Positions 1 through 52,968 of a stretch of 52,968 nucleotides of DNA are shown here, one piece after another. The translations under genes were made by a program, and so were the position numbers. This stretch comes from Gaiellales bacterium. Its GTDB lineage: Bacteria > Actinomycetota > Thermoleophilia > RBG-16-64-13. The notes under the pieces are model-generated. The model searched no databases and was not told where the DNA came from. It saw nothing but the letters and a program-made list of their open reading frames with translations. Every line of letters begins with the position of its first letter. Within the stretch, counting starts at the first letter, position 1. The stretch is taken from assembly GCA_012719395.1 (NCBI GenBank), contig JAAYAL010000078.1, forward strand, positions 1 to 52,968. The letters are read 5' to 3'.

Positions 1-123
1 GCCATCCGCCGCTTCATCGACGGCTGGAACGAGCGCTGTCACCCCTTCACCTGGACCAAGCAACCAGACGACATCCTCTGTCACGCGAGACCGCGTAAGA
101 GGACTTCAGACGCAGGACACTAG
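1..123 (+). mobile_element. IS630-family transposase, C-terminal fragment (cut by window edge)
   Basis: The first 40 codons read in frame 1 and end in TAG at 121-123. The peptide contains FIDGWNERCHPFTWTK followed by ADD-like DDIL, which resembles the C-terminal end of IS630-type DDE transposases (pattern FI..WN....PF.WTK..DEIL, recalled from the family). The catalytic DDE residues lie outside the window, so I cannot say whether the element is intact. No convincing terminal inverted repeat or TA target duplication was identified between 124 and 157. The fragment sits directly upstream of a surface-glycan operon on the same strand. Confidence 0.72.
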
Positions 124-157
124 GTGCAGTGGTCACGATTTCCCACCGTGAAGAGGC

Positions 158-724
158 GTGATAGCATACGGTAGTTTACAGATCATGGAACACGCCGCAC
201 AACGAGTTGACACCCAAGGGAGCGAATTCACACCCGTGCCGGATCTTCCGTCGCTTCAACGGACCGGTACCGCATGCTGGCGTCGACGGCTAGTCCCCTC
301 CTTCCTGCGTCGCGAGAAGGTGCTGGGGCAGGTAGTGCGGTTCGGTATGGTGGGCTTGCTCAACACCTTGGTGGACTATGGTCTGTTCAATCTACTGGTG
401 GGCGTGTTCGGCGTGCCGCCTCTGGCGGCCAATCCCATTTCGGTAGCCGCAGGGATCCTCAACAGCTTCCTCTGGAACAAGCATTGGACCTTCAGCGCCG
501 GGGGGTCGGCGCGCTGGCAACGGGAGGCCATTGCCTTCGTCCTTGTGAGCCTCATAGGGCTGGGCCTCAATACTGGGGGCCTGTGGGTCTTGAACCAGCT
601 GTGGGGAAGCAACGAACTCCTGGCCCTCAACGCACAGAAGCTCGGCGCCTCCATCGTCTCCATGACGTGGAACTTCGTGGGATATCGCTACCTGGCGTTC
701 CGCACCCACCGGAGAGCAGATTGA
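158..724 (+). CDS. GtrA-like multi-pass membrane protein
   Basis: This 188-residue protein has about four hydrophobic helices from residue 60 on and the GtrA-family pattern RFGMVGLLNTLVDYGLFN, then NPISVAAGILNSFLWNKHWTF. GtrA proteins are small membrane proteins thought to help move lipid-linked sugars across the membrane for glycan modification. The GTG at 158 gives the longest frame; an ATG at 185 is an alternative, and neither has a well-spaced Shine-Dalgarno sequence. The stop codon overlaps the TTG start of the downstream glycosyltransferase (ATTGA at 720-724), so the two are translationally coupled. This GtrA plus family 2 glycosyltransferase pairing is common in bacteria and supports a role in polyprenyl-phosphate-linked sugar metabolism. 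Confidence 0.85.
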   Translation: MIAYGSLQIMEHAAQRVDTQGSEFTPVPDLPSLQRTGTACWRRRLVPSFLRREKVLGQVVRFGMVGLLNTLVDYGLFNLLVGVFGVPPLAANPISVAAGILNSFLWNKHWTFSAGGSARWQREAIAFVLVSLIGLGLNTGGLWVLNQLWGSNELLALNAQKLGASIVSMTWNFVGYRYLAFRTHRRAD

Positions 725-1440
725 CGGAGCAGGCCGCCCGCGGGCGGGCGCTGCAGGAGCAGCAGCCCGCCTTCTCGCTGGTGCTTCCCGCGTACAACGA
801 GGAGGCCGTCCTCGGGCCCGTGCTCTCCACCCTGGTCCAAGCGTTCCCCAACAGCGAGATCATCCTGGTCAGCGACGGCTCCACGGACGGGACTCCGAAT
901 GTCGCCGCCATCTACTCTCCACAGGTACGCACCATTCACTACCGCCCCAACCGGGGGAAGGGCCATGCCATCCGCCAGGGCATGCTGGCGGCCACCGGCG
1001 ATATCGTGGCCTTCACTGATGCCGACCTTCCTTTCGGAGCCGACGGCATTCGGCATGTGCTGGCCGTTCTGGCCAAGCATCCCACGTGCGACATCGCCAT
1101 AGCGGCAAAGACCCACATCCGGCGCGGCCTGGCGTACAGAGCAGCCAGGGTCATCGCTCGTCTGGGCATCAGGCTGCTTACCGGCCTTGCCCATCCGGAC
1201 ACTCAGGCGGGCCTAAAGGCGTTCCGGCGGCGAGCCGCCCGCAGCATCTACACGCGAACCTGCATTGACGGCTTCGCGTCCGATATCGAGGTCCTGTTCA
1301 TAGCCAAGCGGAGTGGACTCCGAGTGGAATCTGTCCTGTTGCCACTCACCACTGCCTTCGACCGGCCCAGTCGCTTCGGGCTCGGGCAGGGAATCCGTCT
1401 GCTTCTAGACGTAGGGAGGATCAGGCGTGGAAGGTACTGA
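721..1440 (+). CDS. Family 2 glycosyltransferase, dolichyl-phosphate-mannose-synthase type
   Basis: The frame starts at a TTG (721) that overlaps the GtrA stop, with GGAG about 7 bases upstream; longer open frame upstream of it only shadows gtrA. The 239-residue protein begins the GT-A fold with FSLVLPAYNEE, has SDGSTDGT and FTDADLPFG (DXD-type metal and nucleotide-sugar binding), and AGLKAFRRRAARSIY later on. These are features of DPM1/polyprenyl-phosphate glycosyltransferases, which transfer a sugar from a nucleotide donor to a polyprenyl phosphate on the cytoplasmic face. There is no C-terminal membrane anchor, so GtrA may supply the membrane step. Sugar specificity cannot be read from sequence. 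Confidence 0.88.
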   Translation: MTEQAARGRALQEQQPAFSLVLPAYNEEAVLGPVLSTLVQAFPNSEIILVSDGSTDGTPNVAAIYSPQVRTIHYRPNRGKGHAIRQGMLAATGDIVAFTDADLPFGADGIRHVLAVLAKHPTCDIAIAAKTHIRRGLAYRAARVIARLGIRLLTGLAHPDTQAGLKAFRRRAARSIYTRTCIDGFASDIEVLFIAKRSGLRVESVLLPLTTAFDRPSRFGLGQGIRLLLDVGRIRRGRY

Positions 1441-3649
1441 GAGGGAATCCTCCCTGGATTCGCGCCTGGGCCAAGATTTCCTGGGGAGCAAAAGGTCAGG
1501 GTCATTCCGAGACTGGTGGAGTAGATGTGGGCCCTCACTGCTGGTGTTCGGCCTTATCTACCTGGTGCTCATCATCGTGTACCAACCGCACCTCCTCCTC
1601 TCCGCCACCACCACTTCCGGCGGAGACATGGGTGCACATCACTACCCCGCCCAGTACCTGATCGAGTACCTGCTACCCCACTTCAAGCTCACCGGCTGGA
1701 CCATGGATTGGTACGCCGGCATGCCGCTGTTCACCTTCTACATGCCACTGCCGTTCCTGCTCATCGCCATTCTCAACTGGATCCTGCCCTACGAGATCTC
1801 CTTCAAACTGATCACCGTGCTGGGTGTGTTCCTGCTCCCAGCGGCAGCCTGGTTCTTCGGCAAGATGTTCCGCATCCGTCACCCCTTCCCGCTGCTGGCG
1901 GCCGGGTTCGCGCTGGGCTTCCTGTTCATGAGCAGCTATTCCATCTACGGCGCCAACATCCTCAGCACCCTGGCGGGTGAGTTCAGTTACTCCATAAGCT
2001 TCGCGCTGGTCTTCGTGTTCCTGGGAACCCTCCACCGCGGCCTGGAACGAGGTCGCTTTGACCGGCTCTTTGTCCTCAACAGCCTGATACTCATGGCGCT
2101 GGCCCTCTGCCACATTGTGACCACCATTGCCGTCTGCATCATCGCTCCCAGCCTACTGCTGCTCCACCGGCGGTGGCGCGCGGTGGGCTACATGGCCGCG
2201 GTGTTCCTGTTGGGGTTCTGCTTGACTGCCTTCTGGGGAGTGCCGTTCGTGGCCAAGATAGGCTGGGTAGCCAATGTTGATTGGACGCCGCTCACCAAGT
2301 TCTCCGACCTGCTGCCTGTTGAGCTACGCGTGATCGCCGCCGTGGGCGTGCTGGGCATGGCTTACGCTGTGGCCAAGAAGGAGTGGAACCTGGCTCCCCT
2401 GCTGTGGACCACGGTGATCATGACCGTTCTGTTCTTCACGCTCCCCAAAGGCATGTTGTGGAACGGCAGGATGCTGCCCTTCCTGTACTTCTCCCTGCAC
2501 CTTTGGGCGGCCTATGGCGCGGCCTGGCTGTTGCGTCCGTTCGCCCTGATGGGCAGAGACCTCTTCGCGCTCAAAGGAAGAACATCACGGAAGGTGTACC
2601 CGGTGATCATCGCGCTGGGGCTCGCTATCGCGGTGGCTTTCGGCAGCGCCACGGCGGTGGGATGGATCAACTGGAACTACTCCGGCTACGAGCACAAGGA
2701 GCCGTGGCCGGCCTACCGCGAAGCGCTCGATTACCTTTCCTCCCTCCCACAGGGAAGGGTCATGTGGGAGCACTCTTCCACGCTGGACAAGTTCGGAACA
2801 CCGCGCATCTTCGAGCTGATTCCTTATTGGACGGACCAACCTACCATGGAAGGCACCCTGATGGAGTCGTCCTTCACGGCGCCCTACCACTTCGTCAACC
2901 AGGCCGAGTTGTCACTGCAGCCCAGCCACGCTATCGGCGGCGTCGACTACCCGCCCATGAACGTCACCAACGGCATCACCCACCTGCAGTTCATGAACGT
3001 CCCGTACCTCATCACCGTGTCACCCGAAGTGACCGAGGCCGTCCTGCAGGATGCCAGAGCAGAGCTTCTCCACCAGGTTGACATCATCAGCATCTTCAGC
3101 GTCTCCGGAACCACGGGCTACGTCAGTGTGGTGGAGAACCAGCCGGTGCGTGTCCGGACCGACAACTGGCAGGACACCATAGTCCCCTGGTACAAGAGCA
3201 CGGATTCCCTCGACGTGGCAGTCGTCTGGGACCGGGGTGAGGAGGGTGTGGAGCAGTTCGCAGAGGTCTTCCCGGAACAGATTACGAGCCTGCCCGAAGT
3301 GCCGGTGATGAGCGAGGGGCAGGTCATCAGCGAAACCGTGGAGAACGAACGGATCACGTTTGAGACCACCGCCATAGGCGTACCGCACTGGGTCAAGGTG
3401 TCGTACTTCCCCAACTGGAAGGTGCAGGGTGCGCTGGGCCCCTTCGTCGCCTCGCCCTCGTTCATGATGGTCATCCCCACGCAGCGCGAGGTGACCCTGA
3501 GCTATGGCAGGTCTATCGACAACATCGTGGGGCAACTTCTCACGGCCGCCGGCTGGCTGACAGTGCTGGTGGTGCTGCTGGCAGAGGTTCTTCGCAGTCG
3601 CCGAGCGCGGCGCAGCAAGCAGCGGGACCTGCCACTCGAATACCTCTAG
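1427..3649 (+). CDS. Large multi-pass membrane protein, 6-pyruvoyl-tetrahydropterin-synthase-related domain type
   Basis: The start is a GTG at 1427 with GGGAGGA 6 bases upstream; it overlaps the preceding glycosyltransferase by 14 bases. The 740-residue product has a first membrane helix near residue 35, a periplasmic-type GGDMGAHHYPAQYL loop, many further helices to about residue 420, a soluble region of about 270 residues, and a last helix near residue 715 followed by a basic tail. The architecture resembles proteins annotated with a PTPS-related membrane domain and GT-C-like glycosyltransferases that use polyprenyl-linked sugars. With the two upstream genes this suggests transfer of a sugar to a surface polymer. 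That role is inferred from context; no catalytic residue was identified with confidence. Confidence 0.7.
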   Translation: MEGTERESSLDSRLGQDFLGSKRSGSFRDWWSRCGPSLLVFGLIYLVLIIVYQPHLLLSATTTSGGDMGAHHYPAQYLIEYLLPHFKLTGWTMDWYAGMPLFTFYMPLPFLLIAILNWILPYEISFKLITVLGVFLLPAAAWFFGKMFRIRHPFPLLAAGFALGFLFMSSYSIYGANILSTLAGEFSYSISFALVFVFLGTLHRGLERGRFDRLFVLNSLILMALALCHIVTTIAVCIIAPSLLLLHRRWRAVGYMAAVFLLGFCLTAFWGVPFVAKIGWVANVDWTPLTKFSDLLPVELRVIAAVGVLGMAYAVAKKEWNLAPLLWTTVIMTVLFFTLPKGMLWNGRMLPFLYFSLHLWAAYGAAWLLRPFALMGRDLFALKGRTSRKVYPVIIALGLAIAVAFGSATAVGWINWNYSGYEHKEPWPAYREALDYLSSLPQGRVMWEHSSTLDKFGTPRIFELIPYWTDQPTMEGTLMESSFTAPYHFVNQAELSLQPSHAIGGVDYPPMNVTNGITHLQFMNVPYLITVSPEVTEAVLQDARAELLHQVDIISIFSVSGTTGYVSVVENQPVRVRTDNWQDTIVPWYKSTDSLDVAVVWDRGEEGVEQFAEVFPEQITSLPEVPVMSEGQVISETVENERITFETTAIGVPHWVKVSYFPNWKVQGALGPFVASPSFMMVIPTQREVTLSYGRSIDNIVGQLLTAAGWLTVLVVLLAEVLRSRRARRSKQRDLPLEYL

Positions 3650-3667
3650 GCTACGGCGCGGACGGCC

Positions 3668-4102
3668 TCAAGCAGTGCGCTCGTCCAAAGCCGACGCAAC
3701 CAGGTCCAGCCAGATGCGGCGGCGGCGTGGCCCATCAAACTCGGCGAAGTAGACGCTCTGCCACGTGCCCAGCTTGAGGTGCCCACCTTCAAGGGGGACC
3801 GCGGTATGCGAGCCCACCAACGTGGCTTTCACGTGCGCGTCCGCGTTACCTTCGCGGTGGCGATAGCCTCCGTCATACGGAACCAAGCGGGCAAACGTGT
3901 CGGTGATGTCGCGGGCTACCGCAGGGTCCGCGCCCTCGTTGACCGTGACGGCAGCAGTGGTGTGAGGCACGTAGATGTGCACCAAGCCCCGGAATACCTC
4001 CCCCTTCTCCTGCGGGATGGCCGCCACCACCGCCTCTTCCACCAGGGCGGTGATATCTACCAGTGCTTCCCGTGTGGGCGTGCTTATACTCAGTTCGAGC
4101 AC
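3668..4102 (-). CDS. YjbQ / UPF0047 family protein
   Basis: The 144-residue protein matches the small YjbQ (UPF0047) family, sometimes labelled secondary thiamine-phosphate synthase. Visible family features are DITALVEEAV near the N-terminus, GLVHIYVPHTTAAVTVNEGADPAV in the middle, HAHVK-like DAHVKATLVG and LGTWQSVYFAEFDGPRRR near the C-terminus. The chosen GTG start (4102) has AAGGGGG 4 bases upstream and gives the usual family length; another GTG at 4126 would add eight residues. It lies just downstream of tRNA-Ala on the same strand and may be read from the tRNA promoter. Its in vivo role is uncertain in most bacteria. Confidence 0.85.
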   Translation of the reverse strand: MLELSISTPTREALVDITALVEEAVVAAIPQEKGEVFRGLVHIYVPHTTAAVTVNEGADPAVARDITDTFARLVPYDGGYRHREGNADAHVKATLVGSHTAVPLEGGHLKLGTWQSVYFAEFDGPRRRRIWLDLVASALDERTA

Positions 4103-4172
4103 GAGACCCCCTTTCTCCCCGCTCACGCGAATGCCCTTGGCTGTGGTGGGGACGCCGCGGCGGGGCTTCAGG

Positions 4173-4245
4173 TGGAGGTAAGGGGACTCGAACCCCTGGC
4201 CTTCGCGATGCGAACGCGACGCTCTCCCAACTGAGCTATACCCCC
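4173..4245 (-). tRNA. tRNA-Ala (anticodon CGC)
   Basis: On the minus strand a 73-base cloverleaf can be drawn: 7-bp acceptor stem GGGGGTA/TACCTCC with one G-T pair, D-arm GCTC...GAGC, anticodon stem TCGCG/CGCGA around loop TTCGCAT, and T-arm AGGGG/CCCCT around TTCGAGT. The anticodon CGC reads GCG alanine codons. The discriminator base is A and the 3' CCA is not encoded. A stand-alone CGC alanine tRNA fits a GC-rich genome with frequent GCG codons. Confidence 0.95.
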
Positions 4246-4263
4246 ACGCCGTGCAGAAAGGTA

Positions 4264-4292
4264 TTTATAGACCATGCGGCGGGCGGCTGCAA
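4264..4292 (-). promoter_or_regulatory. Probable promoter of tRNA-Ala
   Basis: On the minus strand a -10 TATAAA (4269-4264) lies 17 bases from a weak -35 TTGCAG (4292-4287). The predicted start would be about a dozen bases before the tRNA 5' end at 4245. The -35 falls inside the hairpin that ends the upstream operon. Confidence 0.45.
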
Positions 4293-4310
4293 GCTCCAGC
4301 CGCCCGCCGC
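4276..4310 (-). terminator. Strong GC hairpin after the NfeD-SPFH operon
   Basis: A perfect 14-bp stem (4276-4289 with 4297-4310) encloses a 7-base loop just past the SPFH stop codon. There is no T-run after it, so it is a terminator-like or mRNA-end-stabilising structure rather than a textbook intrinsic terminator. Confidence 0.55.
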
Positions 4311-4318
4311 AGCTCAGA

Positions 4319-5137
4319 TCAGGCGCCCGGCCCGCCACTATCCACGGAGGCCGCGTCTGCCGGCGGCACCGCGGAAGTCGCCATCTCCGCTTGCTTGAGG
4401 AATGGGGACAAGAGGTCGATCGGGACCGGGAAGATGGTAGTGGAGTTCTTCTCCGCCGCCACTTCCACCAGTGTCTGCAGGAAGCGCAACTGCAGGGCCT
4501 GAGGGCTGCGCCCCAACACATCGGCCGCCATGGACAGCTTATCCGATGCCTGGTATTCGCCCTCGGCCGCAATCACCTTGGCCCGCCGCTCCCTTTCCGC
4601 CTCCGCCTGCCGCGCCATGGCCCGCTGCATGCCCTGGGGGATCTCCACATCCTTGATCTCCACGATCTCCACCTTGACGCCCCAGGGATCAGTCTGCTCG
4701 TCGATGATGGACTGCAGGCGTAGGTTGATCTTCTCGCGCTCCGTCAGGAGATGGTCAAGGTCGGCCTGCCCGAGCACGCTGCGAAGCGTGGTCTGAGCGA
4801 TCTGAGACGTGGCCACGATGTAGTTCTGTACCTGCACCACCGCCATGTTGGGGTCGATCACCCGGAAGTACACCACCGCGTTGACCCGGACCGGCACGTT
4901 GTCCTTGGTGATGACCTCCTGTGGAGGCACATCCAATGTGACGGTTCGGAGGTCAATCCGTACCAGACGGTCCACGACAGGGATCAGCACTATGAGGCCC
5001 GGGCCACGGGGACCTTGCAGGCGGCCGAGCCTGAAAACAACACCGCGCTGGTACTCCGGCACCACTTTGATGGCCGCTGTGAGAAGCATCAGCAGCAGGA
5101 TCACAATGATTGCCACTACGATGATGGTGGTGATCAT
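4319..5137 (-). CDS. SPFH-domain / stomatin-like (slipin) membrane protein
   Basis: The 272-residue protein has one N-terminal membrane helix (about residues 3-22), then the SPFH/band-7 domain with [35 protein letters not shown]-like [16 protein letters not shown] and [17 protein letters not shown], and an Ala/Glu-rich helical stretch [22 protein letters not shown]. Such proteins form large oligomeric rings on the membrane. The ATG overlaps the stop of the upstream nfeD gene (ATGA at 5137-5134), so the two are coupled. NfeD-stomatin gene pairs are widespread and the partners are thought to act together in membrane quality control. Confidence 0.93.
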
Positions 5138-6528
5138 GCTTTCTCCGTTCCATGCTCAGGGAGACTGCCCGACTGCATCCTCCTTACACCGAGGCGAAGC
5201 CCTTTCAAACTTACCACCTCGACCACCTCTCCGGGCTCAACCGGCAAAGCCTCTGCCGGCTCAGCCACGAAAGCACTCCAGATCTGACCCCTCACCCGAA
5301 CCTGCCCCTGGGGCGCCAGGGGCGTCAGCACTACCGCGACATTGCCTACCATGTCCTCCGGCCCCCCACGCGCCGGTTTCCTCCGATCGCGGAGCGCCGC
5401 CCGCACCACAAACCCGAAGAAACCAATCGAGACCACAGCCGCCGGCCCCAGCACCCACCAGCTCACCCGAAAGAACTGCGGGAGATCGAACAGCAGCAAT
5501 CCTCCCAGTACGAGGCATACCGTACCGGCGACGGCCAGCAGCCCGAAGCTGGCGACAAAAGCCTCCGCCACGTAGAACGCCAGCGCCAGCAGGACCAGGG
5601 CAAAGCCGAACCAGTTGACCGGGAGGAGCTGGAGACCATAGAGAGCCACAAGTATGCAGACGAACCCCAGCACACCAGACACGCCCAGGCCCGGAGCCGA
5701 GAGCTCGAAGACAACTCCGTAGACGCCCACCAGCAGCAGCATGAAGGCTATCTCGGGATTGGCTATGACACGGAGCAACCGCTCCCACCACGGCATCTCC
5801 ACCTCAACCACGCCGGCGCCCGCGGTCCCCACCACAAGACCTTTGGCCGCCGTGGCAAATCCGTCCATCTGGTGCAGCAGATCGTCGAAATCCCTGGCCA
5901 CGAGGTCGATCACGTGCTGCTCCAGCGCCTCCGTGGCCGTCAGCGAGACCGATTCCCGCACGGCCTGCTCCGCCCAGGTGGCATTGCGCCCGCCGGCCTC
6001 CGCCAGGCCGCGCATGTAGGCCGCAGCGTCGTTGATGACTTTGGTGCGCATCGCCTCGTCCATTTCGCCCGTCAGAGAGACCGGCTGCGCCGCGCCCAGG
6101 TTGGTCTGGGGAGCCATGGCAGAGACGTCGGCTCCCATCATGATGTAGACACCCGCAGAAGCGGAGCGGGCCCCGGTGGGCGAGACGTAGACCACCACCG
6201 GTAGGGGCGCTTCGGTTTCGGCCTGGATGATTTGGCGCATGGCAGAGTCAAGGCCCCCCGGAGTGTCGAGCTCAATGACCAGCGCCGCAGCACCCGCCTC
6301 TGCCGCCCGACCGATGGTGCGCGCAAGGTAGCCTGCCAAAGGCGCATCCACTGTTCCCGTTACCTTCGTTCGCCACACTTGAGGGTGTGACTCAGTCTGA
6401 GCGGCAGCCGGCGCAGGTCCGAGCGCCGCATAGCACGCCCACACCAGAAGCAAGGCCAACAGCTGGGCGATAGCCGCCAGGGGAAGCCTTGGCTCACCCT
6501 TTCCCCCGCTCGGCGCGGGCACCTTCAC
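5134..6528 (-). CDS. NfeD-family membrane serine protease (long, ClpP-like domain form)
   Basis: The 464-residue protein has a signal/anchor segment near residues 18-42, a ClpP-class protease domain with [17 protein letters not shown] and the candidate nucleophile in [11 protein letters not shown], then about five membrane helices (roughly residues 240-375), and a C-terminal NfeD OB-fold domain with [22 protein letters not shown]. The GTG at 6528 is preferred because AGGAGG lies 6 bases upstream; the GTG at 6534 abuts that site. It starts 2 bases after the stop of the upstream gene and overlaps the SPFH gene downstream. The long form with protease and membrane domains normally pairs with a stomatin-like partner, as here. 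Confidence 0.93.
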
Positions 6529-6530
6529 GG

Positions 6531-7127
6531 TCACCCTCCTACCGGATCAGGCATGGCGGGAAGCCCACGGGCAACCCGCCATGCCCGTGCCACATCCGCC
6601 AGAACTGACACCAAGCCCTTCAGCTCGACCCGCATCAGGGTGACACCTCCGGATTCCCTGACCGCGTGGAAGCCGTTGGCCTGGAGAAAATCCACTCCCA
6701 TGAGATTCCCGGAGGCCGGAGCCGACCCCATGGGAATGGCGTAGGCGTGCGCCTCCCGGATGCCACGTTCCCGTAGCAGCGCCAAAGCCCGATGTAGAAG
6801 CAGTCTCGACACACCCTCGGCGCCGTCCACTCGGTAGCGCAGACAGAAGAGCAAGGTCGACTGAGAAGGGGCGGCCGGGACCAGCGTCACGGCGCGCGGG
6901 AGTGTTGACAACGGCGCGTACTGGATCACCGCCAGTGTCTCGCTCCCTTCGACGGCAGCCAGCCCCACGCTCCCCCACTCCAGCGCCACGCGTTCCATCC
7001 AGGCCTCCCGCGCCCCATCCCCCCCCTCGCCACTGCGGCCGCCCGTCTGGAGGAACCAATCACATTTCCAGCACGTGGGCGGAAGCGAAGACACTGATGC
7101 CGGCACGATTTCGACGAAGGAGATCAC
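6531..7127 (-). CDS. GNAT-like acetyltransferase, putative
   Basis: The 198-residue protein has an N-terminal CWKCDWF motif, a beta-strand-rich centre (LAVIQYAPLSTLPRA, LLFCLRYRVDG), then GVSRLLLHRALALLRERGIREAHAY and FLQANGFHAVRESGGVTLMRVEL, which looks like the acetyl-CoA binding helix and the last strands of a GNAT fold. The cysteine pair near the N-terminus recalls a group of GNAT proteins with CxxC heads. The GTG start overlaps the phosphoesterase stop (GTGA at 7127-7124). Substrate is unknown; the assignment rests on pattern only. Confidence 0.6.
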   Translation of the reverse strand: MISFVEIVPASVSSLPPTCWKCDWFLQTGGRSGEGGDGAREAWMERVALEWGSVGLAAVEGSETLAVIQYAPLSTLPRAVTLVPAAPSQSTLLFCLRYRVDGAEGVSRLLLHRALALLRERGIREAHAYAIPMGSAPASGNLMGVDFLQANGFHAVRESGGVTLMRVELKGLVSVLADVARAWRVARGLPAMPDPVGG

Positions 7128-7969
7128 CGGGGCTCACCGGGGACCAGTGTGAAGACGATAGCCTCGGGCCTGGTCAACAGCCGGAAGGGCACGAAGGTGG
7201 TGCCGATCCCCCGGGATATAACCACAGTGCTCTTGCCCAAGCGGTGCACCCCCTCCGTGCACGGCAGCGATCGGCGATGCAGGGCGACCAGCCCGAAGGG
7301 AGTGGGCAGTCGGATCTGCCCTCCATGCGTGTGGCCGGCGAAGACCAACGGGAAGACGTCCAAGAGGGGATCGGCGGGAGCGGGGGGGCGATGCGTGAGT
7401 AGGATGGAGAACAGATCTGCGTCATCTCCGTTGGCCTGTCGGGACTGGAGGAGACCGAAGCCGCGCGTGACGTAGTCGGCTCCGGAGAGCAGGAAGTCCG
7501 TTCCCGAGGGTGCGGTGAGCCGGACCGTCTCGTCTCGCAGGTAGCCTGGAAGACCGTCCAGGAAGAACCCGTTGGCTCTGACCAGCGGGTTCTTGCTCAG
7601 ACCGTACTCGTGATTCCCCGGAACCATGAAGACCCCCAGGCGGGGCCTCAACACCGACAGGGCCTCAAGGCATTTCTGCGCAGCCGGGCCGCCGTCCGTG
7701 ATATCGCCGCTCACCACCGCCACATCGTACCCGCGCCCCTCGGAGACGCGCACGGCCTTTGCCAGTGTGCGCATGTTCAGCGAAGGTGTGCCGGCGTGGA
7801 TATCCGAGAGGTGGAGGATCCTGAGACCGGACAATCCGGCCGGGAGCCCCGGGACAGCCAGATCCTCCTCCCTATAGCGCAGCCATTGGGACTCGTAGAG
7901 CATGTACCCGGCCAGACCGGCCGCCACAACCGCCCCCCCGTACGCCGCCTTCTTGACCCAGCCGATCAC
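7124..7969 (-). CDS. Membrane-anchored metallophosphoesterase, YkuE-like
   Basis: The 281-residue protein has an N-terminal membrane helix (about residues 8-27) followed by the calcineurin-type phosphoesterase motifs in order: LHLSDIHAG, VVSGDITDGG, VPGNHEYG and FAGHTHGGQIRLP. These supply the metal ligands of a two-metal site. YkuE-type enzymes act at the membrane, and some are linked to lipid or nucleotide phosphoester turnover. The GTG start has GAGGAG 5 bases upstream. It is the first gene of a tightly packed minus-strand operon ending in the SPFH gene. Confidence 0.92.
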   Translation of the reverse strand: MIGWVKKAAYGGAVVAAGLAGYMLYESQWLRYREEDLAVPGLPAGLSGLRILHLSDIHAGTPSLNMRTLAKAVRVSEGRGYDVAVVSGDITDGGPAAQKCLEALSVLRPRLGVFMVPGNHEYGLSKNPLVRANGFFLDGLPGYLRDETVRLTAPSGTDFLLSGADYVTRGFGLLQSRQANGDDADLFSILLTHRPPAPADPLLDVFPLVFAGHTHGGQIRLPTPFGLVALHRRSLPCTEGVHRLGKSTVVISRGIGTTFVPFRLLTRPEAIVFTLVPGEPR

Positions 7970-8028
7970 ACGCGCTCCTCGCCCCGCTTCACCACAAAGT
8001 ATACTTGCGCCGAAATGGACCGGAACCC

Positions 8029-8616
8029 ATGGACACCCGCGTGACCACAGCGCGGTTGTTGTCCTATGTGTTCCAGCCGGTACTCACCTCCACCTACCTC
8101 CTTGCCTTTGTCTCGTTCACCCGCGCCCCCAGCTCCAGCAGCGCTCTGGGCTGGTTCCTGCTCTCCGCCGCTCTTTCCGCCGGGCTGCCCGCGCTCTTCA
8201 TCTTCCTGCTGCTCCGCCGAGGCAGCATCACCGATTTCCAGGTGCGCCTCAGGCAACAGCGCCTCCAGCCGCTTCTGGTGGCGCTGGCCTGTGCCGGCGT
8301 GGCGCTGCTGGTCAGCCACGCCCTGGAGGCGCCTCGAGAGCTGACACTGACCATTGCCTCCGGACTGCTCCCAGGCGCGTGCCTCACCGCCGTCACCCCC
8401 TTCTGGAAGATCAGCTTCCACACCGCCACGCTGGCCGGAGCACTCGCAGTCATCCTGTGGCTCAATGGACCTTGGGCTTTGGCCGGTCTGCCCGTCCTGG
8501 GGGCAGTAGGCTGGTCAAGGGTGTCGTTGGGTAGGCATACCTGCGCCCAGGTTCTGGCAGGAGCCGCCGCCGGTGGCCTGGGAGCCGCCGCCGTGCTGCT
8601 GACCGCGGGCATCTGA
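8029..8616 (+). CDS. PAP2-like membrane phosphatase-type protein
   Basis: The 195-residue protein has about six hydrophobic helices. Its C-terminal half carries KISFHTATLAGA and later SRVSLGRHTCAQVLAGAAAGG, which match the second and third motifs of the PAP2 phosphatase superfamily (SxxxH and SRxxxxxHxxxQVxxG). The first PAP2 motif (KxxxxxxRP) is not evident; an Arg-rich DFQVRLRQQRLQ segment may sit in its place, so activity is uncertain. ATG 8029 is chosen over an upstream in-frame TTG at 8005, which would overlap a TATACT -10-like hexamer (7999-8004). The gene is divergent from the phosphoesterase and convergent with pucR. Confidence 0.75.
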   Translation: MDTRVTTARLLSYVFQPVLTSTYLLAFVSFTRAPSSSSALGWFLLSAALSAGLPALFIFLLLRRGSITDFQVRLRQQRLQPLLVALACAGVALLVSHALEAPRELTLTIASGLLPGACLTAVTPFWKISFHTATLAGALAVILWLNGPWALAGLPVLGAVGWSRVSLGRHTCAQVLAGAAAGGLGAAAVLLTAGI

Positions 8617-8649
8617 GGCACGTGAGGTGCTGAGCCCACCACCGGCACT

Positions 8650-10302
8650 TCAGGCACTGAGGAGATGACGGGCCTTCAACCCCAGACCCAACCGCTCCTT
8701 GTCCTCGCTGCGAAAGACGCTCAGTCCCGTGATCTCCGCGATCTTCTGGAGACGATAACGAATAGTGTGTCTGTGGGCATAGAGCTCCTCTGCCGTCTTG
8801 GAGAGACTCTCATCGTTCTTCAGGTAGGTCATGAGGGTCCGCAGCAGTTGGGTGTCATTATGCTGATCGTAGGCATCGACGGGCGCGACCGTCTCCTCAT
8901 AGAGCGACTGAAGCTCCCCTGAGTCCCTTTCCCAGACGCCAAAGAGCAGCTTGTACGTGCCCATCTGGTCAAAATGCGTCACTGAACCTATGCCTCTGAG
9001 CCTGCGCCCCACCTTGACAGAGACAGCTGCTTCCTCCATGGCCGCCGAAAGGCCGGTAGGCTCCGGGGTGTGCCTGCTGAGCCCCACCGTGACCGGCCAA
9101 CGGGTCACGTCCCGGGCCAGCGCCTGAATGTGCTCCGCCAGCTGGTCAAGCGCTTTGGGCTCCTTGGCAATGGGATCCGCCAGCAGCAGCACGATGCGCT
9201 CTGACTTCAGCGTGGCCAAGGAGTTGGGCTCCACGTCCAGGACCAACCGGGCAAGCCGGCCGAAGAACCGTTCGATGAGCTGCTGGCATTCCGTCTCTCC
9301 CTGCCCCGACCTCTGCTTGCCTTCCGGGATATCCGGCGCGATCACCATAACCGTGGCTCCATGAGAGAGATCGCAGCCCAGAAAGTTGGCACGGCGCAGC
9401 AGGGAATCCCGTGAATCGAAGCGCCCGCCCGCCAGATCGTCGACGAAGTCACCCCTCAACCGAACCTCCGTCTCAAAGCGCACCTGGTCCTGAGCCATCT
9501 CCACTGCAGCCACAGTTGCGGCATGCTCCAAGGCCACGCGTTCCATGTCCTGCAACTCTGAACGCGAGGTCAGCACGCACACGTATCCCAGACGGCTGCG
9601 GCTCGCAATGACCGGCACGGCGAAGAGCTGCGGGAGTCCATGCCGAACCAGGCGCAGTTCCTTGTGCAGAGGCCTGCCCAGTTCCTCGAACTGTGCGCGG
9701 ATCTCGGGCCGATCCAGAGAGGAGTGAACAGAAGCCGCGTCCACCCCCGCACCCTCGGTCAGCGCCAACACTTCCAGCGAAACATCGAGGATGATCACAG
9801 GCATCTCCGTCAAGCGCGCCACTGCCTCCGCAAGATCCGCCCAACCCCCACCCCGGATAACCACGTCCAGGAGCTCGCGATGGATGGCCTGGGACTTCTC
9901 CAGCAGGGTGGCCTGCCGGTTGATGAGCACTTCTGTGGCTTCCTGCATGATCCGCGTCCAACGAACCTGCTGTGGCACTTCCACTATGGGGAACTGCCTC
10001 CTGTCCGCAATTTGCAGCACATCTTCCGGGAACTTGCCCACGAAGCGCTTGGGCTTGACAAAAAGAGCGGAAGCACCGGCAGCCATGATGCGCTGGCAGA
10101 ACTCGCGCTGCCTGCCCACATCGTTGATGAGGGCAAACATGGTGGACAACACCATCTCACCGCCCGACAGCCATTCGGCTATGTCGGGCACTTCCCCCAC
10201 GGTGACAGAGCTGACCGTGCGGGCCAGCCCCTCCCGGCCCGCAAGGATCCGAGCCTGCGTCAGGGACTCGAGTTTCAGGATCTGCGCGACCGTCACCGGC
10301 AC
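8650..10302 (-). CDS. PucR-family transcriptional regulator
   Basis: The 550-residue protein has an N-terminal PucR domain (TVAQILKL...ARILAGREGLARTVSSV...EWLSGGEMVLST), a central GAF-like region around residues 130-260, a GGDEF-like CdaR segment, and a C-terminal HTH with SLSKTAEELYAHRHTIRYRLQKI. Family members usually activate purine catabolism or related genes in response to a small ligand. The GTG at 10302 is preferred because GGAGAGGGAG lies 7 bases upstream; a start at 10353 would give an atypical Ser/Arg-rich extension. It is divergent from the glutaredoxin-FTR operon and may regulate it, but no operator was recognised. Confidence 0.9.
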   Translation of the reverse strand: MPVTVAQILKLESLTQARILAGREGLARTVSSVTVGEVPDIAEWLSGGEMVLSTMFALINDVGRQREFCQRIMAAGASALFVKPKRFVGKFPEDVLQIADRRQFPIVEVPQQVRWTRIMQEATEVLINRQATLLEKSQAIHRELLDVVIRGGGWADLAEAVARLTEMPVIILDVSLEVLALTEGAGVDAASVHSSLDRPEIRAQFEELGRPLHKELRLVRHGLPQLFAVPVIASRSRLGYVCVLTSRSELQDMERVALEHAATVAAVEMAQDQVRFETEVRLRGDFVDDLAGGRFDSRDSLLRRANFLGCDLSHGATVMVIAPDIPEGKQRSGQGETECQQLIERFFGRLARLVLDVEPNSLATLKSERIVLLLADPIAKEPKALDQLAEHIQALARDVTRWPVTVGLSRHTPEPTGLSAAMEEAAVSVKVGRRLRGIGSVTHFDQMGTYKLLFGVWERDSGELQSLYEETVAPVDAYDQHNDTQLLRTLMTYLKNDESLSKTAEELYAHRHTIRYRLQKIAEITGLSVFRSEDKERLGLGLKARHLLSA

Positions 10303-10357
10303 GGCTACACTCCCTCTCCGTGAGGACAAGATAGACCTCAGGCCTTCGCCCACGTGT

Positions 10358-10363
10358 ATTGTA
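10358..10363 (-). promoter_or_regulatory. Possible -10 element of pucR-type gene
   Basis: TACAAT on the minus strand (10363-10358) would start transcription near 10351, giving about 50 bases of leader before the chosen GTG at 10302. No good -35 is visible. Confidence 0.3.
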
Positions 10364-10457
10364 CGCTTGGCCTAGGTGCATCGTCCCCCATGGTCCCACT
10401 GTACAAGCGCAAGCGTGGAGCGACGCGACTACGGTGTCGAGTGGGACGGACTCGGCA

Positions 10458-10463
10458 TATGAT
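10458..10463 (+). promoter_or_regulatory. Possible -10 element of the glutaredoxin-FTR operon
   Basis: TATGAT at 10458-10463 with only a weak -35 candidate (TGTCGA at 10434-10439). Transcription would begin near 10470, about 33 bases before the glutaredoxin ATG, leaving room for the AAAGGAG ribosome binding site at 10494-10500. Confidence 0.35.
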
Positions 10464-10502
10464 GAAGAGGCAATCCCGGCCCGAAATCGCTTGAAAGGAG
10501 AC

Positions 10503-10772
10503 ATGAGCGTGGCCGATCAGCGCAAAGTATTTCTCTACGCCTTGAGCACCTGCGGCCACTGCAGGCACGCCCGGGAGTGGTTGGATGAACACCAGGTGGA
10601 GTATGACTACGTCTACGTGGACCAAGCCTCGGCCGAGGACCGCGCTCGCATCCTGGAGGAGACCAAGGATCTCAATCCGCGACGGGCTTTCCCCTGCCTG
10701 GTGATTGACGACGGCGCCAAGGTCATCGTCGGCTTCCGCGAGGAGGAGTACCAGGAGGCGCTTCAGGTATGA
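10503..10772 (+). CDS. Glutaredoxin-like thiol-disulfide oxidoreductase
   Basis: The ATG at 10503 is preceded by GAAAGGAG. The 89-residue product has a thioredoxin-fold start VFLYALSTCGHCRHAREWL with a CxxC active site (CGHC, residues 17-20), then YDYVYVDQ, and the cis-proline strand AFPCLVIDDGAKVIVGF. This is a glutaredoxin/NrdH-like single-domain protein. Its stop codon overlaps the start of the ferredoxin:thioredoxin reductase gene (GTATGA at 10767-10772), so the two are coupled; the reductase is therefore the likely electron donor, replacing NADPH-thioredoxin reductase or glutathione. An extra cysteine lies just after the cis-proline. Confidence 0.9.
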   Translation: MSVADQRKVFLYALSTCGHCRHAREWLDEHQVEYDYVYVDQASAEDRARILEETKDLNPRRAFPCLVIDDGAKVIVGFREEEYQEALQV

Positions 10773-11110
10773 GCGGGCTGACCGCCCAGCAGCTCTACGA
10801 GCGGCTTCGCCCGCTGCAGGAAGCCAAGGGCTACTACTTCAACAAGGACCTCACGGCCACCATGGAGCTCATAGAAGGCCTGGTCAGCAACCGGGAGCGC
10901 TATGGCTACATGTGTTGACCATGCCGCCTACCTTCCGGGGACCGGGAGGCCGACCATGACATCATCTGTCCGTGCGTCTACCGCGCGCCGGATGTTGCCG
11001 AATACGGCGCCTGCTACTGAGAACTGTACGTCTCCAGGGAATGGAACGAGGGCCTGGTACCGCGACAAGTAGTGCCGGAACGGCGCCCACCGGAGAAGAT
11101 GCCCTACTAG
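10769..11110 (+). CDS. Ferredoxin:thioredoxin reductase catalytic subunit, predicted selenoprotein with two UGA-encoded selenocysteines
   Basis: Reading from the ATG at 10769 (AGGAGG at 10753-10758) through UGA at 10916 and UGA at 11018 to TAG gives a 113-residue protein that matches the FTR catalytic subunit along its length: NKERYGY-like NRERYGYM, then C-U50-P-C52-[18 protein letters not shown], and [10 protein letters not shown]84-ELYVS. In the plant enzyme the CPC, CPC and CHC motifs provide four cluster ligands and the redox disulfide. By that alignment U84 is at the redox-active cysteine, paired with C52, and U50 is at a cluster-ligand position next to an extra C49. Conservation continues after both UGAs, and both are followed by SECIS-like hairpins. 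The enzyme would pass electrons from ferredoxin through a [4Fe-4S] cluster to the coupled glutaredoxin. A gene caller using UGA as stop sees only 49 residues. Confidence 0.88.
10931..10949 (+). promoter_or_regulatory. Putative bacterial SECIS element for UGA 10916
   Basis: CCTTCCGG pairs with CCGGGAGG (8 bp, one G-U) around loop GGA. The stem begins 12 bases after the UGA and the loop 20 bases after it. A loop opening with GG at this distance fits bacterial SECIS elements, which are read by SelB inside the coding sequence. Confidence 0.7.
11029..11048 (+). promoter_or_regulatory. Putative bacterial SECIS element for UGA 11018
   Basis: CGT pairs with ACG, then a bulged C (11032), then TCCA pairs with TGGA around loop GGGAA. 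The loop starts 16 bases after the UGA and opens with GG. A bulged pyrimidine in the upper stem is also a feature of the E. coli fdhF element. Confidence 0.65.
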
Positions 11111-11137
11111 GGTGAGACCCTCTCATTCTGAGGAGCG

Positions 11138-11156
11138 GGCCGGCCGGAGGCCGGCC
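11138..11156 (+). terminator. Hairpin after the FTR gene
   Basis: A perfect 8-bp stem GGCCGGCC/GGCCGGCC with loop GGA lies 27 bases past the FTR stop. It is followed at once by a second, stronger hairpin. Confidence 0.4.
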
Positions 11157-11165
11157 GCACAGTGT

Positions 11166-11195
11166 GGGCGGGAAGGCCATCCGGCCTTCCCGCCC
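11166..11195 (+). terminator. Terminator of the glutaredoxin-FTR operon
   Basis: A perfect 13-bp stem (11166-11178 with 11183-11195) with loop ATCC, followed by CGTTCTTCCTCCTCTCT, a pyrimidine/T-containing tail. It separates the redox operon from the thrC promoter immediately downstream. Confidence 0.65.
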
Positions 11196-11211
11196 CGTTC
11201 TTCCTCCTCTC

Positions 11212-11220
11212 TGGTACTAT
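11212..11220 (+). promoter_or_regulatory. Extended -10 promoter of thrC, leaderless layout
   Basis: TGG-TACTAT is an extended -10 (TGn plus TAnnAT). Only 7 bases separate it from the thrC ATG at 11228, so transcription should start at or one base before the start codon. No Shine-Dalgarno sequence precedes the ATG, which agrees with a leaderless mRNA. Confidence 0.5.
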
Positions 11221-11227
11221 CCCCCGC

Positions 11228-12775
11228 ATGTCTACCATCACGTATCTCGACACACGCGGCCTCGATCAGTCGGAACCCCCGTTCACCCACGTTGTGATCG
11301 AAGGCATCGCGCCTGGCGGGGGGCTCTTCGTCCCCCGGCACCTGCCCACACTCGGCATGGACCAGATCACGAGCCTGGCCCAACTGCCCTACTCTCGCCG
11401 AGCGGCCCTGATTCACTCTGTAGTGGGCGTGGACATCCCCGAAGACCGTCTCAATGCGCTCACCGCGCTTGCTTTCGGCTCCAACTTTGACCACGAAGCC
11501 GTGGCGCCGGTGGTGGAGCCTTCACCCGGTATGCATGTACTCGAGCTGTGGCACGGCCCCACCTCCGCCTTCAAGGACATGGCGCTCCAGTGCATGCCGC
11601 TGCTCTTCTCAGAGTCCATAGCCATCCGGCGGGCGGCGGGAGAGGCCCTCGACGACTATCTGGTCTTGGTGGCCACCTCCGGCGACACTGGGAAGGCCGC
11701 CCTTGAAGGCTTTGCCGATCGCGCCAACACCAGCATTGTGGTCTTCTACCCGGCTGACGGTGTCTCTGACATCCAGCAGAAGCAGATGGTCACGCAGCGT
11801 GGAGCCAATCTGGCCGTGTTTGGCGCAAGAGGCAACTTCGACGACTGCCAGAACGCCGTCAAGGCCGTCTTCAACGACACGGCCTTCAATGCCGAACTCC
11901 ACGACAGACACCGCCTCAAGCTCTCCTCCGCCAACTCCATCAACTGGGGGCGGCTGGTACCGCAGATCGCCTACTACTTCTCCGCATACGCGGATATGGT
12001 GGCGACCGGTGCGGCGGTGGCCGGCCACCCCATCGACGTCTGCGTCCCCACCGGCAACTTCGGCAATATCCTGGCCTGCTTCTACGCACGCCGCATGGGT
12101 GTCCCCGTGCGCCGGCTGTTGTGCGCCTCCAATGAGAACAACGTCCTCACCGACTTCATTCGCACCGGTGTCTATGACATCAGCACCCGGCCGTTCGTCA
12201 CCACGCCCTCGCCCAGCATGGACATCCTGATCTCCTCCAATCTGGAACGGCTGCTGTACGAGTTGTGCCGGGACCCGGAGAGGGTGGCGAGTTGGATGCA
12301 CAACCTCACTACCTTCAAGCGCTTCGAGATCGATCCGGCCACCTTCGCGCAGGTACAGGAGGAGTTCGAGGGCGACTTTGTCACCAATGACGAGAGCCTG
12401 GAGACCATTCGCCGTGTTTTCTCCGAAACCGGCTACCTGCTGGATCCTCACACGTCCGTGGCCTGGGAGACGGCCGTGCGGCACCGTCGCGAGCTCCCCA
12501 TTCTCATTGCCTCCACCGCGCATTGGGCAAAATTCGGGATCGATGTCTACAAGGCCCTCAACGGCATCCGCTACCACGATGTGCTCCCGCCGCACGCAGC
12601 AGGCATGAGTGGCTTGGATCTCCTTGACGAGGTGAGCCGCATGACCGGCGGCCTGTCCATCCCCCGCAACCTCAGTGAGTTGAGACAGCTGCCCGCCCGC
12701 TTCACCCACGTGGTAGACGCCACGGCCGCCGGGGCACGCGGTGCGCTCCGCGAGTGGCTCTCCTCCCGCGCGTGA
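11228..12775 (+). CDS. thrC: Threonine synthase
   Basis: The 515-residue protein starts with YLDTRGLDQSEPPFTHVVIEGIAPGGGLFVP, the N-terminal domain typical of the longer threonine synthases, and has the PLP lysine in GPTSAFKDMALQ, VATSGDTGKAALEGF, and the cofactor-phosphate loop VPTGNFGNILACFYARRMG. It converts O-phosphohomoserine to threonine. Length and motifs fit the E. coli-type class. The gene stands alone between a terminator and a 21-bp bidirectional hairpin, facing serA. It appears to be transcribed without a leader (see the promoter entry). Confidence 0.97.
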   Translation: MSTITYLDTRGLDQSEPPFTHVVIEGIAPGGGLFVPRHLPTLGMDQITSLAQLPYSRRAALIHSVVGVDIPEDRLNALTALAFGSNFDHEAVAPVVEPSPGMHVLELWHGPTSAFKDMALQCMPLLFSESIAIRRAAGEALDDYLVLVATSGDTGKAALEGFADRANTSIVVFYPADGVSDIQQKQMVTQRGANLAVFGARGNFDDCQNAVKAVFNDTAFNAELHDRHRLKLSSANSINWGRLVPQIAYYFSAYADMVATGAAVAGHPIDVCVPTGNFGNILACFYARRMGVPVRRLLCASNENNVLTDFIRTGVYDISTRPFVTTPSPSMDILISSNLERLLYELCRDPERVASWMHNLTTFKRFEIDPATFAQVQEEFEGDFVTNDESLETIRRVFSETGYLLDPHTSVAWETAVRHRRELPILIASTAHWAKFGIDVYKALNGIRYHDVLPPHAAGMSGLDLLDEVSRMTGGLSIPRNLSELRQLPARFTHVVDATAAGARGALREWLSSRA

Positions 12776-12800
12776 CCCGGCAGTTGACCCGATAGATGGC

Positions 12801-12845
12801 AGAAGGCGCGAGGGGCCGGGCTAAGCCCGGCCCCTCGCGCCTTCT
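12801..12845. terminator. Bidirectional terminator between thrC and serA
   Basis: A perfect 21-bp stem (12801-12821 with 12825-12845) with a 3-base loop TAA lies between the convergent thrC and serA genes. AAGG/CCTT ends give short T tracts on both strands. Confidence 0.85.
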
Positions 12846-12880
12846 CTCCACCCGCCGCGCCGCACCCGCAGCGCCGGCAG

Positions 12881-14482
12881 CTAGAACTCGATTACTTTCA
12901 TATCCGAAATTTCATCGAAGGTGCGGCACTTCACGAGAACCTCTTCGGGCACACGGTTGTCCACGTTCAAGATCATGATGGAGTCAGTCACTCCCTCCCC
13001 CACCACCATCTTGGCGATATTCACGTTGTATTCCGCCATGGCCATGCCCACCTTGCCGATAACGCCAGGCCTGTTCTGGTGCGGCGCATAGATGAGCCGG
13101 CCTTCGGGGAAGAAGGCCACAGAATACTCTCCAACCTTGATGATGCGGGGCAGCTTCCTTTCCAGCACGGTACCGGCGATCTCAAACGTACCGTTGCCCT
13201 CTTCCGTGACCAGCAGACGGATCATGTTGCTGTAGTCACCGGTCTCGAGCGCAATACGCTCCTTCACCTCTATGCCCCGCTCCCTGGCCAAGAGCTCCGC
13301 GTTGACGAAGTTGACAACGCCGTGCGTCACACTGGCCTCCAACACACCCTTGAGGGCCACGACGGAGAGGATCTTGGCGTCCTCCGGGTTCTCAATCTCA
13401 CGCCCGGAGAACTCAATCTCCACCTGCTTCACGCTCTCACGCCGGATTTGACCGTAGAGCTTGCCCATCTTCTCCGCCAGACTGATGAACAGGCGAAGCT
13501 TGGCGTACGACTGCTCCGAAACGCTGGGGATGTTGACAGCGTTCTTCACGATCTCCCCGCGGAGCCCGGCGATGACCTCCCCCACCACTTCGCTCCCCAC
13601 GCGAGCGGCCGCCTCGAAGGTCGAGGCACCCAGATGCGGCGTCCCCACGACGTTGTCGAACTCGTAGAGGGCATGTACTTGGGCAGGCTCGTGAACCCAG
13701 ACGTCGATACCCAGCGAGGCGATCTTCCCCGATTTCAGACCCCGCACCAACGCGTCCTCGTCGTAAAGACCCCCACGGGCGCAGTTGACCAGGCGAACTC
13801 CCTGCTTCATGAGGCCGATCTCTCGATCCGAGATCATGCCCAGGGTTTCACGGGTCTTGGGGGTATGGATGGTGATGACGTCCGCTTCCTTGACCAGATC
13901 ATCCAGTTGGGCCTTCTTCTCCACGCCGAACTGCTCGAAGCGGCCGTCCGCGATGTAGGGGTCGTACGCAATGACATTCATGCCAAAAGCCTTGGCCCTG
14001 GTTGACACCAAACCACCGATACGCCCCAGCCCAATGATGCCCAGGGTCTTGCCGTAGAGCTCAGAGCCCTGGAAACGTTTGCGGTCCCATTGGCCGGAGC
14101 GGATGAAGCTCCACGCGTGGGCCGTGTTGCGCGACGAGGACAGCATCAGCGACCAGGTCTGCTCGCAGGCGGAGACGATGTTGCTTTCCGGTGTGTTGCA
14201 GACGATGACGCCCTTCTGAGTGGCGTAATCGATATCGACATTGTCCAATCCCGACCCGCCGCGGCCCACGATGCGCAGGTTCTTGGCGGCGTCCAGGAAC
14301 TCTTTGTCCACCACCGTCTCGCTACGAATGATGACGCCGTGGAAGTCCCCAATCATGGCCAGTTGCTCTTCACGCGGCACCTTGTACTTGACTACCACCT
14401 CGCAGTGCTCTTTGAGGGCCGCGATGGCTTCGTCGTCAACCAACTCCGATACCCAGACTTTCATGTTCTTGAGGTTATCCAC
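12881..14482 (-). CDS. serA: D-3-phosphoglycerate dehydrogenase
   Basis: The product of 533 residues oxidises 3-phosphoglycerate with NAD, the first step of serine synthesis. Visible features are MKVWVSELVDDEAIAAL, the substrate loop VRSET-like IIRSETVVD with GRGGSGLDNVDID, the Rossmann motif GIIGLGRIGGLVSTRAKAFG, VNCARGGLYDEDAL with the catalytic Arg region, PHLGASTFEA with the catalytic His, then an ASB domain and a C-terminal ACT domain ending MILNVDNRVPEEVL. This is the long type I form with serine-responsive domains. GTG 14482 is chosen because GGAGG lies 5 bases upstream; ATG 14464 would be a close alternative. Confidence 0.96.
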   Translation of the reverse strand: MDNLKNMKVWVSELVDDEAIAALKEHCEVVVKYKVPREEQLAMIGDFHGVIIRSETVVDKEFLDAAKNLRIVGRGGSGLDNVDIDYATQKGVIVCNTPESNIVSACEQTWSLMLSSSRNTAHAWSFIRSGQWDRKRFQGSELYGKTLGIIGLGRIGGLVSTRAKAFGMNVIAYDPYIADGRFEQFGVEKKAQLDDLVKEADVITIHTPKTRETLGMISDREIGLMKQGVRLVNCARGGLYDEDALVRGLKSGKIASLGIDVWVHEPAQVHALYEFDNVVGTPHLGASTFEAAARVGSEVVGEVIAGLRGEIVKNAVNIPSVSEQSYAKLRLFISLAEKMGKLYGQIRRESVKQVEIEFSGREIENPEDAKILSVVALKGVLEASVTHGVVNFVNAELLARERGIEVKERIALETGDYSNMIRLLVTEEGNGTFEIAGTVLERKLPRIIKVGEYSVAFFPEGRLIYAPHQNRPGVIGKVGMAMAEYNVNIAKMVVGEGVTDSIMILNVDNRVPEEVLVKCRTFDEISDMKVIEF

Positions 14483-14573
14483 GTCCGCCTCCACGGTGAT
14501 GTCATTGTCGAGAAGAGGGAACGGCGGCGCATCCCTGCCGTCCGCGCGTTTGCATCCGAAGGGTCAGCCCGGC

Positions 14574-14678
14574 TCAGCAGCCCGAGCAACCTCGGAAGTA
14601 GGCGGCCAGCAAGCGGCATCGCTGAAGCCGCCAGTTGGCAGATCGATGCGATGGGATATGTTTGGCCGATGCAGACAT
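14574..14678 (-). other. Possible leader peptide in the serA upstream region
   Basis: Between nrdJ and serA (14483-14767, 285 bases) no gene is recognised. On the minus strand a 34-codon frame starting at ATG 14678 runs toward serA; it is rich in Ser and ends with GCSGC before TGA. A TGG-TACCCT extended -10-like element lies upstream, and GGCGGC/GCCGCC with CAGC/GCTG can form a stem inside the frame. A serine/cysteine-responsive leader is conceivable, but the frame may be chance. Confidence 0.2.
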
Positions 14679-14767
14679 GGTTCCGCTTGGACCCCTAGGG
14701 TACCAGAGGAAGCCGTCCAAAACGAGACGGGTAGGCGGCCGGCAGAGATCAGCCCCGAAACTGCGAC

Positions 14768-17077
14768 CTAGGCGCACTTGGAATACCCGCACGCGCGGCA
14801 GACCACGCAGCCCCCTTCGTGCTCGATGGCCCCTCCGCACTCTGGACAGGCCCCCTGCGCGTAGGCAATGGGCATCTCCAGCTGCTCCACTTCCGTCTCG
14901 TGCTCGGCATACGGCATCTCCTGAAGGTACTTGTCGGCAATGGCCTTGGCAATGGCATCAGGGCAGGACAGGATTTGCCTGGGCCCCAGACCCAGCGGCA
15001 CGTGGCAGCGAATGCCTTTCAGCTGTTTGACGATCTTGTCCGGCGACGCGCCGTAGCGGAAGGCCAGTGATATGAGGCGCCCCATAGCCTCCGTGGAGGC
15101 AGAGGCGCAGCCACCCGCTTTCCCCATGTTGGCGAAGACCTCACGCGGACCCAAATCGTCCTCATTCACGGTCACGTAGAGGCTGCCGCAGCCGGTGATC
15201 TTCTCCCGCGTCTCACCGTGCAACACACCACCGCGGCTACCGCGGGGCGCCGCCGTGCGCTGCCCGCAGGTAGGGCAGAGGTCACCGGGCACGAATTCGG
15301 GCTTGTGACCGTTGCCCGACGCACCTCCCGCTTTCTTGACCTCCCCGATGCTGAGAACCTGGTCCACGCGAGAGCCGTCGCGGTAGATGGTCACGCCCTT
15401 GGCTCCCAGCTGGTAGGCCATCAGGTAGACGTTCTCCACCTCACTGGGGCCGGCGCTGTTGGGGAAGTTGACCGTCTTGGAGACTGCGTTGTCGGTGTGC
15501 TCCTGGAAAGCAGCCTGCATACGGATATGCCACTCCGGCGACACGTCATGCGCCGTGGCGAAGACCCGCTTCATGTCATCCGGCACACCCTCGATGTGGC
15601 GCAACGAACCTTTCGCGGCCACAGCGCGCATCAGCCCCGGGGAATAGAGGCCACGCGCCCTCGTGACCTCTTCGAAGAAGGGGTGGGCCTCCGGCAACTG
15701 GGTGTTGTCGAGCACGTTGCGAATGAAGGCAAGCGCAAACAGCGGCTCTATCCCGCTGGAGCTGCCGGCGATGATGCTGATGGTTCCCGTGGGGGCGATG
15801 GTGGTCAACGTGGCATTGCGCACCCGGCGCCCACGCGCCTCCCAGATGCTGCCCTCATAGTTGGGGAAGACTCCCCGCTCCTCAGCCAAGTCTTCCGAGG
15901 CCCTTATCGCTTCCGCATCGATGAATCCCATGACCTTGCGCGCCAACTCCTCGGCTTCCGGCGAGTCATATGGAATCCCCAGCCGCATGAGCATGTCCGC
16001 CCATCCCATGACTCCCAGCCCGATCTTCCGATTGCCCTTGGTCATGCGCTCGATCTCAGGTAGCGGATAGCGGTTCATATCTATCACGTTGTCCAGGAAC
16101 CGTACCGCGAGGCGCGTCACCCGGCGCAACTCGTCCCAGTCCACCTCCCCGTCCGTGACCATGAGCCGCAAATTGACGGATCCCAGATTGCAGGACTCAT
16201 ACGGCAGGAGCGGCTGCTCGCCGCAAGGGTTCGTGGACTCGATCTGCCCCACGTGCGGCGTGGGGTTATCGCGGTTCAGCCGATCCAGGAAGACAATCCC
16301 GGGCTCCCCGTTCTTCCACGCCAGATTGACGATGAGGTCGAAGACCTCGCGCGCCCTGTACCTGGCAACTTCCTGTCCGTCACGAGGGTTGCGCACGACG
16401 TATTCCCCGTTGTTGAGCACCGCCTGCATGAACTCCTCTGTCACGCCCACGGAGATATTGAAGTTGTTGAGGACTCCTTCGTCCTCCTTGGCGGTGATGA
16501 ACTCCAGGATATCCGGATGGTCAACACGGAGGATGCCCATATTGGCGCCCCGGCGGGTCCCACCCTGCTTGATGGTCTCCGTAGCCGTGTCAAACACTCG
16601 CATGAAGGACACCGGGCCGCTGGCCACTCCGTTGGTGGACTTCACAATGTCATTCTTGGGGCGCAGGCGGGAGAAGCTGAAGCCGGTGCCACCCCCCGAC
16701 TGGTGGACAAGCGCCGCATTCTTGATAGCGGTGAAGATGGACTCCATGCTGTCTTCCACCGGGAGCACGAAACAGGCAGACAGCTGCTGCAGGTCGCGAC
16801 CGGCATTCATGAGTGTGGGCGAATTGGGCAGGAACTTGAGGCCGGCCATGAGTTCGAAGAACTGAGCAGCCACACGATCCGGGTCCGCGCCCGGCTGATA
16901 ACCCCTCTCGGCTTGGGCAATGTTCTCCGCCACGCGCGCGAACATATCTGCCGCCGCCTCTACCGGGTTTCCCTCCTCATCTCGCTGCAGATACCTCTTC
17001 TGGAGGACAGTCACCGCACTGGGCGACAGGACGTTCTCCAAGGCTTTCGACAAAGCCCTCATCTGCGCCACCGTCAC
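14768..17077 (-). CDS. nrdJ: Adenosylcobalamin-dependent (class II) ribonucleotide reductase
   Basis: The 769-residue protein reduces ribonucleotides using coenzyme B12 and so needs no oxygen or activase. It shows LPNSPTLMNAGRDLQQLSACFVLP (first active-site Cys), GGTGFSFSRLRP, NPCGEQPLLPYESCNLGSVNL (NPCGE with catalytic Cys and Glu), IAPTGTISIIAGSSSGIEP, a TSCPD-type domain (ASASTEAMGRLISLAFRYG) and a C-terminal zinc-ribbon CPECGGAIEHEGGCVVCRACGYSKC. The terminal cysteines probably shuttle reducing equivalents from thioredoxin or glutaredoxin. The GTG start overlaps the nrdR stop (GTGA at 17077-17074). Co-transcription with nrdR and the NrdR boxes upstream indicate NrdR control. Confidence 0.97.
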   Translation of the reverse strand: MTVAQMRALSKALENVLSPSAVTVLQKRYLQRDEEGNPVEAAADMFARVAENIAQAERGYQPGADPDRVAAQFFELMAGLKFLPNSPTLMNAGRDLQQLSACFVLPVEDSMESIFTAIKNAALVHQSGGGTGFSFSRLRPKNDIVKSTNGVASGPVSFMRVFDTATETIKQGGTRRGANMGILRVDHPDILEFITAKEDEGVLNNFNISVGVTEEFMQAVLNNGEYVVRNPRDGQEVARYRAREVFDLIVNLAWKNGEPGIVFLDRLNRDNPTPHVGQIESTNPCGEQPLLPYESCNLGSVNLRLMVTDGEVDWDELRRVTRLAVRFLDNVIDMNRYPLPEIERMTKGNRKIGLGVMGWADMLMRLGIPYDSPEAEELARKVMGFIDAEAIRASEDLAEERGVFPNYEGSIWEARGRRVRNATLTTIAPTGTISIIAGSSSGIEPLFALAFIRNVLDNTQLPEAHPFFEEVTRARGLYSPGLMRAVAAKGSLRHIEGVPDDMKRVFATAHDVSPEWHIRMQAAFQEHTDNAVSKTVNFPNSAGPSEVENVYLMAYQLGAKGVTIYRDGSRVDQVLSIGEVKKAGGASGNGHKPEFVPGDLCPTCGQRTAAPRGSRGGVLHGETREKITGCGSLYVTVNEDDLGPREVFANMGKAGGCASASTEAMGRLISLAFRYGASPDKIVKQLKGIRCHVPLGLGPRQILSCPDAIAKAIADKYLQEMPYAEHETEVEQLEMPIAYAQGACPECGGAIEHEGGCVVCRACGYSKCA

Positions 17078-17532
17078 AGCGCGCCTCCTTCTGACAACCC
17101 GGCCAGTTCCCGCTCGAATTCCTCTACGCTCTCGAAGTGCCGGTAGACGGAAGCGAACCGCACGTAGGCTACCAGGTCAATGCCCTTCAACCTCTCCAGC
17201 ACCATCTCGCCCAGACGCTCCGACGTCACCTCGTATAACCCCTCGCGCCTGAGCTCCGCCTGCACGTCACCCACAACGTCCTCCAGGCGGTTCAACGCCA
17301 CCTCGCGCTTGCTACACGCCCGCAACAAGCCCCGCAAGAGCTTGTCCGACTGGAATGGCTCCACGCTGCCACCGCGCTTGGAGACCACGATGGGAATTTC
17401 CTCGATCTTCTCGTAGGTGGTGAAGCGCCGGCCACACTCAGCGCATTCCCGACGACGCCGGACAGCCTGCCCATCCGCATCACGCGAGTCAACCACCCGC
17501 GTCTCCACCTGGCCACAGTAAGGGCACCGCAC
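17074..17532 (-). CDS. nrdR: Transcriptional repressor NrdR
   Basis: The 152-residue protein starts MRCPYCG, with the four-cysteine zinc ribbon (CPYC...CAECGRRFTTYE) followed by an ATP-cone domain (VVSKRGGSVEPFQSDKLLRGL...). NrdR senses ATP/dATP and represses ribonucleotide reductase genes by binding paired NrdR boxes. GTG 17532 has AGGTGG 5 bases upstream and gives the usual N-terminus; GTG 17541 would add three residues. The gene leads the nrdR-nrdJ operon and has a matching box pair in its own upstream region, so it is probably autoregulated. Confidence 0.97.
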   Translation of the reverse strand: MRCPYCGQVETRVVDSRDADGQAVRRRRECAECGRRFTTYEKIEEIPIVVSKRGGSVEPFQSDKLLRGLLRACSKREVALNRLEDVVGDVQAELRREGLYEVTSERLGEMVLERLKGIDLVAYVRFASVYRHFESVEEFERELAGLSEGGAL

Positions 17533-17542
17533 GCGAACCACC

Positions 17543-17632
17543 TATCCCCATGGCCCTGCGGCCACACTAGTATCCCCACAGCGTACACAGTTTTCCACCG
17601 ATGCCACCCGGTTATCCCCAGGTTTATCCACA
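17543..17632 (+). promoter_or_regulatory. Cluster of DnaA-box-like sites upstream of nrdR
   Basis: TTATCCACA at 17624-17632 is a perfect DnaA box. TTATCCCCA (17612-17620) and TTTTCCACC (17591-17599) differ at one or two positions, and TATCCCCA cores recur at 17543-17550 and 17571-17578, all in the same orientation. They lie in the leader of nrdR and the perfect one overlaps the nearer NrdR box. Confidence 0.6.
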
Positions 17633-17675
17633 ATATGTGGTAGGCAGTCTTAACCTAACACACAACATGTTGACA
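17628..17675 (-). promoter_or_regulatory. Pair of NrdR boxes controlling nrdR-nrdJ
   Basis: CCACAATATGTGGTAG (17628-17643) and ACACAACATGTTGACA (17660-17675) each match the 16-bp NrdR box consensus (acaCwAtATaTwgtgt) at about 11-12 positions. They start 32 bp apart, three helical turns, which is the spacing seen for cooperative NrdR binding. Confidence 0.75.
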
Positions 17676-17815
17676 CGCAAGGACGGTTGACCCTGTCCAA
17701 CCCGGCAGGGAGACATCGGGCCTGGAGTTGAATCATAACGCCCAGAGCGGACGGAACGAGCGCGCACAGCAGCTCGGGCCGCGGCACCCACGGGGAGCCA
17801 CGGAAACACGCAACC

Positions 17816-20695
17816 TCAGCGCACGCGACCCTGTTTGGCGCTCAGCCGCTCTGTGCGCTGATATGACTGGAGGGAGATGGCAGCCTGCAGGCGATTCGAC
17901 ACGCCCAACTTGCGGAACAGCCGGTTGGTATGGGTCTTCACCGTCTTCTCCGTGATGTAGAGACGCGCGGCGATGGCTTTGTTGGGCATGCCCAGCCCGA
18001 TCAAGCGCAGGATCTCCATCTCGCGGCATGTCAGCGTGGCCACTCTGCGTCCCAGTTCGGCTTCTTCCTGCGTTTGAGGCTCACACGCCCGACGTGGCGG
18101 GCCTTGCTGCACACGAACACGAGAGGGACGCCCGAGCGCCACATCCAGCGGGTAAACATCCCCTTCCGCAAGTCGCCTATAGTGGGCCCTTGCCCTGGCC
18201 CCCAGCCGCGGAGCAATGACCTGTTCCACGAACTCCCCGCACCCCACCCGCCGGCACAATGCGAGAACCGGGGCGCAGACGGCGGCCTCCTGCAGAAGGA
18301 AGTGGAGATAGCCCCCTTCCTGGCACAGAGTCATGGCCTCGGAAAGCGCGGAGATGGCCGCCTTTTCGCGACCGGCACGCGCGTGCAGCCAGCCCTCGTA
18401 CAGCCTGGCGGTAGCAAGCACGAAACGTATGCCGCACTTACGCGACTGCGCTACCGCCTGCTCCAGGGCGGCCAAGGCCTCAACGTCGCGGCCGGCCACC
18501 GCGAGGTCCATGCCCACCGCGGCCATGGCCCGCACGATCTCGTACCAGGACAACTGATGTTCCTTGGACATGGCGAGGGCCAGTTGATGGTGGCCCAACG
18601 CCTTGTCTGTGCTGACACCGCGCCGGCAGATGTCTCCCAGCATGGTCTCCGCCCAGACCTCCGCCTCAACGTCACCGGCCGCCTGACTGAGGCGCACGGC
18701 CTCGCGAACACGGCGATGCCCATCACGAATCTCGCCAACACCAAGGCAGGCGCCGGCAGAGCACAGCAGAACGGGGGCCTGCATGAAGCTCCAGCCTCTT
18801 GCTCCCACCACCTCCAGCGCGGCCCGCGCCTTCGTGGACGCCTCTTGGTATTCGCCCAGCTCCACCAGGAGGGTCGCGGCCGTGTTAAGGGCGGTAGCAT
18901 GAAGCTCGAGCCCCAAATCCGTCGAGCGGCGAACGCCCCGCGCGGCGTAGCGAGCAGCCGTCTGATACTGGCCACGAAGAAAGAAGAGCCGAGCACGATA
19001 GATGTCTATCCGCGCCTCAATATGGGGCCTGTCCGCGGCAGGGTGCTGGGCCAGAGCCACCTCGAACCTCTCGACGGCCTCATCCCAGCGACAGAGATTG
19101 AGGAGAACTGTCCCCATGTTGCAAAGGACCTCCGACTTCTCGCTGGGGGTGGATGCCGTACCCTCGGCCCGACGCAGCACACTCAGGCTCTCCTCCCAAC
19201 GGCCGAGTACGTACAGGCACAATGCCTCGCCCAGCAGTGCCTGCAGCAGACCATCCCGTGACGGGGAATGACCCAGCAGACGCGCCGCGGAACGAAAGAG
19301 CGGGCGTGCTTCTTCGAACTTGGCCCTGGACTGCAGAAGCCGCGCTCTCACCATGAGGAGCCACGGATCCTGGGAGGTGACCTCTTCAGGGAGCCGGTCC
19401 AGCCACTGGGCATCCGCAAAGGGTAACGAGGCATTGAGGGCGGAGACGGCAAGGCGACGGAGTGGCCTCACCGCCTCCGCGATCCGCCCTTCGGCCAGAT
19501 AGATGGACACGGCATTCCGCAACCGCCCGGCCGCTTCCAGGTGACGCGCCGCGGCCAGCGCCAGAGAGGCCGCACCCTCAGCGTCACATCGTTGATGCTC
19601 GCGCTGAATGAAGCCCTTGAACAGCGGATGCAGGGAGAAGTTGCCATGCCCTGCCCTGGTCACGAAGAAGCCGCGCGCCGCCAGATCGCTCAGGATGGGC
19701 TCACCATCCTCCGGGAGGAATACCGCGTCCCGAGACAGGTTGACACGCGGCAACTGCGCCGCCGAGATCAGCACCTGGAACACAGCCGGGTCAAGACCGG
19801 CGATCACCTGGTTGGCGAGGTATTCATTCAGGTCCTTACCCTTACGCAGCAATCCGACCACCCGGCTGCGCTGGTCTGCCCCCGATCCCTGTCTCAGCCT
19901 CTCTCCCAACAGCACGAGAGCGACCGGCCAACCCTCACTCAACCTCCACAGGGTCCGGGATTCGGAGATGCCCAGGTGGACCCCCCAGCAATCCTGGGCC
20001 CACGTTGCCACCTCCTTTGGGGTCAGGCGCAACGAGCGGAGATTGAGCTCCAGCGACCGGCCGTGGGAACGGCAGGTTCGGAGCGACAGGGGGAGAGGGG
20101 AACGTGAAGCCAGAAGCAGGAGCCAGCCGGCAGGTAGGTGATCCGCCAGGACCTGCAGAAAGGCTGCCAAGTCCGGCTGAGCACCGACCACGTGGAGATC
20201 ATCCAAGGCGATGACCCCCTGAACCTGCCCCCGCCCACCGCGCGGCGACAGGCCGGCGAGCAACTCCACCACCCGCTCTGCCACGTAGGCGCCCAGCCCC
20301 GCCTGGTCCTGAGTGCAGGCAAGCTCCTGGAGCAACGGTGCGCAACCTGCTCTCAGCCGAAACTCCAGAGCAGACAGGAGGCTTGAGAAGACGGCCCGTG
20401 TGTCCTGGTCGCCCTCATCGGCGAGGAAGTACACGTTGCGCTCCGGGGAGAACCCGGTGATGATCTCCACCAGGGCCGCAGTCTTCCCGCACCCGGGGCC
20501 ACACACGAGCGACACCACCCCGCCTTGACCCAGCCCCGCGACCAGCTGGTGCAGGCGCGGGCGAGGGAGAAGGTACCCTTGCCAGGGTAGGCTGGTCTTG
20601 GCCAACAACCTGCCCATGTGTTCGACCTGCCCTGGTTCTGTTGCAGACAGCTCCAGCCTCTCCGCCGCTCCTGGTTCGATCAACGCGGTGGACAT
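17816..20695 (-). CDS. Large MalT-like LuxR-family transcriptional regulator (LAL type)
   Basis: The 959-residue protein has an N-terminal STAND-type ATPase with Walker A CGPGCGKTAALVE and Walker B VIALDDLHVV, a long TPR-like helical region (about residues 350-800) with repeated AxxxLxxG-type units, and a C-terminal LuxR HTH: LTCREMEILRLIGLGMPNKAIAARLYITEKTVKTHTNRLFRKLGV. Such regulators bind ATP and an inducer, oligomerise and activate transcription. ATG 20695 has GGAG 4 bases upstream and starts MSTALIEPG; the open frame continues upstream through ssb in another frame and is not coding there. The inducer and targets are not evident from neighbours. Confidence 0.93.
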   Translation of the reverse strand: MSTALIEPGAAERLELSATEPGQVEHMGRLLAKTSLPWQGYLLPRPRLHQLVAGLGQGGVVSLVCGPGCGKTAALVEIITGFSPERNVYFLADEGDQDTRAVFSSLLSALEFRLRAGCAPLLQELACTQDQAGLGAYVAERVVELLAGLSPRGGRGQVQGVIALDDLHVVGAQPDLAAFLQVLADHLPAGWLLLLASRSPLPLSLRTCRSHGRSLELNLRSLRLTPKEVATWAQDCWGVHLGISESRTLWRLSEGWPVALVLLGERLRQGSGADQRSRVVGLLRKGKDLNEYLANQVIAGLDPAVFQVLISAAQLPRVNLSRDAVFLPEDGEPILSDLAARGFFVTRAGHGNFSLHPLFKGFIQREHQRCDAEGAASLALAAARHLEAAGRLRNAVSIYLAEGRIAEAVRPLRRLAVSALNASLPFADAQWLDRLPEEVTSQDPWLLMVRARLLQSRAKFEEARPLFRSAARLLGHSPSRDGLLQALLGEALCLYVLGRWEESLSVLRRAEGTASTPSEKSEVLCNMGTVLLNLCRWDEAVERFEVALAQHPAADRPHIEARIDIYRARLFFLRGQYQTAARYAARGVRRSTDLGLELHATALNTAATLLVELGEYQEASTKARAALEVVGARGWSFMQAPVLLCSAGACLGVGEIRDGHRRVREAVRLSQAAGDVEAEVWAETMLGDICRRGVSTDKALGHHQLALAMSKEHQLSWYEIVRAMAAVGMDLAVAGRDVEALAALEQAVAQSRKCGIRFVLATARLYEGWLHARAGREKAAISALSEAMTLCQEGGYLHFLLQEAAVCAPVLALCRRVGCGEFVEQVIAPRLGARARAHYRRLAEGDVYPLDVALGRPSRVRVQQGPPRRACEPQTQEEAELGRRVATLTCREMEILRLIGLGMPNKAIAARLYITEKTVKTHTNRLFRKLGVSNRLQAAISLQSYQRTERLSAKQGRVR

Positions 20696-20795
20696 GTCAC
20701 TCCATTTTCCCCCACACCCGGGTTGGTTCCAACGCCGTGGCGGCCGGCCGTGCCCGCTGAGCGGCCATCGGCCGGCCGCCGCATCCCTGCGCCCC

Positions 20796-21083
20796 CTACA
20801 GATACTCAAGCCGCCTCGCCACGATGGACACGCTCCGCCGCTCTTCACCGTCCTTCTCGTAGGTGTCTTGGCGAAGCGACCCTTCCACAGCCACCCGGCG
20901 CCCCTTGCCCAGATGGTCAGCAGCGGTCTCTGCCTGCGTGTTCCAGGCCTTGATCCGGAAGAAGTCCGCCTCTTCCGCATTGCGGTCCACGGCCAGGATG
21001 AAGCTGCAGACCTTCGAACCCCCATTCACCTCCTTGAGATCCACGTCCGTGGCCAGTCTCCCCACCATCTGCACGCTGTTCAT
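20796..21083 (-). CDS. ssb: Short single-stranded DNA-binding protein (OB-fold only)
   Basis: The 95-residue protein is an SSB-type OB fold: MNSVQMVGRLATDVDLKEV, VCSFILAVDR, DFFRIKAWNTQAETAADHLGKGRRVAVEGSLRQDTYEKDG and VSIVARRLEYL. GGAG precedes the ATG. It ends right after the OB fold and lacks the flexible tail and acidic tip that most SSBs use to bind partner proteins, so it is probably an accessory paralogue rather than the replication SSB. It lies 100 bases upstream of the LuxR-family gene on the same strand. Confidence 0.92.
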   Translation of the reverse strand: MNSVQMVGRLATDVDLKEVNGGSKVCSFILAVDRNAEEADFFRIKAWNTQAETAADHLGKGRRVAVEGSLRQDTYEKDGEERRSVSIVARRLEYL

Positions 21084-21547
21084 TGACTACTCCTCATCTC
21101 CGTTGTCACCGGGGGACGCGCGCCCGCCGATGGCAGCGTAAGGGAGAGCAAGCGCCAGGAGAATACGACTTAAGTCCGATTCGGCTGCACACCACGCGCG
21201 CAGGCAAGGCTCAACCCCACTCGCGGCTCTGTCGATAGACGGAACATGAACATGATCCAGGGAGCCGGGAACGCAACAGAGATGAAAGACGTGATCACCC
21301 TCTCCGCCCTGATACTAGAGGTGCTGATCGAGGAACGGGGGAAGGGCGCTCCCTACTCACGCACGGTGGAGACAAACCATCCCGCCAGGTACGAGCCGCG
21401 GTGGTCCTGGGTGCAGCAGCTCGGGCCGCCCGGGTAGGCCGGGGCCCATCCAACCCGCAGACCCGGCGCCCGTAGTCCAAGCCGGTTATCATTTCTTGAG
21501 CGGATATCGCTTGAGCCACCGGCCACCGCGACGATCGGAGAGAGCCC
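21084..21547. other. 464-base intergenic region, no gene recognised
   Basis: This region separates divergent ssb and osmC-like genes. A 63-codon plus-strand frame at 21246-21437 starts with two close ATGs but has only a weak ribosome site, no recognisable family and no membrane or metal motif, so I do not call it. The far end (21480-21520) is relatively AT-rich and probably carries the promoter of the OsmC operon; no clear -10/-35 pair was picked. Confidence 0.5.
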
Positions 21548-21958
21548 ATGCGCATCGACGTATCCTTCCCCGGCGGGCTGCGCGTAGACGCCGCGCTGCG
21601 CGGATTCACCATCCACACCGATCAACCGCGGCCCGCGGGCGGTGAGGATTCGGCGCCCACTCCTTTCGAGTTGTTTCTGGCTTCCCTCGCCACCTGCGCC
21701 GGCATCTATATGCTTGGCTTCCTCAGGCAACGCCATCTCGACACAGAGCAGGCCGGCGTGACCATGTCGCTGGAACGCGATCGCGAGACTGGCATGGTGG
21801 GATTCGTGGAACTGGAGCTTCATGTCCCACCGGAGTTCCCGCAGAAGTACGCCGCCGCTCTTGTTCGCGCGGTGGAACTCTGCGCCGTCAAGAAGCATCT
21901 GCACCAACCGCCGGAGATCAGCGTGAAAGTCGTTGGGGGGCAGGGCGATGTCAACTAG
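21548..21958 (+). CDS. OsmC-family peroxiredoxin-like protein
   Basis: GGAGAG lies 5 bases before the ATG. The 136-residue protein has the OsmC/YhfA pattern TPFELFLASLATCAGIYMLGFLRQR with the first redox Cys (C50) and a second at LVRAVELCAVKKHL (C112), the two cysteines that reduce organic hydroperoxides or act in sulfur chemistry in this fold. Its last codons overlap the start of the CoA-disulfide-reductase-like gene (ATG at 21948 within ...GDVN), so the two are coupled and probably work in one thiol redox pathway. Confidence 0.92.
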   Translation: MRIDVSFPGGLRVDAALRGFTIHTDQPRPAGGEDSAPTPFELFLASLATCAGIYMLGFLRQRHLDTEQAGVTMSLERDRETGMVGFVELELHVPPEFPQKYAAALVRAVELCAVKKHLHQPPEISVKVVGGQGDVN

Positions 21959-23300
21959 GAGGCTGGTGGTTGTCGGCGGCAACGCCGCGGGGATGAGCGC
22001 GGCCTCTCAGGTGCGACGGCGTGATCGCACCCTCAGTATCGTCGTCTTCGAGAGCGGTCGGCACGTCTCGTACGCCGGCTGAGGCATCCCCTACTACGTC
22101 GGCCGGGTCGTCGACGATATCCAGAAGCTCATCCATCGCGAACCCTCCGCCTTCGAACGCCAGGGCATCCAGATCCGCCTGCTCACAGAGGTGCTCCGGC
22201 TGGACCTGAACCGCCGCCGCGTTGTCTACCGCCACCTCCCCACGGGAGCGGAGGGAAGCGAGCCCTTCGACTGCCTGTTGCTGGCCACGGGCAGCCGGCC
22301 ACTGCGGCCTCAACTGCCCGGCATAGATAGCCGGGGCGTGTTCGGGATCCGCACGCTGGACGACGCTGAGCGGCTGCGGCGATTCATCGACCGGGAACAG
22401 CCGCGCCGCGCCGCCGTGGTGGGGGCCGGCTACGTGGGAATGGAGATGGCAGATGCGTTGCGACGTCTGGGCCTGGAGGTGGACCTGGTAGGACGGTCCG
22501 CGGAAGTCATGGGCACGTTGGACGAGGAGATGGGACGCCTCGTCTCCCAGGCGGTGCGGGACACCGGAGTCACAACGTACTTGGGCCAAGTCGTCCGCCA
22601 CTTCGAGGTGGCGCAGGGCCGCGTGGCGGCGGTGGTCACGGACCAAAGGACGGTGCCTGCGGATCTGGTGGTCCTTGGTCTTGGTGTAGGACCAAATGCC
22701 GACCTCGCCAGAGAGGCAGGGCTTGGGCTGGGGGTACGAGGCTCAGTCAAGGTGGACGAGCAGCTGCGTACTTCTGAACCGGGCATCTGGGCCGCCGGCG
22801 ATTGTACCGAGTCATACGATCTGGTGGGGAGACGGCCGGTGTGGGCCTCGCTGGCGACGGCCTCCAACAAGACCGGCCGCATCGCCGGGCTCAACATCAC
22901 CGGCGGGGAGGTGAGCTTCCCCGGCATCCTGCAGACGGCCATGTCCGGCGTGGGCGCGGTGGAGGTGGCACGCACCGGACTGAGCTCCAGAGACGTGGAA
23001 GCTCTCGGCATCGCGGGCGAAGCGGAGCAGGTGGCCGCCACTACCGCGGCCGCCTACCTGCCTCACTCTCAAGCCATAGCGGTGCGCCTGCTGGGAGAGC
23101 GGGGGACAGGCAGATTGCTGGGAGGCCAGATCGTAGGCGGGCAAGGAGCAGCCAAGCGCATCGACACCGTGGCGGCCGCCATTCAGGGAAGGCTCTCGGT
23201 GGCCGACCTCATCGACCTGGACCTTGGGTACGCGCCACCTTTCTCACCCACCTGGGACCCCCTGCTGATCGCGGCTCGCCAACTGGCCAAGCGGCTGTAG
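21948..23300 (+). CDS. CoA-disulfide-reductase-like FAD-dependent oxidoreductase, predicted selenoprotein (Sec45)
   Basis: Reading from ATG 21948 through UGA 22080-22082 to TAG 23300 gives 450 residues, the usual CoADR/Nox length. The N-terminus has the FAD site VVVGGNAAGMSAASQVRRRD, then HVSYAG-U45-GIPYYVGR, where family members have SxxxCGxPYY with the single redox-active cysteine. Downstream are LLLATGSRPL, the NAD(P)H-binding VVGAGYVGMEMADALRRLGLEVDLV, GIWAAGDCTES and a C-terminal dimerisation domain ending DLGYAPPFSPTWDPLL. The enzyme would reduce CoA disulfide, polysulfide or a related disulfide with NAD(P)H through a selenolate. Ordinary gene calling would start at 22191 and lose the FAD site and active residue. 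A SECIS-like hairpin follows the UGA. Confidence 0.9.
22097..22116 (+). promoter_or_regulatory. Putative bacterial SECIS element for UGA 22080
   Basis: CGTCGGC pairs with GTCGACG (7 bp, one G-U) around the hexaloop CGGGTC. The stem begins 14 bases and the loop 21 bases after the UGA, with G at the second loop position, in line with bacterial SECIS elements. Confidence 0.68.
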
Positions 23301-23326
23301 ACGAGCGCCGAGACTGCCGCGCCGGC

Positions 23327-23812
23327 CTAAGGGGTCAAGTGCGACGTGAGCGCATCCTGCCCCCGCGACAAATGCACCAGGGCATCCTTGTACTTCGCGT
23401 GCCGAAGACCGACGATCTCCAGTACCAACTGCACAAAGCGGCGGGCATTCGCGGGAAGCTCGTCTACGCTACCGTCCAGATAGAGCATCCCGTTGCCCAT
23501 GGCCATCCCCTCCACCTCGCGCACGGCGTGGAAGACGGTGCGGCTCAGAATCTGATCCAAGGAGAGGTCGAGCCCCTGCGTCTCCAAGTACTTGAGCAGC
23601 CTCCCACCCTCGGAGAGGCGGACCAAACCTCCATCGGAATCCATAAAGAGGATGACCGGTCCCTTGCTCGGGTAGACAAAGCCCGTGTCTGCAGCCAGCC
23701 GCTCCGGCCGTCTCAGCCAATTGAGAGCCTCCGACTGACCCGTCTGCAGCGCGCACCACCCCGCCTCCGTCAGCCTCCGGTAGCCCTCCGTTCCCTCAGC
23801 ATCCCTTTCCAT
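23327..23812 (-). CDS. Hypothetical protein, DUF1828-like
   Basis: The 161-residue protein is not firmly recognised. A central segment, ILFMDSDGGLVRLSEGGRLLKYLETQGLDLSLDQIL, resembles the DUF1828 pattern (a short beta strand pair over a DGG turn, then helices). No membrane segment or catalytic motif is seen. ATG 23812 with GAGG 5 bases upstream is preferred; the frame stays open to 23932 but that extension is Gly/Arg-rich and lacks a start with a ribosome site. It lies convergent with the selenoprotein gene. Confidence 0.65.
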   Translation of the reverse strand: MERDAEGTEGYRRLTEAGWCALQTGQSEALNWLRRPERLAADTGFVYPSKGPVILFMDSDGGLVRLSEGGRLLKYLETQGLDLSLDQILSRTVFHAVREVEGMAMGNGMLYLDGSVDELPANARRFVQLVLEIVGLRHAKYKDALVHLSRGQDALTSHLTP

Positions 23813-23960
23813 CACAACCTCACGTGTCTCCCTTGAGCGCCGACCTCCGCCTCCACCGCTGCGAGAGCGCACACAGCATCTTTGACCGATTGCATGCCTC
23901 CAGGCGCCACAAGGTACCCTCCACAGCAACACACGCCCAAGAGCCGGAACCGGGTCACAC

Positions 23961-24656
23961 TCATGGCAGAGCCGCGAGGAGGGCTACGATGGCCGGCGCA
24001 TAGACGATGGCGGGCAACAGATTGGCTACCCGGATCTCCTTGACCTCCATCAGTTTCAGGCCGATGGCAAGCACCAGCACGCCGCCCGCCGCCGTCAGCT
24101 CGGCAATCATGGTGTCTGTCATGATCTGCTGCGCATAGACGGCCAAGAGGGTGATGGCCCCTTGGTACACCAACACAGAGACGGCCGAGAACCCCACGCC
24201 CCAGCCCAGGGCAGCCGCGAACGCCACCGCCGAGAAGCCATCGAGGATGGCCTTGGTGACCAAAAGGCTATAGTCGCCACTCACTCCGTCCTGGATAGAT
24301 CCCACCACGGCCATGGGGCCGATGCAAAACAGGAGGCTGGCCGTGACGAAGCCTGCCGAGAAGGTGGACGAGGGGTCACGTGAGAGCCTTGATTCCAAGT
24401 AGTCGCCCATCCTCTTCAACCACTTCTCTATGTCCAGCACCTCGCCGGTGATGGCACCGAGCAGGACCGCGCCCATGACGATGAGGAAGTTGTGGCTCTC
24501 CAGCGCCATGTCGATCCCCAGGATCATGGTGAGGGCACCAAGGCTGTGCAGCACCGTCTCGCGAATCCGCTGCGGGAAGCGGCCACCGAGCATCACACCC
24601 AAAGCGCTGCCCAGGATCACCGCTCCCACATTTATGGCAGTTCCCAAACCTTGCAC
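23961..24656 (-). CDS. DUF554 family membrane protein (YqgA-like)
   Basis: The 231-residue protein has about six membrane helices and the family pattern GTAINVGAVILGSALGVMLGG at the start, LGIDMAL, GAITGEVLDIEKWL and, later, FIGSIQDG-like VVGSIQDGVSGDYSLLVTKAILDGFSAVAFA. Function is unknown; it may be a small-molecule transporter. GTG 24656 has GGAGG 8 bases upstream. It is divergent from the DUF1015 gene, with 57 bases between start codons. Confidence 0.9.
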   Translation of the reverse strand: MQGLGTAINVGAVILGSALGVMLGGRFPQRIRETVLHSLGALTMILGIDMALESHNFLIVMGAVLLGAITGEVLDIEKWLKRMGDYLESRLSRDPSSTFSAGFVTASLLFCIGPMAVVGSIQDGVSGDYSLLVTKAILDGFSAVAFAAALGWGVGFSAVSVLVYQGAITLLAVYAQQIMTDTMIAELTAAGGVLVLAIGLKLMEVKEIRVANLLPAIVYAPAIVALLAALP

Positions 24657-24697
24657 CCTGCGCACCTCCGCCTTCCAGCGGGTCGCCTGCCGGCCGG

Positions 24698-24706
24698 TGC
24701 TATTAT
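24698..24706 (+). promoter_or_regulatory. Extended -10 promoter of the DUF1015 gene, leaderless layout
   Basis: TGC-TATTAT is an extended -10, and exactly 7 bases separate it from ATG 24714, the same arrangement as at thrC. No Shine-Dalgarno sequence precedes the ATG. Confidence 0.55.
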
Positions 24707-24713
24707 CTGCCAC

Positions 24714-26066
<1,353 letters not shown>

Positions 26067-26110
26067 CCGGCGCCCTGCAGACACCTGGGACCCGCAGCCG
26101 GCCCCATGCC

Positions 26111-26884
26111 CTATTCCGCCCGCTCCTCGAACGGCGTGATGCACACCGCGTGGCCGTTGCCGTCCAGCCGGATGGCCGCCCCCTCCACCCAGACGTCCTC
26201 CTCCGCCACCTGAAACATCACGGGCATGCGGTGCAGGAACTTGTCGATGACCTGCTCCTTCCTGACCCCAATGACCGAGTCCCGCGAGCCGCACATGCCC
26301 ACGTCCGTCATGTAGGCGGTGCCCTTGGGCAGGACGCGTGCGTCCGCGGTGCGCACGTGGGTGTGTGTGCCCAGCACGGCGCTCACCCTGCCGTCCAGAT
26401 AGAAGCCCATGGCCACCTTTTCGCTGGTGGCTTCGGCGTGGAAATCAACCAGAATGTTGCGCACGCCGTGAAGCTCTGACAAGGCCTCGTCGATCACCTC
26501 GAAGGGTGACCGGGCGGGGGAAAGGCACATCTCGCCACTGAGGTTGACGACACCGAGTCGGCCACCGGGCACGTCAACGATGGTGACGCCGCGGCCAGGA
26601 TTGCTGGGAAGAAAGTTGAAGGGGCGCACGATGCGGGGCTGCTCGTCCAGGTAGGAGTAGATGTCACGGTAGCGCCAGATGTGGTTGCCGGTGGTGATGA
26701 CGTCGACGCCCCCGGAGAACAGCCGATCCGCCACTTTGGGCGTGATCCCGGTCCCGTTGGCCGCGTTCTCGCCGTTGACCACCACGGCATCCGCCTCAAA
26801 GCGGCGGCGCAGCTCAGGCAGCTTGGCCAGCAACCGCTCGCGACCAGGCCTGCCCACCACATCGGCGAAGAACAACACTATCAA
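26111..26884 (-). CDS. YmdB-family metallophosphoesterase
   Basis: The 257-residue protein matches the TIGR00282/YmdB family: FFADVVGRPGRERL (first metal Asp), VVVNGENAANGTGITPK, VDVITTGNHIWRYRDIY, NILVDFHAEATSEKVAMGFYLDG, VLGTHTHVRTADARVLPKGTAYMTDVGMCG. Family members hydrolyse 2',3'-cyclic nucleotides and influence stress or sporulation programmes. TTG 26884 is chosen because it aligns with the usual N-terminus and GGGAAGGGA lies upstream; ATG 26908 is the alternative. It is convergent with the DUF1015 gene. Confidence 0.94.
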   Translation of the reverse strand: MIVLFFADVVGRPGRERLLAKLPELRRRFEADAVVVNGENAANGTGITPKVADRLFSGGVDVITTGNHIWRYRDIYSYLDEQPRIVRPFNFLPSNPGRGVTIVDVPGGRLGVVNLSGEMCLSPARSPFEVIDEALSELHGVRNILVDFHAEATSEKVAMGFYLDGRVSAVLGTHTHVRTADARVLPKGTAYMTDVGMCGSRDSVIGVRKEQVIDKFLHRMPVMFQVAEEDVWVEGAAIRLDGNGHAVCITPFEERAE

Positions 26885-27095
26885 GACAATCCCTTCCCTG
26901 CCGAGCATACGGGCCCGGAGAGACCCGCTCCACGTTCCGCACTGGTGACGATCGCCACCCGCCACTCAGTCTACCGCACCGTCGCCCGATGCCTGTCCAC
27001 CACGGCTCCAACTTCGGCCCAAAGTCCCATGGCCCCTCACCGGCGGCCCTCCCTAGAGTCGAACGTGACCCAACCCCACAGCGGAGGAGGATGCA

Positions 27096-28304
27096 GTGGC
27101 ACCACCCGTGTTTCGAAGTCAACGAAGATCTCTGACCACGCTCAACCAACCGGCCACGCCTGCGGGCGCGCCGCAGTGCGGCCATCCGGGACGCTCGGTC
27201 GGGACCGGCGGCCCTGACGCATGGTGGCACCGACCACCGCGCCGTTCCGTAGTGCTGAGTGCGGCGGCGGCGGGAACCGCCCTGCTGCTGGGCCTCCTGC
27301 TCATGGGGCAGATGGCCGTGGCCGCTCCGGCCACCGGCGGACCGGCGGAATCCCTCGCCCCCACCACCCTCTCCGAGGGCGAAACGTTCGCCGTGTTGCC
27401 CTGGGGAAGTGGAGAGGGACAGGTGGGAAGGTCATCACCTGAGCAGGGCCTGGACCGAGGGCCCGAGGCACTGGCAGTGGCACCGGACGGTCGCGTTGCC
27501 GTGCTGGACTCGGTCAACTCCCGCGTGGTGACGCTGAGCGCGGACGGCGTATCCAGCGGTGACTTCTCCTTGCCCCTCAGCAATCCCCGCTATCTGGCCG
27601 CCAGCAACGACCGGGTAGCCGCCCTCGACCCTGATGACAGTCGACGGGTGATCGTGGCCACGTGGTCTGGAAAGACGCTGGAGAGCGCCGAAGTGCCCGC
27701 CACCGAGCAACCGGCCACCGGGATCTTCCTGGAGGATGAGCAGGTGTGGATGGAGATTGGGCACTCGCGCTGTTTGCTGCTCTCCGGTGGGGGTCGCACG
27801 CATACCGGCGAGGAGACCCGCGCGGGCAGGCCCGTGAGTGCCGACCGCAACGACGCCTGGTTCGTGGCTACACTCGAAGCCGGCGGAGAGGCCCTGGTGG
27901 AGTCGGCGACTGATGACCCGGCCGCCACCGCCGCGTCTGCCCGGCATGAAGGGCAGGAGGTGGGCACCGCGTCCTCGCCTCCAGTGCGCACCAAGACGGA
28001 CTTCGGCCTCCCCTTGGAGCACCTGGTGGCGGTGGAAGCCGACGACCAGGGTCGGATGCACATAGGCGCCCGCATGGCCGGCAACAAGGACGAGTCCCGC
28101 CTGGTGGTGGCGCGCTTCGCGCCGCAAACCCTGCAGAGTGACGGCGCACAGGCAACACCTTCTTCGCTCCTCCTCTTCGCGGAAGCCTCCGGCCCTTACC
28201 TGGGCGTTCCATTCGTTGTGGCGCCGGACGGCCGCGTGCTGCAGCCGGTGGGCGACGCCGATGCCTACCGTATCCTGGTCCACCGTCTACCGGAAGAGAA
28301 CTGA
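27096..28304 (+). CDS. Secreted or membrane-anchored protein with propeller-like repeats
   Basis: GGAGGAGG lies 5 bases before the GTG start. The 402-residue product has a long basic N-terminal region and one hydrophobic helix at about residues 53-76, ending AVAAPA, then a soluble domain with NHL/PQQ-like units such as EALAVAPDGRVAVLDSVNSRVVTL and NPRYLAASNDRVAALDPDDS. I do not recognise a specific family. Its stop TGA is 1 base before the ATG of the NlpC/P60-type gene, so the two form an operon and this protein may act at the cell wall too. Confidence 0.7.
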   Translation: MAPPVFRSQRRSLTTLNQPATPAGAPQCGHPGRSVGTGGPDAWWHRPPRRSVVLSAAAAGTALLLGLLLMGQMAVAAPATGGPAESLAPTTLSEGETFAVLPWGSGEGQVGRSSPEQGLDRGPEALAVAPDGRVAVLDSVNSRVVTLSADGVSSGDFSLPLSNPRYLAASNDRVAALDPDDSRRVIVATWSGKTLESAEVPATEQPATGIFLEDEQVWMEIGHSRCLLLSGGGRTHTGEETRAGRPVSADRNDAWFVATLEAGGEALVESATDDPAATAASARHEGQEVGTASSPPVRTKTDFGLPLEHLVAVEADDQGRMHIGARMAGNKDESRLVVARFAPQTLQSDGAQATPSSLLLFAEASGPYLGVPFVVAPDGRVLQPVGDADAYRILVHRLPEEN

Positions 28305-28305
28305 G

Positions 28306-29280
28306 ATGAGCAGGCTCAATGGAAAACTCACCCTCGGCTTCCTGCTGCTCGGCGCAGTGCTCTCCCTGGCCTGGGCGCCGCCGGCCGCGGCCGCTTCCAT
28401 TCCCACCATGACACGGGCCGAGATCATTGCGCGGGCCGAATCCGCGCTGGGAACCGCCTACACCTGGGGAGGCGAGAGCTGGGTACCGGACACGGCGTCG
28501 GGGGCAGGGCCGGACTGCTCAGGACTGGTCCTCAAATGCTGGGAAGTGCCGCGTCAGCTTCTCTACCAGGAGGAGGACGGCGTAAATGCCAGTATCACGC
28601 CCCGTTACACCACAGGCGAGTTCAAGTACAACTCCGGACCCTGGTATTCACTGACGTCCCGCTCCAGCCTGGCCGCGGGGGACATCATGGTGAAGCACCA
28701 GAATGGGGGCGGCCATGTGGTCCTCTACGCCGAAGGAGACGCTTGGGGCTATCCCATCGTCTACGAAGCACCCTACACCGGAGCCACCGTGCGCCGCGCC
28801 AGCCGGTACCTCAGCCAAGAGTACCAGCCACGTCGCCGCGAATCCCTCAGCAGCAGCGGTATCCTGCTGGACAACCCCACGGCCAAGAGCACCGGCGGCA
28901 CCGCCGTCGGAGGCAACTGGACCCCATCCACCAGCGTCGCCGGCTACCACGGCTTCGACTACCAGGTCCACGCCGCCAGCACCACCAGAGCCTGGGCCCG
29001 CTGGACACCGCGGCTACCTGCCAGCGGCTACTACTATGTGTACCTGCGCTGGACGGCGTGGCCCAACCGAGCCACCAACGCCAAGGTCACCATCAACACC
29101 GCTTGGGGTCAGCAGGTCAAGTACGTCAACCAGCGGATCAACGGGGGCTCCTGGTACAGCCTGGGCCGCTACTACATGAAGGCCGGCTACGCCACCGGAG
29201 CTGGGAGCGTCGCCGTTCACGCCACCGGCGCCAATGGGTACGTCGTAGCCGACGCCGCCCTCTTCGTACCGGCGCAGTAG
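28306..29280 (+). CDS. Secreted NlpC/P60-type wall hydrolase with golvesin-like C-terminal domain
   Basis: The 324-residue protein has a signal peptide (about residues 1-30, ending AAAAS), then an NlpC/P60-like domain: RAESALGTAYTWGGESW, the catalytic Cys in GPDCSGLVLK, and the His in GGGHVVLYAEGD. Residues from about 195 on, with YHGFDYQVHA, ARWTPRLPASGYYYVYLRWT and a final VVADAALF, resemble the golvesin C-terminal-like beta-sandwich (xanthan-lyase-associated) that binds surface polysaccharide. Role: cleavage of peptide crosslinks in peptidoglycan. It is coupled to the upstream gene and faces the SLH island across a terminator. Confidence 0.87.
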   Translation: MSRLNGKLTLGFLLLGAVLSLAWAPPAAAASIPTMTRAEIIARAESALGTAYTWGGESWVPDTASGAGPDCSGLVLKCWEVPRQLLYQEEDGVNASITPRYTTGEFKYNSGPWYSLTSRSSLAAGDIMVKHQNGGGHVVLYAEGDAWGYPIVYEAPYTGATVRRASRYLSQEYQPRRRESLSSSGILLDNPTAKSTGGTAVGGNWTPSTSVAGYHGFDYQVHAASTTRAWARWTPRLPASGYYYVYLRWTAWPNRATNAKVTINTAWGQQVKYVNQRINGGSWYSLGRYYMKAGYATGAGSVAVHATGANGYVVADAALFVPAQ

Positions 29281-29312
29281 CGGTTCTCGACCAAAGAAGG
29301 ACTTTGGTTCAT

Positions 29313-29343
29313 GTGCAGTCCCGTTTCCAGGGCGGGACTGCAC
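29313..29343. terminator. Bidirectional terminator between convergent wall-protein genes
   Basis: A perfect 11-bp stem (29313-29323 with 29333-29343) with a 9-base loop lies between the NlpC/P60-type gene (plus) and the CAP-SLH gene (minus). Confidence 0.7.
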
Positions 29344-29347
29344 CTCG

Positions 29348-30601
29348 TTACCGCATGACGTTCCAAAGTATCTGCGCCACCTCGGCGCGGGTGGCCTGGG
29401 ACCAGGGATTCCAGCCGGAACCCAAGCCCTCGATCCCCACCAGCAACCCGCTGCATTCGGCCACGACCATATTGGTGTCGTGCGTCTGGTCGCCTGTACC
29501 CGGCACCGGGCAGTCGTAGCCTTGTGGCGGTGTCTCAAGCACCTCCGGCGCGTACTGTTGCGCTCCCCGCACAACCATGGTAACCGCTTGCGCCCGGCTG
29601 ATAGCCGCCCACGGCGCGTACATGCTGTTACCCACGCCCAAGGCAAGGCCGCTGAGTGCCGCCGCCGCCACGTAGTCATGCGGGTAGAGGTCGGTGGGGT
29701 TGTCAAGTCCCATATCGGAGAACCAGCAGGCCAGATCTTCGCTCACGGCCAGATGGAAGACCCCGCACACCATCTTGGCGAACTGCGCGCGATTCACCGC
29801 CTCCGCGGGCCGGAACTCCTGCTGATCCCCCACCACAAAGCCGCCAATGATGCCCGCCTCCTGCAAACCCATCACCGCCTGGTAGTAGGGAGCGCTGGGG
29901 GGGACGTCGACGAAGAAGGGCGCGGGACCACTCGTGGTGGTGGTGCTGGACCCCGTGGTGGTGCTGGACCCCGTGGTGGTGGTGGACACCGTGGTGGTGG
30001 TGGAGGGCGGTGAAGTGGTTGTGGTGGTGGCAGCACTCCCCTGGGCCGTGGGATCCACCCAGCCGCCCAGGTCCACGGTCCAGTAGTAGCCGTAGGCAGA
30101 GCCGGCACGATAGAAGCGCGAGATGCCGACCACCTTGTAGGACGATCTCAGCAGTTCCCGGCGATGAACGTCCGAGCCCACCCAGACGTCCAACACCTGC
30201 CGAGCCGTCACGCAACCGGCCGCGATGATCTCGCCCTTGTAAGTGGCATAGTCGTAGCCACACAGCGCCATGCGGCGGAAGGGGTCGGAGCCGGCAGGGA
30301 AGTAATCGGAGGCCTGAGTGATGTGGCCGAAGAAGCCGTACTTGGACATGTCAGAACTGTGACGCAGGGCCGCCACGGAGAGGAGGTCGCTGGCCACCAG
30401 AGGCTCCAGCCCATTGTCCTCCCGGTACTCATTCAGCAGTTGCAGGAATGTTGTCTCCTCCGTGGAGTGAGTGAGAGCGACGGCCGCTGTCCGCCCCACG
30501 AGGAGCACACTTGCCCCCGCGATCAGCAACAGCACCACCCACACCCACACCCGCTTCGTCCCGAAACCGCTCACACCCGCCCGCCGGTCCGGTTTGACCA
30601 T
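29348..30601 (-). CDS. CAP-domain protein with C-terminal SLH repeats
   Basis: The 417-residue protein has an N-terminal membrane/signal helix (about residues 17-38), a CAP/SCP-like domain (LLNEYREDNGLEPLVASDLLSVAALRHSSDM, GHITQ, then HRRELLRSSYKVVGI and YYWTVDLGG), a Thr/Ser-rich linker (about residues 188-232, encoded by a GTGGTG-type repeat on the plus strand), and three SLH repeats to the end, with VNRAQFAKM, ISRAQAVTM and ATRAEVAQI motifs. SLH repeats bind pyruvylated wall polysaccharide. AGGAGG lies upstream of the ATG, which overlaps the stop of the preceding SLH gene (TGATG). Confidence 0.92.
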   Translation of the reverse strand: MVKPDRRAGVSGFGTKRVWVWVVLLLIAGASVLLVGRTAAVALTHSTEETTFLQLLNEYREDNGLEPLVASDLLSVAALRHSSDMSKYGFFGHITQASDYFPAGSDPFRRMALCGYDYATYKGEIIAAGCVTARQVLDVWVGSDVHRRELLRSSYKVVGISRFYRAGSAYGYYWTVDLGGWVDPTAQGSAATTTTTSPPSTTTTVSTTTTGSSTTTGSSTTTTSGPAPFFVDVPPSAPYYQAVMGLQEAGIIGGFVVGDQQEFRPAEAVNRAQFAKMVCGVFHLAVSEDLACWFSDMGLDNPTDLYPHDYVAAAALSGLALGVGNSMYAPWAAISRAQAVTMVVRGAQQYAPEVLETPPQGYDCPVPGTGDQTHDTNMVVAECSGLLVGIEGLGSGWNPWSQATRAEVAQILWNVMR

Positions 30602-32286
30602 CAGAGGACCTCCTGGGTTTGGATCACCACTCTTCGCAGCAACAGCGGACTGACGTTGCCGGCCTCGTCCGTGGCCTGCGCGGCCAAGGTCCAGGCCCCA
30701 TCCGTCAGACGCACGGGACCCCACTCCGCTTGATACAGGCCCTCACCGTTCACCGTCTCGTCGGAGGAGAGAAGCGCGAATTGCTGTGGGCCGGGTTGGT
30801 CACCTACAAGGTCCGTGGGCGCATACAAGAACGTCACCCGACCGATGCTCCCTACGAACGACGTTACGTCCGACGCAAGATCGTAGGCCAGGACGGTGAA
30901 GCCCGGAGTGTGTTCCGTGATCAGAAGAGGCTCGCCTGTCCCCGGATCCTGAGGCTGAATGATCGCCGCCCACGGAGCCACCGTATCGACGGTGATCCGG
31001 ACGTCCTCCGCCCGGCCGGTGTTGCCGGCTTCATCCTCCGCCGTTGCTCTGAGCACATACCTTCCATCAGGGAGGGCCAAGGCACCCCAATCGGCACTGA
31101 ATGGAGACGAAGCATCAACCGAGATCTGGAAGAAGGCGGCTGCGGGCTCATCCGGCGCGTACTGGAATGCAATCTCTGCAACCGCCGAGACGGCATCTGT
31201 AGCGTTCGCCCGGAACACCGGAGCGGGAACAGATACAACGCTCCCGTCGGCCGGTTCGAAGATCACAACCTCGGGCGGGCCGGCATCAACCACGTACTCC
31301 ACCGGCGCGGACGATTCCGACCACAACATGCGCTTGTTGCGCACCCGGGCCGTCAACTCATGCCTGCCCTCGGCCAAAGGCGCCTCCGCCGGGATGCGCA
31401 GCGAGAAATCGCCCGAAGCTTCATCAGCGTACACGGCGGCCACGGCCAAGGTCTTGCCGTCGAAGGCATCATAAAGGGTCACCAAGCCGCCGGGGAGGGT
31501 CTTGCCGCTCACCGTGGGGCAGCCCTCGGGAGAGGGGCCTACCGGGTAGGTGACCAGCGAAGTGGGGGCGGCCGGCGATCCAAGAACTACCTCATCCAGC
31601 GCCTGGTACGTCCGCAGCACCATGACTACCGCCTGGGCCCGACTGAGCGACGACTGTGGAGCGAGGTAGAAATACGCGCCCGACCGCGAACCATTCACTA
31701 CATCGTGGTACACCAAGTAGCCGGTGGTAGCACGGTGCACCATATCCAGTTGGGCGAGGTCACTGAATACCCCCAGCCAGGGGCCGGCCTCTCCCTGATA
31801 CCAGGCCTGCAAATTGGGATAGCTGCGCTGCAGACCCCAGATGACCGCCATAGCCCGCAACTCGGCCTCAGAGAGGAACCGGGCCAGGATGGAGTTGGCC
31901 TGCTGGCGCGTGATGGGGTCATCCGGGCCAAACTCGCCGTTCCCATAGCCACCCACGATACCGGCGGCGAACGCCCCCTCCACGTAGGCGTACAGCGGAT
32001 GAGAGGCAGGCACATCGTCAAAGGAGGGAGTGGGCGGCACAGTGACGTCCAATCCGAAACCGTTGACGGCCATCTTGGCCAACTGGGCCCTGGTGACGGA
32101 TTGATGGGGCCGGAAGCTGCCGTCATCGTAGCCCGTGGCCACCGTCCACACCTGATCGGCAGTGACGCCGTACGTGGACAGCCACTGCTCGTCCGAGATG
32201 TCGCCCCACCGGTCCGTCGCCAGCGCGGCACCGGGAGCCACGATGGCCAGCACCACCAGCGCCGCAAGCATCGCAATCAATCGCAC
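30601..32286 (-). CDS. SLH protein with Ig-like domains
   Basis: The 561-residue protein has a signal peptide (about residues 1-23, ending ALA), three SLH repeats (FRPHQSVTRAQLAKMAV, FGPDDPITRQQANSILARF and SSLSRAQAVVMVL), then several beta-sandwich domains with recurring DGRYVLRATAEDEAGNTG and DGAWTLAAQATDEAGNVS segments, a bacterial Ig-like pattern. The GTG at 32286 gives a good signal peptide, but no clear ribosome site. The N-terminal SLH placement is like the main S-layer protein next door. Likely an S-layer-associated surface protein; no enzymatic motif is visible. Confidence 0.87.
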   Translation of the reverse strand: MRLIAMLAALVVLAIVAPGAALATDRWGDISDEQWLSTYGVTADQVWTVATGYDDGSFRPHQSVTRAQLAKMAVNGFGLDVTVPPTPSFDDVPASHPLYAYVEGAFAAGIVGGYGNGEFGPDDPITRQQANSILARFLSEAELRAMAVIWGLQRSYPNLQAWYQGEAGPWLGVFSDLAQLDMVHRATTGYLVYHDVVNGSRSGAYFYLAPQSSLSRAQAVVMVLRTYQALDEVVLGSPAAPTSLVTYPVGPSPEGCPTVSGKTLPGGLVTLYDAFDGKTLAVAAVYADEASGDFSLRIPAEAPLAEGRHELTARVRNKRMLWSESSAPVEYVVDAGPPEVVIFEPADGSVVSVPAPVFRANATDAVSAVAEIAFQYAPDEPAAAFFQISVDASSPFSADWGALALPDGRYVLRATAEDEAGNTGRAEDVRITVDTVAPWAAIIQPQDPGTGEPLLITEHTPGFTVLAYDLASDVTSFVGSIGRVTFLYAPTDLVGDQPGPQQFALLSSDETVNGEGLYQAEWGPVRLTDGAWTLAAQATDEAGNVSPLLLRRVVIQTQEVL

Positions 32287-32446
32287 CGCACGATGACAGT
32301 CCAGACCCGTCTCCTCTCCAGCCGGAGGCCACCTGAGCGCTGGCAGCGAGTCTAGCAGACGAGCGGCTGCGATAGGCGAGACTTGGCACTACCTCCTCGC
32401 TCGGGGACTTCCACCCATGAGCACTCGGTGTGCCAGACGTTGAAAG

Positions 32447-32480
32447 GGGTGGGGGCCCGCCTTGCGGCGGGCCCCCACCC
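32447..32480 (-). terminator. Terminator of the S-layer gene
   Basis: A perfect 15-bp stem (32447-32461 with 32466-32480) with loop TTGC lies 48 bases past the stop of the S-layer gene and is followed on the minus strand by CTTTCAACG. It separates that gene from the next SLH gene and would let the S-layer transcript accumulate independently. Confidence 0.8.
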
Positions 32481-32527
32481 AACTCGGACTTGCTTGTTAG
32501 CAGCTGTCGCTTTCTAGCGCGTCAAGC

Positions 32528-35500
32528 TCAGTCGGCATACCAAGGGCCATAAACCCAGTTCGGACAATTGTCGTCAAGGTCGGCTCCGACGAACTCGATC
32601 CAGAGTACGTCATCCTCGGCGAGACTGACGCTGGTCTGGGCAACGTTGACACCACCAGCATCGTAGGTGCCGTTGGCAACCACGGTCCCGGCGGGCCCAT
32701 TGAGGTGGACCTTGTACGGGAGGTTGTTGTTGCAGTCGCCCAGGTCAGGCAGATACAGGTCGTTGTAACCGTCGCTCCACTCGAAGTACGCATCGTCGAG
32801 GTCATACAACGAGTACGCCCAGTACTTGTCGACCGTGTTGGATTCAACAGAGTCAACCACAGCGGTGAACTCGTAGTGGCCCCAGGAGTCGTCATACACG
32901 ATGACCTGAGCCAACCCGTCCTCGTCGGTCTCAGCACCGAACGGATCATCGGGATCGTACTCGAAGCCGTCGTAGTCATACAGGGCGCCGTCACCCTCAG
33001 TCTGGGTAGCGTAGAAGTCAACCCAGACGCCAGGAACCGGGTCGCCGAACTGGTCGAGCACCACTGCGGACAGAGTGTGGTAGCCCTCGTACTCGTTGAT
33101 CGCGGTTTCCGGGGTCAATGTGATGGTGGTCGGGACCGGCGCTTCCCACACCTGGTGCACCTGCGTGCTCCAGATGGGGGTGCCTTCCTTGACCAGGCCG
33201 TCCGCCGGCGCGTAGACCATCACGCGCAGGATGGACTTGACGTGCTCGGGCGTGAGGCCCTCGTTGAAGTACCACCACGGGCGGGCATCGGCCAACTTGA
33301 TGTCGACGTTGCTGCCGGTCAGCTCGTTGACGACGTAACCGTCATCGTAGAAGCCGTCGAGCGTCCACGCCTTGGCGCCGTCGGTGGCGAGACCAACGTC
33401 AGAGTAGTCGTACCAGCCGTCGAGCACGCCGTCGAAGCCGTCGAAGATATCGTCGGCCCACCAGCCACTAGGCCAGTCGTAGGTGTACTCAGCAGCCAGC
33501 ATATCCGCGTAGTAGCCATCGAATCCCATGTAGGCAATCCGCTTCCACCACTCGCGCAGACCGGGCTGACCGTAGTCGACCGGCTTCTCGCTACCGAGCC
33601 ACTGGTTGAAGAAGAACGCTGCGGTACCACCGTCGCCCACGATGGTGGCGTACGGATCGGACTCCGGGGTGGGCTCGTCCGCATCCGGACGGGAGTCATT
33701 CTGATCGTAGCCGTCGTTATCGGTGTCCAGGTCGGCCAGGTACGCCCACGGGATGAACGTGCCATCCGACTGCCAGGCCTTGCCGGGCATCCAGGTGTCG
33801 ATGCTCTCGAGGAGGTAGACCACCTCGTAGTCGGGCAGGTCATTGCCATACGCGTCCTTGACGTGAACTTCGACGTTGGCCGAGTTCAGCTCAGCCGCTC
33901 CGTCTTCGTTCCAGGTCCACGCCGGGGCCCAACCGTCGGCGATTTCGCCATCGACGCTGGTGGCAACCAGCTTGCCGTCAATCCAGACTTCGATGGTGAT
34001 GTCATCGGCGCCGGCCTTCCACAGCTTCTTGGCATAAGCGCTGAGGAGTTCCGGACCGTTGTGCGGATTGCCCGCCCAGTCCACGGTACCCTTGATGGTC
34101 TGCGGGCCCTTGAGGTTGGAGCAGACTTCCACGCTCACCATGCCGTCGGCGTCGGTGACGTCGGTGGCAGGAGAGAAGGTGCCGACGGAGGCGATGTCCT
34201 CACCGTCGAACATGGCGCCGGTGTTGCTCAGGTCGGCGCCCGCTTCGTTGGCCTGGGTGAAGGTGACGGTCTTGCCTTCCAGCGGCAGGTAGATACCCGT
34301 GCGACCCTCGAAGGGCTCGGCGATGCCGTCATCGTCCCAGTCATACATGGTGTAGCCACCCACCAGGGACAGGGTCAGCTCGCGGCCAGCAACGGTAACC
34401 TTGCGGTAGCCTGCCTCGTCGGCGGAGATGACTCCGTCGCCGTTGCCGTCGTCGTCGTCGTCAAGCATGACCTGAGACCAGTCATAGTAGGCATCGTAGT
34501 AGTTGACCAGCAGGATGCCGCCAAGGTACTCGGCATCTCTCCAGTCGATCACGCCATCGTACGCGTAACCGGCAGCGTCGGTGTCGACCCACGCCGTCTG
34601 GCCATCCGGCTCATCGATGGTGGGAGCGTACTCCAGCTTGAGGCCGTACACCCACATGTCAAACGTGTGGCAGGTGCCGACCGGATTGCTGTCGAGCGCT
34701 TCGTTCTCATCGGTGGTGGCAGGATTGTCGAACGTGGCAACGTCGACGTCGAACCACTGCACTTCAGCGGTGTAAGTGTTGTAGGTACCCTCCGCACCGC
34801 CGGTGCCCTTGCCGCGCACCTTGGCGTGGACGATCTGCTCACCCGCGGTGTAGGACTTGATGAAGACGGTAGCCTTACCGGCACTGTTCGTCTTGTCGAA
34901 GTCCTTGTTGCCCGCGGCGGAGTTGAAGTCAGAGGTGTCACCGGAGTCATCGGTCTGGAAGAAGCCGATGCCCTGCATGAACCACTCCACCTCGCGACCG
35001 GCAACCGGGTTGCCGAACTCGTCAACGAGGGTCAGGGTCAGGGTCAGCTCTTCACCGATATTGGCCTCGGTGAAAGCGGGGTCGATGGGTCCGTCTTGCG
35101 GGTTGGGATCGTGGGCGATCCAGCTCTTGACCGCGGCCTCGTTCGGCTGCGGTTCCCAATCCTCAACGGTCCAGTAGTCCTCATCCCACCACCAGTAGGC
35201 GCCAACGCTCAGGTAGTCGAGCCACGCATCGATGTCGCCATCGCCAATGTCGAGGTCGACCCATGCGTTCCAGTGCTCGAGCCACCAGGAGAAATCGAAG
35301 CCGTCGTTGATGTAGATGTCGCGGTTCACAAGGAGGCCGGGATACGGATTCTCCGGGTAGTCCGCGACCACCGTCACGAAGGTCTCGCCGATTTCTTCGG
35401 AGTAGATGTCGACTGAGGTGAGGCCCTCGTCGTCGGTCACCGCAGTGGCGGACATGCCATCAGCGGCAACTACACCATCTGCATAGGCATCAACGATATC

Positions 35501-36832
35501 GCCGACGGAAACGATGTCGTCGTCTTCGTCGTCAGGATCGCCAACGTAGTCGACGATATTCCACTCGACGGGGACATCGGCCAGCACGCGAGGCAGGTAG
35601 CCAGCGTCGGCCATGTCCAGCTCATCGGCGTAGGTGTTGATCTCCCACGCGATGCCTTCGTTAGGATCAGCAGTGCCGGCGGCGTCATCAGCTACCGCGT
35701 TGTAGAAGTCCTGACGGCTGGTCGACCAGGGACCGGGGCCGAAGACGACTACGCGCGCTTCCCAGGTATGGGTGGTGCCGGCGTTGTTCTGCGACCAGAG
35801 GCCGCGATCCGTGTCGTAGTTGACGAAGTAGACCTCGTCCAGCGCGACCCAGTACTTGGTGGCATAGGCCGTGTAGAGAGCGCCTTCGCCGCGAACGGTG
35901 GCGGAAATACGCTGGTAACCGATCTCGGTGGAGATCACGTTGACCATCACTTCGCCGTCAGCGTCGGTCAGGGCGGCTTCGGGCTGGATGTTGCCCACAT
36001 ACCACGGATCGGTCAGGGTGTCGAAGTCGACCAAGGCGCCTTCCACCGGATCGCCGTTCGCATCGACCACCTTGAAGGTGATGGTGTGAGTCTGGCCGAT
36101 CAGGTTCTCAGCGCCGTCGCCGGCAGTGACATCAATGGCGGCCGGAGGCATAGCGGGCTCTTCGGCCGGCACGATGGCCCAAGAGCGGATGATCATGGCC
36201 GCGCCCTGGAGACGCAGGAGGGTCTTCTCGGGGGCCAGCTTGCCCTCGTTCGTACCCCACATGATGCCCATCTGCACCGCGAAGGCGATTTCCTTCTGGA
36301 GCGACGCGCTCACCGTGGCGCCATCCGGGAACTCGGCCAGAATGGCAGCAGCGGAACCGTCCGTGTACATGGTTGCCAGGTCATAGCCGTTCTTCTGGGC
36401 AACCCAGCGGACGATGATAGCCGCAGCCTGCTCGCGAGTGATGGTGTCTTCCGGCTTGAACAGTCCGCCGCCCACGCCGTTGGTCAGACCGGCGGCGGTA
36501 GCTGCCTCGATCCACTGATACTGCGGATGGCTGGCGGAAACATCGGTATACGTGGGTGTTGCGGGGTTCACGAGGGGGATCTTGTACGCGTCCACCGCCA
36601 TCTTCACGAAGTGAGCTCGTGACATATTGACGTACGGCTTCCACGATCCGTCGGTATAACCGTCGGAGATCATCCCCACCTGCTCCAGCGTGATCCCGTA
36701 GGGGCCGACATCGGAATACGAAAGGTCGGTCCACCCACCGGCCGGCGGAACCGCGAGGGCGGTGCCGAAGAGGCCGATCACGAGGGCAAGGGTGAGAACC
36801 ACCAGCAACGCGAACTTCGCGCGCTTGGTCAT
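32528..36832 (-). CDS. Main S-layer protein: SLH repeats plus Ig-like (invasin-type) domains
   Basis: The 1434-residue protein has a signal peptide (about residues 1-28), three SLH repeats to about residue 215 (KPYVNMSRAHFVKMAVDAY, FKPEDTITREQAAAIIV, LAPEKTLLRLQGAAMII), and a long acidic extracellular part made of Big-1/invasin-like modules with the recurring phrase VxDxxGxPVxG (VVDANGDPVEGALVDF, LVDEFGNPVAGREVEWF, VLDQFGDPVPGVWVDF). Asp-rich loops, such as DDDDGNGDGVISADE near residue 790 and TDNDGYDQNDSRPDAD, look like calcium sites. ATG 36832 with GGAGAG 5 bases upstream is chosen over ATG 36883. Size, acidity, a long leader and its own terminator fit an abundant lattice protein. Confidence 0.92.
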   Translation of the reverse strand: MTKRAKFALLVVLTLALVIGLFGTALAVPPAGGWTDLSYSDVGPYGITLEQVGMISDGYTDGSWKPYVNMSRAHFVKMAVDAYKIPLVNPATPTYTDVSASHPQYQWIEAATAAGLTNGVGGGLFKPEDTITREQAAAIIVRWVAQKNGYDLATMYTDGSAAAILAEFPDGATVSASLQKEIAFAVQMGIMWGTNEGKLAPEKTLLRLQGAAMIIRSWAIVPAEEPAMPPAAIDVTAGDGAENLIGQTHTITFKVVDANGDPVEGALVDFDTLTDPWYVGNIQPEAALTDADGEVMVNVISTEIGYQRISATVRGEGALYTAYATKYWVALDEVYFVNYDTDRGLWSQNNAGTTHTWEARVVVFGPGPWSTSRQDFYNAVADDAAGTADPNEGIAWEINTYADELDMADAGYLPRVLADVPVEWNIVDYVGDPDDEDDDIVSVGDIVDAYADGVVAADGMSATAVTDDEGLTSVDIYSEEIGETFVTVVADYPENPYPGLLVNRDIYINDGFDFSWWLEHWNAWVDLDIGDGDIDAWLDYLSVGAYWWWDEDYWTVEDWEPQPNEAAVKSWIAHDPNPQDGPIDPAFTEANIGEELTLTLTLVDEFGNPVAGREVEWFMQGIGFFQTDDSGDTSDFNSAAGNKDFDKTNSAGKATVFIKSYTAGEQIVHAKVRGKGTGGAEGTYNTYTAEVQWFDVDVATFDNPATTDENEALDSNPVGTCHTFDMWVYGLKLEYAPTIDEPDGQTAWVDTDAAGYAYDGVIDWRDAEYLGGILLVNYYDAYYDWSQVMLDDDDDGNGDGVISADEAGYRKVTVAGRELTLSLVGGYTMYDWDDDGIAEPFEGRTGIYLPLEGKTVTFTQANEAGADLSNTGAMFDGEDIASVGTFSPATDVTDADGMVSVEVCSNLKGPQTIKGTVDWAGNPHNGPELLSAYAKKLWKAGADDITIEVWIDGKLVATSVDGEIADGWAPAWTWNEDGAAELNSANVEVHVKDAYGNDLPDYEVVYLLESIDTWMPGKAWQSDGTFIPWAYLADLDTDNDGYDQNDSRPDADEPTPESDPYATIVGDGGTAAFFFNQWLGSEKPVDYGQPGLREWWKRIAYMGFDGYYADMLAAEYTYDWPSGWWADDIFDGFDGVLDGWYDYSDVGLATDGAKAWTLDGFYDDGYVVNELTGSNVDIKLADARPWWYFNEGLTPEHVKSILRVMVYAPADGLVKEGTPIWSTQVHQVWEAPVPTTITLTPETAINEYEGYHTLSAVVLDQFGDPVPGVWVDFYATQTEGDGALYDYDGFEYDPDDPFGAETDEDGLAQVIVYDDSWGHYEFTAVVDSVESNTVDKYWAYSLYDLDDAYFEWSDGYNDLYLPDLGDCNNNLPYKVHLNGPAGTVVANGTYDAGGVNVAQTSVSLAEDDVLWIEFVGADLDDNCPNWVYGPWYAD

Positions 36833-37044
36833 GTAATCTCTCCTTGAAACAGTTTGTTCAGTCATTTGTAGCGTTCTTGCCATTTCCTACGTCACATGAA
36901 GCAAGGTAGTGTAGGAACAAAGAACTTCCACCTCCTTCCGTAATGGGCTCGCCCACGCGGCTACCTCCCGCAAGGACGGCAGAACTGTCACGGTCCCGGC
37001 TGGCAAGAGCCCGGCCCGGAGCTTCCGTCAGGATATCAGTGTTT

Positions 37045-37062
37045 ATTAATGACGTCATAAAT
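37045..37062. promoter_or_regulatory. AT-rich imperfect palindrome upstream of the S-layer gene
   Basis: ATTAATGAC/GTCATAAAT is an inverted repeat with one mismatched pair, centred at 37053/37054, in an unusually AT-rich patch. It lies 213 bases upstream of the S-layer ATG and just past the anti-sigma-like gene, so it may be an operator or part of a promoter. The gap 36833-37075 holds no gene. Confidence 0.4.
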
Positions 37063-37075
37063 CTAGGCCAACCTC

Positions 37076-38059
37076 TTATGGGGCCGAATAGATAGCTGTC
37101 ACAAGCGCCGCCTCGGCACCGACGCGCACGTCCAAGACGAAGCGCGCCACCACGGGAACGAAGCCGCCCTGGCCATCAGAGCGCATGTCCTCAATGGCCA
37201 GTACCACTCGTACGTCCTCACCCACGATCTCACCAAGCGGCTGCACGGAGTACCCCGACGGGTTCTCAAGCGAAGCCATGAGATGCGTGAGGCCCGCAGA
37301 TGCCCCCGGCGCAATCTGCGACGCCGCATCCACCGAGTTGCCGGCGATGACCGCCTGAGCCACATAGGAAACCACGCCGACAGCCGTGTTTTGGCGCTGT
37401 TCCTTGGTCATGATCTGTCGGCTGGTGCTGGTGCTCTGCTGAGTGGTGAGCGTGGTCCGGCCGGTGGGGGGAGGTGCGGTGGTAGCACTGGTGGCCGTAG
37501 CAGTGGTGGACGGCTGCTGCGTGCTCTGGGACGGCACACCGGTGGGCCCGCTGGTGGCGGAACCGCCGGTGACCGAACCGCTATCCCCGGTTGTGGGAAG
37601 CGTGACCTTTGAGCTGGATGAAGCACCGGCCGTGCCGGAGGTACCCGGCTGCCACGGCGCCGTGGTGGTCCCCGACGACCCGGCAGCCGCCGCCATGGTG
37701 GTCACCGACGTCCCTTCGGCCACTCTCACGTTTGTCAGGCCGTGAACGCCGAGACCGCCCAGAACCAGAGCCACGGCGGCGAAGGCCGCGGCGGCCACAC
37801 CACGCCGGCCGCTCCGCGGCCGCGTCTTCACCCGTGCCCTGAAGGCCCCGCGCGCCTCCTGCGCGTCCATCTCACGGCGAACCAGAGCCCAGCCACGCTC
37901 ACGCGCCGCGGCCGGCACGCGGAGAGCTCCCAGTCCCTCGAGCTCCCTCTCCAGCTCCGACAGCTCTTCCGGATCCAGCGCAGCGAAAAGGGCGGGCTCC
38001 AGGGGAGTCTCCGCCCGGTGGTCTGCCTGTCTCCTGTTATGTCGCAACCAGCCGATCAT
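37076..38059 (-). CDS. Membrane protein downstream of the ECF sigma gene, probable anti-sigma factor
   Basis: The 327-residue protein has a cytoplasmic N-terminus of about 85 residues rich in charged helices (LDPEELSELERELEGL), one membrane helix (about residues 88-107), a Ser/Thr/Pro/Gly-rich extracellular spacer (about residues 115-215), and a C-terminal globular domain. This topology and its place right after an ECF sigma gene are those of a transmembrane anti-sigma factor, though no zinc-binding HxxxCxxC motif is present. ATG 38059 is preferred to an upstream start at 38092. The outer domain could sense wall or S-layer state. Confidence 0.65.
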   Translation of the reverse strand: MIGWLRHNRRQADHRAETPLEPALFAALDPEELSELERELEGLGALRVPAAARERGWALVRREMDAQEARGAFRARVKTRPRSGRRGVAAAAFAAVALVLGGLGVHGLTNVRVAEGTSVTTMAAAAGSSGTTTAPWQPGTSGTAGASSSSKVTLPTTGDSGSVTGGSATSGPTGVPSQSTQQPSTTATATSATTAPPPTGRTTLTTQQSTSTSRQIMTKEQRQNTAVGVVSYVAQAVIAGNSVDAASQIAPGASAGLTHLMASLENPSGYSVQPLGEIVGEDVRVVLAIEDMRSDGQGGFVPVVARFVLDVRVGAEAALVTAIYSAP

Positions 38060-38096
38060 GGTAGTTGACCGGTATATTGCGGCCGGCCCCAAGAAG

Positions 38097-38786
38097 TTAC
38101 GCTTCTTGGGAGAGAATCCCTCTCATGCCGGCCAGCCCGCGCAACTGCAACTGCTTGACCGCACCCTCGCTCCTACCAACCGCCGCCGCCGTCTCCGCCA
38201 GCGACAGGGAAAGAATGTAGCGCAGCACGATGACCTCCCGCTGGGTGTCCGGCAGGCGGCGGAGGGCGGCGGCCAACCGAGCGCGCTGCTCCCGTTCCTC
38301 CGCGCTGGCATGGGGGCCGGCCGTGTCCGCCACCCTCTCCGCCGCCTCCTCCAGGTTGACGGTCTCCATGCGCCCGCGCCCACGCAGGAAGTAGGCCACC
38401 TGCTTCTGCGCGATGGCGTACAGCCAGGCCACGAAGGGCTTCCCCTGCCATTGAAAACGCTTCAACCCCCCCACCATGGCCACGAACACCTGGCTGCTGA
38501 CGTCCTCGGCGGCGGTGGCGGATTCCAGGCGGAAGAAGACATAACGGTAGACCCGGTCGTAGTAGGTCCGGTAGATGGCCTCCACCGCCGAGGGGTCGCC
38601 GCGGCGGGCCTGCTCCACCAGACGCTTCTCCTGTGCGGCGTGGTCCGCGGAGAGAGTGTGGGCCGAGCACGGCGCCGAACCGGGGGCGGCCGGCCCGCTC
38701 ATGTCCTGCGCGGCGATGGGGCGACGGGGCCTGTCCACGGCAAGCCGCATCATAGTCCAGAGGCCTGACGGAACGGTGAGAGTCAC
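38097..38786 (-). CDS. ECF-type RNA polymerase sigma factor
   Basis: The protein of up to 229 residues has sigma region 2 (VEQARRGDPSAVEAIYRTYYDRVYRYVFFRLESATAAEDVSSQVF in outline, then WLYAIAQKQVAYFLR) and region 4 (LRRLPDTQREVIVLRYILSLSLAETAAAVGRSEGAVKQLQLRGL). The GTG at 38786 overlaps the stop of the upstream SLH peptidase gene (GTGA), but has no ribosome site; ATGs at 38750 and 38702 are possible, and the latter gives a more normal ECF length. Coupling to an SLH gene and the adjacent S-layer gene suggest it controls envelope genes. Confidence 0.92.
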   Translation of the reverse strand: MTLTVPSGLWTMMRLAVDRPRRPIAAQDMSGPAAPGSAPCSAHTLSADHAAQEKRLVEQARRGDPSAVEAIYRTYYDRVYRYVFFRLESATAAEDVSSQVFVAMVGGLKRFQWQGKPFVAWLYAIAQKQVAYFLRGRGRMETVNLEEAAERVADTAGPHASAEEREQRARLAAALRRLPDTQREVIVLRYILSLSLAETAAAVGRSEGAVKQLQLRGLAGMRGILSQEA

Positions 38787-40750
38787 AGGCCGGCGGCGTT
38801 GAGGGTGTCGAGCAGCAGGGAGAGCATCTTGGCCACCTGCCCGCGGTTGGCGGTGTCCCAGGGGGCGAAGTACATCCGGCCATCAGAGCCTGGTCGGCCG
38901 CTGATGATGCCCGCGGCCCAGGCGGTCATGACATCTCCGTACAGCGGGTTGAGCGGGGAAACGTCGGCGAAGACCGGCTGACTACCCGTGTAGCGGGGGA
39001 GGGGCTGTCCCGCGGCCGAGGCCCCGCGCAGGATCATGCGCACCAACTGAATGCGGGTGATGCTGTCCCAGGGACGGAAGGTGCCGTCACCCGGCCCACT
39101 GACGATGCCCAGCGTGGCGGCTTCTTCCACGTAGTCAAAGGGGTAGGTGAGAGGATCGCCCCCAGTGTCCCGGCGCGGGACGTCACTGAACGTGGGATCA
39201 GCCAGATTGTCTATGGCCTCCGTATGCAGCCCCAGCCCTTCCACGATCATCTTGGCGAACTGCGCACGCAGCAGCGAGTCGCCCGGCCGGAAGTACCAGA
39301 GGCCGGAGCCGTCCGGCGTCTCCGCACCGGAGACCACCGCCTTCCCCCGCAGCGAATCGATATAGGGGTAGAAGATATGATCCGCTCCCACGTCCAGGAA
39401 CTGTTGCTGGGTGTGCGGCGACACATCCAGACTGTAGCGGAAGTCCAGTGACACGTCTTCCCCTTCGAGACCCATGCCCCATGCCGCCAAGGCATGCCGC
39501 GAGAACCCCGGGCTGGAGGTGACCACGCCGCCGTTGTAGCCGGGGGCAAGGGGAACCGGCATCACCTCCACCAAGCCGGGCGCGCTGGGCTCCCAGCTGA
39601 TCAGGGCTACCCCCAGCGGGGCGCCGTCCTGCCCGTCAACGACCAGGCGCACCGTGCTCTCGAGATCGCCGGAGGGCACTTCCAGGTAGGTACACGCGTA
39701 ATTGGGGGCCGACACGGTGCCCACGAGGGGGAAGGCATCGGTCAGTTCCACGGCGCCCACGGCGATGTCCAGCGAAGCGTAGCCGAAAGGCGGCAGCGAA
39801 CCCGCCCGCCCATCCAAGTAGTTCGCCGCCAACCAGTCACCAAACAGGTCATCAAAACGCTCGGGATGCCCGGCGGCCGCCAGGGCGGCTTCAATGCCCG
39901 CACGGCCGTCCGCCTTTTCGTCCACTAACCACGAGAGGAACTCGGTCCCGAAACGCTCGGCCGCATAGGCCACGAAGGCCAGGCTGGCCCCATAGTCGGC
40001 TGTGGTCTTACCCCAGGCCGTCAGGTTCTTACCCGGATCGGTCGCGAAACCCGCCAGCTCAGCGACGGCCTGCCCGCCGTAGCCACACAGAACCTCGGCG
40101 TACATGGAGACACCCTCTTCAACCCAGGTCTCCTCGCGCGTGGGTTGGGAGGCGGTATCCAGCATGTAGTCGCGGTAGTAGCTGATGAGATGAGCGAACT
40201 CATGCGCGGCAGTGGCAGCCGCCTGCTCAGGCTCGTACAGCAGGCGGACGATGTCCAGCGAGATCAGCTCTCGGCGGTTGGACACACCGCCGGCAGCCGG
40301 ATTGATGTCCGCCGGTAGGAAGTAGCCCACATACTGGGGGTTGGTGAACGCGTAGACCAGGATGTGGACCTTCGGGTCACAGTCGATCCCCGGGTTGGGC
40401 TCTGCGCCCAGCACGGCGGTGAGAGTGGGGTAGATGGATTCGTCAAATGCCGTGGCGAAATCGCTGATGGCCACGTCGGAAACAGCTCTGTCGCTCTGTA
40501 CGTAGACAACACAATGCTGTCCCACGTGGCGAACGATGGCGGACACCTGCAGGGGCACGCCGGGGTTGTCCCAATCCACCGCCCAGAACACGTCCTCTTG
40601 CCCCACCGGCGGCGTGGCCGCCCTCGCGGGGGCCGGGGCCACCAGAGCCGCGACCGGCAGCACCAGCCAGGCCACCAGCACCGCCACCCACCACGCCCGA
40701 CCGCGCGGCGCTTGAGCCGTACCACGCACCTGAACCTGCCAGGACACCAT
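38783..40750 (-). CDS. SLH-anchored zinc metallopeptidase
   Basis: The 655-residue protein has a signal peptide (about residues 18-45, ending ARA), a peptidase-like domain with the zinc motif HEFAH followed about 25 residues later by WVEEGVSMYAE (the third, glutamate ligand expected of gluzincins), a beta-rich middle, and three C-terminal SLH repeats (LLRAQFAKMIVEG, ITRIQLVRMIL, ANRGQVAKMLSLL). The domain order resembles M30/M6-like secreted peptidases. The ATG overlaps the preceding SLH gene's stop (TGATG), and its own stop overlaps the sigma start. It may process surface proteins. Confidence 0.85.
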   Translation of the reverse strand: MVSWQVQVRGTAQAPRGRAWWVAVLVAWLVLPVAALVAPAPARAATPPVGQEDVFWAVDWDNPGVPLQVSAIVRHVGQHCVVYVQSDRAVSDVAISDFATAFDESIYPTLTAVLGAEPNPGIDCDPKVHILVYAFTNPQYVGYFLPADINPAAGGVSNRRELISLDIVRLLYEPEQAAATAAHEFAHLISYYRDYMLDTASQPTREETWVEEGVSMYAEVLCGYGGQAVAELAGFATDPGKNLTAWGKTTADYGASLAFVAYAAERFGTEFLSWLVDEKADGRAGIEAALAAAGHPERFDDLFGDWLAANYLDGRAGSLPPFGYASLDIAVGAVELTDAFPLVGTVSAPNYACTYLEVPSGDLESTVRLVVDGQDGAPLGVALISWEPSAPGLVEVMPVPLAPGYNGGVVTSSPGFSRHALAAWGMGLEGEDVSLDFRYSLDVSPHTQQQFLDVGADHIFYPYIDSLRGKAVVSGAETPDGSGLWYFRPGDSLLRAQFAKMIVEGLGLHTEAIDNLADPTFSDVPRRDTGGDPLTYPFDYVEEAATLGIVSGPGDGTFRPWDSITRIQLVRMILRGASAAGQPLPRYTGSQPVFADVSPLNPLYGDVMTAWAAGIISGRPGSDGRMYFAPWDTANRGQVAKMLSLLLDTLNAAGL

Positions 40751-42408
40751 CAAAGACCACTCACCTCACCCAGGACGCCCAGCAACCGGCACACGATCTT
40801 GGCCGTCTGCCCACGCGTGACAGGCTCCGCAGGGTTCAGGTACAGCAGACCGTCCACACCCGGGGCGCCGGATATGAGACCCGCCTGGTACGCCGACATG
40901 ACGGCGGCATAATCGGCATCCCCGACTCGCATATCGGCAAAAGGCGATTGGCCTTCCGCCTCCGGTAGAGGGCAGCCCATCGCCTGCGCCGCCCTCACCA
41001 CCATCCGCACCAGCTGGAGGCGGGTGACGTGCTCCCACGGCCCGAAGCGGGGCGGACCCGTCTCCAGCCCCCGCACAATGCCGGCGGCAGTGGCTTCCTG
41101 CACCGCGTCAAAGGGGAAGGCAGCGGCATCCGCCGGGACGTCCCAGTACTGGACCACCGCCGGTTCCACCTGTTCCGTGTGCAACGCCAGCGACGTCACC
41201 AGGATCTTGGCCATTTGCGCTCGGTTGAGCATCCCCTCCGGCAGGAAGGCTGTTCCCGCCGCCTGTGGATACCCAGATACGGCGCCCCGCAGGGCCAGAA
41301 TCCGTATATCCCGTGCGAAGATGTGGTCGGAGGGCACGTCGGTGAACACTTCGAGCGGCGGCGCCGGCGCCAGGATGGACACGGTGCCGTCCCCCTCATT
41401 GCCCACCGCCAACGCCTGGGGCCATTCTCCATAGCCCCCCTGGACCCATTCCAGCGCCACCGGCAGGTGACCCACCTCTGCGGTGAAGACCGTCCGCCCC
41501 GTGCCGGCATCGACGGCGTAGACCAGGTCCCGCGTCCGCACCGCAGCGGCCAGCCACTCGCCGCCTTCCCCGCTCACGACGCCCATGGGCCGACCCGGCA
41601 GCCGGTACGGATCCGACCGGTCCCCGGAGGTGGTGAAACGAGAGACGGTCTCACCGACGTTGTCGGAGACAAATACCGCGGAGCGGGAGGCATCCACGCA
41701 GATCCCGAAGGAGCCGCTGCCGGCATGCCGGCGCCAGACCTGCGTGAGGTGATCCAGGTCGATGCTCTGGACCTCACCTCCCAGGTACGCCCCGTACGAA
41801 ACCACATAGAGACGGCGGGAGGCATCATCCACGGCCATGCCGTACGGCCAGTAGCCGGTGGACAGTGAGGTCTCCGTGCACAGCGCGGCCGGATCCAGAA
41901 AGCTGACCACGTCGCTGTAGTGCTGGGTGACAGCGAGAAGCCGTCTGCCGGAGGGACCGGTCACCAGGTCAACTTCCCAGGGATGATCGAGATGCCCGCT
42001 CTGCGCCTCCACGCTGCCGTCCCCCGTGTCCAGGGCCACCACCTTCCCGCCCGAGTAGAGCGCCACGTACAGTCGGTGACCGTCATCTGATAGGGCCAGC
42101 CCCACGGGCGAGCCCGGAACGGGGAAGCGCCTGGCCACCAGTCCGGTGGTGAGGTCAACCTCATCCACGACCTGGCCGCGGGAGTCGCTCACGTACAGCA
42201 GGGGAAGCGAGGGGTGGGAGAGGATCTGCTTGGGCTCGCCCCCCACCACGATGGCGTCCACTTCAGTGAGGGCATCGGCCCCGGCAAGCGCATCCACGGC
42301 GGCGCTGCCCGCCGACAGGGCCGGCGCGCACACCGACAGCACGCCCACAAGTATGAGCAGAAGCGCGAGCGTGATCTTCCACAGCGTGCATCTGAGCGAA
42401 ATCGGCAT
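40750..42408 (-). CDS. SLH-anchored beta-propeller protein (YVTN/lactonase type)
   Basis: The 552-residue protein has a signal peptide (about residues 9-33), a seven-blade-like propeller with recurring LALSDDGHRLYVALYSGGKVVALD, AVDDASRRLYVVSYG and CVDASRSAVFVSDN units, and three C-terminal SLH repeats (LNRAQMAKILV, VTRLQLVRMVV, VTRGQTAKIV). YVTN propellers are surface proteins, some binding proteins or sugars. ATG 42408 is chosen because a TATAAT -10 lies only 9 bases upstream; ATG 42435 would precede that promoter. It starts the transcript that includes the peptidase, sigma and anti-sigma genes. Confidence 0.87.
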   Translation of the reverse strand: MPISLRCTLWKITLALLLILVGVLSVCAPALSAGSAAVDALAGADALTEVDAIVVGGEPKQILSHPSLPLLYVSDSRGQVVDEVDLTTGLVARRFPVPGSPVGLALSDDGHRLYVALYSGGKVVALDTGDGSVEAQSGHLDHPWEVDLVTGPSGRRLLAVTQHYSDVVSFLDPAALCTETSLSTGYWPYGMAVDDASRRLYVVSYGAYLGGEVQSIDLDHLTQVWRRHAGSGSFGICVDASRSAVFVSDNVGETVSRFTTSGDRSDPYRLPGRPMGVVSGEGGEWLAAAVRTRDLVYAVDAGTGRTVFTAEVGHLPVALEWVQGGYGEWPQALAVGNEGDGTVSILAPAPPLEVFTDVPSDHIFARDIRILALRGAVSGYPQAAGTAFLPEGMLNRAQMAKILVTSLALHTEQVEPAVVQYWDVPADAAAFPFDAVQEATAAGIVRGLETGPPRFGPWEHVTRLQLVRMVVRAAQAMGCPLPEAEGQSPFADMRVGDADYAAVMSAYQAGLISGAPGVDGLLYLNPAEPVTRGQTAKIVCRLLGVLGEVSGL

Positions 42409-42417
42409 CCCTCCACG

Positions 42418-42423
42418 ATTATA
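42418..42423 (-). promoter_or_regulatory. -10 element before the propeller-SLH gene
   Basis: A consensus TATAAT on the minus strand lies 9 bases before ATG 42408, implying a leader of about 3 bases; the GGAGGG next to the ATG is too close to serve as a ribosome site. No good -35 was found. Confidence 0.4.
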
Positions 42424-42455
42424 TCCGGCGCCCATGACTCTAACGGCTCAAAAGC

Positions 42456-44531
42456 TCACGAGCCACTCTCCAGGCGGCGCTGGTAATCGTCGGCAGTCAG
42501 CTCAGGAGAGAGAGCGGTAGAGCGACCGGCCGACTCCGCGGCCGCCTCTGTCTGCCCCAACGCCTGCTGCAACCGGCTCAGCCAGTACCACCCGTCCGGC
42601 GTATCCACCGGGAGCGCGCGCAGGTCCGCAGCGATCGTGACCGCCACCTCCGTCTCCTCCGGCTTCTCCACCGCCACCAGCCCAGCGTACGCCCACAGCC
42701 CCTGTAGCACCGGGTAGTGGGGGCTATGGCGAAGGCCATCACGACACGCGGCGGCCGCCTCCTCGGCGCGGCCGGTGGTGACGTAGAGCCGGGCCAGTTC
42801 GGCGTAGAGGGTTATGCCTTGAGGGTCCGCCTGGAGGCCGTGCTCCAAGATCGCGGTGCCTTCCTCCACTTCCGCCTCCTTCTGGTCCGCGACCCCTTCC
42901 CGCCACAGTGAGCCACCCGCCACCTGCGCGTATTCCGGGACGTTCGGCACCAAGTGGAAGGCCTCCACCGCCCGGTGAGAGCCGTCCCCCCTCACGGAGG
43001 CGGCGAAGGCGGTATCGGCGGAGTAGAAGCGGGCCCCCATCACCACGGCCAGCACGAGGAAGGCGGCGCAGCCCACCTCGGCCGCCGGCCAGACCAGACG
43101 GGCCTCCCGACGCGGCTGCATGGTCCACACCAGCCGCCCCCCCGGCGGCGGCGCGCCCAGCGAGCCGCCGCCGATCAGAACCAGCGGCAGAAGCACCACG
43201 AAATCCAGCGGACTGACCTGCAGGAAGGCAAGCGCAGTGACCACGTAGGCCAAGCCGGGGACGGCGGCGGGCATCCAGCGCCCTCCCGGCGGCGAAGCCG
43301 CCGCCCTGCGCGTGGCCGAAGCTCCCGTATTCGCGGCCGGCGTGGGGCCGCCGCGGGCAAACCTGAGCAGCAGCAGCACCACCGGCGAGAGGAGCAGAGC
43401 CAGGCCGAGCAGCAGGCCCGGAACGCCGGAGCCGGACGCCAGCAGCAGTTCGAGTTGGTGGGGGTCGCTCACCGCCACGTTGGGTCGCTCGATGATCGTC
43501 CCCGGGGCGACGTGCTCGCGGTAGGCCACCACATACGCCCCTTGGCCGTACCCGGTCAGCGGTCGCGAAGCCAGGGCCTTGAGCCCGATCCTCCAGAATT
43601 CAACGCGCGATTGATCGCTCTCGCTCAGAGCGCTGCCTTCTGTCTCGCCCGTGGCCTCCTGCTGCGCCTCCCCAGCAACGGGGGCCAGTTCACTCCCGCG
43701 CGGGTTGTACAGGACCACGGACACCGCCACCAGCGCCAGGATCGCCGCCACCAGGGTGGCCCGCCGCCGTTCCCGGGTCAGCCACAGCGCCACGAGAAGC
43801 ACCACCACGCCCAGGCCCCACGACAGATAGCCGGCCCGGCTCACGGCCAGGATGAGCGCGGCCAGGCCGAGGAGGGATGCGACACCCAGCGCCACCCCCA
43901 CCGCGCGGCCGAGATCTTGGCGCATGAGCACCAACCCACCGGTCCAGATGGTGAGAAGCGCCAGGCCGGCCAGGTTGACCGGATTACCCGCCGTTCCCGT
44001 CATACGCCCCTGCTCCAGATACGTGCCCACGCCCCCCCAGGGGGGCTCCGCGCCCGCCAACTGGAGCACCGAGGCCAGCCCGGCGAGTGCCAGCAGGGCG
44101 GCGCAGCACAGGGCGAAGGGGATCAAGGCCTCCCGCGAGGCCAGTGCGCGGCGGGCCACCATGAACAGGAGAGCAGCGGTCACCCACAGCAGGGCGCCGC
44201 CACCGCGATTGAGCACGCCGTACCAGGCCAGATTCGAGCTGGGAGAGATGATCGTCACGACGATCTGCCAGAGGCTGAAGAGGACCGCCAACCCGTCAAG
44301 CGGGTCGAGCGACAGTCTCCGCACACCCAGCCGGTCTTTGACCAGCCACACCGCCACCAGCAGGATGGCCAGAGGGTAGATCGCCACCACGCGTGGCGTG
44401 AAGTACAGAGCGTACACCGCCCGGCTGTAGCCAAGCCCCGCAATGAGAATGATGGCGCCGGCCAGAAGCCCGGCCAGAAGCTCCCAACGCCGAGCCGCCC
44501 CCGACCCCTGCACGGCTTTGTGCCCGCTCAT
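42456..44531 (-). CDS. O-antigen-ligase/Wzy-type membrane protein with TPR tail
   Basis: The 691-residue protein has about twelve hydrophobic helices and the Wzy_C-type signature in the large loop, EFWRIGLKALASRPLTGYGQGAYVV, which is the pattern of O-antigen ligases and polymerases (R and E/H-bearing periplasmic loop). After the last helix (about residue 520) comes a TPR-like segment (residues 545-690: AILEHGLQADPQGITLYAELARLYVTTGRAEEAAAACRDGL). It probably joins lipid-linked glycan to an acceptor at the cell surface, or polymerises it. AGGGGG lies upstream of the ATG. It is in line with the SLH genes, supporting a role in wall polysaccharide or S-layer glycan. Confidence 0.82.
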   Translation of the reverse strand: MSGHKAVQGSGAARRWELLAGLLAGAIILIAGLGYSRAVYALYFTPRVVAIYPLAILLVAVWLVKDRLGVRRLSLDPLDGLAVLFSLWQIVVTIISPSSNLAWYGVLNRGGGALLWVTAALLFMVARRALASREALIPFALCCAALLALAGLASVLQLAGAEPPWGGVGTYLEQGRMTGTAGNPVNLAGLALLTIWTGGLVLMRQDLGRAVGVALGVASLLGLAALILAVSRAGYLSWGLGVVVLLVALWLTRERRRATLVAAILALVAVSVVLYNPRGSELAPVAGEAQQEATGETEGSALSESDQSRVEFWRIGLKALASRPLTGYGQGAYVVAYREHVAPGTIIERPNVAVSDPHQLELLLASGSGVPGLLLGLALLLSPVVLLLLRFARGGPTPAANTGASATRRAAASPPGGRWMPAAVPGLAYVVTALAFLQVSPLDFVVLLPLVLIGGGSLGAPPPGGRLVWTMQPRREARLVWPAAEVGCAAFLVLAVVMGARFYSADTAFAASVRGDGSHRAVEAFHLVPNVPEYAQVAGGSLWREGVADQKEAEVEEGTAILEHGLQADPQGITLYAELARLYVTTGRAEEAAAACRDGLRHSPHYPVLQGLWAYAGLVAVEKPEETEVAVTIAADLRALPVDTPDGWYWLSRLQQALGQTEAAAESAGRSTALSPELTADDYQRRLESGS

Positions 44532-44569
44532 GGAGTGATCCCCCTCTGTGTTCCGGCTTCGCCGGCCTG

Positions 44570-46531
44570 TCAGCGCAGGTCGAGTGCGCGCGCCAAGACC
44601 GCGGCTGAGTGCATGCGCAGCAGCGGCTCCTCGGGACGCAGGTAGAAGAGCCCGCTGCCCGCCGGCTCCTCATAGCCTCTGAGCACTCCCAACCCCTTGA
44701 GGTAGAGCGCACACTGATAGTGAGCACTCGCGGCGGCGACGTCCTCAAACGGTGCCACCGAGGCAACATCGGCCGTCTCCAGGTCCACGCCGAGCGCGCG
44801 CACCAGCACCGAGGCCAGTTCGTCCCGCCGAATGGGCTCGTAGGGCCGGAAGTTGGTGACCGACACCCCGTTCATGAGACCGGCTCCTTGCGCCGCGGCC
44901 ACCCAATCACCTTCGTCGCCCAGCACTCCCGGGGTAGTGGGCACATCCCAGAAGGGCTGCCCCTTGACGTCCAGCAGTTCGATCTTGCTCTCCGGGAACC
45001 GCAGGTTGTAGAGGTTGACCGCGATCTTGGCGAACTGCCAGCGGGTCAGCGAGGCCTCGGGCTTGAACACCTCGGTGGGATAGCCGTTCATGAGGCCGGC
45101 CAGCACCACCTGCGTGATCTCGGCCCTGTACATGACAACATCGTAGAACTCGCCCGGCGGGAGGGTGGGGGGGCCGGTCACGGACAGGATGAGCGTGGAG
45201 CGCATCTGATCGTAACCAAAGCAACGCCGAAAGCTGGTGCCACTCACCACGGCTGATCCCTCCGAACCGGTCAGGTGGAGCCGCGCCACGTGACTGTCGG
45301 GGTCGTCTGTGTCCCGAGAGAGGACCTCGATTCGGCTGATGGTGCCCAACCGCCGCGAGGAGCCATTGACATCGACGACCCCCTCCAGGGCGGCGGACAG
45401 GTCCTCGGCGGAGATGGTGAAGGCCCAGGGGTAGCCCGGTCCCCGCCGATCCAAGGAGGTGGGAGGGCAGCTGAGGCTGTAAGGATCGGCCTTGGCCGGC
45501 AGGTAGGGATAGGCGCCCACCTCCCAGGCAGTGGTGTAACCGCCGGAGTGGGCCGAGAAGTACGCCTGGATGGGCGCACCGTGGTAGGTGAGCACCAGCC
45601 CTGCCGTTTCCTCCGCCGCCTGCGGGATGCCGGGGAACCTGGTCTCGAAGCAGTAGCCCGGCGTCGACAACGTGCCCCGAGTGATGTAGCCCAGATAGGC
45701 CTGGTCCCACTGGTTATCATCCAGATAGGGGCTCTGGTTTGCAGCGGCGTAGGTCCGGGCGGCCACGGCCTGGGCTTTCACTGCCTCCAGTGCATATGCG
45801 CTGCTGCCCGGCTGGCCCCAGTCGTACTCCACTTCCCCAATGCTGCGCAGGTACTTCTCCAGCCTGACCAAGTTGTAGAGGTTGAGTTGGCCTTCCGTCG
45901 ACGCCGGGACCACCTGCATCTTGCCCCAGTACTCGCGCTGGGCGATCCATCCCGAGCCTGTCTTGAGGTCAACCGTGCAGCGCCCCTCCTCAGAGACCGG
46001 CCGCGCTTCCACCCACTCGCAAGGGCCCTGCTCACCACGCGCCGTGTTCACAAACACCTTCCCATCCTTCAACCAGACGTTGAAGAACGCCCCGGCGGGA
46101 ATCTGCTCGCTGGTCTCGCCGGAGGCGCCACGCATGACCAGGGTGAGATCGGTCACACTGGCTCCAAGGTCGATCTGCCGGTAGTTCTGCGTGATGCTGT
46201 AGACACTGAGCCAGGGCTGGCTGGAGATCTTGACCTTGATCTCCGGGTCAGGCTGAGCCAGAGGCTCCAAGACAGTTCCGGGGTAGTAGAAGTCGAGGAT
46301 CCAGCAGAAGTCCTTGCCGTCCTTCGCCGCGCCCCAGGCGCCCCACTGGCTCATGCCCACGCCGCTGCCCCACCCGCGCCCGGTGAACACGAAGTCAGCG
46401 GCTACCGCCGTCCCGGGGGCGGCGAGCCCTATGGCCAGCGCCACCATCGTCAACAGGCCCACGAGCGAGAGGCAAACGCGGGCGGAGCGCTTACGCCATG
46501 GCAGATGCCGGATGTGACCTCGACTGACCAT
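44570..46531 (-). CDS. SpoIID/LytB-domain protein with SLH repeats
   Basis: The 653-residue protein has a signal peptide (about residues 18-44), a SpoIID/LytB domain with GRGWGSGVGMSQWGAWGAA, LEKYLRSIGEVEYDWG (candidate catalytic Glu in GEV) and ALEAVKAQAVAARTYAA, then FSAHSGGYT, and three C-terminal SLH repeats (LTRWQFAKIAV, IRRDELASVLV, LRMHSAAVLA). SpoIID-type enzymes are lytic transglycosylases acting on peptidoglycan strands lacking stem peptides. Here the SLH tail would tether it to the wall outside any sporulation context. GGAAGG precedes the ATG. Confidence 0.92.
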   Translation of the reverse strand: MVSRGHIRHLPWRKRSARVCLSLVGLLTMVALAIGLAAPGTAVAADFVFTGRGWGSGVGMSQWGAWGAAKDGKDFCWILDFYYPGTVLEPLAQPDPEIKVKISSQPWLSVYSITQNYRQIDLGASVTDLTLVMRGASGETSEQIPAGAFFNVWLKDGKVFVNTARGEQGPCEWVEARPVSEEGRCTVDLKTGSGWIAQREYWGKMQVVPASTEGQLNLYNLVRLEKYLRSIGEVEYDWGQPGSSAYALEAVKAQAVAARTYAAANQSPYLDDNQWDQAYLGYITRGTLSTPGYCFETRFPGIPQAAEETAGLVLTYHGAPIQAYFSAHSGGYTTAWEVGAYPYLPAKADPYSLSCPPTSLDRRGPGYPWAFTISAEDLSAALEGVVDVNGSSRRLGTISRIEVLSRDTDDPDSHVARLHLTGSEGSAVVSGTSFRRCFGYDQMRSTLILSVTGPPTLPPGEFYDVVMYRAEITQVVLAGLMNGYPTEVFKPEASLTRWQFAKIAVNLYNLRFPESKIELLDVKGQPFWDVPTTPGVLGDEGDWVAAAQGAGLMNGVSVTNFRPYEPIRRDELASVLVRALGVDLETADVASVAPFEDVAAASAHYQCALYLKGLGVLRGYEEPAGSGLFYLRPEEPLLRMHSAAVLARALDLR

Positions 46532-46584
46532 GTCACCACCTTCCGGTCAAGCTGTGGATGAGAATGAGGGTCCGCAGACTGAGG

Positions 46585-48231
46585 CTAGGGCAAGTGCACG
46601 AGATCCGGGTCCCAGCCCAGATACTCGAGCGCACCCCGGGCAATACCGCGGGCCGCCTGTTTCAAGAAGGCCGGGTCCTCCAAGAGCGCGGCCTCGGTCG
46701 GATTGTCCATGAAGGCCACTTCCACCATCACCCCGGGCATTGTGGCCGTGTCCAGCACAGTCAGGTTCCGGCCGTACCAATCCCGGCACCCCCGATCGGT
46801 CAGGCCAATGGCCTCAACCACCCGCTGCTGCACGACGGCAGCGAGGCGCATGCCCTCGACCGAATAGCCGGTGGCGGGCGTGCCCCAATAGAATGTCTCG
46901 GTGCCGTGCGAGCTCCCGTCGCCCGCGTTGTTGTGGATCATGATGAGGATGGTCGCACCCGCCTCGTTGGCAATCTCACCACGCCGCACCAGGTCCTGTG
47001 ACAGCGTCGGCCCCAGGGCCACATCCTGCGTGCGCGTCATGACCGTGCGCAACCCCACTCCGCGCAGCATCTGGTCAACATGCTTGGCGATGGCAAGGTT
47101 CACCGTCTTCTCCGGAAGCCCCGTGAGCACGGAGCACGTGCCGGGATCCCAGCCGCCGTGGCCGGGATCAATTGCCACCAGCGGGTCGTCGGCCGATCCG
47201 CCCTTGCGGTAGACGTCCACTACGACCCGGTTGCCCAAGCCTCCCGAGGGGGTCATGACAAAGACGTTATAGCGGCTGAAGGAGCGGAGATCGAGAGCCA
47301 CGCTCAGCTCCTGGGGCCGATACGACCCCTGACTCACCTGGACCACTCCCACCTCCGGCGAGTCCACCTCTGCCGAGAGACCAGGGGAAGGCGCGAAGCT
47401 CTGGCCAACCTGGACAAAGAGCTTGCCACCGTGGACCTCGCTGGTGACCACTCCGGGGGCGGCAGTGAGATCAAGCACCACCCGCGTCCTGTCCGTATGG
47501 TCTGAGCTGAAACGGAGGCCGCTCGCCACAGCCAGAGTGGACAACTCGGCCCGATGGAGCAAGAGCGCCGTCTGTGCGCGTGTCACGGCCGCCGTGGGAC
47601 CCAGATGCCCGGCGCCGTCCCCCAACATGAAGCCACGCTTGACGCACAGGGCCACATACCTCTTGGACTCGGCCGACAACTGCCCCACGTCGGAGAAACC
47701 GGCCAGCAGCGTCTGCACCTCCGCGGAGGGGAGAGCTCTGGCCACGGCATCCCAGCCGAAACTCCGGATCAACCACACCGCAAGGTGCTGCCGCTGCAGG
47801 TTGTCGTAGGGCCCGAACACTCCCGAGCGGTACCCACTCACCCAACCCGCGGCGCTGGCGGCCTCCACGTAGGCCGCGTAGGTGGCGTCCACATCCTTGA
47901 AGCGCGGGGAGAAGGCGGACGGTGTCAGGCCCTGCTGCAGCACAAGCATCTTCACCGCCTGCGCACGGGTCACGGCCTGCCCCGGCCGGAAGGTGCCGTC
48001 CTGATACCCCGCCAGCACTCCGGCATTGACCAGGTACTGCACCGCCTCGTGCTCTTGCGAGCCGCTTTTCACGTCGGCGAAGGCCAACACCACGGCGGGC
48101 CGGCCGAGTGCGAGCACCAGCAGGACCGCGACAAGGGTGACCAGGAGGCAGAACTCAGCGGGAACAGAGCGCGACGCCTGCGGGAGCGCCTTCAGCCCAG
48201 CGACCCGCGCATTTCTCTCCCCGGCAGGCAT
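46585..48231 (-). CDS. SLH-anchored N-acetylmuramoyl-L-alanine amidase
   Basis: The 548-residue protein has an N-terminal hydrophobic helix (about residues 26-48), three SLH repeats (FRPGQAVTRAQAVKMLV, FGPYDNLQRQHLAVWLI, LGPTAAVTRAQTALLL), an AMIN-like beta domain (TRVVLDLTAAPGVVTSEVHGG), and a C-terminal Amidase_3 domain with DPGHGG, LPEKTVNLAIA, IHNNA and MVEVAFMDNPTEA, which supply zinc ligands and the catalytic Glu. It cleaves the amide between muramic acid and the stem peptide. The ATG lies 5 bases after the M23 gene's stop and has no strong ribosome site, so reinitiation is likely. Confidence 0.94.
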   Translation of the reverse strand: MPAGERNARVAGLKALPQASRSVPAEFCLLVTLVAVLLVLALGRPAVVLAFADVKSGSQEHEAVQYLVNAGVLAGYQDGTFRPGQAVTRAQAVKMLVLQQGLTPSAFSPRFKDVDATYAAYVEAASAAGWVSGYRSGVFGPYDNLQRQHLAVWLIRSFGWDAVARALPSAEVQTLLAGFSDVGQLSAESKRYVALCVKRGFMLGDGAGHLGPTAAVTRAQTALLLHRAELSTLAVASGLRFSSDHTDRTRVVLDLTAAPGVVTSEVHGGKLFVQVGQSFAPSPGLSAEVDSPEVGVVQVSQGSYRPQELSVALDLRSFSRYNVFVMTPSGGLGNRVVVDVYRKGGSADDPLVAIDPGHGGWDPGTCSVLTGLPEKTVNLAIAKHVDQMLRGVGLRTVMTRTQDVALGPTLSQDLVRRGEIANEAGATILIMIHNNAGDGSSHGTETFYWGTPATGYSVEGMRLAAVVQQRVVEAIGLTDRGCRDWYGRNLTVLDTATMPGVMVEVAFMDNPTEAALLEDPAFLKQAARGIARGALEYLGWDPDLVHLP

Positions 48232-48236
48232 GACTG

Positions 48237-49706
48237 CTAGAACTCGGCTCCGTTGCGCCACAGCCGGAGGGCACGAGCCAGAACGGCGACCGCTTGAGCC
48301 CGCGTGGCATTGGCTTCCGGCCGGAACGTGCCGTCGCTGTAGCCACCCACGATACCCAGGGCGGCCGCGAGGCCCACCTCTTCGACTGCCCAGCAACTGC
48401 CGGCCGTGACATCCTTGAAGGAAGCCGTCTTGGCCGGAGCCTCCTGGAGCAGGTCCGCAGACACGGCCCCCAACGCCCGGCAGATCATGGCTGCCATCTG
48501 TGCCCTGGTGATCAGCACGTCAGGCGAGAAGCGCCCGACGGCCGTCCCCTTCACAAGTCCGGCGGCGGCCGCCGCCTGGATCTCAGGGTAGCCCCAGTAC
48601 GCGGGCGATACGTCAGCGAAGGCCCGAGGCGACGAGGCAGCGCTCTGGGCGTTGACCTTCTCCGGGAGGAAGGTGCGGGCCAGGAAGGCGGTGAACTGCG
48701 CGCGAGTGATGTCCGCGTACGGGCGGAACAAACCGTCCGACGAGCCCCGCACCACTCCTGCTGTGCACAGCAGACCCAGGTCATTGTAGAACCAGTCGGC
48801 AATCTTCACGTCAGTGAAGCGCGGAGCGCCCGGGTCCAACTGGCCGCCCGGTGCACGCGTGGTGGTAGTGGTGGGCGGCAGCGTGGTGGTCGTGGTTGAA
48901 GGTTTCGTGGTGGTGGTAGGCTTGGCGGTCGTGGCGGTGGTCCCTCCTCCCGAGGCCACCAAGGCATCATAGGCGGCTCTGAGAGAAGCGTAGGGGTTGA
49001 TGACATGGGCCCCATCGCTGGCCCACCCGCCGACGTGGATCTCGAAATGAAGGTGAGGGATGCCGTTCGACCACCCGCTGTCCCCCACCCAGCCCAGAAG
49101 CTGCCCGGCCTCTACCCGGCTGCCGTCGTGCAGGCCGGGCGCGTAGGCCAGCGCGGGGCCGCCTGCCCCGTCATTGGTGTAGGTGCCGTCGGTCCCACGG
49201 CTATCGTTGTTGAGGTGGATATAGAAGTAATCGTTGCCATCGTCTCCGCAGAGCATGATGTTGAAGTAGGGCAGCCCATCGGCATCGGAAAGCCTGGTGC
49301 CACCGAAATTCATGAAATCGCCGTCCAGGTACCCGGAGACCACCGCCACCAAGGGGGTGCCTTTGGGCGCCAGAATGTCGTTACCCAGGTGGGAACTGCT
49401 GCCACGAGGAGCACCGAAGTCATCCTCCCAGCGCCGTGGCTCCTGGAACGGGAAACGAATGGGGACAACCACCTGGCTGGCAGCGGAAGCCGAGATAACC
49501 TTGGCATCTGCCTCCCCCGCGTACCAGGCGCCGAAAGACTGGGCACCCGTGCCGCTGGAGGTGGTCTCGGAAACCGCCCGGCCGGAAAAGCCGGGCACAA
49601 GCAGGCCAGCGGCGACCGCCAGCAACACAGCCACCACCAGCCTGGAAATGCTGAGCCCGCCGAACCTGCGGCTCTCGCGTCCAGTCTGTCCCTTCGCTCG
49701 CGCCAT
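48237..49706 (-). CDS. SLH-anchored M23 (LytM-type) peptidase
   Basis: The 489-residue protein has an N-terminal membrane/signal helix (about residues 20-40), an M23 domain with HLGND (first zinc His and Asp) and PHLHFEIHVGG (HxH), a Thr-rich linker (about residues 260-290), and three SLH repeats (FRPYADITRAQFTAFLA, FSPDVLITRAQMAAMIC, FRPEANATRAQAVAVLA). M23 enzymes cut peptidoglycan crosslinks. ATG 49706 has GGTGG 5 bases upstream; ATG 49718 would add four residues. The upstream gap to csaB (49707-49888) shows no gene. Confidence 0.94.
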   Translation of the reverse strand: MARAKGQTGRESRRFGGLSISRLVVAVLLAVAAGLLVPGFSGRAVSETTSSGTGAQSFGAWYAGEADAKVISASAASQVVVPIRFPFQEPRRWEDDFGAPRGSSSHLGNDILAPKGTPLVAVVSGYLDGDFMNFGGTRLSDADGLPYFNIMLCGDDGNDYFYIHLNNDSRGTDGTYTNDGAGGPALAYAPGLHDGSRVEAGQLLGWVGDSGWSNGIPHLHFEIHVGGWASDGAHVINPYASLRAAYDALVASGGGTTATTAKPTTTTKPSTTTTTLPPTTTTTRAPGGQLDPGAPRFTDVKIADWFYNDLGLLCTAGVVRGSSDGLFRPYADITRAQFTAFLARTFLPEKVNAQSAASSPRAFADVSPAYWGYPEIQAAAAAGLVKGTAVGRFSPDVLITRAQMAAMICRALGAVSADLLQEAPAKTASFKDVTAGSCWAVEEVGLAAALGIVGGYSDGTFRPEANATRAQAVAVLARALRLWRNGAEF

Positions 49707-49888
49707 ATGGGCCACCATCTATGTGAGGTTCGCCGTCTACCCCTCAGAATCCTGCCCTGGGCAGATCCCGCCGCGGGAATTCCCGGCCACCTTACCAAAC
49801 CGGCGTGGCTCGGCCAACCCCCTGCGCCCCGCCACGCGGCCGCGCTTTGATGCGGGCGATGAGATACGGCCCGAGTTGCGAGGCGGGC

Positions 49889-51076
49889 TCAGCACGGCAC
49901 AAACAAGCGCCCTCCCGCCAGCTGAACAGCCAGATGGGCCGTGGCGCCCGCGGTGCGTTTGAGCGGTGCCACCCTCCGCTCCAGCCCCAAGCGCCGCGCT
50001 CTTTCCTGCGCGAGCGTACACTCCAGCGACTCTCTCAGCCGCCGGGTCCCGTCCTCCACCTCCAGCTCATCACTGGTCACCAGGAAGCCCTCTTGCCCCG
50101 TCTGAGCCGCGAAGGAGTGGACCTTGGGATCGTAGGCTATGGGCACGCAGGGAGTGCCGGCAGCCGCGGAGAGGATCCCGGCATGCAGGCGCATGGTGAC
50201 CGCCGCCCGCGCACGCCCCAGCAGACCCAGCAGCAACTGCGGTTGGTCCACATGGTGGAGGCACGCGGCGCGACCCGCGAAGGCAGGTGCGTCCGCCAAC
50301 GCTTCGCACATTGGGCCGTCGGTACGTTCCTGGAAGGGCAAGAAGAGGGCACCCAACCCCGTCCGCCCACATACCTCTGCCAGGGCCTGCACCAGATGCG
50401 CCTGGTAGGCCCGGCGGTTGAGCCAGGGCCGGGGGCAGACCGCCAGGAATCCTGCCCCGCCCGTCCTGGCGAGCCAGGCACCGGCCCTCTGCTCCAGCAC
50501 AGCGTCCACCGTCTCCGGATCGGGCGCCCTGAGTGCGTAAGCCGGATCGGGGACCACCGCCTGCATGCCGGCGCGCGCGCCCACCCGGGCCGCCAGCAAC
50601 GCCGCTTCCCGGTCACGCCAGCACACCACTTGGCTGGCTCCGACCGCCAGCCGTACCGCCCAACGAGCCGCTGAGGTGTGCAAGGGGCCCAACCCTTGCG
50701 CGTACCACATCACCGGACGGTTCAGGGCCCGAGCCGCCATCACGATGCTCAGGAAATAGGGGATGGGGCGAAGCTTGCCCGCGCGCAGGAGGAAACTGCG
50801 CCCATGCAGCTCGAAATCCGCCTCATGGAGCATGCTGCCCCCGCCGCTGATGAGCAGGTCTGAGCGGCGGAGGAGCGAGACCAGCCGCCGGGGATCACGC
50901 AGGCTGGTTGAGGAGGCCGGCACCCGGTGCCGGGACACGGTGTCCTCCGGGTTGAACGAAAGCACGGTAAACTCCGCCCTGGCATCCTCCCGCCGCACCT
51001 CTTGGAGGATGCCGGCCAGGATGGCCTCGTCGCCGGCGTTGCCTTCACCATAGTAACCGCTGATCAGGTACCGCAT
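49889..51076 (-). CDS. csaB: Polysaccharide pyruvyl transferase, CsaB type
   Basis: The 395-residue protein begins MRYLISGYYGEGNAGDEAILAG, the CsaB/polysaccharide-pyruvyl-transferase signature, and has DLLISGGGSMLHEAD, PVMWYAQGLGPL, CWRDREAALLAARVG, AVTMRLHAGILSAAAGTPCVPIAYDPKV. CsaB adds a ketal pyruvate to the secondary wall polysaccharide, making the ligand that SLH repeats bind. Its place at the head of the SLH island ties polymer modification to the surface proteins made downstream. It lies 18 bases after the GT4-TagA fusion gene, in the same operon. Confidence 0.94.
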   Translation of the reverse strand: MRYLISGYYGEGNAGDEAILAGILQEVRREDARAEFTVLSFNPEDTVSRHRVPASSTSLRDPRRLVSLLRRSDLLISGGGSMLHEADFELHGRSFLLRAGKLRPIPYFLSIVMAARALNRPVMWYAQGLGPLHTSAARWAVRLAVGASQVVCWRDREAALLAARVGARAGMQAVVPDPAYALRAPDPETVDAVLEQRAGAWLARTGGAGFLAVCPRPWLNRRAYQAHLVQALAEVCGRTGLGALFLPFQERTDGPMCEALADAPAFAGRAACLHHVDQPQLLLGLLGRARAAVTMRLHAGILSAAAGTPCVPIAYDPKVHSFAAQTGQEGFLVTSDELEVEDGTRRLRESLECTLAQERARRLGLERRVAPLKRTAGATAHLAVQLAGGRLFVPC

Positions 51077-51094
51077 ACCGACACCGCCTGGAGC

Positions 51095-52968
51095 TCAGCT
51101 CTCCGCAGGCGGAGGCGAGAGGAGCTCTTCCCTCTCCGCCTTGAGGTTCAGCTCCGGTGATGGTCTGGCCATCTTTCCTAAGCGCTGAGTCAGCTCATAG
51201 TCGTCGTGAACGCGGGTCTTGACCCGGTAGGCGAATCGAGGCAGTTGAGCCTGCCGTCGCCAGCGCTTGGGATCGCGCGCCAGCCTCCACAGCCACTCCA
51301 CCTTCATGTCCCGCGCCCAGCCGGGTGCACGCCGGGTCCTCCCGGACCACACGTCAAAGCTGCCCCCCACCCCCAAGGCCACGCCTGCACCCAGACGAGC
51401 CGCCTGCTGGAACACGAAGGTCTCTTGGCGCGGCGCGCCCATGGCCACCAACAGGATGGCTGCGCCTGAGGCGCGCACTTCCTCGGCCACCTCAGCATCC
51501 TCCTCCGGCGCGAAGTACCCGTGATGCGTGCCGGCCACGACAAGCCCGGGCAGGCGCTCCTTCAGTCGCTCCGCCGCCGCCTCCGCCACGCCCAGGGCCG
51601 CGCCCAGGAAGTAGACGGGCAACGACTCCGCGGCCGCTCCCTCCACCACTTTTTCGGCCAGTTCGATCCCCGGCACGCGCTCAAGGTCACGGATGCCCTG
51701 CTGCCCCGCCGCCCACACGGCGCCCACCCCATCCGGGAAGCGAAGATCGGCTTCCATGACCGCTTCTGCCACTCGAGGGTCTTTCTGTGCCCGCATCACT
51801 ATCTCGGGGTTGAAGGACACCGCGCTCAGTGTGCGGCCGGCCGCCGAACGGCGGGCGGCCGCCATCACCCAAGCCAGCGCCTGGCCGGGGGTGACGCGAT
51901 CGAGGGGCAGGCCGAGGACACGCGCGGAGCGGAAGTCGCGAGCCTCCGGCTGCACCGGCGCGTCGGTTGCGTGACTGCCGACGGCTACAGCCCTTTGCGC
52001 CTCCCCATCCAGGGCTCCCCAACCCCGGTAAGGCGCCCGATCCTCTCCGATGCGTTCCTGAGCGCGTCGGTAGATCTTCACAAACGACTCCGCCGCGGTG
52101 AGGTGCGAGTGATTGGCCACCACGTAGTCTCGCGCTGCGAGGGAAAGCCGGCGCCGCAATTCGGACAACCCTTCCAGAGTGCAGATGGCCTGAGCCAAGG
52201 CCTCCGCGTCACCGCCGGGGACCAGGAGGCCGTTGTGCCCATCACGCACGATCTCCGCCAAGCCGCCCACCGCCCCCGCAATCAAGGGACGGCCGGAAGC
52301 CATAGCCTCCAAAGCGGCAAGCGACGTGGCCTCCTCCACATTCTGGGAGTGGACGGAGGGGACCAGCACGATGTCGCACAGCCGATACATCTCCAGTATG
52401 GCCTGCCGATCCTGGTTGCCCAGAAGCCTGACCTCTCGCGACAGCCCGTGCTCGCGTACGATCGTCTCGATGGCGCTCCGTTCCCCGCCCTCCCCCGCGT
52501 GCAACAACAGGTAGCGGCCCCGCTCCGCGGGCGGTAAGGCGGCCAGTGCCAGAGAGGGATAGACTACCCCGTTCTTCTTGACCAGACGGCGGGGGCAGAA
52601 GAGCACCGTGCACTCCTGAGGAATCTCCCACTTCTTCCGCAGTTCCTCCCGGCCCTCCCAACTGGGATAGAAGGCCGAGGTGTCAATGAAGTTCATCAGG
52701 GCGGAAACCGCCTCCGCCTTCTCCGGGACCAGACGGCAGGCGAAATCGTGCAGGCGGGTGTCCACGGTGACGATCTCATCGGCCAGACGCAGCGCCGTGA
52801 GCTCAGAGCGGACCAAATAGGAGCGGCCCCACTCTGAAGCTGAGGTGTAGCCTTCGGAGAGCGATTCGTACAGCGGGTAGCCGTGCAGCGTGAGCACGAG
52901 GGGCAGGCTGAAGCGATCCGCAACCACGCGCAGACCCGGAACCGAGTAGACGTCCTGCGCGTTGAGGA
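51095..52968 (-). CDS. Fusion of GT4 glycosyltransferase and WecG/TagA/CpsF glycosyltransferase (5' end beyond window)
   Basis: The frame is open to the window edge, giving 623 visible residues, so the true start lies outside. The N-terminal half is a GT4/GT-B enzyme (LVLTLHGYPLYESL, FCPRRLVKKNGV, RLLGNQDRQAILEMYRLCDIVLVPS, EATSLAALEAMASGRPLIAG). The C-terminal 250 residues are a WecG/TagA/CpsF (GT26) domain: SFNPEIVMRAQKDPRVAEAVMEADLRFPDG in outline, FLGAALGVAEAAAERL, LLVAMGAPRQETFVFQ, ALGVGGSFDVWSG. GT26 enzymes add ManNAc or similar to a lipid-linked GlcNAc in wall-polymer linkage units. The fusion links two steps of the polymer that CsaB then pyruvylates. Confidence 0.9.
   Translation of the reverse strand, partial: LNAQDVYSVPGLRVVADRFSLPLVLTLHGYPLYESLSEGYTSASEWGRSYLVRSELTALRLADEIVTVDTRLHDFACRLVPEKAEAVSALMNFIDTSAFYPSWEGREELRKKWEIPQECTVLFCPRRLVKKNGVVYPSLALAALPPAERGRYLLLHAGEGGERSAIETIVREHGLSREVRLLGNQDRQAILEMYRLCDIVLVPSVHSQNVEEATSLAALEAMASGRPLIAGAVGGLAEIVRDGHNGLLVPGGDAEALAQAICTLEGLSELRRRLSLAARDYVVANHSHLTAAESFVKIYRRAQERIGEDRAPYRGWGALDGEAQRAVAVGSHATDAPVQPEARDFRSARVLGLPLDRVTPGQALAWVMAAARRSAAGRTLSAVSFNPEIVMRAQKDPRVAEAVMEADLRFPDGVGAVWAAGQQGIRDLERVPGIELAEKVVEGAAAESLPVYFLGAALGVAEAAAERLKERLPGLVVAGTHHGYFAPEEDAEVAEEVRASGAAILLVAMGAPRQETFVFQQAARLGAGVALGVGGSFDVWSGRTRRAPGWARDMKVEWLWRLARDPKRWRRQAQLPRFAYRVKTRVHDDYELTQRLGKMARPSPELNLKAEREELLSPPPAES

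Follow-up and report, generated by a model that had tools for sequence, protein, structure and literature searches.

A ferredoxin-dependent disulfide reductase gene with two in-frame UGA codons predicted to encode selenocysteine at a cluster-ligand and a redox-active cysteine position

We asked whether two in-frame UGA codons within a short reductase gene of the window (the whole stretch of 52,968 nucleotides of bacterial DNA analyzed here) could encode selenocysteine (Sec), and which functions the two residues would then have in the enzyme. Reading of the frame from its ATG to its TAG gave two internal stops only, one TGA being codon 50 and the other codon 84 (Table 1), as in the preliminary description, where the frame had been described as open except for two UGAs. 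The read-through product matched the PF02943 profile well above the cut-off of 22 bits, over residues 17–93 and with both UGAs inside the match, and its predicted structure had a pLDDT of 90.2. Whole-genome search of the source genome (92 contigs, 2.43 Mb, 98% complete) found a single gene copy of the ferredoxin:thioredoxin reductase (FTR) or ferredoxin disulfide reductase (FDR) family, which is the one having two TGA codons. If UGA is read as Sec, the six-column pattern CPC/CPC/CxC of the family is satisfied as U50-P-C52, C67-P-C69 and C82-Y-U84, and when the protein is aligned with FTR and FDR chains of solved structure, U50 corresponds to the first Cys in CPC and U84 to the second one in CxC, which bears out the earlier assignment of both UGAs to cysteines of these motifs. 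Apart from the UGAs we found no defect in the gene, with the residues after codon 50 being conserved. The dN/dS ratio, as determined against the sister gene G002, was about 0.11 before, 0.12 between and 0.17 after the UGAs, which are rough values since dS was near saturation (1.0–2.3), and this ratio is unable to date a recent stop.

Table 1. Positions of the reductase gene, its UGA codons, the candidate SECIS hairpins and the neighboring glutaredoxin gene in the window
Feature	Coordinates	Strand	Details
Glutaredoxin-like protein, CGHC; predicted redox partner	10503..10772	+	PF00462 48.8 bits
FDR/FTR catalytic subunit gene, UGA at codons 50 and 84	10769..11110	+	113 residues; PF02943 71.7 bits
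UGA at codon 50 (first Cys in CPC, cluster-ligand column), predicted Sec; UGA seen here in the window gene only	10916..10918	+	
Candidate SECIS hairpin of U50	10931..10949	+	8 pairs, loop GGA at +20, -12.9 kcal/mol
UGA at codon 84 (redox Cys, second in CxC), predicted Sec; 19 further genes also have UGA here	11018..11020	+	
Candidate SECIS hairpin of U84, one bulged base	11029..11048	+	loop GGGAA at +16, -6.8 kcal/mol, weak

The best structural match of the window reductase was the Grx/FDR fusion protein of Desulfotalea psychrophila (7PWE), with chain B having the same fold (TMq 0.90, rmsd 0.8, 61% identity), chain A giving a Z of 19.4 and an rmsd of 2.3 over 112 residues, and residues 3–82 matching the glutaredoxin encoded upstream in the window. 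That protein is fused into a single chain and has all six cysteines, whereas in the window the two genes are separate, though overlapping, and two of the Cys columns have UGA. Next came the FDR of Methanosarcina acetivorans (4TPU), a chain of 173 residues deposited as rubredoxin, which has an all-Cys form of the same domain, with 50% identity to that of the window (Z of 16.9, and an rmsd of 1.4 for 105 residues). The plant and cyanobacterial FTRs (1DJ7, 2PU9 and 2PVD) have the CPC/CPC/CxC pattern in common with the window reductase, with 1DJ7 being about 26% identical to it (Z 8.4, rmsd 2.6 over 89 residues). Those enzymes possess a variable subunit, however, while PF02941 gave no match in the 98% complete source genome, with a Synechococcus control being positive, and a plant-type FTR heterodimer was therefore rejected. 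Of the initial view of the gene as encoding an FTR catalytic subunit, the family assignment held, while the type had to be revised from plant-type FTR to FDR, with a glutaredoxin and without a variable subunit. The start codon of the reductase gene overlaps the stop codon of the glutaredoxin gene, and a glutaredoxin gene was found directly upstream on the same strand at 167 of 175 loci, with duplicates of one gene counted separately. By analogy with these systems, the window reductase would probably be reduced by ferredoxin and in turn reduce a glutaredoxin, and we infer that its product carries a [4Fe-4S] cluster and performs ferredoxin-dependent disulfide reduction.

The cysteines of plant-type FTR are numbered Cys55, 57, 74, 76, 85 and 87, with Cys87 contacting the cluster. 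From the plant-type enzyme we take column 50 to be a cluster ligand, and U84 and C52 to occupy the positions of the two redox Cys, the former of which is in contact with the cluster. Selenocysteine usually substitutes catalytic rather than structural cysteines.

The source organism has the gene set of a complete selenocysteine trait as well as other selenoprotein genes. A tRNASec gene (selC) with anticodon TCA was found with 76.7 bits at C20:27415-27508, and on the same contig 20 lay adjoining selB (328 bits) and selA (549 bits) genes, at L018:8493-11887. A selD gene on contig 8 has its own UGA in the motif GUACKIG (L171:1531-1533), and fdhA on contig 51 (L173) has a UGA in the motif UHAPTV. 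All four genes, selA, selB, selC and selD, whose presence had been proposed as a check of the selenoprotein reading, were thus found, and this complete machinery supports that reading of the reductase. A second match to Fdh-alpha over the cut-off, on contig 73, was without UGA. With regard to selA, it was present in all 20 Sec-FDR genomes tested (window included) but also in 13 of 15 same-family genomes having Cys, so that selA is needed but does not discriminate between the two.

The case for U84 is built on conservation among relatives; a UGA at a Cys codon position is by itself weak evidence. G002, the sister gene (SH-aLRT 92), from another genus of the same family, has UGA at column 84 and TGT, encoding Cys, at column 50, and UGA84 is thus kept in two reductases of 72% protein identity. 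The gene was present in 59 of the 396 genomes scanned from the phylum. Apart from the window, 18 of the 59 carried one UGA, in all 18 cases at column 84; these 18 genomes belong to four other families (f26, f32, f47 and f54). The corresponding 18 loci (L184–L201, from G938, G837, G1072 and others) each encode an FDR with one Sec, at UGA84, downstream of a glutaredoxin gene. They have both of these traits in common with the window and differ from it in an intact CPC and in a clearer U84 hairpin. In the class, where 41 of 399 genomes had the gene, UGA was found only in the window and in G002, and among the best 80 of 203 relatives in a scan of species genomes, a UGA at a Cys column occurred only in L061, which is G002, with some of the query peptides of that scan having Cys at columns 50 and 84 and thus being biased against UGA genes. 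Of 395 genomes from the phylum to which the Desulfarculaceae MAG G399 belongs, 117 had the gene, all of them without UGA, with two of the matches being partial and ending before column 84. No relative was found among plasmid records, or on viral contigs when scanned using the alignment. These findings suggest that, in several families of the phylum of the window, FDRs with one Sec are common. This broad group of single-Sec FDRs is new, and a gene caller halting at UGA would shorten their genes.

We then counted the residues at the six columns in 139 distinct FTR/FDR genes that matched the pattern with either Cys or UGA demanded at each column, a set made up of best matches and tool-drawn genomes rather than a random sample. 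Column 84 had Cys in 119 and UGA in 20 of the 139 genes, and columns 52, 67, 69 and 82 had Cys in all of them, while column 50 had Cys in 138, with the window gene as the only one having UGA. The exchange of UGA and Cys between homologues, which had been proposed as a check for both sites, was accordingly seen at column 84, whereas at column 50 all genes other than that of the window had Cys. Left out of the set were L060, a partial match, and L133, which is the one of 175 gene-bearing loci that falls outside of the six-column pattern, having CSC in place of CPC and no UGA. A tree of the 139 genes gave three changes at Sec84, at least two of which were forced by starred branches, but a single Sec clade was not rejected (p-AU 0.46), so that this tree is compatible with one or several origins of Sec84. 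Taken together, the support for U84 as Sec is solid, being as strong as sequence comparison allows, and we hold it to be nearly certain that this UGA would be decoded as Sec.

The residue preceding U50 is a Cys, C49, which the preliminary description had regarded as an extra cysteine. It proved to be ordinary, since Cys is found at this position in 48 of the 122 CPCR-type genes, counting the window, with Ala, Ser, Leu, Gly and others in the remainder. A ligand at C49 special to the window protein was rejected on these grounds: a residue at once so common and so variable is unlikely to be a ligand, and with column 50 otherwise being Cys in 138 of 138 genes, the ligand column should be 50.

Candidate SECIS hairpins followed both UGA codons. 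An early scan, allowing loops of up to 14 bases, picked other hairpins for U84 and for G002 than the later scans, which used shorter loops. The U50 hairpin closely resembled, in offset and energy, that of selD in the same genome (loop GGA at +20, -12.8 kcal/mol), with the fdhA hairpin of this genome having a loop GGUCU at +18 and -12.1 kcal/mol. Only 2.9% of the 1427 TGAs of the window were followed by an equally good hairpin, and the window ranked second in hairpin energy at column 50 among 92 genes compared, as selected with a narrower gene pattern than that of the 139-gene set; four of the 91 Cys homologues reached -12.0 kcal/mol or lower. The z-score of the 45-nt fold was -0.70, and 10% of 600 synonymous recodings folded as well as the U50 hairpin. 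The latter test has little power, because the corresponding shares were 14% for selD, 8% for fdhA and 2–8% for five well-formed U84 sites (taken from the 17 other U84 sites). For U84, 26% of background TGAs had a hairpin as good as its best one in that comparison (-6.9 kcal/mol), the fold z was +1.02, and with a stricter rule the hairpin with loop GGGAA had -6.1 kcal/mol, with 16% of recodings being as good. An alternative overlapping hairpin, having a loop GGAACG at +22 and -7.0 kcal/mol, was slightly better than that with loop GGGAA. The U84 hairpin of G002 was weaker than that of the window, with 68% of background TGAs and 58% of recodings being as good. As U84 is well supported by conservation and yet has a weak hairpin, hairpin energy is a poor judge here. 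The bulged U84 hairpin may resemble the fdhF element of Escherichia coli.

Twelve of the 17 other single-Sec loci had the sequence CCAGG-AGGU-CCUGG after UGA84, and the remaining five had a variant thereof. A looser signature, CCRG-N2-7-YGG at +13 to +17, was common to U50, U84, selD, fdhA, the U84 of G002 and 12 of the 17 other U84 sites. It was found at 58 of the 1427 background TGAs and, where the genes have Cys, at 15 of 138 sites in column 50 and at 16 of 119 in column 84. Having been defined after the sites were seen, and with U50 failing if TGG is demanded in place of YGG, this signature lends weak support to the Sec sites. Hairpins with a G-led loop 16–20 bases after the UGAs, as described beforehand, were thus present, at +20 and +16, but as controls fold similarly, they are compatible with SECIS elements without being diagnostic of them.

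How, then, should UGA50 be read? We consider Sec at this position to be likely, i.e. probable rather than established. The reading that we favor, with Sec at both positions 84 and 50 and with U50 as a cluster ligand, was given a probability of roughly 0.55. An alternative would be that only UGA84 encodes Sec, with UGA50 having arisen recently by nonsense mutation or stemming from an erroneous consensus in a metagenome-type assembly, and the gene thus a broken or misread single-Sec FDR. We judge this to be unlikely, albeit with some weight. UGA50 is confined to one genome, being found in one of 139 genes, with G002 having Cys in its place, and the U50 hairpin is statistically unexceptional in view of the four Cys homologues, the recodings and the z-score given above. 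Moreover, five of the seven codons that, aside from the UGAs, are one substitution from TGA in the window gene are Cys codons, so that a random nonsense change would mostly strike Cys and the position as such is weak evidence for Sec. Such a recent event is at odds, however, with a gene that is otherwise without defect and has conserved residues past codon 50, with a hairpin geometry that is that of the selD element of this genome, and with the precedent for a second Sec in FTR given by the 2008 report (PMC2398784).

The two UGAs could also both encode Sec with C49 taking the ligand place, whereby U50 would become a second redox group beside C49 or C52. The adjacency of C49 and U50 makes such an arrangement conceivable, but the variability of column 49, set against the Cys otherwise invariably found at column 50, makes it rather improbable. 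That UGA would be read as another residue in the source organism, such as Trp, might be thought of in view of two in-frame UGAs in one gene; however, both UGAs fall at Cys columns, the selD and fdhA UGAs are located at usual Sec motifs and a tRNASec with anticodon TCA is present, for which reasons Trp or a general UGA reassignment was rejected as exceedingly improbable.

We next compared the predicted protein, having U50 as well as U84, with selenoproteins of this family in the literature. It had been uncertain at the outset whether any selenium-containing FTR had been reported, and this proved to have been the case already in 2008, when two FTR selenoprotein sequences were reported from GOS data, one of these reads having two predicted Sec residues that exactly matched both of the redox-active Cys residues (PMC2398784). 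An NCBIfam entry, NF041072, also exists for an FTR selenoprotein family, listed in a review with the motif CxU and the number 2, which we take as the Sec count (PMC13188914). The GOS read and the window gene are both FTR catalytic subunits with two predicted Sec; the Sec residues of that read are located at both redox Cys (PMC2398784), whereas the first Sec of the window is predicted at the other Cys of CPC, with C52 kept, a comparison of Sec columns made with the read. The predicted first Sec of the window FDR is hence in a new position, since within CPC it replaces the ligand Cys and not the redox one. The NF041072 model (FtrB_double_U) gave 50.8 bits for the window, under its cut-off of 160, and 49–63 bits for four relatives (three single-Sec, including L185 with 63 and L199 with 49, and one all-Cys), whereby the window and these relatives fall outside of that family. 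Searches of the literature for Sec at Fe–S clusters, for ferredoxin disulfide reductase and for an FtrB selenoprotein in Actinobacteria brought up nothing recognizable as the motif of the window, which is no proof of its absence. Those on Fe–S clusters yielded no natural example of Sec as a [4Fe-4S] ligand, though one may be described elsewhere. Selenium near Fe–S clusters is not unheard of, as predicted selenoproteins are listed among 2Fe–2S and other Fe–S proteins in the review cited above (PMC13188914).

In the mechanism that we propose, the gene pair would provide a glutaredoxin together with its own ferredoxin-dependent disulfide reductase, as a split form of the Desulfotalea Grx–FDR fusion. 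Reduced ferredoxin would deliver electrons one at a time to the [4Fe-4S] cluster, and the cluster together with the redox pair C52/U84, a selenenylsulfide when oxidized, would reduce the disulfide at CGHC in the glutaredoxin, enabling the latter to serve client proteins; this route from ferredoxin via the cluster and C52/U84 to glutaredoxin is modeled on the related enzymes. Decoding of UGA84 by the SelA, SelB, SelC and SelD of the genome would place selenium on the cluster-touching residue during turnover. With UGA50 most likely also being Sec, one of the four cluster ligands would be a selenolate and the others thiolates. That two selenocysteines would thereby meet on one [4Fe-4S] cluster, U50 as a natural, genetically encoded selenolate ligand and U84 as the redox residue contacting the same cluster, is in our estimate an even bet. 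If U50 is real, selenium would be found in the first coordination shell of an Fe–S cluster, and the effect of a selenolate ligand on cluster potential could be tested in a two-step disulfide reductase. As to putative clients, the large chain of a ribonucleotide reductase, containing a TSCPD domain, is encoded on the minus strand at 14768–17077, 3.7 kb from the glutaredoxin–FDR pair, and is a possible electron acceptor of that pair.

Follow-up and report, generated by a model that had tools for sequence, protein, structure and literature searches.

Paired NrdR boxes fused to a phased DnaA-box array suggest a two-input promoter for a class II ribonucleotide reductase operon in an actinobacterial lineage

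The window, that is, the whole stretch of 52,968 nucleotides analyzed here, is contig C74 of genome G000, a 2.43-Mb assembly in 92 contigs from a lineage of actinobacteria that counts the metagenome genome RBG_16_64_13 among its named relatives; the genomes of this family are mostly metagenome assemblies of an uncultured lineage. The minus strand of the window carries nrdR (17074..17541; TIGR00244, 184 bits), the repressor of ribonucleotide reductase (RNR) genes, and downstream of it nrdJ (14768..17077; NCBIfam NF006417, 1191 bits, and TIGR02504), the adenosylcobalamin-dependent or class II RNR, and in this way both elements of an NrdR-regulated RNR unit, the NrdR protein and the RNR gene, are encoded at a single locus. 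This nrdR-nrdJ order is also that of Streptomyces coelicolor. A PF02867 search of the G000 genome detected NrdJ as its sole RNR catalytic subunit. The true start of nrdR is probably the GTG at 17532 rather than the GTG at 17541, given that the resulting V/M-R-C-P-Y-C start matches the relatives, and a Shine-Dalgarno sequence, AGGTGG, is found at 17538-17543. In three related genomes of three genera, the nrdR-nrdJ operon lies on the same contig as dnaA and 105-167 kb from it (G003, contig C21; G005, contig C1; G009, contig C18), and would therefore be replicated early.

Upstream of nrdR-nrdJ, a previous sequence-only reading of this DNA had placed two NrdR boxes 32 bp apart, and both were recovered with precisely this start-to-start distance: NrdR box 1 at 17660..17675 (ACACAACATGTTGACA) and NrdR box 2 at 17628..17643 (CCACAATATGTGGTAG), each with 12 of 16 positions in agreement with ACACWATATNTWGTGT and each aligned in 17 family genomes. 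In the 53-kb window they belong to the best matches, with a tie at one other place only, and follow the spacing rule for two 16-bp palindromic NrdR boxes, namely a 31-32 bp period with a 15-16 bp linker (PMC2892513, PMC12176259), the other family genomes being likewise near that period. NrdR box 1 occupies the spacer of a predicted promoter composed of an extended -10, TGT-TAGGTT (17652..17657, minus strand), which aligns to the TTGACA-N17-TGCTAGCAT of the sister clade, and a poor -35, TTGCGT (17675-17680, minus strand), at a spacing of 17; a generic promoter scan did not call this predicted -35/-10 pair. NrdR box 2 comes shortly after the predicted transcription start, a position comparable with that of the true NrdR pair of E. 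coli nrdAB, which is also on the downstream side (PMC12176259).

The same reading had noticed a perfect DnaA box overlapping the nearer NrdR box, followed by four weaker near-matches in the same orientation, and all five stood when scored with a matrix derived from the DnaA boxes of oriC (the rpmH-dnaA interval) of 15 family genomes and from nothing else. Box a (17624..17632) is an exact TTATCCACA of 16.8 bits and has 5 bp in common with NrdR box 2 (17628-17632); box b (17612..17620) is TTATCCCCA, of 14.1 bits. The remaining three are weak in G000: box c (17591..17599; TTTTCCACC, 9.4 bits), box d (17570..17578; GTATCCCCA, 10.1 bits), which corresponds by alignment to CTGGGGATATC of the relatives, and box e (17542..17550; CTATCCCCA, 9.0 bits), the least certain of all, whose place is not kept in most relatives. 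These five boxes, annotated on the plus strand, share a single orientation and extend from NrdR box 2 into the nrdR leader, covering approximately +13 to +100 relative to the predicted transcription start, and the same matrix found no DnaA box on the opposite strand of the leader. Boxes a and b are separated by 3 bp and together make up a double DnaA box, TTATCCCCA-GGT-TTATCCACA (17612-17632), the perfect double-box match of G000, and this is the arrangement favoured in vivo by E. coli DnaA and present at E. coli nrdA (PMC11317965). The DnaA boxes of the family origins are TTATCCACA, TTTTCCACA, and TTATCCCCA, and at one homologous oriC box G009 and G014 carry TTATCCCCA where the others carry TTATCCACA, so the former is equivalent to a DnaA box there. 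Boxes a and b are accordingly of the organism's own oriC type by the family matrix, and domain IV of its DnaA protein retains the canonical recognition motif GGRDHTTVLHA. We regard the binding of DnaA to this array, as judged from its sequence, as very probable.

With the nrdR start at 17532, box e overlaps the Shine-Dalgarno region, and the last repeat also overlaps the ribosome site in G009 and G014, a feature which, together with the location of every repeat on the coding strand inside the predicted leader and the resemblance of their GGGGA words to Shine-Dalgarno sequences, would agree with repeats that work in the leader RNA, either as a protein-binding GGA repeat or as a riboswitch, and not as DNA sites. 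We consider this explanation very unlikely, since the helical phasing of the boxes, their fusion to a DNA operator, and their identity with oriC boxes all indicate DNA, and an Rfam search of 17400-17900 with E values up to 1 gave no match, the cobalamin riboswitch included, for which reason a riboswitch or other known RNA in the leader was rejected.

It could also be thought that a GC-rich genome abounds in TATCCCCA words and that the cluster is background; indeed, TGGGGATA is about twice as common in G000 as its reversed control (57 vs. 29 matches). Nevertheless, those 57 matches form only one trio within 100 bp, the one at the nrdR promoter, and the 87 matches to TTNTCCMCA form pairs less than 150 bp apart only at the nrdR promoter and at oriC (contig C66, 23584-23735). 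Likewise, none of 1000 dinucleotide shuffles reached the summed DnaA-box score of the promoter in any of the nine genomes that carry the array. The double box, searched for with at most one mismatch in 12 whole genomes, gave 16 matches against 3 for a reversed control pattern, and these were distributed among eight nrdR promoters, two oriC regions, one site beside dnaA, one at dnaN-recF in G002, and four places elsewhere; the G002 copy is near the dnaN-recF junction on contig C38 (L172). DnaA boxes in the 2.43-Mb genome thus cluster at the nrdR promoter and oriC and nowhere else, which answers in favor of the sequence-only reading the matter of box density in the rest of the genome, on which it had staked its proposal. 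Chance clustering of TATCCCCA was rejected by the shuffles, the genome-wide pair counts, and the double-box search, and with conservation in nine genomes besides, its probability is practically negligible.

Conservation in close relatives, the other matter on which that proposal had been made to depend, was followed in the 17 family genomes with readable DNA upstream of nrdR. The array is present in nine of them, belonging to six genera (G000, G002, G003, G005, G009, G011, G012, G013, and G014), each with 3-7 boxes that score 8 bits or more and lie without exception on the coding strand of nrdR; the remaining eight keep the NrdR boxes and have no DnaA box of at least 8 bits. The first DnaA box sits at the identical offset on NrdR box 2 in all nine array genomes, and therefore the NrdR arm TTGTGG is common to the DnaA box TGTGGAYAA/TGTGGATTA. 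A near-perfect double box is found at nrdR in eight of the nine, and in seven of the nine the same or nearly the same double box adjoins NrdR box 2, the other two having it elsewhere in the leader. The box offsets recur with a period of 10.8 bp (R = 0.86), a fit matched equally well by 4 of 2000 random layouts in a test on four distinct patterns that is limited by the relatedness of the genomes, and this phasing puts the DnaA boxes on roughly one face of the helix.

The several same-strand boxes, the closeness of nrdR to dnaA in the three genomes mentioned above, and the occurrence of double boxes at datA and DARS too (PMC11317965) could be taken to mean that the array is an origin-proximal site of DnaA titration or reactivation, similar to datA or DARS, which came to lie in the nrdR leader by chance. 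This is unlikely in our opinion, because the array holds a register locked to NrdR box 2 and stays with nrdR in six genera, neither of which pure titration needs, and because most genomes have just 3-5 boxes. The nrdR array resembles datA and DARS in having several DnaA boxes outside the origin, and differs from them in forming part of a promoter and being fused to the operator of another regulator.

The presence of the array tracks a split with 100% support in the DnaA tree, which was used because a concatenated tree of NrdR and NrdJ fragments showed an odd split with low support. The array is specific to one lineage: in the sister clade and in other families, the NrdR boxes stand alone, with no DnaA boxes. 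In a tree of NrdR, the clade without the array is nested within the array clade with low support, and either gain or loss of the array may account for its distribution; the nine related genomes may stand for one such event. A wide taxonomic spread was rejected given that, among 77 other named nrdR loci whose upstream sequence was long enough, most of them from Bacillota and Aminicenantes with some other actinobacterial ones, only one had a single exact DnaA box among the matches listed. A strict composite pattern matched twice in 396 genomes of the phylum, a weak negative on the spread of the array, since the same pattern misses G000, G009, and G014.

Taking all this together, we propose as probable that two inputs converge in the operator of the nrdR-nrdJ promoter, in which NrdR reads the level of (d)ATP and DnaA reads replication initiation. 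NrdR would bind the paired boxes as the first input; as the second, DnaA would nucleate where its affinity is high, on the double box (TTATCCACA-3 bp-TTATCCCCA) that begins inside NrdR box 2 and would then spread through the leader over the weaker boxes, which are near-integral helical turns apart. The two proteins would exclude each other at box 2, a step to which we give somewhat better than even credence; the 5 bp common to both sites in nine genomes make direct NrdR-DnaA competition plausible. As the likeliest net effect, a DnaA-ATP filament in the transcribed leader would lower nrdRJ transcription before initiation, and the fall of DnaA-ATP after initiation would release it, so that the sole detected RNR gene would be induced as the forks start. 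To this net effect of DnaA, a block of leader transcription by DnaA-ATP that is relieved after initiation, we give about even odds. The sequence-only reading had likewise tied class II reductase expression both to dATP and to replication initiation, with competition at the overlapping site; conservation and genome-wide density have strengthened that idea, and the competition and the link to replication timing are what we infer. A consideration against a two-input operator is that the array-free relatives manage with NrdR alone.

The promoter itself bears on the sign. Array-free relatives have a -35, a 17-bp spacer, and an extended -10, and in seven of these eight genomes the TTGACA-like hexamer agrees at 5-6 of 6 positions; the array clade retains the extended -10 and has only 2-4 of 6 matches at the -35. 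Because the -35 has decayed, activation or anti-repression is a serious rival: DnaA at the double box would displace NrdR from box 2 and aid the polymerase at a promoter without a -35, and nrdRJ expression would rise as DnaA accumulates. A poor -35 agrees with an activator-dependent promoter at least as well as with a repressed one, loss of the -35 consensus coincides with the presence of the array, the fixed 5-bp overlap would disrupt the NrdR box pair, and DnaA-ADP or low DnaA-ATP has been described as activating nrdAB in E. coli (PMC8203912). Against it, the boxes are downstream of the predicted start, where an activator would be unusual, the promoter itself has been assigned by prediction, and a single phylogenetic split underlies the link between the array and -35 loss. 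We hold activation as a tentative second reading, behind repression by the array.

DnaA control of RNR genes is already known for E. coli nrdAB and nrdDG and has been proposed in Caulobacter (PMC8203912, PMC11317965). At E. coli nrdAB, high DnaA-ATP represses, both signs have been described according to the nucleotide state and level of DnaA, and DnaA reportedly determines how strongly the genes are expressed and not necessarily when (PMC8203912). That promoter is similar to the present one in having a 3-bp-gap DnaA double box, gTTATCCACAaagTTATGCACTt (PMC11317965), and NrdR boxes at and downstream of the promoter (PMC12176259), and is different in serving a class Ia enzyme and in having no phased multi-box leader array reported in the literature searched; at the present locus, in contrast, nrdR is the first gene of the operon it controls and nrdJ the sole detected RNR catalytic-subunit gene. 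E. coli has double DnaA boxes at nrdD as well as nrdA, and at nrdDG a ChIP-seq site of DnaA containing a double box precedes an RNR that, as here, is not of class I (PMC11317965); in that case it is an anaerobic class III enzyme of a gammaproteobacterium, and the first box is weak. NrdR control of both class Ia and class II RNR is established in S. coelicolor, an actinobacterium whose nrdRJ, likewise for a class II RNR, carries NrdR boxes in a pair (PMC2892513), with no DnaA array reported in the literature searched. What is new here is the class II RNR target, the lineage, and the fused NrdR-DnaA site: our literature search, which covered few subscription papers, turned up neither a fused NrdR-DnaA box nor a class II RNR with DnaA boxes. 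We see about equal reason to accept and to doubt the broader proposition that, in the fused operator ...TTGTGGATAA, the downstream arm of the NrdR box is at the same time the nucleating DnaA box, setting dATP sensing in competition with DnaA, that the phased array makes the sole detected RNR gene, a B12-dependent one, a readout of initiation, and that a DnaA-RNR coupling evolved independently outside Proteobacteria, being gained with the loss of the -35.

The matching of dNTP supply to initiation has been worked out mainly for E. coli nrdAB, with the DnaA and NrdR inputs studied separately. At the nrdR promoter, both inputs fall on common base pairs and would act on a single detected RNR catalytic subunit, and a natural contrast is provided by close relatives that have these NrdR boxes but lack DnaA boxes, so the question of level versus timing can be put to the test with natural promoter pairs in a laboratory host. 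From its sequences, the supply of DNA precursors in the array lineage looks wired to the start of replication.

Several other conserved elements accompany these sites. The heptamer AGCGTAC/GTACGCT (17580..17586) lies beside DnaA box d, persists at nrdR in genomes without the array, and is also found beside DnaA boxes on the rpmH side of oriC in several relatives (L141, L142, L144, L145, and L146; for example, AGCGTACACAGG..CCTGTGGATACTGTGGA). A conserved palindrome, GTCCGCTCTGGGCGTTA (17736..17752), about 90 bp upstream of the promoter, is kept upstream of nrdR in the family; one of its four places in the G000 genome is a near-identical copy between rpmH and oriC (contig C66, 24061-24077; L132/L150), and other family copies are near tRNA genes (L148, L149, L155, L156, L158, and L166). 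It may serve growth-related genes as an operator, or may be a terminator or terminator-like hairpin of the upstream gene. The GTACGCT palindrome was rejected as an nrdR-specific operator since it occurs also near rpmH/oriC and tRNA genes, and its role is therefore probably more general. In other families of the class, an inverted repeat of the type CTCACCCTCRACNTNAAGGGTGAG, possibly a MerR-type operator, is present about 150 bp upstream of nrdR (L019, L023, L024, L025, L027, and L029), and in another family GCAATTTGCGNNATAAACTTT and CTCAACTTTAGGCTTA are conserved about 150-250 bp upstream of the gene (L018, L020, L021, L022, L026, and L028).
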